The notes below the pieces were generated by a model, which ran no database searches, was not told the origin of the DNA, and saw only the letters and a program-made list of their open reading frames with translations. A DNA stretch of 29,896 bases, taken from positions 1-29,896 of the IMG/VR virus record IMGVR_UViG_3300030106_000099. One strand, given 5' to 3'. How positions within the stretch are numbered: position 1 is the first letter of the stretch; each line of letters begins with the position of its first letter. A program made the position numbers and the translations under genes. The DNA is from a virus. Positions 1-29,896 of this stretch are shown here, one piece after another.

Positions 1-2411
1 GCAACAAGGCCACCGCCCTCAACAGTACGGGCATTAAAGGTAAGAACGCGACCAAACTTAGCCATTTCTTCTGCCATCTCATCGCCAAAAACCGCACCAA
101 GTTTTCCAGTGTCATATTCTTTTGTAAGCCTTGTTCCAAAAGCCTTTAACTGTTTTGGTTCAACAAGAAAACTTTCACCAAAATCACCAATGATATGTTC
201 CATATATGTACCACGCAATTGCTGCATAGCTTCAGGAGAATTATTATAATACTTCATAATCTTGGTTATTGTGGTTGGCTTTGTTGAGCCATTGACAATC
301 AAATCAGCCGCCTCTTGTGGGCTAAGACCCTCACGGCGAAATGCATTGATTGCTCTATCACGCGCAAACTCTGAAGCTTCTTTTTGAGCATCTTTTAAAT
401 TGCGCAATAAACCAACTGCGCTCTCATCTGCACCAGATGTAATTACACGATCAATTACACTTTGATCAACGTTGCGAAGACTTACAGCATCAATTTCATT
501 AGCAAGCTTACGAACAGAATTTGCTTGCTTTCCGAACAATTGATCTAGTGTTGTGCCTAATCTTTTAACGTCTTTGTTAAATGCAGACGCGCTGAATTTA
601 TCAGGACGAGCAGAATTAACAGATTTTTCTAATGAGCCTCGTAACCACTGTGATGCCATGCGTTGACGAAAAGATTCAAAAGAACCTTTGCCTCCAAACT
701 CATCAAACAAAGTTCGAGCAGCAATCAAATATCTTGGCTTATTTGGTTTTACGAGCTTAAAGACAGTTTCTTCAACGCTTGGGACCACTCCATTTTTAAG
801 CTCCTCTCGAATGGCGCGAATAGATGCAGCAGATCCTACTTCATCAAAATATCTCATGCCTTTTTCATAAAACTCACGCGCACCTCGCAGATCAGATGCT
901 GCATCAGAAATTTTCTTTAACGCTGTGTTATCAATATTTCGACCTGAGTTTGCAGCAAATGATGCGATAGCTTTAGGATCTGTTAATAACTCTAATCTAC
1001 GGTCTAAAGCGTCAAGAAAAACACGACCCTCACGCTGAATTGTTTGAGAACGGGCGTTGTTACGGAGCAAATCGTTTAAACTTTTACGAGCGTTATAAAG
1101 TTCAGAAAAAGAAGACTTTTTACCTAGCCTACCTATATTTGTAAGCATTGATTCCATAGTGCCGCCAGTTGTTCCTGTTTGAGCGGCTTTAAAAGTTTTA
1201 CTCATATCTTGTGCTTTTTTCGCAATGTCTTGCGTGGGGATAAACCTAGAATCTCCAATTGGTTCTTCCATTGCACGTCCAATACGAGTCCATTTTGCTT
1301 GTGCTATGTTGTCAAAGTTTTCATAAGCCGCGCGAAATGCACCGTATAAGTCTTCATCAAGTTGTAAATCTTTAGTTGCTGCGCGACCTAAATCATTAGC
1401 AGTGCTTTCCATACCGCGAAGTATGGCAACACCTGCATTATCAACAGCCCGGCCCAGAGTTTCATCTCCTTGTTGCACAGCCGATATAATTGTTCGGCCT
1501 AGAGCATCCGGGTCGCTGGTCCCTGCTTTTGCACGAAGATCATCTAATGCAGATTGTATTGCTTCATTGTTTGAACGAGTACGTGCGGAGCCTTTAAAAA
1601 TTTGTTCCTCTGTAGCAACAGCCCGAGCAATAAGAGCGGGAGCGCCGACAAGACCGGGCGCTGGAGCAACACCCATCTCTAAACTTTCTTTTATTGTCTT
1701 TGCTTGGTCTTGCGTTAGTCTCTGTGGCCCTAAGCCCCGTCCCACAACACCGAAAGACTTACCGATAAGACCAACTATACCTTCACCCGCAGCGGCTATA
1801 CCTGCCTCTATAAGAGTGTCTTTAGCGATTTCTGATGCAGACTGCTTGGATGTACCCATTGAAGCTTCAATGCCCTCTTCAAGTAGATTACCACCACCAC
1901 CGCCTATTCCAGCCCCGATTATAGCGCCAAGAATTGGAATAGGTATTGCAGCTTGACCCGCAATAGCGCCTGCAATTGCACCACCGACTTCAGGTCCTAT
2001 ACCTGCTAAATCTGCTAAATCTGCACGACTAAACTTGGATTCATCAATCAAAACATTCTTGTCTGTTTCTACGCCAAAACGCGCTGCGCCAGACGGTGTT
2101 AAGGCAAGACGACCACGATTATCTCTTATGTATTCTTCTGGTTTTAAACCTTCATTTGCAAGAACAGCTTCTTCTTCTTCAGTTGTATCAGCCAAGCTCA
2201 AAGCACGACGCAATCCAAGGTCTTGAATGCCCGTTTCATAATCAAACTGTGGATCAAAACCAGATTCTCTTTTACGTTGCTCTCTTTGAAGTTGAGGAAC
2301 TTGTTGAGATAAAACCCTGTTTATTTTTAAACGCTCTGATACAGTTGGTTGCTCTCCAGAAATTTGAAAAGTTATTGGACCTGCACCTGTATCTAAAGTT
2401 ATGGTTCCCAT
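1..2411 (-). CDS. Large internal virion (ejection) protein, C-terminus beyond window
   Basis: An open frame of about 803 codons starts with ATG and reaches the left edge without a stop, so the gene is truncated by the window. The start overlaps the upstream stop as TAATG. The N-terminal 130 residues are charged and polar. Residues about 138-175 form a Gly/Ala/Ile-rich hydrophobic stretch (for example AGIGPEVGGAIAGAIAGQ), followed by long helical, charged sequence. No catalytic motif is visible in the readable part. Large proteins with one amphipathic or membrane-prone segment at the end of a podovirus tail block are usually internal virion proteins ejected with the DNA. That role is inferred from size, position and composition. 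A tape-measure-like protein is the alternative. Confidence 0.65.
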   Translation of the reverse strand, partial: MGTITLDTGAGPITFQISGEQPTVSERLKINRVLSQQVPQLQREQRKRESGFDPQFDYETGIQDLGLRRALSLADTTEEEEAVLANEGLKPEEYIRDNRGRLALTPSGAARFGVETDKNVLIDESKFSRADLADLAGIGPEVGGAIAGAIAGQAAIPIPILGAIIGAGIGGGGGNLLEEGIEASMGTSKQSASEIAKDTLIEAGIAAAGEGIVGLIGKSFGVVGRGLGPQRLTQDQAKTIKESLEMGVAPAPGLVGAPALIARAVATEEQIFKGSARTRSNNEAIQSALDDLRAKAGTSDPDALGRTIISAVQQGDETLGRAVDNAGVAILRGMESTANDLGRAATKDLQLDEDLYGAFRAAYENFDNIAQAKWTRIGRAMEEPIGDSRFIPTQDIAKKAQDMSKTFKAAQTGTTGGTMESMLTNIGRLGKKSSFSELYNARKSLNDLLRNNARSQTIQREGRVFLDALDRRLELLTDPKAIASFAANSGRNIDNTALKKISDAASDLRGAREFYEKGMRYFDEVGSAASIRAIREELKNGVVPSVEETVFKLVKPNKPRYLIAARTLFDEFGGKGSFESFRQRMASQWLRGSLEKSVNSARPDKFSASAFNKDVKRLGTTLDQLFGKQANSVRKLANEIDAVSLRNVDQSVIDRVITSGADESAVGLLRNLKDAQKEASEFARDRAINAFRREGLSPQEAADLIVNGSTKPTTITKIMKYYNNSPEAMQQLRGTYMEHIIGDFGESFLVEPKQLKAFGTRLTKEYDTGKLGAVFGDEMAEEMAKFGRVLTFNARTVEGGGLV

Positions 2412-4300
2412 TACCCTCTATCTCTCACATCATAAATTTGCTGACCATCTACTGTTTGAGGCATGATGGTATAACCACCAATGGATTTTGATAAACTTTC
2501 GTTTAGAGCCTTCAGAGCTTCTGTATGTAAATAATTGTCCTCTTGTCCAAAAGTTGCGTAATTTCTAGGATCTGCCATGTCTGTGATTAGTGGATCTAAA
2601 ACATCTAAAGAATCAGTAAAAAGAGTTTCTAATTCGGCAAGTGCGCCTCTTGCATTGTTAATATTTTCAAATAATCCTAATTTTCCTGAAGCAGCATTTA
2701 AAGCTTCAAAATCTACATTAGAAATACCATTTCCTGTTTCTTGGGACATAAATCTTTTAAATCTCAACAATAGAGCCTTTCGTATAGTGTCGGTGCTTGT
2801 TTCAAGAGACATTCCTTTAAATTCTTTTGGAAGCTCTCCATTGTCCACTAAACGATTTATATCAGTAAAAAATGCATCGGCATCTCCTATTCCCATAGAA
2901 GATAAAACTCCTTTTGTTCTGTCAAGAAATCTGCTTGCCGCTATGCCGCCGGGATTATTTTTCGCCTCCTCCATTAAACCAAGAATACTTCTCATTTGAT
3001 TAATACTGTTCAGTCCATCCATTGACCTGTTATACGCTTGAGCAACTTTTTTTGCATCACCTGTAGCGTCTACATATACTGGTCTTCCAGTAGTTGGATT
3101 TAGACCTTTTCTTATCTCTAATTTTTTACCTCCTATTTCTATTTTTGAATTATAGATAGACTCAGGCATTTTAAATTCTTTGCCCTCTAGTTTAGCCTCT
3201 TCTCTTTTTTCGATTATTTTATTAAAAGTTTTTAAATTTTCTAACTCTATTTCCCTTCTGTGAGCTAAATTAGATGCGGCAATAGCGTTTGAAGCGTCTT
3301 CGTCAGCTTTAATTTGTTGAAGTGCATATTTACCAGCAGCAAGTTTTGCAGCTTCTGCTCTATCTTGTGCCTTTTCCAATGCAGGCATAGCAGCCTCACC
3401 TGCTTCACCAAAAGACTCAAGTATTTTGCCAACATTAAAACCACGACCTGCTTTGTTTTGCATAAGCGCCAAACCAAACGCCATGAGAGCTTTACTTTTA
3501 TCAACCTTACCACTTGCGTCTATACCTGTAGCATCTTCAAACTCTTTTTTATAACGAGCTAAAGCGTCCTCACGAGACTCACCTTTAGGAGAAACATCGG
3601 GCTTCCCTGCGGATTCCGCAAAATCTTTCATCGCAGAAACAAATGAGTCTTCGACAACTGTTTTGCTTGTACCACGACCCATCGCATCTTCAGCAATTTC
3701 TTGATTTAACTGTGCTAAAGAAGTCGTGCTTTGCTGCCCTGTGAGTCCCGGTATGTTTGCTTGCTTCTTTTCCGATACAGAACTAAGCGCATCAAGGTCT
3801 TTATCAATTTCTTGTGCTTGAAATTCAATATCGCCAAACATATTAGATGCAACTTTGGGGTCAATTTCCTCAGGTATAAAAACATCAGATGGAGCACCAA
3901 ATTCACCAAAATAGAATGGATCTTCTTTCTTTTTCTTTTCTGCCTCTCGCATTGCTTTTTCTTCAAACAAAAACATAGGCAAAGCGTCTTTAGCCGCAGT
4001 TTGACTGCCCTCAGAATAACCCTCTAAAAGTAAAGGCAATGCACGGCGATAAGCTTCATCAGAAAACATTTCTAATGTAGCTGCGTCTTTACTGAACGGA
4101 CCACCAAGAAATGCTCCCAAGTTGCCAGCTAAATCAGTAACACCGCCCATGATTCCATAACCACTTGCTGCCCCTGCGCCAAGCAAACGATCTACAAAGC
4201 TTTCCCCAAACCCTGTAACCTGACCTGTTGAGCGTTCTGCTTCACGCCGTGCAGCAGCAATACGTTCATCTAAGGATAGTGGACCAGAAGTATCAGTCAT
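2411..4300 (-). CDS. Internal virion protein, 629 aa
   Basis: A 629-residue, Ala/Glu/Lys-rich, mostly helical protein. A Gly-rich hydrophobic patch lies at about residues 35-65 (GAASGYGIMGGVTDLAGNL). The middle holds the stretch GKVDKSKALMAFGLALMQN, which I recognise from uncultured marine phage proteins of unknown function. A long coiled-coil-like region follows (about 290-370). No enzyme motif is seen. The ATG is preceded by GGGGGA at suitable spacing, and the stop overlaps the next ATG as TAATG, implying translational coupling to the large downstream protein. By position after the nozzle and beside other helical proteins, it is probably an ejection or internal core protein. This is inference, not shown directly. 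Confidence 0.6.
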   Translation of the reverse strand: MTDTSGPLSLDERIAAARREAERSTGQVTGFGESFVDRLLGAGAASGYGIMGGVTDLAGNLGAFLGGPFSKDAATLEMFSDEAYRRALPLLLEGYSEGSQTAAKDALPMFLFEEKAMREAEKKKKEDPFYFGEFGAPSDVFIPEEIDPKVASNMFGDIEFQAQEIDKDLDALSSVSEKKQANIPGLTGQQSTTSLAQLNQEIAEDAMGRGTSKTVVEDSFVSAMKDFAESAGKPDVSPKGESREDALARYKKEFEDATGIDASGKVDKSKALMAFGLALMQNKAGRGFNVGKILESFGEAGEAAMPALEKAQDRAEAAKLAAGKYALQQIKADEDASNAIAASNLAHRREIELENLKTFNKIIEKREEAKLEGKEFKMPESIYNSKIEIGGKKLEIRKGLNPTTGRPVYVDATGDAKKVAQAYNRSMDGLNSINQMRSILGLMEEAKNNPGGIAASRFLDRTKGVLSSMGIGDADAFFTDINRLVDNGELPKEFKGMSLETSTDTIRKALLLRFKRFMSQETGNGISNVDFEALNAASGKLGLFENINNARGALAELETLFTDSLDVLDPLITDMADPRNYATFGQEDNYLHTEALKALNESLSKSIGGYTIMPQTVDGQQIYDVRDRG

Positions 4301-4310
4301 GTAATCCCCC

Positions 4311-6131
4311 TTATCTAGCTTGGTTCAAGCCTTGAATTGCGGTGTATGTACCCACGCCAGATACAAATGGATTGGGTGCAGCAGAAGGTGTTGTTGTAAA
4401 TTGTCCGTACATCGAAGCTGATGGTGATCCTGTCAAGAACGTTTGACCATAACTATATGGCGCAAGTGCCTGTTGAGTTTTCATCAATTCATTTTGACGC
4501 AAGAAATCTTCATATTGTTGATCATAAGCACGATCCTTACCACCAAGCTCATACATGAAGCCAAGATCCGCAGGCTGCATACCAGCATAAACACGACCAA
4601 TATCAGCAGATGTACCAGCCAATTGACCGTAAGCCTTACCTATATCAGCTTGTGCGCCTCCTAGAGCACCCTTAGTTTGACCCAAGCCGCCCATTAAACG
4701 ACCTGCTTCTAAACTACGTTTCTTTTCATCTTGTTGTGCTTTGATCTGTGCATCTGCACTAGATAAGCCCATGCTACGATACATATCAGCAGCTTTCGCC
4801 ATGCGCTGTTCAGCAGACTCAAATGCAGAAGCTTCTGTGCCGAGTTGTGTTTTTCCAATGTCACCTAGAGCAGAACCAACACCAACTGATCTTCGTGCTG
4901 CGTCTTCAAACGCCTTTTGCTCCATTTGGCCCTCTGTTGTTGCAGCAGCTAGTCCGCGTCTTGCAGCGTCCTCAAAGGCTTTTTGCTCCATTTGACCTTC
5001 TGTCGTTGCAGCAGCTAACCCACGTCTTGCAGCGTCCTCAAAGGCTCTCTGTTCAGTTGCTGAACCTCTTGCACCAAGTTCACCTGTTAAACCAGATGCT
5101 TGCAATGCACGTTTGCGTTCTGCTTCATCTGTTGCTATCGCACTAGCTAATGCTTTATCGTAGCCTTGAGACATAAGATTAGCGATTGTGCCTGCACGAG
5201 CTTCTTCTTGTGCTCTTTGTGTTTCGGCTATTTGAACGCCTGCTCTTGAACCACCAAATGCTCCTGCTCCTATGGCCCTCGCCGCTTCTCCTTGTCGAGC
5301 TTTTGCTCCTTCACGAGCAATCTTTTTCATCGCTGCGTCAATTACTTGTTCTTTATAGGGGTCCATAAATTCTTGAACTCTGTTTGGATCAAAGCTACCC
5401 AAACCTTGTTCGGCAAGCTCAAAGGCACGGCCTGTGCCACGATCAAATGATTCACGAGCATCAAACTGACCACCTGAACTAATTCCAGTAGGAGAAAACT
5501 GACCACCTGAATCAATCTGAGCAGGGGAAAATCGCCCAAGGCCACCTTTTACAGTATCACGCGCATCAGAGAATAATGCCTCTCCACGCTGTTTTGCTTG
5601 AAATGCATCTGTCGATTCATCTACTTTAGATTTGGCGTCAGTAAGTTCAGTGTCAAAAATGCCTTTTGCATCTACAGATCCTCGACCCCCTTCTAAATAT
5701 GTTTTTGCATCAGGAAAAAAATCAGTAAGAGCGTCAGAAATAGTTGTTTGACCAGTTTGCATTGCTGAAGCTGCATCTGGTAAATAACGAGCTACACCCT
5801 GATCATCTGTAAAATAAGTTTGATAACGATCAAAAAATTGTTGACGTTCTTCAGGAGTATCAAAAGAGGCTGTAACAGCTTCTTGTAAGGGGCTATCAGC
5901 TTGTGTGTATGCAGGTATTTGAAATAAATCTGGACGATCAATTAACCCTCCAGATAATATTCCTACATCTGCTTCAGTAGCAGTTGAGTATATAGGATTA
6001 CCTTGCTCATCATATCCTGAAATAAATTGTTGGCCCTCAACAGCAGGCGAGCCAAATATACGAGCGAGAAGAGCCTCATCTATATCTCGAATGTATTGTG
6101 GTCTTTCATTAATTACTGAAGCACTTGACAT
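4311..6131 (-). CDS. Internal virion protein with 22-residue tandem repeats, 606 aa
   Basis: A 606-residue Ala/Gln/Gly-rich protein. Residues about 260-345 are strongly helical and contain GAGAFGGSRAGVQIAE, a motif I recognise in marine phage virion proteins. Residues 360-414 hold about two and a half copies of a 22-residue unit (EQKAFEDAARRGLAAATTEG plus QM). A shorter FSPxxIxSGG repeat sits near 201-221. The C-terminus is Tyr/Gln/Pro-rich. It starts at an ATG overlapping the upstream stop as TGATG. It has no recognisable enzymatic domain. From its place between two other internal-protein candidates it is likely part of the ejected core, but a tail structural role cannot be excluded. Confidence 0.6.
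   Translation of the reverse strand: MSSASVINERPQYIRDIDEALLARIFGSPAVEGQQFISGYDEQGNPIYSTATEADVGILSGGLIDRPDLFQIPAYTQADSPLQEAVTASFDTPEERQQFFDRYQTYFTDDQGVARYLPDAASAMQTGQTTISDALTDFFPDAKTYLEGGRGSVDAKGIFDTELTDAKSKVDESTDAFQAKQRGEALFSDARDTVKGGLGRFSPAQIDSGGQFSPTGISSGGQFDARESFDRGTGRAFELAEQGLGSFDPNRVQEFMDPYKEQVIDAAMKKIAREGAKARQGEAARAIGAGAFGGSRAGVQIAETQRAQEEARAGTIANLMSQGYDKALASAIATDEAERKRALQASGLTGELGARGSATEQRAFEDAARRGLAAATTEGQMEQKAFEDAARRGLAAATTEGQMEQKAFEDAARRSVGVGSALGDIGKTQLGTEASAFESAEQRMAKAADMYRSMGLSSADAQIKAQQDEKKRSLEAGRLMGGLGQTKGALGGAQADIGKAYGQLAGTSADIGRVYAGMQPADLGFMYELGGKDRAYDQQYEDFLRQNELMKTQQALAPYSYGQTFLTGSPSASMYGQFTTTPSAAPNPFVSGVGTYTAIQGLNQAR
4890..5054 (-). repeat. 66-bp tandem repeat, about 2.5 copies, within a CDS
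   Basis: Three successive segments encode EQRAFEDAARR, EQKAFEDAARR and EQKAFEDAARR, with GLAAATTEGQM linking each pair. The period is 22 codons (66 bases). The two linkers differ at only a modest number of third-position-type changes, which suggests a fairly recent in-frame duplication that has begun to diverge. Confidence 0.85.
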
Positions 6132-7120
6132 CAGGCTTTCCTCTCTAGGTTATCCATCATACCATACATGCGTTGAATACCTTTGTTTAAACTGCCATCT
6201 CCTGCACCTTTAACTGCATCGCGTGTCATAACAAATTCACCTGCTGTTAACATAGCAGGTACATCATCTTTTGTTCCAGATCCCTCACTAGGCATTATGC
6301 CACCATTTCTTCTTGGAAAGTTTGCAACACCACCATCTTTTGCATACATAGCTTGCAATTCACGAGCCGTTCTAGTGGGTTCTCTTCTTCTATCTCTAAA
6401 TCTTACGGGACTTTGACCAAATGGACGATTAAATCTCGCTATAGACCCAGTAGGATCAGGATCTTCCTCTTCACTAAATAAAGCATCTAAAAGCTGTGAG
6501 CCAAGACCAAATGCCAGCATTTCACCTGCCTTGGTGTTAAGAATACGACCAATACCTTTGCTGGGATTAGTGTTTAACAATTCACCAATACCCAAAAGAC
6601 CCTCTGCCCTACTAACTGTTTTTGGAGTTTCTAATGCGGCAACTCCTTTACTAGCATCTATAATGGGTTTTGCAGCTTTAGAAGTTGTTTGCGCAACTCC
6701 TAATAAATTATCAAGAGCATCTAAGCCAGTACCAGAACCTGTTATAGCACCAAGACCGCCTCCAACTGCACCTCCTATTAAAGCATCACGTAAAGATGGT
6801 TTTTTACCTCTAATAGCCTGTAAAGCAACATTACCTATAGCGCCTTGCACCAACGGGTTTTGTGCTGCGCTAGTTAAAAAAGGTAATATTTTATCTAAAA
6901 AAAACTCAGGCTCTCCAGTAATTGGATTTATACTATTTCGCTTGGAGCCAACGACATATCTTTTTGGATCAGCACCCACATCCCTAAAAGCTCTACCAAG
7001 ACCACGAGCTACTTTAGGGTTGTTTCGCAAGACTTGTGGAGGCACAACCATTTCGCCCGGAGAGACATGCGCCATGCGCGTATCGCCGTTTCTACCGAAT
7101 CTTGCCATGTTTTGCATCAT
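6131..7120 (-). CDS. Virion-associated protein with GEMVVPP / GEFVMT motifs, 329 aa
   Basis: A 329-residue protein with an N-terminal motif RMAHVSPGEMVVPP (residues 15-28) and a related C-terminal motif DVPAMLTAGEFVMT (about 285-299) followed by a helical tail (IQRMYGMMDNLERK). The centre is Gly/Ala-rich and hydrophobic (about 117-140, LIGGAVGGGLGAITGSGTG), resembling a membrane-active segment. Proteins with the GEFVMTxxAV signature are common, from memory, near tail genes of marine phages, but no function is established that I know of. ATG ATG start; GAGG lies five bases upstream. The stop overlaps the next start (TGATG). A tail or ejection-associated role is inferred. Confidence 0.6.
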   Translation of the reverse strand: MMQNMARFGRNGDTRMAHVSPGEMVVPPQVLRNNPKVARGLGRAFRDVGADPKRYVVGSKRNSINPITGEPEFFLDKILPFLTSAAQNPLVQGAIGNVALQAIRGKKPSLRDALIGGAVGGGLGAITGSGTGLDALDNLLGVAQTTSKAAKPIIDASKGVAALETPKTVSRAEGLLGIGELLNTNPSKGIGRILNTKAGEMLAFGLGSQLLDALFSEEEDPDPTGSIARFNRPFGQSPVRFRDRRREPTRTARELQAMYAKDGGVANFPRRNGGIMPSEGSGTKDDVPAMLTAGEFVMTRDAVKGAGDGSLNKGIQRMYGMMDNLERKA

Positions 7121-7170
7121 GTTAACCTCGTGACAGCTATTATCAAGTTATCAAATGTTTGCATAAAATA

Positions 7171-7413
7171 CTAGAGCGTTGATCCAGAAATGGCTTCTGG
7201 GGCCGTAACCCGAATATTTGTACTTCTTTTTTCTAAACCTGTCCAATTTTTACCACAGTTTGGGCATTTGCCATTTGGATAAGATGCAATCTCTTCAGGA
7301 GTATCTACTGCATTATCACAGTGAACACAGTGGATAAAGTCTTGACTAGAAGAAGCTCTGAAAGCACCGCTCAAAGCCTCTTGATTGCCCTCCCAACTTA
7401 ATATTTTACTCAT
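7171..7413 (-). CDS. Small zinc-ribbon protein, 80 aa
   Basis: An 80-residue protein with two CxxC knuckles, CVHC (about residues 29-32) and CPNC (about 49-52), separated by 16 residues. This is the classic geometry of a treble-clef or zinc-ribbon fold binding one Zn ion. The C-terminus is VTAPEAISGSTL. The same layout is familiar from small proteins in the tail region of marine phages, without known function. Its ATG overlaps the upstream stop as ATGA. It could be a virion assembly factor or a nucleic-acid-binding protein; the sequence does not decide. A 50-base gap with no obvious promoter follows it. Confidence 0.7.
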   Translation of the reverse strand: MSKILSWEGNQEALSGAFRASSSQDFIHCVHCDNAVDTPEEIASYPNGKCPNCGKNWTGLEKRSTNIRVTAPEAISGSTL

Positions 7414-7706
7414 GATATTGTTACCGTTACTGACCCAACTGACCCTGTTGCTTGACTTCCTCTAACATAGGGTGAGTGCGTTAGAGGTACACGTAATTGA
7501 CCATCATGATTAAAAACTGCTCCTGCTTCTAAACCAAAATCATCTGTTTGCAATGCGGTAAATACTGTAAATGTATTACGTCCTTCTCCTGCATTTTGTG
7601 CATTTTGTAGGTAAGTAGAGTAAGAGCGCAAAACTTCAGAGAAATATTGTTGATTATATTCATCAGGTGGTATTGGAAAAAAGGGTAAATTAAGATTGCG
7701 AGACAC
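7410..7706 (-). CDS. Small virion-associated protein ending in GSVGSVTV motif, 98 aa
   Basis: A 98-residue protein beginning MSRNLNLPFFPIPPDEYNQQ, with a polar, aromatic middle (YFSEVLRSYSTYLQ) and a C-terminus ATGSVGSVTVTIS. The start codon is GTG: it shares its G with the stop of the nozzle gene (TAGTG), and GGGAGG lies five bases upstream, so the GTG start is well supported. The downstream ATG overlaps its stop. The function is unknown. Its position directly after the nozzle gene suggests a tail component. The C-terminal motif recurs in two other proteins of this window. Confidence 0.65.
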   Translation of the reverse strand: MSRNLNLPFFPIPPDEYNQQYFSEVLRSYSTYLQNAQNAGEGRNTFTVFTALQTDDFGLEAGAVFNHDGQLRVPLTHSPYVRGSQATGSVGSVTVTIS

Positions 7707-9820
7707 TAACGCCTCCCGTCTGGTCTTATGTCAACTCTTGGTGATCCTAATCTCCATGTAACCCCTGTATTTTGGCTTTCCATTCTAAGAGCAAAGGATC
7801 TACCTCTAAGACGTACATACACTTGATCTGTAAATTGCTCTACAGGCAAGCTTGCAGTTTTAGAAACGGTGCTTGCATCAGATGATAAATAATCACCGCC
7901 CGGAAAGTTTCTAACTTTTAATGTCATAACTGCGCTAGGTGTCTCAGCAGTAGAGTTTCTAAAAGTAACATCAGGTATAAGTCTACGCATAAATGCAAAC
8001 TGATCACCTTCTCCTAAATCCATCTGACTGCTTTCAATAAAAGCAGTAATTGCAGAAGCAGGTTCTGTGCTACCATCATCAAAGCCAATCTCATGAAGAT
8101 AAAGGTAATGATCACTTGATGCTGCTAAAGGCTCTGCATTTACGCCCCTATCAAGCCACACCGTTCTTGGTAAGTTTCCGTAATACCATATTTTTTGTTG
8201 ATAATTGTATGTAACGTACCTGTCATTTTCTGTACTAGATCCAGAGGGATAAAACCATGTTACCTCTGCAAATGCAGAATTAAGGCCAGCCGTTACTTTT
8301 TCCAACTGATCACTGTTTATATCATTAAAAACATAATCTCTTACAGAACATGGAAGTCTTTGAACAGATCCAGCGTAAACATAAAACTCTTCAGCGCCCA
8401 TCCAAAATACACTGTCTTCAACAGCTATAGCACAAAGAGGACCAGCTATTGTAATTCCCTCTGAGATAGCGTTGATACCAAATGTGAAAGGAGGGCCGAG
8501 AAACTGCATAGCGTGTAGTGATACATCTGTGTAAACAAGTATTTGCTGACGTGTTTCAACTGCTGTTACGATTCTTGAACCAGATCCAATTCTAAGATCA
8601 CCAGCCGTATTAGTTACAAGAGATTGCCATTCAAGAACATTCTCTTGGTCACAAAATCTTATAAGCAAAGGGTCTTGAACTCCGGGATTGGTTTCAGAAT
8701 CACAGCCAAATGCTATGACGTGTCGATCACGATCTGAAACAATGATCTGTTTAGCAACAACTGGAGCTTTATTTGAGCCTGCCAATGTAGATAATTGCAC
8801 GGCCCTTGTTGTTATGCTATTTGTCCTGTCCCAATAATAAATATTATTGTCTCTAACATTAATGATTAAATCTTCACCGAAGTTATCATGTGACCAAATA
8901 CGAAGGGTTTGACCTGCCGCAGTTAAATCAGCAGAAGAGTTCCAAGTACCGCGACCCCAAGTGCCAGCACCCCAACCATTTCCAACAATTGTCGTGTCTA
9001 AACCAGTGTTGATTTGATATGCACCAACTACTGAACCACCCCCGCTCCCACTATCAGATGAAGTAGCAAAAACGAATGTCTGACTAAGACCAGAAGTCGT
9101 AGTTATGCTTTCAATTGTACTTACAGTACGTGCTTCTATTTGATAACTATTGTCGTTTATTAATGCAGTAATTTGATATTCTTGGTTTAAAACGTTTGCT
9201 GTTATGTTAGCACCAAGCGTAGCGGCTCCTGAAAAAGTAACAAAGTCATTTTCTAATGCACCATGATTAGTATCTGTAACTATAATGGTAGCACAAGTTA
9301 CAGCCTGTGCATCAGCATGAGAGGCAGCAGTTGTTCCGCTTTGCCCTCGTTCACAACCTTCTAAGTTATTTCCATCTAATGCAGCATATGTTATAATTTC
9401 GTTTTCAATTTTTATTCTTCCAGAACCGGGGAAGCCAGAAGTTGAAGTAAGTGTTATGATGTCAGCATCTGCATCTATCGCGCCATTAAGATCGTTTGCA
9501 CTTGCAGAAAATGTAACATCACCAGCAGACGTGGTGGATCTTATAGGCGTGATGTCGTTATATCCACCACCCTCATTAATATAATATTTTAAATGTGTTC
9601 CCACGCCAAGAAAGTTAGACCCATCTAGTGCAATCCAAGGATGAAGAGCACGAGCCGTGCCTAAAAACGCATTACTAGATTGCTTTATCCAACCACCTAT
9701 TTTTTCAGGATAACCAAAGCGAAATCGCACTTTATCCGTATCAAACCAACCGCCCTCATTACTATAAGACGTAGTTTCACGATTTACGCCGGGACGAAAT
9801 TGAAGTTTTGTAAGCGGCAT
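7706..9820 (-). CDS. Tail nozzle-type structural protein, 704 aa
   Basis: A 704-residue, mainly beta protein, starting MPLTKLQFRPGVNRETTSY. The start is ATG with AGGAG six bases upstream; a GTG one codon earlier is too close to the ribosome site. The conserved stretches GGWFDTDKVRFR and NGWGAGTWGRGTWN, and the many repeated strands (LWSHDNFGEDLI-type, FGINAISEGI), are features I associate with nozzle or DNA-stabilisation proteins of podoviruses (P22 gp10 and phage SU10 nozzle functional class), which form the distal tail tube. An apparent extra module of about 65 residues lies at 112-176. It heads the operon of internal virion proteins. The nozzle role is inferred by family resemblance. Confidence 0.7.
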   Translation of the reverse strand: MPLTKLQFRPGVNRETTSYSNEGGWFDTDKVRFRFGYPEKIGGWIKQSSNAFLGTARALHPWIALDGSNFLGVGTHLKYYINEGGGYNDITPIRSTTSAGDVTFSASANDLNGAIDADADIITLTSTSGFPGSGRIKIENEIITYAALDGNNLEGCERGQSGTTAASHADAQAVTCATIIVTDTNHGALENDFVTFSGAATLGANITANVLNQEYQITALINDNSYQIEARTVSTIESITTTSGLSQTFVFATSSDSGSGGGSVVGAYQINTGLDTTIVGNGWGAGTWGRGTWNSSADLTAAGQTLRIWSHDNFGEDLIINVRDNNIYYWDRTNSITTRAVQLSTLAGSNKAPVVAKQIIVSDRDRHVIAFGCDSETNPGVQDPLLIRFCDQENVLEWQSLVTNTAGDLRIGSGSRIVTAVETRQQILVYTDVSLHAMQFLGPPFTFGINAISEGITIAGPLCAIAVEDSVFWMGAEEFYVYAGSVQRLPCSVRDYVFNDINSDQLEKVTAGLNSAFAEVTWFYPSGSSTENDRYVTYNYQQKIWYYGNLPRTVWLDRGVNAEPLAASSDHYLYLHEIGFDDGSTEPASAITAFIESSQMDLGEGDQFAFMRRLIPDVTFRNSTAETPSAVMTLKVRNFPGGDYLSSDASTVSKTASLPVEQFTDQVYVRLRGRSFALRMESQNTGVTWRLGSPRVDIRPDGRR

Positions 9821-9834
9821 CACGATCTCCTGCT

Positions 9835-9870
9835 AAGAAGATTATACACAATCCGAATAATTGTACGAGA
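9835..9870 (-). promoter_or_regulatory. Candidate promoter for the nozzle/internal-protein operon
   Basis: An 80-base gap separates the endolysin stop from the nozzle ATG. It contains a perfect TATAAT (9841-9846, read on the minus strand) 20 bases before the ATG. The -35 region is poor (no close TTGACA), so this is only a candidate. The preceding T-rich stretch shows no strong hairpin that would make it a terminator. Confidence 0.35.
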
Positions 9871-9900
9871 TATTCTTTTTAAAAAAATAACCCGAACAAT

Positions 9901-10371
9901 TTATACAATTAATTCAAAGTGTGGACCATCAATAAAAGCACGTTTGCCCATACTGCGTTTTTTATCTACATATGCGTTCATAGCACTTTCCATTGTACCA
10001 TCCCAATACCGCATATCCATTGGGTATGATACATCTTTTGTAGACCACGCCGCACCCCAACATATGCCTACACCTATATCCCTTGCCGCTTGAGCCATAG
10101 CATCAGCAATATCATCGTAGAGATTCAGTTCCCATGATCCACGCGAACCAATATACGCAAAAAGATCAACCGCTAAACCATCAATATGTTTAGACTTCAT
10201 CGTTTGACTTGCACCTTTTGCAACCAATTCACGCTGCTCTTCAATGGTACGAAGTCCACATATTACGCCAAAATCTACTTTAGTATTATGTATTGCCGTT
10301 TTTACTATTGTTTGAAGACGTTCATCTACGCCCTCCAGTCTTTCAAGACTGCGTTTGCTTAATTTAAACAT
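9901..10371 (-). CDS. M15-family zinc peptidase, probable endolysin, 156 aa
   Basis: A 156-residue protein with the peptidase M15 signature: SKHIDGLAVDL (His62 and Asp69) and DGPHFEL near the C-terminus (His151), the expected three zinc ligands, plus Glu153. Members of this group (D-Ala-D-Ala carboxypeptidase or L-Ala-D-Glu endopeptidase type) cleave peptide stems of peptidoglycan and serve as phage endolysins. ATG at 10371 is chosen because GGAG lies nine bases upstream; earlier starts (ATG at 10380, TTG at 10386) have no correct spacing. There is no signal peptide, so export depends on the holin. It is the last gene of the lysis region and overlaps the upstream gene by eight bases. Confidence 0.85.
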   Translation of the reverse strand: MFKLSKRSLERLEGVDERLQTIVKTAIHNTKVDFGVICGLRTIEEQRELVAKGASQTMKSKHIDGLAVDLFAYIGSRGSWELNLYDDIADAMAQAARDIGVGICWGAAWSTKDVSYPMDMRYWDGTMESAMNAYVDKKRSMGKRAFIDGPHFELIV

Positions 10372-10561
10372 CTGTCCCATCTCCAAAAAGTTTTACACAC
10401 CGCCAAGAAACAATATTATAATTTGGATACCGTTGTCTCACAATATTTACCCCATAAGCACTTATAGACAATTCACACATTTCCTTGTTTGGAAACACGG
10501 GACTGCCTATAGACATGCAATTTCTCTCTGTACATACTAAAAAGATTGCAGCCCATATCAC
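10364..10561 (-). CDS. Small secreted or lipid-anchored-like Cys protein, 65 aa
   Basis: A 65-residue protein starting with GTG that overlaps the upstream stop (GTGA). The N-terminus MIWAAIFLVC is short and hydrophobic with a Cys at position 10. Four Cys in total are present (10, 15, 28, 54). The Cys could be a disulphide partner or, less likely, part of an atypical lipobox. It sits between an unknown protein and the endolysin, so an accessory lysis role such as a minimal outer-membrane spanin is possible but not shown. I recall similar short proteins with this hydrophobic-Cys start beside marine phage lysins. Its stop lies inside the endolysin start region. Confidence 0.55.
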   Translation of the reverse strand: MIWAAIFLVCTERNCMSIGSPVFPNKEMCELSISAYGVNIVRQRYPNYNIVSWRCVKLFGDGTDV

Positions 10562-10884
10562 TTTTTCTTCGCCATACCCGTATACGTTTCTCTAGGTAAA
10601 GCATAATCTTTCATTATTCTCCGCACCTCTGGTTCAGAAATATTTAAAGCGATAGAAATATTGTACACATCCATTCCATTTCTCGCCAGTCGATCAAGTT
10701 TCCTGCCAAAATTAGTAAGAGGACGATCTTTTGGCAAAACATGAAAAGATCTCTTTTTCTTCTCATCCTCTTTTAATCTTAATCTAGGATCAATCGCCGC
10801 ATCTCTTTTACGTTGTGCGTCCCATGCCTTCCGATACAAATCTTCGTATTCGATGCGTTTTGCCTCTTTTAAACAAACGTCCAT
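10558..10884 (-). CDS. Small charged protein with possible helix-turn-helix, 108 aa
   Basis: A 108-residue, Lys/Arg/Asp-rich protein. The N-terminal half is helical and charged (about residues 5-45). The segment DVYNISIALNISEPEVRRIM (about 72-91) has the spacing of a helix-turn-helix: helix, short turn with Asn-Ile-Ser, second helix with Arg-Arg. It ends with TGMAKKK. The ATG overlaps the holin stop (TAATG). It lacks any hydrophobic segment, so it is not an export protein. Whether it binds DNA to regulate late genes or has a structural role cannot be told; I do not recognise a named family. Confidence 0.55.
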   Translation of the reverse strand: MDVCLKEAKRIEYEDLYRKAWDAQRKRDAAIDPRLRLKEDEKKKRSFHVLPKDRPLTNFGRKLDRLARNGMDVYNISIALNISEPEVRRIMKDYALPRETYTGMAKKK

Positions 10885-11342
10885 TATGGTTTTACCTTCA
10901 TGTATTTGCTAACCGCACGATTGCCAAACCAAAAAGACATAATGGCGGCAAACAATCCAGCCGTAGCGTCATCCCATATCAATGACAAAGCGCGACCAAG
11001 ATCATGCCCAACGTCTAGCAGAGCAAGTAGAGCTGTTACTTTGATGGCAACGAAAAGGCCAAAAAAACAATAAGTAATGACAGGACGGACAGAACCTCGT
11101 AATGCGTTAATAAAGCCCCCTGCATCCATGCTATCATGCTTATACAATCCTTCTGTCTCTTTTATGTCCGCTTCCTTGTCCATAATACTAAGTTTTAACT
11201 CAGCGCGTTTGGACATTAAATCCATTTCAAGCTGCGCTCTTTCAAGTTCATGCTTGTGTTCTTGGTTTGCTTTAAAGTAATTTAAAACTTCTGGTAAAAA
11301 AGATGTACCAAAGCCAAGTAAACTTCCCAAAAGTGTAATCAT
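10884..11342 (-). CDS. Three-TM holin (GTA-type), 152 aa
   Basis: A 152-residue protein with a hydrophobic N-terminal segment (about 2-22, LLGSLLGFGTSFLPEVL), a long charged amphipathic helix (28-70) and two further membrane segments: about 86-110 (VRPVITYCFFGLFVAIKVTA) and 118-142, ending FWFGNRAVSKY. The architecture and the RPxxTY and FWFGxR signatures match the 3-TM holin family first described for gene transfer agent release. It would form inner-membrane lesions that release the M15 peptidase encoded two genes downstream. ATG overlaps the upstream stop as ATGA. Confidence 0.8.
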   Translation of the reverse strand: MITLLGSLLGFGTSFLPEVLNYFKANQEHKHELERAQLEMDLMSKRAELKLSIMDKEADIKETEGLYKHDSMDAGGFINALRGSVRPVITYCFFGLFVAIKVTALLALLDVGHDLGRALSLIWDDATAGLFAAIMSFWFGNRAVSKYMKVKP

Positions 11343-11533
11343 TTTTCACCTATAAATGCTTCAAACATTTTGTAAATTGCTTTTTGATACTCAGTCATTG
11401 AGCCATCTTTACCAGACTCTACATCCCGAAGAGCATGTTCGTAGTCATCAAGTTGTAATCCCATAATGCGTACCTGTTCTTTAGTTTCATCCAGTGCTTT
11501 TCTTAGGCGGTCTGACTCTTCTTCTTTTGTCAT
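11339..11533 (-). CDS. Small acidic coiled-coil protein, 64 aa
   Basis: A 64-residue charged protein (MTKEEESDRLRKALDETKEQ at the start) with a heptad pattern for most of its length and a C-terminal aromatic patch (YQKAIYKMFEAFIG). The ATG at 11533 lies three bases after the upstream stop; an upstream in-frame TTG would extend it into the previous gene without ribosome-site support. No membrane segment is seen. It is coupled to the holin gene by a four-base overlap, so it might modulate lysis or be an unrelated virion accessory. The family was not recognised. Confidence 0.5.
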   Translation of the reverse strand: MTKEEESDRLRKALDETKEQVRIMGLQLDDYEHALRDVESGKDGSMTEYQKAIYKMFEAFIGEK

Positions 11534-11535
11534 TT

Positions 11536-11757
11536 TTAGTCCCAGAATTTGGTTTCTTTTGGGAAGAATTTTGGTTCGCAATGAGCTTGGATTTTGCTTC
11601 TGCGATAGTACTTGTTTCCTTGAGTATAGATGTGTCCTGTTCTTTCAACTTCTCTTGCGAAATAGGCACATCTGTGGATGTCTCTGAACGCCGCAACGCC
11701 CCCGATATCCAACTCTTTATTGTCAATATATACGACCAACAAAAAGCCAAGAACCAT
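11536..11757 (-). CDS. Small secreted-like protein, 73 aa
   Basis: A 73-residue protein with a short hydrophobic N-terminus (MVLGFLLVVYI) followed by a polar domain with two Cys (FRDIHRCAYFAREVE and the later HCEPKF). I recognise this pattern, one Cys in a DxxRCxYFA helix and one near a Cys-x-Pro end, from small marine phage proteins in lysis regions; the Cys pair could form a disulphide in the periplasm. It starts one base after the upstream stop and has no strong ribosome site, consistent with coupling. A second frame over the same DNA is open for 97 codons but looks less convincing. The function is unknown. Confidence 0.55.
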   Translation of the reverse strand: MVLGFLLVVYIDNKELDIGGVAAFRDIHRCAYFAREVERTGHIYTQGNKYYRRSKIQAHCEPKFFPKETKFWD

Positions 11758-11758
11758 T

Positions 11759-11959
11759 TCATTTTTCTGAACCCAGCCACACCGCTATCGTTCCCGTCAT
11801 GGCCCCGCTGACCACTGAAATCATAGCACTTTGTTGCGTTGATAAATCTTCAAGGCTCATTCCCCAGTTTATGACTTTGATATACATAATCGTCATTACA
11901 AACATCATAAGTCGCGGCATCAGCTTGTATTGAAGTATTTTTTCAAAAGTGTTCGTCAC
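11759..11959 (-). CDS. Small two-TM membrane protein, 66 aa
   Basis: A 66-residue protein. Hydrophobic segment 1 (about 14-32, MPRLMMFVMTIMYIKVINW) and segment 2 (about 45-62, AMISVVSGAMTGTIAVWLG) are separated by a loop LEDLSTQQ, a conserved feature I recall in marine phage proteins of this size. The chosen start is GTG at 11959, with GAGGTG a few bases upstream; an ATG at 11920 would remove the charged N-terminus but keep both membrane segments. It may be a second holin, an antiholin or a pinholin-like protein, judging by size, topology and neighbours only. Confidence 0.6.
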   Translation of the reverse strand: MTNTFEKILQYKLMPRLMMFVMTIMYIKVINWGMSLEDLSTQQSAMISVVSGAMTGTIAVWLGSEK

Positions 11960-11960
11960 C

Positions 11961-12197
11961 CTACACCTCTACATCAACCCGTAAACCTTGTGGTTGCTCC
12001 ACGGCTTTCTTCTCGCCCAATCTATCATAACTGTACTGTAAAGCAACTTGTTGCTGTTCTACGACTTTTTGCTGCTTATGGACGCGCTGATGTTCACGCT
12101 CTATATTCTGCTGCGCTTGATGGTTTTCGATGCTTTGACGTGCAGCTTTTATATTTGCATCAACGGCAAATGGCATGCTCCTTACAGGATCAATCAT
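11961..12197 (-). CDS. Small Gln-rich helical protein, 78 aa
   Basis: A 78-residue hydrophilic protein, MIDPVRSMPFAVDANIKAAR at the start, then a Gln/Glu/His-rich helix with heptad character (about 25-60). The ATG at 12197 overlaps the stop of the upstream gene as ATGA; an extension to 12221 has no such support. No membrane segment or named domain is visible. It lies in the middle of the lysis-region gene string and may interact with the preceding helical membrane protein, but this is speculation. Confidence 0.5.
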   Translation of the reverse strand: MIDPVRSMPFAVDANIKAARQSIENHQAQQNIEREHQRVHKQQKVVEQQQVALQYSYDRLGEKKAVEQPQGLRVDVEV

Positions 12198-12664
12198 TGG
12201 CTTGCGCTCCTCAACAACCAAACTAAAACAAACAACCCACTAACAGAAATAATAAAAAGAAAAATGCCAAGCACCCATTCTATTATCTTTTGCTTTAGCT
12301 CTATACGGCGATATTCGTGTTCTTTCTGGGCCTGACGTACTTCAGCCTCTATTTTTAGAAGTTCATTCCATGCAGACGGCCCTAATGTGCCACTAATCCA
12401 TGTTCTTAACTCATCGCGTTGGGCCTGTATCTGACGCCTCTGCACAAACAATTCCATAGCTTGGGCTTCGATCCCGCCACCCATTGCTTTGTACCACGGA
12501 GGTTTCTCTATTTGTTTTGCTGCAAAATCAAAGTCAGCCATCGCCTTGCCCCATCTGGACAAGTCTTTACCCATGCCTTCTAAATCACGCCCGATTTGAC
12601 AACCTTTGCGGATGGCTTGAAATGCGCTACTAGCGAGAGCAAGTGCAGTGGCAGGGTCTACCAT
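12194..12664 (-). CDS. Conserved helical protein with C-terminal TM, 156 aa
   Basis: A 156-residue protein starting MVDPATALALASSAFQAIRK, with GRDLEGMGKDLSRWGKAM, a PPWYKAMGG motif near residue 55, a long charged coiled-coil helix (about 68-128) and a C-terminal membrane segment (about 129-150, VLGIFLFIISVSGLFVLVWL). I recognise this layout from proteins widespread in marine T7-like and related phages, where it is an uncharacterised virion or lysis-region protein. The tail-anchored topology, with the long helix in the cytoplasm or periplasm, would suit an inner-membrane spanin-like or holin-regulator job, though orientation cannot be decided from sequence. Confidence 0.6.
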   Translation of the reverse strand: MVDPATALALASSAFQAIRKGCQIGRDLEGMGKDLSRWGKAMADFDFAAKQIEKPPWYKAMGGGIEAQAMELFVQRRQIQAQRDELRTWISGTLGPSAWNELLKIEAEVRQAQKEHEYRRIELKQKIIEWVLGIFLFIISVSGLFVLVWLLRSASQ

Positions 12665-12673
12665 GAGCCAAAC

Positions 12674-12907
12674 CTAGCGTTCCATTAAACGATCTATTTT
12701 TTCTTCTAACCTGTCAAACCTATCCATAACACGATCCATGACCGTATTATTTTCTACTTTACTAACATACTCTTTTGCTAATTCTTCTCTTGTTTTATTA
12801 AGAAGAATTTGAACGCGCCCAAGTTCGTCATGTTGGCTTTTCAACCACCAACCTAAACCGCCTATTGCGGCAGTCAGTCCCACGTTTATGAGCGCGTCCA
12901 TTTCCAT
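12674..12907 (-). CDS. Small N-terminally anchored coiled-coil protein, 77 aa
   Basis: A 77-residue protein with an N-terminal hydrophobic segment (about 6-22, INVGLTAAIGGLGWWL) and a charged coiled coil for the rest (RDxVMDRFDRLEEKIDRLMER-type heptads at the C-terminus). The ATG overlaps the upstream stop (TAATG); an ATG two codons later is possible. One membrane anchor with a following coiled coil is the topology of inner-membrane spanin subunits, and also of several phage tail accessory proteins, so the assignment stays open. Confidence 0.55.
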   Translation of the reverse strand: MEMDALINVGLTAAIGGLGWWLKSQHDELGRVQILLNKTREELAKEYVSKVENNTVMDRVMDRFDRLEEKIDRLMER

Positions 12908-13131
12908 TATTCTGCTGCTACATCCTCTGGCGGCTCTTCTAAAGTCTTTGTCAGCATTTCCACAAACGCTTGCTTGCCAACCTGTAACTGGTCAAGGTTA
13001 CGTTGAGCCGCGTATATCTTGCGGTCTAAATCTAACACATGATTGACCATCACTTTCTGTTGGTCGTTAAGCTGGTCTTCCGTGTATTCTTTGTCGTTAA
13101 TCGTGATGGATTTTGTTTGTTTTTCAGCCAT
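12907..13131 (-). CDS. Small conserved phage protein, DUF6447-like, 74 aa
   Basis: A 74-residue protein: a short beta-like start (KSITINDKEYTEDQLNDQQ), then a helix with DLDRKIYAAQRNLDQLQVGK and an acidic tail. This pattern matches, from memory, the small DUF6447-type family common in marine phages; no function is known to me. ATG with AGGAG six bases upstream. It follows a 32-base gap after the preceding gene. It is soluble and could be a fibre-related or lysis-region accessory. Confidence 0.6.
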   Translation of the reverse strand: MAEKQTKSITINDKEYTEDQLNDQQKVMVNHVLDLDRKIYAAQRNLDQLQVGKQAFVEMLTKTLEEPPEDVAAE

Positions 13132-13163
13132 CGTGATCTCCTTTTAAGTCAGTGTTAAAGTTA

Positions 13164-13475
13164 TTATCCTCTTGCCTCAACCATAGCTTTGTATGCTGTC
13201 TTCACTGAGTCTGTCCAAGCTGCATTAGCTATAGCTTGCACACTAGCATCTTCACCAGAAATGTCTGTGGGTGTATGTGTCCAATTACCATCTTCAGCTT
13301 TCTCAGAAGAAAAAGGCACTAACACATGCCTGTGAAAGCTACGACTAATTTCTGTTTTTGCGCCACCTGCACCCTCTTCCATAATCACATTGGCTCTACG
13401 AACATTTATGTTCCATTTGTTTGCCACTTCTATTTTATCGTATTCTATTTCTTTTGTTATGTCGCCTTGTGCCAT
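13164..13475 (-). CDS. Conserved hypothetical protein, 103 aa
   Basis: A 103-residue protein, MAQGDITKEIEYDKIEVANK at the start, with alternating beta strands in the first two thirds and a helical C-terminus (AIANAAWTDSVKTAYKAMVE). A strong AAAGGAGGT ribosome site lies just before the ATG. It lies directly after the tail fibre stop with a 51-base spacer that holds no clear terminator. A beta-rich protein beside the fibre gene could be a fibre chaperone or a minor tail protein; the sequence alone does not show which. Confidence 0.5.
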   Translation of the reverse strand: MAQGDITKEIEYDKIEVANKWNINVRRANVIMEEGAGGAKTEISRSFHRHVLVPFSSEKAEDGNWTHTPTDISGEDASVQAIANAAWTDSVKTAYKAMVEARG

Positions 13476-13526
13476 TGTTACCTCCTTTGGCTTGGACTGT
13501 CCGACCCAATGCTATGCAATGAGTTA

Positions 13527-16500
13527 TTAAACTTTATACTGACCTTGTATCCAAATTCTATTTGAGTTGGTTCCTGTTGCGAGGTCGTTTGTTGTCAGGT
13601 TGGCTCCCCCTTCTTTATACAAAAGCATGACAGATGTATTTGCATCACTATACCAAAAATAAGGATTATTGCTGCCCCAAGAGTAATTAAGACCAACAGG
13701 ACCACTGTGATTACGACCTGAGTTTGTAGCAAATGGAAGACCATTTATTTGCAAATTTGAACTACTTCCACCACTAACTGCGTCTGAACCTAAATGAATT
13801 CGGAAAAACACTGTATCACCAATTCTTGTATAAAAACCTACTTGACTGTCTAAAGTTACTGCTATTGATGATGATGTGCCAACATAAGTTGGCGTAAATG
13901 TACCTTCTTCATAATGGTCTAAAATTTCACCACCAGCGGAAGCAGCTGCACCGCTTGCACTTGTGGCTGTCTGTGCAGAGAAGTCGATGCCGTGACCAGT
14001 ACCTCCAATTATTAAATTTCCATCTGAAAGTGTAAGACCATCTTCAATAACGACATTATTACCACTGTCGTGTTGTATGGTCATTCTTTTAGCTACAGAT
14101 GTTGTGCCAGAGTTTGTGTAAAACTCTAAAACTGCAACACCATCATCAGCACCCCAACCTGACTCAGAGCCACACTCAATTCTTGCTGCTTCAAGATAGC
14201 TAGTTCCATCTGCTCCTTGAAAAGTAATAGCACCTATACTATCTCCACCATTAATAGATGTAACGCTGTTAGAAGCACCACCTCTATTTTTTGCAATCGC
14301 CACGTATGCAGGAGCAGTGTTGGCTGCTGATGAAACAAATGCTGCTGGGATGTAATTTGCAGCATTATTATCCATTAAAGTTTCAACTTGAAATTTTGCG
14401 CCGAAACTTCCAACAGCATTAAACCAATCATTAAGAGTGTTTGAACCGCCTATTTGAATGTTGCCGTTGGCGTTGATTCTCATTCTTTCGTCAAGAGTTG
14501 TGTCACCCTGATTACAGGTGTAAAATGCAAGCGAGTTAGTGTTAAAATAAGTATCTACTGTCGTTCGTATCGAAGCTCGGATGCCTTCTCCTGCGGAAGC
14601 ATCTCCGGTAGAGAAATCTAACGCTCCCAGCCAGTCTCCTCCAGTATATCCGTTCTCCCATTGCGCTTCATGGTGAAGAGTAAGGACCGCGCCTTTATTT
14701 CCGGAACCGCCAGTGATATTACCAGTCGTTGTTTTGGTCAAATCTAATAAAGAAAGGGGGCTTGTAGCCCCGATCCCCACGTTGCCGCTGCTGTCGATTC
14801 GCATACGTTCCGTTGGAGTAAAAGTTGCGTCCTCACTACCGCCAGCATTACTGAACCATATATGCTGTGCACCTGCATTACTTCCAAGCTGCTGATAAAT
14901 GGCAACGCCGACGTTGGCGGTTTCATATTTAAAATTTGAGCCGTCGTGATAATAACCATGCCCCAGTCTCGTTTCTGTGTTTGAAGCACCGTCCGAAACC
15001 AATGAACCAAGTGGAGACGCACCATCGCCAACAGATAGGCCAGTCACTCCTGAAGAACTAGAGTTAGGAACACACCCAATCCCAACGTTGCCACCGCTGT
15101 CGATGCGCATACGTTCTGTGCCATTATTTGTGCCAAAACGCATTGAATTATCAGAATGAACGTATTCAATTACACCCGCATCTGAACCATCGTTAAATCT
15201 TATAGTGCTTGCAAGCGTTGATCCTAAAGAAATACCACGTTCAGTTGATGATCCATTATCGCCAACTATCAAATCATCCGCATTATTTGAGTAACCTGAG
15301 TTAGACGTTTCAGCAATCATAACCCGACCGCTACTGTCGATGCGCATACTTTCAGACCAAGTAAGTGATGCGTCTGCTCCACCACTGTTACTTGCTGCTC
15401 TATCAAATGTAATCACTCCAGATGCAAAAGTAATTTTCTCAGCAGTACCGTTTTCCACATATTTCCAAGCACTATTAAAATAGCCATTTTGAGAAATATG
15501 GAAAGAACCACTGTCATCGTCATTTATTACTGTACGATTTATTGTAAGGCTTTTTCCATTAGATGTAGTCTCTGGTGTAACTCCTACCCCCACGTTGCCG
15601 CCAAAAGTCGCACCTGCGTTAAACGTAGCCGCCCCAGCCTCAGACATATCAAGCGTCAAGGCGGTAAATCCAACACCGCCATCGTTTCCCTCAAACGTCA
15701 AATCAGAATCAGAAACTAACGTTCTAAGAACTGTTTTTGTTGAGGCATCGTTCATGTCAACAATAAATTCTTGTTGACTCCCATCTGAAAAACGAACTTC
15801 ACCTCCACTAGCATCAAGGATAATATCCCCAGCCACATCAATCGTCAGATCACCACTGGACAAGTCTATCTCTGTGCCGTCTATAGTGATGTTGTCTACA
15901 ACTACTCCAGCGTTGGCTGTTACTGTCCCACTAAAAGCAGTATTGCCAGAACTATCTATTGTCAGTCTGGTGTTTGTACCAATTGCACTTGTGCCAATTT
16001 TAAAACTGTCACCATCACCATCATCAACACCCATTGTGAATGTTTTGGTGCCACCTAAAGCAAAACCTAGTATTGGATCACCATCCGTAGCAGTATTATC
16101 TATAACAATCTCAGTAGTTGAACCATCCGTCTCTACGTTCAGCGCATCTACTTGAAGATCACTAAGAACATTTGCTGCCTTTGCACCCGATCCACCACCA
16201 TCGAAGAATATAACCGCAGTTTTACCGTTAGGTATAAGATAATCATTTGATGTGCTATATGTGCCTTGAAACACAATCAAATCTTGAGTGTGTAAGCTGT
16301 TTCTAATGTAGATAATTTTTTCTGCGTCATTTGGAGTCAATTGAAAATAAACAGTGCCTCCAAGATCAGTACCGCTTTTAATAATAACCATTCGGTTTCG
16401 ACCATTTGAAGCCGATCCATCTGTAATTGGCAATGAATTTGGAGAACCTGTGCTTCCTGTAGAAGCCGCTGTTATTTCAACCTGACCATCAAGAGCCGTA

Positions 16501-16604
16501 TCTAAAAGTTCAAGGTTTGTGTTTGTCGTATTGCCCCATGTACCAGACTGTTCGCCTGTGCCTATGAGTTCAATTCCGTTGTTAAGCGTATATGTACTAG
16601 CCAT
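13527..16604 (-). CDS. Tail fibre / receptor-binding protein, 1025 aa
   Basis: A 1025-residue Gly/Ser/Thr/Asn-rich beta protein. The N-terminus (NNGIELIGTGEQSGTWGNTT, LELLDTAL) is a conserved virion-attachment region seen in marine phage fibres. The shaft holds about six MRIDSSGNVGIG-type repeats. The C-terminus has YEEGTFTPTYVG, then strands with YTRIGDTVFF, a domain often ending such fibres. No S74 intramolecular chaperone motif is seen. Trimeric host recognition is the usual role. AGGAAAG lies before the ATG. The base composition changes sharply inside the gene (see findings). Confidence 0.85.
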   Translation of the reverse strand: MASTYTLNNGIELIGTGEQSGTWGNTTNTNLELLDTALDGQVEITAASTGSTGSPNSLPITDGSASNGRNRMVIIKSGTDLGGTVYFQLTPNDAEKIIYIRNSLHTQDLIVFQGTYSTSNDYLIPNGKTAVIFFDGGGSGAKAANVLSDLQVDALNVETDGSTTEIVIDNTATDGDPILGFALGGTKTFTMGVDDGDGDSFKIGTSAIGTNTRLTIDSSGNTAFSGTVTANAGVVVDNITIDGTEIDLSSGDLTIDVAGDIILDASGGEVRFSDGSQQEFIVDMNDASTKTVLRTLVSDSDLTFEGNDGGVGFTALTLDMSEAGAATFNAGATFGGNVGVGVTPETTSNGKSLTINRTVINDDDSGSFHISQNGYFNSAWKYVENGTAEKITFASGVITFDRAASNSGGADASLTWSESMRIDSSGRVMIAETSNSGYSNNADDLIVGDNGSSTERGISLGSTLASTIRFNDGSDAGVIEYVHSDNSMRFGTNNGTERMRIDSGGNVGIGCVPNSSSSGVTGLSVGDGASPLGSLVSDGASNTETRLGHGYYHDGSNFKYETANVGVAIYQQLGSNAGAQHIWFSNAGGSEDATFTPTERMRIDSSGNVGIGATSPLSLLDLTKTTTGNITGGSGNKGAVLTLHHEAQWENGYTGGDWLGALDFSTGDASAGEGIRASIRTTVDTYFNTNSLAFYTCNQGDTTLDERMRINANGNIQIGGSNTLNDWFNAVGSFGAKFQVETLMDNNAANYIPAAFVSSAANTAPAYVAIAKNRGGASNSVTSINGGDSIGAITFQGADGTSYLEAARIECGSESGWGADDGVAVLEFYTNSGTTSVAKRMTIQHDSGNNVVIEDGLTLSDGNLIIGGTGHGIDFSAQTATSASGAAASAGGEILDHYEEGTFTPTYVGTSSSIAVTLDSQVGFYTRIGDTVFFRIHLGSDAVSGGSSSNLQINGLPFATNSGRNHSGPVGLNYSWGSNNPYFWYSDANTSVMLLYKEGGANLTTNDLATGTNSNRIWIQGQYKV

Positions 16605-16613
16605 TTTGCTTTC

Positions 16614-17225
16614 CTATGCTGCTATGTCATCCCAACCCGGAGTTTGAGACGGTGATACGTCACTCCAAGCAGGGGTAGAAGATGGTGTTACGGGAGTATA
16701 ACTTGGATTTTGATCTGGAACAATGGTTCCCCACACGGTAATCGAACCAACTGTAGTTGTTGCAGAAACACCTGTGACTGAAACATCAGCGTTTGCTTGA
16801 ACAGAAGATATTTCTCCAACTTGTCCAGTTGCTCCGGGAACAGTGCCACTTGGAGAAACATTTGCTTTCGCAATAACTGTAACTGATAGATCAGGCGCTA
16901 CTGCCCCTGTTGCTTCAACGCCATCTGGCGATACATTTGCTTTTGCAACAACAGTTACACCGCCTACACTTCCAGACGCTGAAAGCCCCGTTACAGGAAT
17001 ATTTGCTTCTGCAACAACAGTAACTGATAAATCAGGAGCTACTTCGCCAGTTGCACCGGGTACAGTTCCATCGGGAGACACATTTGCTTTAGCAATAACT
17101 GTTAATGATCCAACGGAACCCGTTGCTGCAATACCATCAACAGAGACTTTAATAATTGGAGAACCCCAAGGCCCATCATTCCAAGTGGATCTCCCCCAAC
17201 CTGCAAATGAAGTGGACGAAGGCAT
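16614..17225 (-). CDS. Repetitive virion protein with GSVGxxTV modules, 203 aa
   Basis: A 203-residue protein. The N-terminus SFAGWGRSTWNDGPWGSP resembles a Trp-rich motif in the nozzle protein. Residues about 27-165 are built from degenerate beta repeats of roughly 18-35 residues, such as ATGSVGSLTVIAKANVSP and SGSVGGVTVVAKANVSP. The end is Pro/Ser/Trp-rich (PSQTPGWDD). No enzyme motif is present. It lies ten bases upstream of the fibre gene and ten bases after a tail-associated gene, so it is probably a tail or fibre-base component. The family looks familiar from uncultured marine phages but is unnamed to me. Confidence 0.65.
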   Translation of the reverse strand: MPSSTSFAGWGRSTWNDGPWGSPIIKVSVDGIAATGSVGSLTVIAKANVSPDGTVPGATGEVAPDLSVTVVAEANIPVTGLSASGSVGGVTVVAKANVSPDGVEATGAVAPDLSVTVIAKANVSPSGTVPGATGQVGEISSVQANADVSVTGVSATTTVGSITVWGTIVPDQNPSYTPVTPSSTPAWSDVSPSQTPGWDDIAA

Positions 17226-17235
17226 TTCTTAAATC

Positions 17236-17925
17236 TCAGGCAATTCTAATAATAGCGTTCGATGAGTCTGCCGTTGGAAAAACAACTGTAAAATCACCCG
17301 CTGTAGAGGTTTTATCACCACCAAAATCAAGAACAACTGCTGCTGGAAGCAATGGGGTTGATCCAGATGGAACATAACCTTTGGATGTATTGTAAATTAT
17401 TGCACCTCTTGCAGTAATTGTTGCTGTTCCAAAAGTTAAATCTGCAAAATCAGTCAGTGCCGTTGTGCTTGACGTTGTAGGAGTAACATTAGTTAAAGCT
17501 CCACCACCTGCACTATATCCAGTCCCACTAACCTCATTGTTTGTAGCGTAATATTTAACATCTGCGTTCATAGTTGTGCCAGAAGATGCACCAAAATCAG
17601 TGGGTACGGCACTATTTGTATATAAAGCAAGCTTATATGTATCACCAGAAAAAGTAGCTGTAATGTTAGTTCCAGACCCAGTAGCAGCATCACTTATTTC
17701 AAACGTTGTTGCGTTTGTTATAGAAGCAATTTTAGCACCAGATGGAATACCTGTGCCAGAGATATTCTGACCTACACGAATTGCTGCTGTGCTATCCATC
17801 GTAACAGTAGCGTCTGTATTCGTAGTATCTACCGTGCTATCTGTCGTGGTTGCAAAAAAGTTATGTATTCCTTGAAGCAGTTCCTGTTTGAAGGTCGTAC
17901 TCATGAAATTTCCAGAAAAGGACAT
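17236..17925 (-). CDS. Tail-associated structural protein, 229 aa
   Basis: A 229-residue beta-rich Thr/Ser/Gly protein. MSTTFKQELLQGIHNF near the start, then a module at about 28-93 (VGQNISGTGIPSGAKIASIT), then the conserved GDTYKLALYTNSAV, YYATNNEVSGTGYSAGGG and ITARGAIIYN of a widespread small phage structural family. The ATG at 17925 has AGGAG eight bases upstream, favouring it over the internal ATG at residue 8. It follows the upstream gene by one base. Likely a minor tail or fibre-attachment protein, by neighbours. Confidence 0.6.
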   Translation of the reverse strand: MSFSGNFMSTTFKQELLQGIHNFFATTTDSTVDTTNTDATVTMDSTAAIRVGQNISGTGIPSGAKIASITNATTFEISDAATGSGTNITATFSGDTYKLALYTNSAVPTDFGASSGTTMNADVKYYATNNEVSGTGYSAGGGALTNVTPTTSSTTALTDFADLTFGTATITARGAIIYNTSKGYVPSGSTPLLPAAVVLDFGGDKTSTAGDFTVVFPTADSSNAIIRIA

Positions 17926-17926
17926 G

Positions 17927-18223
17927 TCATAGTCTCCTTATAAGTTCCGCAAGATCAGGATGCCCTGCGTCATTGATTGCGTTGTATATTGTTGTTCTAT
18001 CACTCTTTACTGCTTCACGTAAATAAAACTCAATTACTTTCGTAATATTGCGCTTATAAGCAAGTGCCTGATCACGAATAGCAGGAGGTGCGGTATCTGC
18101 TACAGATACAATCTTATTTGCACATCTTTGAGCCACTTCTTCAGGAGTAAACCCACGATTGCTCGTTGTATGAACCTCTACTTTGAAGTCTTCAGGTATG
18201 TCCATTTTCAATGCAGGTATCAT
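17927..18223 (-). CDS. Conserved small helical phage protein, 98 aa
   Basis: A 98-residue protein with GFTPEEVAQRCANKIVSVAD, TAPPAIRDQALAYKRNI and DLAELIRRL, a helical family I recognise as common in marine phage structural blocks. The ATG overlaps the adaptor stop as ATGA. There are no membrane or enzymatic features. The conserved place next to the adaptor gene hints at a neck or assembly role, but the sequence does not establish it. Confidence 0.6.
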   Translation of the reverse strand: MIPALKMDIPEDFKVEVHTTSNRGFTPEEVAQRCANKIVSVADTAPPAIRDQALAYKRNITKVIEFYLREAVKSDRTTIYNAINDAGHPDLAELIRRL

Positions 18224-18867
18224 GTTTTCTCTCTAAGAATAAGGCCAGTTCGATATGCATCTGTAACCTCTTGGGACTCCCCAAAGTTTTTAACGCGAGA
18301 TAAAGCCTCAGTAAAACGTTGCGTGTAGTTTTGCACAAGATCCCCTTCACCTTTCATAAAAGTGTATGCTTCAATTAAACATCCGTACAATAACGCTACA
18401 GAAGCATTTGTGCTTAACCAAGTTGTGCCAGTATCTGCCCCTGCTGTAAGAGACGCTGGGCGATAAAAATAATGCAATTCAACAGCATAAGCAGAATCTG
18501 GTGTGGGTCCTAAAATAAAATTATCTACATCAAACATAGCGTAATATCTAGGAGCACCAGTTGTAGTTTCATTAGGGTTGAAAGACTGTATAAAATTTAC
18601 GTCCTTAAACAAAAGAAACTCTTTGTTGCTACTATTTGTAATAGATAAGCTAAAAGGCGCTAAAAAATCACTGGGTGCAGCAAGAAATCTGTTACTAGCA
18701 GTTAAATTTGCGGACTGATTTTTTCTAAAAACCTCAAGTTGAGCTATTTTCAAAATACGTTCTTCAGTATTTTTTATAAATATATTTAAATTGTTCACAA
18801 AGGTTGTCTCTGTGTTTTCAGTATAATCCTGTATTGCGGATTTTAACTCTGCAAGCGTAAAACTCAT
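18220..18867 (-). CDS. Head-tail adaptor-like protein (SU10-adaptor-type), 215 aa
   Basis: A 215-residue protein: LKSAIQDYTENTETTF near the N-terminus, FLAAPSDFLAPFSLSI in the middle, then PRYYAMFDVDNFILGPTPD, VELHYFYRPASLTAG and a C-terminal helix with YGCLIEAYTFMKGEGD. This helix-beta-helix layout and these motifs match, from memory, phage adaptor proteins of the SU10 type, which bind the portal and connect it with the nozzle. ATG overlaps the upstream stop. A generic neck protein is the safer fallback. Confidence 0.65.
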   Translation of the reverse strand: MSFTLAELKSAIQDYTENTETTFVNNLNIFIKNTEERILKIAQLEVFRKNQSANLTASNRFLAAPSDFLAPFSLSITNSSNKEFLLFKDVNFIQSFNPNETTTGAPRYYAMFDVDNFILGPTPDSAYAVELHYFYRPASLTAGADTGTTWLSTNASVALLYGCLIEAYTFMKGEGDLVQNYTQRFTEALSRVKNFGESQEVTDAYRTGLILREKT

Positions 18868-19193
18868 GATATCACCACTGTCACTGTGCCTACACTACCT
18901 ATGGCAACTAAGTTGTTAGGTGGTGTTACACCCTCTATGTCACGAAAACCTACAGGATCAAACCCATATTGAATTGATCTTTGAGATGTAAGGTTTTGTT
19001 CTGGCCTTGGATCACGAAGAGCCTGTGGATCTGGCCTTGCTCTTAAAGGTTCCAACTGAGGATGCTTTGGCTCAAATTCATCTTTACCAACTAAAAGACC
19101 ATTCCATTCCTTACGCATGTCTCTAAGTCGATACCGAAAGCCTGACCGATCTGAAATGCCATATGCCCATCTATCTGAGGCATACTTAGACAT
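18864..19193 (-). CDS. Small conserved virion protein ending in GSVGTVTV motif, 109 aa
   Basis: A 109-residue protein, SDRWAYGISDRSGFRYRLRD at the start, then WNGLLVGKDEFEPKHPQLEP and a polar Pro/Arg region with SIQYGFDPVGFRD. The C-terminus is AIGSVGTVTVVIS, matching the end of the 98-residue protein at 7410-7706. It is placed between two adaptor-like genes and overlaps both by 8 and 4 bases. I recognise the N-terminal half from marine phage structural regions; function unknown. The hydrophobic terminal strand might dock to another virion protein. Confidence 0.65.
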   Translation of the reverse strand: MSKYASDRWAYGISDRSGFRYRLRDMRKEWNGLLVGKDEFEPKHPQLEPLRARPDPQALRDPRPEQNLTSQRSIQYGFDPVGFRDIEGVTPPNNLVAIGSVGTVTVVIS

Positions 19194-19854
19194 AGCGATA
19201 ATTCCTTAAATCAGGGGCAACTCTAAATGATGCACGGTCACGATCTTCGTCCATCGCTCTATTAAATTCTTCTTCATAAACGGCCTTCAGAAGCTGAGAA
19301 CGATCAGGAGCACGTTTCATGCTTATATAATAAGATAATCCAGCAGCTAAACATGGGTAAAATCTAAAAGGGACACCTATAGTATCTATATACGTATCAG
19401 CATCATCTAATCTTGTTAAAGCATCATAAATAACAACATCTGTACTATTTTCAGGCAAAGGCCATAATTTTAAATTAGGCGTTATTTGTCTGTCTAAGAA
19501 AAATTGCGTTGAACGTCCAGTTGTTGTCTTTGTAGGAATGTTTAGATACGTGTCACGACTTATCCTGTCCAACGCAAAATCAGTGCCATCTCTTCTTACA
19601 ACTAAGCTTAGAATATCAATCACATCTGTACCAAGAGAATATTCACCATCATTGGCAGTTAATGCTTGAGTGCGCTGCTCTATAGTCCATTGATTTAAGC
19701 CCCTGTTTGCCCAATCTGCAAACATAAGATTAAGAGATCGTTTAGCTGTTTTTAAGTCATAACCTGTGCGAACCTCTAAACCACAACGCTCAAAGGCTTC
19801 TTCGATGTAATCAGCTACATCAAGCTCAAAATCTGTTGATCCTGATACCGCCAT
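19186..19854 (-). CDS. Neck / head-tail connector-like protein, 222 aa
   Basis: A 222-residue protein: an N-terminal helical part (YIEEAFERCGLEVRTGYDLK, RSLNLMFADWANRGLNQWTI), a beta middle (YSLGTDVIDILSLVVRRDGT, YLNIPTKTTTGRSTQFFLDR) and a helical end. LMxDWANRGLNQW is a signature I associate with connector proteins (gp4-like or adaptor class) of podoviruses. They bind the portal ring and stabilise packaged DNA. It overlaps the next gene by eight bases. The precise slot in the neck is not known. Confidence 0.6.
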   Translation of the reverse strand: MAVSGSTDFELDVADYIEEAFERCGLEVRTGYDLKTAKRSLNLMFADWANRGLNQWTIEQRTQALTANDGEYSLGTDVIDILSLVVRRDGTDFALDRISRDTYLNIPTKTTTGRSTQFFLDRQITPNLKLWPLPENSTDVVIYDALTRLDDADTYIDTIGVPFRFYPCLAAGLSYYISMKRAPDRSQLLKAVYEEEFNRAMDEDRDRASFRVAPDLRNYRYV

Positions 19855-20531
19855 TATTCTTCCTCACTATACAGGTTATCAAATATTCGATTTACATCTA
19901 GTGTATAGTCTAAATCGCTTTTTGAATAGTGTATATGTTGTGAGGGTTTAAAATCAGGCGCACCTTCCCCGACTTCAAACCAAGCAGGATGCGTTACACG
20001 CACACGATTATTGGGTAAAGCAACTACATTACCTGTCCAATTACCAGCATCAAGTAACTGCAAAACATGACTTTGTTTATGTTGCGCTGGGTCGTCTGCT
20101 ATTTCTGATTCCGCATAATCTACAGTAAATAGATACTTAGCGGGAAAAAAATTACCATCTATCTTTGCCATCCAAGGACACGGTGTTGCTCTGTCCATAA
20201 CGTAAACAGCATGATGGTATGATGAGCAATCCCAAGGTTGTGCATCATATGTGTTCATAGGTTCAGGCCACTCTTCTAACGGAATGTCTGCAACTAAAGC
20301 AGTTATGGGCATACGCGCCCACATTGCTCCACCATGAACAGTATCTTCTTCTTCTCCTTCTGCCTCACTACCAGTGAATATAACTTGGAAACTAAGACAT
20401 CTATTTGGCATACTCGTTACACCGATAACCATCGCGTGTAAAAATTCGCCGTGATACTCTTCATGATTATGAGTGTATTCACGGCGAACCCATGCCTTAA
20501 AATAAGGAATGTTGCTATGTAAATATGGCAT
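19854..20531 (-). CDS. Conserved structural-region protein, 225 aa
   Basis: A 225-residue acidic, aromatic-rich protein starting MPYLHSNIPYFKAWVRREYT, with HNHEEYHGEF, a conserved MWARMPITALVADIPLEEWP and PWDCSSYHHAVY. A similar protein is, in my recollection, conserved between the small basic proteins and neck genes of marine podoviruses, without assigned function. The ATG overlaps the upstream stop (TAATG), and its own stop overlaps the next ATG. Histidines and acidic residues are frequent, but no recognised metalloenzyme motif is complete. Confidence 0.6.
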   Translation of the reverse strand: MPYLHSNIPYFKAWVRREYTHNHEEYHGEFLHAMVIGVTSMPNRCLSFQVIFTGSEAEGEEEDTVHGGAMWARMPITALVADIPLEEWPEPMNTYDAQPWDCSSYHHAVYVMDRATPCPWMAKIDGNFFPAKYLFTVDYAESEIADDPAQHKQSHVLQLLDAGNWTGNVVALPNNRVRVTHPAWFEVGEGAPDFKPSQHIHYSKSDLDYTLDVNRIFDNLYSEEE

Positions 20532-20824
20532 TACTTTTTCTTTTTGGGGGAATCCTTAGTAACTTTATAACCCATTTGTTTAGCAGCCGCACGAAGCTGT
20601 GCTACTGTCATTTTGCCGCCTGCTGCTCCACCTTTTTGCATCATACGTGGCTTTCTCATTCCACCAGCAGCACCGCCCTTCATCATACGGCGAGGCTTTT
20701 TCATACCTCCTGCGGCACCACCTTTCATCATGCGGCGTGGTTTTTTCATGCCACCAGCAGCGCCACCTTTCATCATTTTTTTAACTTTGCCACCGTTACG
20801 ATAGCCTTTTTTCTTCATAGCCAT
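20531..20824 (-). CDS. Small Lys/Gly/Met-rich repeat protein, 97 aa
   Basis: A 97-residue, highly basic protein: KKKGYRNGGKVKKMMKGG, then repeats MMKGGAAGGMKKPRR at residues 17-71, then a short domain KMTVAQLRAAAKQMGYKVTK. The ATG at 20824 is chosen because AGGAG sits six bases upstream; a longer open frame begins inside the previous spacer. Low-complexity basic proteins of this kind are typical in marine phage structural blocks and may bind DNA or coat the inside of the head. It shares GGKVKKMMKGG with the GGRVKKMKGG segment of the gene at the right edge. Confidence 0.65.
   Translation of the reverse strand: MAMKKKGYRNGGKVKKMMKGGAAGGMKKPRRMMKGGAAGGMKKPRRMMKGGAAGGMRKPRMMQKGGAAGGKMTVAQLRAAAKQMGYKVTKDSPKKKK
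20612..20776 (-). repeat. 45-bp tandem repeats encoding MMKGGAAGGMKKPRR
   Basis: Four consecutive units, two identical at the protein level (15 residues), a third one residue shorter with K changed to R, and a fourth truncated unit (MMQKGGAAGGK). The copies differ mainly at silent positions. The array is inside the coding sequence, and the copies are contiguous rather than separated by unique spacers. Confidence 0.85.
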
Positions 20825-20834
20825 GACAAACTCC

Positions 20835-21215
20835 TTATGATTGGCTAACTGCACCCTTCGTGCGCTTTCTTCTACTAGACATTACTTTACCACATCCTCT
20901 AGCAACAGCAGTGCCGGGAATATTTTTACCATTAAATTTGCGTTTAGATTTTGTCTCAACAACACCACCATTATTCATATTACGAACTTTTGCTTTTTTA
21001 GTGTTGGAGACTACAGTTTTGCCCTTTTTACCAGCAGATTTTTTCTTACGTGCTGTTTTTGCGCGTTCTTCTTTTGAAAGACTTTGAGCCTTCTTTCGTG
21101 GCAAACAACGATCAGGGTTCTTTTTATCTTTGGATGTACCGCATTTACCTTTTATTTCGCCATCAGTGCCAATGCGAACCCAGTCTTGTTTTAACCATTT
21201 TTTAAGCTCACCCAT
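20835..21215 (-). CDS. Basic protein, DUF5872-like, 126 aa
   Basis: A 126-residue Lys-rich protein. The N-terminus has LKKWLKQDWVRIGTDGEIKG, CGTSKDKKNPDRCLPRKKAQ and SLSKEERAKTARKKK, a conserved pattern (two Cys, Asp-Trp-Val) that I associate with DUF5872-type small proteins found in phages and algae viruses. The C-terminal half is basic and Asn/Gly-rich. The ATG at 21215 overlaps the end of the upstream gene. The proposed role is DNA or capsid association, inferred from charge only. Confidence 0.6.
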   Translation of the reverse strand: MGELKKWLKQDWVRIGTDGEIKGKCGTSKDKKNPDRCLPRKKAQSLSKEERAKTARKKKSAGKKGKTVVSNTKKAKVRNMNNGGVVETKSKRKFNGKNIPGTAVARGCGKVMSSRRKRTKGAVSQS

Positions 21216-21495
21216 TAGATTTACCGCGCTTTTTTCTAATTGCTTCTTTACCTTTTTTAGCAATTTGAGCTTGTTTTAACTTTCCAGCTACTTTTGCTCT
21301 TTGCTCTAAGACTGTCAATATTTGTATCTTTCTAGCGAAAGGCTTGTTTATTTTTTTTACTTTTGCAACTGTATCTCTAGCATCTTTTTCTGTTGCGTAT
21401 TTTATAGAAACAGTGTCCTTGGGATTTTCATCCGTATAAAGCCTGCGACCACTTTTTTTAGGCTTCTTACCAGTTCCCTTTTTAGGATCAGCCAT
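21208..21495 (-). CDS. Small basic conserved protein, 95 aa
   Basis: A 95-residue Lys-rich protein: GRRLYTDENPKDTVSIKYAT, DARDTVAKVKKINKPFARKI and QILTVLEQRAKVAGKLKQAQ. The middle is a conserved mixed helix-strand pattern I recall from marine phages, not just low-complexity Lys. It overlaps its neighbours by one and eight bases. It belongs to the block of five basic proteins. Function unknown. Confidence 0.6.
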   Translation of the reverse strand: MADPKKGTGKKPKKSGRRLYTDENPKDTVSIKYATEKDARDTVAKVKKINKPFARKIQILTVLEQRAKVAGKLKQAQIAKKGKEAIRKKRGKSNG

Positions 21496-21764
21496 TACTT
21501 ACCTTTACGCTTACCGCCTTTTGCTTTTTTAGCATAATTTGGATCTTTACAATACTTTGATGCAGCAAGATTTGCATAAGCTGATGGATATGTATCAAAA
21601 GTGCGTTTTGCCCAAGCTTTACCTTCTGGACAAATTTTACTGCCTTTAGATTTTTTAGAAGCAGCACCACCTTTTTTAAAATACGTTAAACCTCGCGGCA
21701 AATCTTTTTTCTTTGAAGGAGGCTTTGTAATTTGTTTTCTCATTTGACTACGACCTATTGCCAT
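21495..21764 (-). CDS. Small basic protein with CPEGKAWAKRTFDTYPSAYA motif, 89 aa
   Basis: An 89-residue basic protein. The C-terminal half has KICPEGKAWAKRTFDTYP, SAYANLAASKYCKDPNYAK, a conserved Cys/aromatic pattern I recognise from marine phage proteins; the two Cys are 23 residues apart. Flanks are Lys/Gly-rich. The ATG directly abuts the upstream stop. Part of the basic block; a packaged or DNA-binding role is possible. Confidence 0.6.
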   Translation of the reverse strand: MAIGRSQMRKQITKPPSKKKDLPRGLTYFKKGGAASKKSKGSKICPEGKAWAKRTFDTYPSAYANLAASKYCKDPNYAKKAKGGKRKGK

Positions 21765-22058
21765 TTAACAATTCCAACGCTTTCGAGCTTGTCTTAACCG
21801 ACTGTTAGGATCTTTAGCAGCTTTAGGAAACTTTTTCATCTGACCCGCTGAACGTGCGCAAAAAGATTTACGGCGTTTAGCAGCTTTAGATCCCTTTTTT
21901 AACTTGCTGGGTTTAGTTGTAACTGCGGTTTGAAGTTTAGAACCGGGGTTTTTACGTCTGTATTCTTTTACACCAGCCTTGGTCATTCCCGCCCCTTTCT
22001 TTGTGGGGCGAAAATTCTTTTTATTGCGCTTTGGCATCTTGTCAGAGCGTTTAGCCAT
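21765..22058 (-). CDS. Basic protein, DUF6321-like, 97 aa
   Basis: A 97-residue protein of net strongly positive charge. GAGMTKAGVKEYRRKNPGSK, LQTAVTTKPSKLKKGSKAAK and RRKSFCARSAGQMKK form a signature I associate with the DUF6321 family, found in phages and some plant or algal proteins. It ends RKRWNC, giving two Cys. The start overlaps the upstream gene by eight bases. Probable nucleic-acid or virion association by charge; not demonstrated. Confidence 0.65.
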   Translation of the reverse strand: MAKRSDKMPKRNKKNFRPTKKGAGMTKAGVKEYRRKNPGSKLQTAVTTKPSKLKKGSKAAKRRKSFCARSAGQMKKFPKAAKDPNSRLRQARKRWNC

Positions 22059-22455
22059 ACTCTTTCCGCATATACAGAATGATTGTGTATGTATCTGCGC
22101 TTGTATGACCCACTGTGGTAAACGCTACATCTCCTGTTTTTCCAGAACCTGCGTTATTTGTTAGGCCACCAAAGGATCTGTAATCATGATTACCACTTTG
22201 ATTTTCTCCAAGCTCAATAGCCATAACATCAGTGCTTGCATCAAACAGTATTTGTACTTTCATACCAATACACTGCCACCATATTTCTTCTATTGTAACA
22301 CCAGTGCAAGCTTGACCACGAGCATTATTGCTAAGTGCGCTAACATCCACCTTAACAACAGCAGATTCACCTGTGCCATCAGAAATATTAGTAAACTTCT
22401 GAACGACTACTTTTTCTCCATCTTGGAGCGTTTGGGTTGCTACAGCATCAGCCAT
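22051..22455 (-). CDS. Small virion structural protein, 134 aa
   Basis: A 134-residue acidic, beta-rich protein: LQDGEKVVVQKFTNISDGTG, ESAVVKVDVSALS, IEEIWWQCIGMKVQILFDA, then GLTNNAGSGKTGDVAFTTVG and TYTIILYMRKEYG. I recognise this as a common protein next to capsid genes of marine phages, probably a minor capsid or neck component. AAGGAGT lies before the ATG. It lies between a decoration-like gene and the basic block. Confidence 0.6.
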   Translation of the reverse strand: MADAVATQTLQDGEKVVVQKFTNISDGTGESAVVKVDVSALSNNARGQACTGVTIEEIWWQCIGMKVQILFDASTDVMAIELGENQSGNHDYRSFGGLTNNAGSGKTGDVAFTTVGHTSADTYTIILYMRKEYG

Positions 22456-22476
22456 ATCATTTACTCCTTATAAAAA

Positions 22477-22959
22477 TTAAGAAGCATCTGAGGAGCTTGA
22501 AATACCCATAAACTTCATAACAACAGTGGTATCAGCGCCGGGATCACCAGAAAGCACAATTTCAACTTCATCTGCTGTTTCTGTAGCAGCAGTTGTTGTA
22601 CCGCCAGACATACCTAAGACGCCATTACAGGGAAAAAATCCTTTAAATCCTGTGCTGTTCACAGCAGCAGATATACCATCTACAAACCCATCAGTATCTG
22701 CATCTGTTCCAATATCATTAAGAGTAACACTATTTGATGCTGCACCAGTTACAGCAATCATCACAGCCATAGGTATGAAGTTTGATGGAATACCAATTGC
22801 AGATTCCTTACCTGTTGTTGCACCATTAGCTACAGTAACTGTAGCTGTGTACACAGACATGGTCATCTCGCTTGTAAGAGCGCCTGTGGAAGAACTTTTA
22901 ACAATATTTTTAAAGCCGTTTTCAGAACGCACTGGTCCTGAGAAAGTAGAATTAGCCAT
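22477..22959 (-). CDS. Capsid decoration-like structural protein, 160 aa
   Basis: A 160-residue Ser/Thr/Gly/Ala-rich beta protein: MANSTFSGPVRSENGFKNIV at the start, VYTATVTVANGATTGKE, IPMAVMIAVTGAASNSVTL and a hydrophobic end. Its length, composition and position right after the major capsid gene fit a head decoration or minor capsid protein, a resemblance from memory. The ATG has AGGAG at proper spacing. It is the first gene after the capsid terminator and has its own candidate promoter, so its expression can be set apart from the capsid gene. Confidence 0.6.
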   Translation of the reverse strand: MANSTFSGPVRSENGFKNIVKSSSTGALTSEMTMSVYTATVTVANGATTGKESAIGIPSNFIPMAVMIAVTGAASNSVTLNDIGTDADTDGFVDGISAAVNSTGFKGFFPCNGVLGMSGGTTTAATETADEVEIVLSGDPGADTTVVMKFMGISSSSDAS

Positions 22960-22984
22960 GTGTATCTCCTGTCGTGGCTAGTGT

Positions 22985-23003
22985 CAGTTGCCCAATGCAA
23001 CTG
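22985..23003 (-). promoter_or_regulatory. 5'-leader stem-loop
   Basis: A perfect seven-base-pair inverted repeat, cagttgc and gcaactg, with a five-base loop. It sits between the candidate -10 box and the ribosome site of the 160-residue protein, so it would be at the 5' end of that mRNA. No T-run follows it on the minus strand, so it is not an intrinsic terminator. Protection of the transcript is one possible role. Confidence 0.45.
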
Positions 23004-23011
23004 TCAGGGAT

Positions 23012-23045
23012 AATTATACTATACATAAAACAAAATAAAAAGAAA
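23012..23045 (-). promoter_or_regulatory. Candidate promoter downstream of capsid terminator
   Basis: Read on the minus strand, TATAAT lies at 23013-23018, 54 bases before the ATG of the 160-residue protein. The -35 region (TTTTTA at 17-base spacing) is weak and shares the T-run of the terminator. A perfect -10 in one of the few real gaps of the window supports a promoter, but only modestly. Confidence 0.4.
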
Positions 23046-23069
23046 GGGGCAACCAAGTGAGATTGCCCC
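23031..23069 (-). terminator. Intrinsic terminator after the major capsid gene
   Basis: On the minus strand GGGGCAA (23063-23069) pairs with TTGCCCC (23046-23052) around a ten-base loop, followed at once by a T-rich run (TTTCTTTTTATTTT). It lies about 57 bases after the capsid stop codon. This is the clearest regulatory signal in the window and separates the head unit from the next transcription unit. Confidence 0.85.
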
Positions 23070-23125
23070 AGTCCAACAGGGAGGTTACTAATGAAGTATC
23101 ATCAGTATCCTCAATGTAACACACT

Positions 23126-24034
23126 CTACGCTCCGGGTGAACCAAAAACGCAACGTGGATCAGAAAATCCAAAGCTGTAACGCTCACGCGCTTTAAAGCG
23201 CATGTTTCCTGTATCAAAATCAGCCTCCATGTTTGTAGACATGGGAGTACGCTCAAAATGTTTAAATCCATTTGGAGCATCTGTTTTGATGAAAAACGCA
23301 TCTGGGTCTGTCAAGAAGTGGTTAACTGTGTAACCCTCTGGAACCATACCCATATTGCGAATTGCGTTTACATCATTGTCTGATGTTCCGACACGTAATG
23401 TTGATTCCAACAAGCGATCTGCAACAAATTGCAGTTGTGGTGGAATAATCAACTTAGTGCCACGTAGAGCAATGATCATATTGCGCTCATCAACAAATGT
23501 TGAAATGTCAATAAGAGCATTCTCAAGCGAGGTTTCGTTTAAGTCTGCTGCAACTGAAGGCTCGTTGCGGAACGTACCACCACCAGATAGCGGATGGTCA
23601 GTTGCACAAAGCTCCTTGCCATCACCACCAGCAAAACTGCTATCAAACGCATTATTAAGCGTTGCAGCAGCTTTAACTTGCTTAGTGTGCGCCATAGAAC
23701 GTGCAAGAGCACGGGTATAACGAGCACCAAGACGGTCATACAAATTATCCTCAATAGCTTCTTCTGTCAGAGCAAAAGCAAGAGCTACTGTTTCATGTGT
23801 ATAACGCGCTGTGAAAGCTTCATTTGCATTGTCAAATTCAACTCCTGCACCTTCTGATTTAGTCGGCGCATTTCCAAAACCGACAAGCATAACTTCCTCT
23901 TCAAATGCACGATCTGAAGTTTCAGTTTCATATATTTCCGCATGTTGATCTTCATAGCGGTCATATTCCATGCCGAACAGAGCGTTTAGGCCCGGCTCAA
24001 GCTCTTTGACAAGTTGTGAACGAGAAATAGCCAT
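23126..24034 (-). CDS. Major capsid protein, 302 aa
   Basis: A 302-residue protein: SRSQLVKELEPGLNALFGME at the start, SDRAFEEEVMLVGFGNAPTK, the conserved FTARYTHETVALAFALTEEA, LGARYTRALARSMAHTKQVK, and NPxxx-type TDHPLSGGGTFRNEP, then LIIPPQLQF. This is the pattern of major head proteins of uncultured marine phages with, presumably, the HK97 fold; the capsid shell is built from it. AAAGGAG lies before the ATG. It follows a decoration-type protein and a scaffold-like gene and is followed by an intrinsic terminator, consistent with a head operon. Confidence 0.85.
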   Translation of the reverse strand: MAISRSQLVKELEPGLNALFGMEYDRYEDQHAEIYETETSDRAFEEEVMLVGFGNAPTKSEGAGVEFDNANEAFTARYTHETVALAFALTEEAIEDNLYDRLGARYTRALARSMAHTKQVKAAATLNNAFDSSFAGGDGKELCATDHPLSGGGTFRNEPSVAADLNETSLENALIDISTFVDERNMIIALRGTKLIIPPQLQFVADRLLESTLRVGTSDNDVNAIRNMGMVPEGYTVNHFLTDPDAFFIKTDAPNGFKHFERTPMSTNMEADFDTGNMRFKARERYSFGFSDPRCVFGSPGA

Positions 24035-24049
24035 AACTTATCTCCTTTC

Positions 24050-24628
24050 TTACGCCAGACCTGCAGTGCCAGCACTGAACAGGTGGTTGTTGATTTTCAC
24101 GATCACATTAGTGTTCGCAGACGAAACATCGCTGTTCTCAGGATCTTGAGAAATGTCTATGGCCTTCAACGGCAAAGTTGCAGTTGTTGCACCAGTTGTC
24201 ACATCAAGCTCCAAACGAGATGTACCAGAAGTGGTATCACCCACAGGAGATTGATCAACAATGTCGAAGTTACCAGCCAAGTCAGCCACAGGAAATGTGT
24301 CATCAGCTTGAACTTCAAATGTAGCACTTGGATCATCAATGACGTTTGCCATGATGTCAGATGCTGAAATGCTACCGGGGTAGCTATTTGAGAAGGTTGG
24401 TTTGGAAGTCGTTGGGTCCGTATAGAAGCAACCGTTAAACACACCGAGGATAAAACCTGATCCTCCTGCGGCAACACGCTCAATACCACCACCAGTTACC
24501 ATTGCAACTAAGTCACCTTGAAAGATAGCGGTGCTATAGCCTGAAGCAATTCGATAACGGTTTTGACGCTGTGAGCTAGTGCTCGTGCGGACTGGACGAA
24601 GACCAAAAGAGGCATCTTGATTAGCCAT
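24050..24628 (-). CDS. Virion structural / capsid-associated protein, 192 aa
   Basis: A 192-residue protein: QDASFGLRPVRTSTSSQRQN, YRIASGYSTAIFQGDLVAM, VFNGCFYTDPTTSKPTFSN and a C-terminal VIVKINNHLFSAGTAGLA. I recognise it as a conserved protein just upstream of the capsid gene in marine podoviruses, probably a head decoration or minor capsid protein. Beta-rich, no enzyme motif. AAGGAAA is before the ATG. Confidence 0.65.
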   Translation of the reverse strand: MANQDASFGLRPVRTSTSSQRQNRYRIASGYSTAIFQGDLVAMVTGGGIERVAAGGSGFILGVFNGCFYTDPTTSKPTFSNSYPGSISASDIMANVIDDPSATFEVQADDTFPVADLAGNFDIVDQSPVGDTTSGTSRLELDVTTGATTATLPLKAIDISQDPENSDVSSANTNVIVKINNHLFSAGTAGLA

Positions 24629-24646
24629 TTTTAGTTTCCTTAAATG

Positions 24647-25105
24647 TTATCCGTTTTTTCGGTTAGCACCGAATGAAACAGAAGATTTACGTTGCGGAGC
24701 AAGCTTCGGCATGGCTGGATTATTTTCTTGCATCCAGTCATTATCCACTGCATCCATTTGATTTTTAGTCACACCTTTATAGTGACTTTTCCGCTGCTCA
24801 ACCATTTCGACAGGCATACGTGCGAGAACAAGACCACCATTACCGATGATACCAGCGTTACGCCCTTCGTCTACTACAGGTCCAATCCAATCTGGGTGAT
24901 CCTCTGCGCGAACGAGGTCCCAGCCTTCTTGCCGTTTCTTATGAACGTTAGTCTTATCATCGTATTCCATCACAGATTCACGAATCCAGCGATGAACATA
25001 TCCGATGGGAGGTTCAGGAGCATCTAGGGCAGAACCCGGACGCCATTCCATATTGCGCTCTGTGCGCTCCCGCGATTCAGTCTCGCGTGGTGTCCTGTTA
25101 GCCAT
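24647..25105 (-). CDS. Conserved head-region protein, 152 aa
   Basis: A 152-residue charged protein with NMEWRPGSALDAPEPPIGY, VHRWIRESVMEYDDKTNVH, RRQEGWDLV-type sequence and AEDHPDWIGPVVDEG, then NGGLVLARMPVEMVEQRK. The motif set is shared, from memory, with proteins encoded beside capsid and scaffold genes in marine and cyanobacterial phages; function unsettled. AGGAG is eight bases before the ATG, within the end of the scaffold gene. Likely a head assembly factor. Confidence 0.6.
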   Translation of the reverse strand: MANRTPRETESRERTERNMEWRPGSALDAPEPPIGYVHRWIRESVMEYDDKTNVHKKRQEGWDLVRAEDHPDWIGPVVDEGRNAGIIGNGGLVLARMPVEMVEQRKSHYKGVTKNQMDAVDNDWMQENNPAMPKLAPQRKSSVSFGANRKNG

Positions 25106-25106
25106 G

Positions 25107-26075
25107 TTAGTTTCTCCTGTTTTGCTCTAAACGAGCTACTTCTTTCGCGTACCTATCTAGGGGTATGCGCATTTTTTTGGCAAATGCCACTTGACCGGGT
25201 GTAAGTTCCACCGACTTTTTCCGCCCTGATTTTACTGACCGTCCGTTTCCAGACGCAGGAGCAACAGTCTGGGCGTTGGACCGCTTCTCCTTAAACTTGT
25301 GAGGCATTTCTTGACGCATACGAGAGTCGATTTCTTTGTAATAATCATCTGTCGTAGGATCAAAGTCTTCCTCTAACACTAATGTTTCGTGAATTGCTTG
25401 GGCTGCACGAGTCATTATTCTATCAGAACCAAACCACTGATTTTTCTCCATCCATTTTTCTAACTTTGGATCACGTTGAGGCTGTGGTTGTGGCTGTGGA
25501 GGGGCATATTGCTGTGGTTGGGCCGCAGGCTGTTGATTTTGTTGTTGATTTTCTTGTTGAGCGTTTTCACGAGCAATTTTTGCCTTTTGAGAATTAACTT
25601 TTTCTTTTGCAACTGCAATTTTTGCTAAAGCTTGTTGTGCTTTTGCTTGTTTTTCATAATCACCAGACTCATTTGCTTCCTGTAAAGCGCGAGTAGCCTG
25701 ACTTTCTTGAGCTTTTAAACGACTTTCAGCTTCATTGTTGTATGCACCATTTAATTGTTGCAAACGCTTTTTCATTTGCTGATTTTCAGACACAACTTGT
25801 TGTGCGTATTGAACAGCAGCTTGCGCCTCTTCTGCTGCTTGCTTACGTTTTGCTGTTAATTGATTAATTCTACGCTGAACAGATTCACTATAGGCATCTA
25901 ATTCATCTTCATCAGAGGAGTCTTTACGAACATTTGTTCGGGTTTTAACCTCATCAGTAACTTCAACAGCATTTCCAATGTAAGCTTCAGAGCCTGATGG
26001 CTCATCATCTTCAATCTCAACAGATGTGGGTTCTTCTATGTCTTCGCTTTCACGAATGTTTTCAACCATAGTCAT
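25107..26075 (-). CDS. Scaffold-like head assembly protein, 322 aa
   Basis: A 322-residue, highly charged protein: an acidic N-terminus (about 1-60), a long coiled coil (about 65-180, QRRINQLTAKRKQAAEEAQA), a Gln/Pro-rich linker (about 185-210) and a small basic C-terminal domain (ELTPGQVAFAKKMRIPLDRY). This is the classical layout of capsid scaffolding proteins, and its position before the capsid gene agrees. The ATG at 26075 (or 26069) is preferred because AAGGA lies at reasonable spacing, whereas the outermost ATG at 26093 has its purine-rich site only one base away. Confidence 0.7.
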   Translation of the reverse strand: MTMVENIRESEDIEEPTSVEIEDDEPSGSEAYIGNAVEVTDEVKTRTNVRKDSSDEDELDAYSESVQRRINQLTAKRKQAAEEAQAAVQYAQQVVSENQQMKKRLQQLNGAYNNEAESRLKAQESQATRALQEANESGDYEKQAKAQQALAKIAVAKEKVNSQKAKIARENAQQENQQQNQQPAAQPQQYAPPQPQPQPQRDPKLEKWMEKNQWFGSDRIMTRAAQAIHETLVLEEDFDPTTDDYYKEIDSRMRQEMPHKFKEKRSNAQTVAPASGNGRSVKSGRKKSVELTPGQVAFAKKMRIPLDRYAKEVARLEQNRRN

Positions 26076-26096
26076 TTTTCCTTGCTCTCCCATGCC

Positions 26097-26591
26097 TTAT
26101 ACATACGAAATATCTTTCGGGTCAAGAATTGTTGCGATAATATTATCGTCATTTATAATACGAACCTCAAGATTTTCCACTTTGAACCTATTTCCAGCAT
26201 ATCTTCCTATAAGAACCCAATCTTTTTCATTACACCAAGGACCATTTGGGAACTTTTGGGAGTCTTTATATGCATCAGGACCCAGCTTCACAACATATGC
26301 CGCTACAGTTGCAAAAGCTTCTCTGTCCCTAACTGCATCAGGAACATAAAGACCGCCTTTGGTTTGGGCGCTGGGATAATAAGGAATAATGAGAACACGA
26401 TAGCCTGTCGGCTGCGGTAATCTCTCTAATGCAGACGGTTCTATTTTAGATGGATCGTCTTCATTTTTATTTTCTGCACCTTTAATTGCAGTTGCAAAAC
26501 CAAAAGCATTTTTTATGGGTTTTGATAACTCTTTGTTTATCTTCCGCTGTGCTCTCGCAACGTGCTCTGGCACGACTAATTTACTAGTCAT
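26097..26591 (-). CDS. groES: GroES-like co-chaperonin, 164 aa
   Basis: The C-terminal two thirds (about 58-160) align by eye with Cpn10/GroES: LPQPTGYRVLIIPYYPSAQT, then KGGLYVPDAV as the mobile-loop region that would contact GroEL, then NEKDWVLIGRYAGNRFKVEN and VRIINDDNIIATILDP near the end. At 164 residues it exceeds bacterial GroES (about 95-100) by an N-terminal helical extension of roughly 55 residues. It would form a heptameric lid on host GroEL and help fold the capsid protein, the known role of phage co-chaperonins such as T4 gp31. It overlaps the preceding gene by eight bases and precedes the scaffold-like gene. Confidence 0.85.
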   Translation of the reverse strand: MTSKLVVPEHVARAQRKINKELSKPIKNAFGFATAIKGAENKNEDDPSKIEPSALERLPQPTGYRVLIIPYYPSAQTKGGLYVPDAVRDREAFATVAAYVVKLGPDAYKDSQKFPNGPWCNEKDWVLIGRYAGNRFKVENLEVRIINDDNIIATILDPKDISYV

Positions 26592-26781
26592 CTGCGTATT
26601 CTATGCCTTTCATCGCGGCCCTAATTTCTTCTTCAACATGGGCCATGCCGCGTATTACACCCACAAGATACCGATACTCCTCAAAAGTTTGTATCGAACC
26701 ATCCGCAAGCTTTTCTTTAAAACGCACATCACGCTCACGTATGTTTTTTAGCAAATATTCTGCAAGATTTAGTGCGTCCAT
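26584..26781 (-). CDS. Small helical conserved protein, 65 aa
   Basis: A 65-residue, mostly helical protein: MDALNLAEYLLKNIRERDVR, a short turn DGSIQTFEEYRYLVG and a final helix (VEEEIRAAMKGIEY). It is a pattern I recognise from small genes between portal and capsid genes in marine phages, of unknown role. There is no visible ribosome site ahead of the ATG, and a weak promoter-like sequence ends only a few bases before it, so a leaderless mRNA is possible. It is the first gene of the head-assembly unit. Confidence 0.6.
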   Translation of the reverse strand: MDALNLAEYLLKNIRERDVRFKEKLADGSIQTFEEYRYLVGVIRGMAHVEEEIRAAMKGIEYADD

Positions 26782-26787
26782 GCCGCA

Positions 26788-26815
26788 TATAGTATGCTAA
26801 TATACGGGAAACACA
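26788..26815 (-). promoter_or_regulatory. Weak promoter-like sequence before the head operon
   Basis: In the 52-base gap, minus-strand TTGTGT and TACTAT are 16 bases apart, a weak match to a sigma70 -35/-10 pair; TATATT lies between. Transcription would begin at or very near the ATG of the 65-residue protein. Only one of several AT-rich choices, so tentative. Confidence 0.25.
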
Positions 26816-26833
26816 AGTACAATTACCAAAAAA

Positions 26834-27127
26834 TCAGAAAATACCTTGGAATCTCTGGGGTCTAGCTATTGAACTAAACTTTTTTACGGGGCCTCCCGCG
26901 TTTTTTCGCTGGGGCTTTTTCTTCTTTGGGCTTTTCTTCAACCCACGCTTCATTTTCTGGGGTGTTTGGGTCGTCTTTTTTGTAGTGGCCTTTTTTCGTC
27001 CTCGCTCGGACCTTCTTGACTGCTCCAGTGCTATTGCCACTGCTTGCTTTTGCGGACGCCCCTCCGACTTTAGTTTGCGAATGTTGCTGCTTATTGTCTT
27101 CTGACTTTTCCCTTTCTTGAGCGGCAA
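26834..27127 (-). CDS. Small basic protein, DUF6496-like, TTG start, nested in other frame, 97 aa
   Basis: A 97-residue basic protein: MPLKKGKSQKTISSNIRKLK, then SEGRPQKQAVAIALEQSRR, which I recognise as a widespread phage family (DUF6496-type, GKSxxTIxxNIxKLxxEGxPQKQAVAIAL). The start is TTG, two codons after an in-frame stop, so no longer start exists; GGGAG sits seven bases upstream. The C-terminal half is Lys/Thr-rich. The first 254 of its 294 bases also encode the 108-residue protein in the other frame. Probably a small DNA- or virion-associated protein; function not known. Confidence 0.7.
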   Translation of the reverse strand: MPLKKGKSQKTISSNIRKLKSEGRPQKQAVAIALEQSRRSERGRKKATTKKTTQTPQKMKRGLKKSPKKKKPQRKNAGGPVKKFSSIARPQRFQGIF

Positions 27128-27200
27128 TTTCTATCTCCCTTTGAGCAATTTTCTTAGCTTTCTCTTGTTGAGCCATTTTTTCTCGTATTGATGAAGCCAT
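26874..27200 (-). CDS. Small basic protein with C-terminal AT-hook-like motif, 108 aa
   Basis: A 108-residue protein. A charged helical N-terminus (MASSIREKMAQQEKAKKIAQ), a Ser/Gly linker, a conserved core VRARTKKGHYKKDDPNTPEN and a C-terminus KKRGRPRKKV that matches the AT-hook core (RGRP), which binds the DNA minor groove in AT-rich sequence. The core pattern RARTKxGxxxxDDPxTPxxNEAW is familiar from marine phages. The ATG is one base after the portal stop, and AAAGGA lies before it. The DNA from 26874 to 27127 also encodes the frame-shifted protein above. Confidence 0.65.
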   Translation of the reverse strand: MASSIREKMAQQEKAKKIAQREIEIAAQEREKSEDNKQQHSQTKVGGASAKASSGNSTGAVKKVRARTKKGHYKKDDPNTPENEAWVEEKPKEEKAPAKKRGRPRKKV

Positions 27201-27201
27201 A

Positions 27202-29709
27202 TTATTGTCCTTTCATTGTAGCATTCACCGCAGCAATATCGCGCTGGGTCTGAATGCGCTCTTCTGCAACGCGAGAACGCTCATCAATAGCTTTTTCTTG
27301 ATTATCAATGCGTTGTTGCGCGATTAACACATCATTACGCTCTTTCTCACGATCCATCTCTTGACGTGCATCAAATTCATCTTGTTTACGCTGCATATCT
27401 GCTGCTTTTAACTGCAATTCCTGTTGTCTTATTTCAACAAGCGGATCTTGACCCTCTTCCTGTGGAGTTACAGCTTGAACAAGTTGTTCTGTCATATCTG
27501 CTGCAATTTGTGCCGCCCTTGCGTCTATTTGAGGCTTCATTTGCATCATCATCATTTGCATTGGATCTTGCGGCATTGGGCCTTGTGGACCCATTTGTGG
27601 AGGAGCCATCTGAGCTTGTTGCTGCATCATTTGCATCTGTTCTGGTGGTATTTGAGCCATGATTTCTTGCTGTGCTTGAGCTTCTGCCAACAAGCCTATG
27701 TGCTCTTGAATGTGTCCCTGCAGCGCCACAATAGCCTGTGGGTTTAATTGCATGGCAGGAGTGGACATAACAGCCATATGAGCTTCAATATGAGCCTCAT
27801 GATCTTGATCTGGAAAAGCTTGCAAAGGTGCGCCCATCAAGGCGTTTTGGTTTTCTTTTGATGGGTTCATAGGCTGTGGTTGCGGAGGTGCAGGTAGTAT
27901 AGCATCAATATTAGTTACACCAAGTGCCTCATACATCTTACGATAAGCAGCGTACAATCCCTGCGGTCCACCATGAACTTGTGGATTTGATTGCACCAAT
28001 TGTAATTCTGTTTGCGCTAAAGCAATGCGTTGCGACATAGAGAAAATATTTGGATCACTAACAGGCAATACATCAACTTTTGCATTAAAATCTTGTGCAA
28101 AAATTTCAGGACCCACCTCCATGCTAGGTGGATATGGATATGCTGGTACTGTTTGAGCAAAAATGCTTGCAAGAAGTTTAAATTCTACTTTTTGCGAATA
28201 GTGCAGCCTTTTATGAATTGCAGACATTACTTTTGTGCCGCGCTCCATAATCGCCATAGTTGTGCCAACAGGGGTTTCACCACCCATCTCACCAATCTTC
28301 AAATCAGCCATAGATGCAAATCTACGTCCTGCATCTACTAACGTTCCTAGAAGATTATAAAGCGTCCCTGAAGGCTCTTTGAAGGGAAGGGGCATCAGAG
28401 AGCCTTGCAGGGTGCCTCCAACAACATCAATGTCGCGGAACTCACCCGGTTGAAGAGGGGAATCTTCCTCACGAATACGAGCACCACGAGCCTTAAAGCC
28501 TGCTGGAAGATTGGAAAGTGTACCTGCATCAATTAGTTGGCGTAAAATAGATGTTGAAGCTTGAGCCAAACCACCAATCATATGCGTCAAACCAAGGCCA
28601 TAAAAACCAAGACCGGGCAAAAATTTATAATGCACGAAATATTGCTTCGCACTCTTAATTGGATCAGCTTCCATGTAATTTCTACGAATAGATAAAACAT
28701 CTCCACTATCAGCAATGATTGTAACAATGTAAGGTAACTTCAAACCTGTTGGTTGACCGTCAGGACCCATGTCTTCAAAGTTTTCAATATCAAGACTTGT
28801 ATGAACCTCGTAAAGAGTTAAATCCTCAGACGGTCCAGATGGATGTACACCCTGTACTTCATCAATCGTTTCTTCAACCTCATCAGCCTGATAAGTGCCG
28901 CTTTCTGAACTGCTAGGTAAATCAATATCACGATAAAAACCCACCAATTGCATTTTGCGAACTTCGTTTGAGTCCATTGTAATTCGATGCGTAATTCGCG
29001 GAGAAGACAACAAATCAGTCGCGCCATACGGTACAATCAAGTCTTCTGCATGTATAAATTTACTAACTGCACGTTGTTTTAAAGGGTCAAAGTAGACTTT
29101 TTTAAACGTAGAACCCACAACAGGAAGATAGAATAACATCTGATCTAACTCAGGATCATATTCCTCCATTTCATAGGTAATCATGTAATTCATATAATCT
29201 TTAACGCGCTCTGCCTGTTTCACAAGCATTTCATTTTGAGCACCAATCGCTTGTGTTCTTACAGGTCCAGTAGCAGGCAATAACTCACGATAGGCTTGTG
29301 CTTGAAACTGCGTAACACTCTCAGCCAACAAAGGATGAATAACGCCAGAAGAACCCTCAAAAGGCTCTGTACGCTCTTCAGTCTTCATGCCAAGAAACTC
29401 AAGACCAGTTTTGTATGTATCTTCCCAATCTTCTCTGGATGATAAATCATCCTCAATTGAACCAACTAAATTAGAAGAAATTGAATTTAATTCAGACTCA
29501 TCAATAACCTCTGCTAAATTACCATCAAACGGCACTTCAATAGGTGCAGGGGCTTCTTCTTGATATTCACCAATAACAGCACTGCCATCGTCAAACTCTG
29601 TAACTCCGGGCTGTGCAGGTAAATCAATAACGTTTTGCAACATGGGTGCTTCAGGAGCCATAGGCTCTTGAGGTAATCCCCCCGCTCCTAAACCACGTTC
29701 TACGGCCAT
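27202..29709 (-). CDS. Portal protein, 835 aa
   Basis: An 835-residue protein. EGSSGVIHPLLAESVTQFQA and YRELLP-type sequence near residue 120-145, MLFYLPVVGSTFKKVYFDP, the GATDLLSSPRITHR region and YFVHYKFLPGLGFYGLGLTH are hallmarks of the portal proteins of P22/SU10-like and marine podoviruses. The dodecameric portal sits at one capsid vertex, passes DNA and docks the packaging motor. The C-terminal ~200 residues are a Gln/Met/Pro-rich stretch and a coiled coil (QELQLKAADMQRKQDEFDA). The ATG overlaps the upstream stop (TAATG). Larger than average for the family because of this tail. Confidence 0.85.
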   Translation of the reverse strand: MAVERGLGAGGLPQEPMAPEAPMLQNVIDLPAQPGVTEFDDGSAVIGEYQEEAPAPIEVPFDGNLAEVIDESELNSISSNLVGSIEDDLSSREDWEDTYKTGLEFLGMKTEERTEPFEGSSGVIHPLLAESVTQFQAQAYRELLPATGPVRTQAIGAQNEMLVKQAERVKDYMNYMITYEMEEYDPELDQMLFYLPVVGSTFKKVYFDPLKQRAVSKFIHAEDLIVPYGATDLLSSPRITHRITMDSNEVRKMQLVGFYRDIDLPSSSESGTYQADEVEETIDEVQGVHPSGPSEDLTLYEVHTSLDIENFEDMGPDGQPTGLKLPYIVTIIADSGDVLSIRRNYMEADPIKSAKQYFVHYKFLPGLGFYGLGLTHMIGGLAQASTSILRQLIDAGTLSNLPAGFKARGARIREEDSPLQPGEFRDIDVVGGTLQGSLMPLPFKEPSGTLYNLLGTLVDAGRRFASMADLKIGEMGGETPVGTTMAIMERGTKVMSAIHKRLHYSQKVEFKLLASIFAQTVPAYPYPPSMEVGPEIFAQDFNAKVDVLPVSDPNIFSMSQRIALAQTELQLVQSNPQVHGGPQGLYAAYRKMYEALGVTNIDAILPAPPQPQPMNPSKENQNALMGAPLQAFPDQDHEAHIEAHMAVMSTPAMQLNPQAIVALQGHIQEHIGLLAEAQAQQEIMAQIPPEQMQMMQQQAQMAPPQMGPQGPMPQDPMQMMMMQMKPQIDARAAQIAADMTEQLVQAVTPQEEGQDPLVEIRQQELQLKAADMQRKQDEFDARQEMDREKERNDVLIAQQRIDNQEKAIDERSRVAEERIQTQRDIAAVNATMKGQ

Positions 29710-29896
29710 TATCTAACTCCTGAAAACTTCATACCTGAAACAGCCGCACCACCGCCACGGCACACAGCACCGCCACCTTTCATTTTCTTAACCCTGCCAC
29801 CTTTTTTCATTTTAGCAGGCTTCTTTTGCTTTGCAGCAGTTTTCATAGGCTCAGACTTATCGCCATCACCATCTAAATCTAAAAAATCAGGTTTAC
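29709..29896 (-). CDS. Partial Lys/Gly-rich protein with DLDGDGD motif, C-terminus only
   Basis: The C-terminal 61 residues are readable up to the right edge of the window: DFLDLDGDGDKSEPMKTAAK (Asp-rich DxDxDG calcium-loop-like motif), then KMKKGGRVKKMKGGG and a Cys/Gly-rich end. The stop overlaps the portal start (TAATG). The segment GGRVKKMKGGG is close to the repeat protein at 20531-20824, suggesting paralogy. A DxDxDG loop can bind calcium, as in dockerin or EF-hand loops, but a single short loop proves nothing. The N-terminus is outside the window. Confidence 0.55.
   Translation of the reverse strand, partial: KPDFLDLDGDGDKSEPMKTAAKQKKPAKMKKGGRVKKMKGGGAVCRGGGAAVSGMKFSGVR

Follow-up and report, generated by a model that had tools for sequence, protein, structure and literature searches.

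A conserved, modular out-of-frame gene pair beside the portal gene of uncultured marine phages, as indicated by sequence comparison

Two small phage proteins are encoded within one stretch of DNA, often with a +1 shift of frame, in the two-component spanins of the lambda Rz/Rz1 type, whose inner genes are often missed by gene callers, whose partners include one that diverges where it is overlapped, and whose architecture varies among phages (PMC6139136). Among dsDNA viruses, long overlaps on one strand are uncommon; +1 overlaps across viruses have a median length of 14 nucleotides (PMC8903798). In the HIV-1 tat/rev overlap, key residues of one protein coincide with disordered linkers of its partner (PMC9119678, citing Fernandes et al. 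2016). Comparisons of sequence argue that a dual-coding pair that resembles these systems in several respects, here called P1 and P2, is real and conserved in uncultured marine phage. Very likely, P1 and P2 are proteins of the head-assembly region that have separate translation starts on a single mRNA, each in its own frame, with their constrained parts segregated and their modules changing jointly. The pair was analysed in a 29,896-base virus contig (IMG/VR record IMGVR_UViG_3300030106_000099), which as a whole is called the window; its features are as follows.

27200-26874, minus strand: P1, the outer gene; 108 aa from an ATG start, with an N-terminal MASSIREK helix, a spacer, the RAR..EAWVEE cassette and a basic C-terminus with RGRP
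27127-26834, minus strand: P2, the inner gene; 97 aa from a TTG start, with a phrog_2423 core, a basic linker and a C-terminal tail
27127-26874, minus strand: dual-coded overlap of P1 and P2, 254 nt, P2 in the +1 frame of P1
27208-27212, minus strand: AAGGA, Shine-Dalgarno-like, preceding the P1 ATG within the end of the portal gene
27139-27135, minus strand: GGGAG, Shine-Dalgarno-like, 7 nt 5' of the P2 TTG (27127-27125)
27017-27127, minus strand: P2 core, residues 1-37, a predicted helical hairpin over the P1 spacer
26934-27011, minus strand: P1 cassette VRARTKKGHYKKDDPNTPENEAWVEE, residues 64-89, over the disordered linker of P2
26880-26906, minus strand: AT-hook-like KKRGRPRKK of P1, residues 99-107, optional in relatives (Pfam AT_hook E 0.094, below cut-off)
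26837-26896, minus strand: C-terminal tail of P2, GGPVKKFSSIARPQRFQGIF, mostly past the P1 stop and kept in nearly all relatives, core-less ones included
27202-29709, minus strand: portal protein gene directly upstream (phrog_1216 portal, E 2.4e-39)

The translations agree with an initial annotation of this DNA, which had reported both frames open over 254 nucleotides of the same strand with GGGAG seven bases before the TTG. It had also placed the TTG immediately after an in-frame stop; that stop exists (TAG, 27133-27131), but one codon, AAA, intervenes. Because the TAG sits one codon upstream, TTG is the sole usual start codon near the N-terminus of the family. The same TTG is used by L081, a contig from another metagenome that is about 99% alike, and by L235, a divergent Planktomarina-binned contig with AAGGAG upstream, and so it is not an assembly slip. 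P1 starts just past the portal stop and P2 starts 73 nt downstream of the P1 start. A search around the pair revealed no sigma-70-like promoter. Ribosomes would begin P1 at its ATG and P2, in the window and its relatives, at its own ATG or TTG 67-157 nt downstream, led by a Shine-Dalgarno-like site. On the 3' side of the pair lie a 65-aa gene, a GroES-like gene and probable head genes. The GroES-like co-chaperonin gene (26097-26591, minus strand; Pfam Cpn10, 8.6e-09), in the head-gene region, is also present in Pelagibacter phages HTVC027P and HTVC023P.

Residues 2-47 of P2 match the N-terminal core profile of phrog_2423 with an E value of 2.5e-16, which replaces the DUF6496-like identity first given to it. 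P2 has no match to Pfam DUF6496 (PF20106) at E<=1, and the best relative tested reaches only 15.9 bits (E=0.017) against a cut-off of 24. The naming of P1 as an AT-hook protein is likewise rejected, with 13.1 bits for PF02178 against a cut-off of 17.4 and with an RGRP motif that is present in part of the aligned relatives and absent in many. Profile searches with P1 returned no family above cut-off. Its conserved parts are the N-terminus (M-SS-REK) and the cassette, RARxxGHxxKDDPxTPENEAWVEE or, more loosely, RARxxGHxxxDDPxTPENEAWVEE, which recurs in otherwise different phage proteins. Profile matches of P2 to designed alphaRep proteins in the PDB (best 1.2e-5) were set aside because they are the sum of many weak repeat matches, each no better than chance.

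When viral contigs were scanned with P2, P1 and one P1 relative, about 200 loci were obtained, and both open frames have homologues over the overlap, as befits a functional out-of-frame overlapping pair. Class A, to which the window belongs, has P1 with the cassette over a full P2; class B has a cassette-less P1 over a full P2; class C has P1 with the cassette and lacks the P2 core, while the P2 tail (RFSKIARPQxFxGIF) remains at the P1 stop, still in the same +1 frame; and class D has P2 without a P1 partner. P2 is 65-71 aa long in most of class D and 74-104 aa long in classes A and B, the difference being the basic linker. The offset between the P1 and P2 starts is 67, 73, 82, 85, 151 or 157 nt, always 1 mod 3, and a Shine-Dalgarno-like site precedes most of the overlapped P2 starts. 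To avoid selection on P1 and P2 themselves, a second set of loci was picked via the portal gene alone, giving 52 loci new to the analysis, of which four lie on contigs that end too early; all 48 loci with enough sequence, some of them near-identical, keep P1 and the P2 frame. Classes in this set were assigned by regular expressions and then by reading the translations, which showed several loci scored as 'other' to be B or C and L235 to be A. The pair is absent from the 50,697 isolate phage records searched. The locus L060:3715-4228 has a different outer gene, of 116 aa, whose end falls 21 codons into the P2 core, and a TRGTGAATKGLDFYERV ending in place of the P2 tail.

In a portal tree obtained by a quick search with SH-aLRT support only, all P1-bearing rows of classes A, B and C with enough portal sequence form one group (55 rows, SH-aLRT 100), inside which the three classes interchange and outside which class D lies. 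Because the P1-bearing rows form one group, the overlapping form of P1 most likely arose once, beside a pre-existing P2. P1 would have arisen behind the portal gene and upstream of P2, reading the P2 core and linker shifted by one base. L176, a neighbour outside the 55-row clade, has a P1-like gene with the cassette and without the P2 tail. After the origin of P1, modules were most likely gained or lost through both frames together. Insertions and deletions would alter both proteins at once and so produce class A with core and cassette, class B without the cassette and class C after deletion of the P2 core. In class C, an internal ATG is the probable start of a shortened P2, which has the same tail at its end. 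More tentatively, the pair may be a dual-coded module in which, after deletion of the core, a shortened P2 made from a new internal start retains the tail, and in which P1 and P2 cooperate in head assembly; if this were true, the tail would be the essential part of P2, perhaps a head-binding tag.

Class C is also where ribosomal frameshifting from P1, rather than a start of its own, might supply the P2 tail. Lysine-rich A-runs lie just 5' of the P1 stop, with the tail directly behind in the +1 frame; moreover, class C lacks the start of the P2 core, and a search of four class C contigs (38-56 kb, perhaps incomplete) revealed no core at a separate site. However, +1 or -2 shifts are ill-suited to ordinary -1 slippage on A-runs. 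In most class C loci the P2 frame has no stop across the cassette as far as an upstream ATG, an opening that a shift close to the P1 stop would not require. Core-bearing P2 genes have their own ATG or TTG, mostly led by a Shine-Dalgarno-like site, and the family exists as free-standing genes. Frameshifting is therefore the less likely route to the tail in class C, and as an account of the P2 tail in general we consider it improbable.

Separate initiation of P1 and P2 leaves the question of whether P1 is a real protein over its whole length or a short N-terminal protein whose frame runs on by chance, with P2 alone real over the overlap. Stop codons discriminate clearly between partnered and partner-less genes. 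For the window, an expectation derived from the P2 protein and from local codon use puts 3.4 stops in the part of the P1 frame that covers P2 codons 1-36, which contains none (P about 0.01). The same segment is free of stops in 41 of 41 distinct partnered P2 genes, window included, with 2.6 expected in each, whereas the 28 P2 genes without a P1 partner show no avoidance at all (mean of 2.61 stops against 2.70 expected). The mirror test looked at the P2 frame between the cassette and the P1 stop: stops are absent from 32 of the 33 genes that have the tail behind them, with 0.67 expected, compared with 7 of 45 cassette genes without a P2 tail, in which 1.87 stops were observed and 1.54 expected. 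Owing to the relatedness of the rows, neither set of counts represents independent trials.

Selection was evaluated with synonymous change calibrated on neighbouring genes. Over the whole overlap, each frame is more conserved than the other dictates in six pairs (p=0.0002, the limit of 4000 draws), although the p-values are not independent because the compared pairs share ancestry. By segment, P2 given P1 is significant in every test, and both frames are significant in the cassette region (p<=0.004). Each frame is thus conserved beyond the constraint of the other, the weakest case being P1 over the P2 core, where p against stop-free draws ranges from about 0.0001 to 0.2 and is 0.09-0.20 in the weak pairs (WIN/L093, L082/L091 and L082/L093, WIN being the window). 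Because the stop-free p reaches 0.2, P1 over the P2 core is in part a stop-free spacer. The parts of P1 and P2 outside the overlap are under purifying selection: dN/dS of the P1 N-terminus is 0.11 in class A and 0.16 in class B, and that of the P2 tail is 0.07, 0.08, 0.17 and 0.18 in classes A, B, C and D. The value of 0.51 for the P1 N-terminus in class C carries alignment noise and may be inflated by gap-free alignment of MGSVR- and MTST-type starts.

A chance extension of P1 would account for a P1 sequence that over the P2 core is largely dictated by P2, for the pairs with no conservation beyond freedom from stops, and for 4-fold sites of the P2 core that are only slightly more conserved than those of the portal gene. 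It fits poorly with stop avoidance that depends on the partner, with a P1 cassette that shows strong conservation once P2 is allowed for and that turns up in unrelated phage proteins, and with the retention of that cassette where P1 has no P2 core beneath it, and we regard it as very unlikely. The initial proposal of two genuine same-strand genes is therefore backed by the relatives, the stop-avoidance controls and the selection tests. Its expectation of selection in both frames holds, but not uniformly, since P1 is mostly a stop-free spacer over the P2 core. Relatives with one frame only, or with one frame unselected, had been named as evidence against the pair; when sought, neither was found within the clade.

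Predicted structures are consistent with such a division. P2 is predicted to form helices at residues 9-21 and 26-45, with pLDDT of about 94-96 for residues 11-30 and 83 for residues 31-40, and a poorly ordered linker (pLDDT 51-60). P1 is predicted to have a moderate helix at residues 5-34 and pLDDT of about 50-60 over the remainder. A Foldseek search of the PDB with P2 gave nothing usable (best E 2.5). Because predicted folds and conservation are so placed, the folded core of P2 appears to lie over a disordered spacer of P1, and the P1 cassette over the linker of P2. This segregation would keep the cost of the overlap low, with P1 serving as a spacer where P2 folds and P2 as a basic linker under the P1 cassette.

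An RNA or DNA element in place of two proteins, suggested by the high DNA conservation in many relatives of the 3' end of P2 and of a block just past it (ACTTGTGTTTCCCG, 26818-26805), is most improbable, since the avoidance of stops is specific to a frame and varies with the partner gene, since the parts outside the overlap show codon-position bias and dN/dS of the coding type, and since Rfam has no match at the overlap. The block itself (ACTTGTGTTTCCCG, 26805-26818, minus strand), followed by an ATA..CATACTATATG stretch, lies right 3' of the P2 stop with exact copies in 32 of the loci listed, divergent ones included, and is a possible promoter or operator that is not sigma-70-like. Elsewhere in the window, Rfam RF03012 (Mu-gpT-DE RNA, 75.4 bits) matches 22957-23009 (minus strand), just downstream of a 302-aa gene at 23126-24034 that may be a Mu gpT-like capsid gene. 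Small basic proteins at 29709-29846 and 20835-21263 (both minus strand), near or ending in RGGGAAVSGMKFSGVR and ARGCGKVMSSRRK, resemble recurring C-terminal peptides of small phage proteins.

Genes of phrog_2423 in isolate phages lie mostly amid head, portal or terminase genes; in phage O4 the gene follows the endolysin gene. ORF22 of Pbunavirus SCUT-S1 (S1_022, 68 aa) matches phrog_2423 with an E value of 1.3e-28; mass spectrometry of virions identified it from 7 peptides at 77% coverage (PMC6521218 Table 1). Because this distant family member is found in virions, P2 is probably, by analogy with a protein that lacks the linker and tail of the window, a minor head or virion protein. P1 is proposed, from gene position alone, to act in the same process. 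From these comparisons we infer that P1 and P2 are translated, that both are located in the virion and how they act. The nearest isolate portals, 51-54% identical, belong to Pelagibacter phages and to phages 023Pt_psg01 and DSL-LC04. Similar portals (90% and 70% identical, respectively) are present on two contigs that were binned with Rhodobacteraceae and Planktomarina genomes, which hints at a host of the Roseobacter group.

The pair draws attention to the small and widespread phrog_2423 family as probable head proteins, and exposes blind spots of gene calling, in that dual coding would tend to escape standard gene finders because of a TTG start or an overlap filter. There are few long overlaps with such comparative controls, in which the partner, the core and the cassette are each present or absent, and the set allows measuring how two proteins split one DNA and how domains move when changes affect both. 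Like P2, the phrog_2423 proteins of isolates (Pbunavirus PB1 gp20, SCUT-S1 ORF22) have the same N-terminal core and usually lie among head genes; unlike P2, they are stand-alone in the isolate records examined, mostly 43-68 aa long, with no such linker or tail and no out-of-frame partner. Unlike tat/rev, which is spliced and retroviral, P1/P2 belongs to a dsDNA phage, and its segregation is deduced from conservation and predicted structure, not from mutagenesis. A spanin pair of the Rz/Rz1 type was considered and rejected, as reading of the translations revealed no lipobox or other lipoprotein signal and no membrane or hydrophobic segment. Whereas the Rz/Rz1 partners are membrane protein and lipoprotein of lysis, P1 and P2 adjoin the portal gene and swap modules through both frames. 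Long out-of-frame overlaps in phages are already known from Rz/Rz1, and what P1/P2 adds to them is a modular form.
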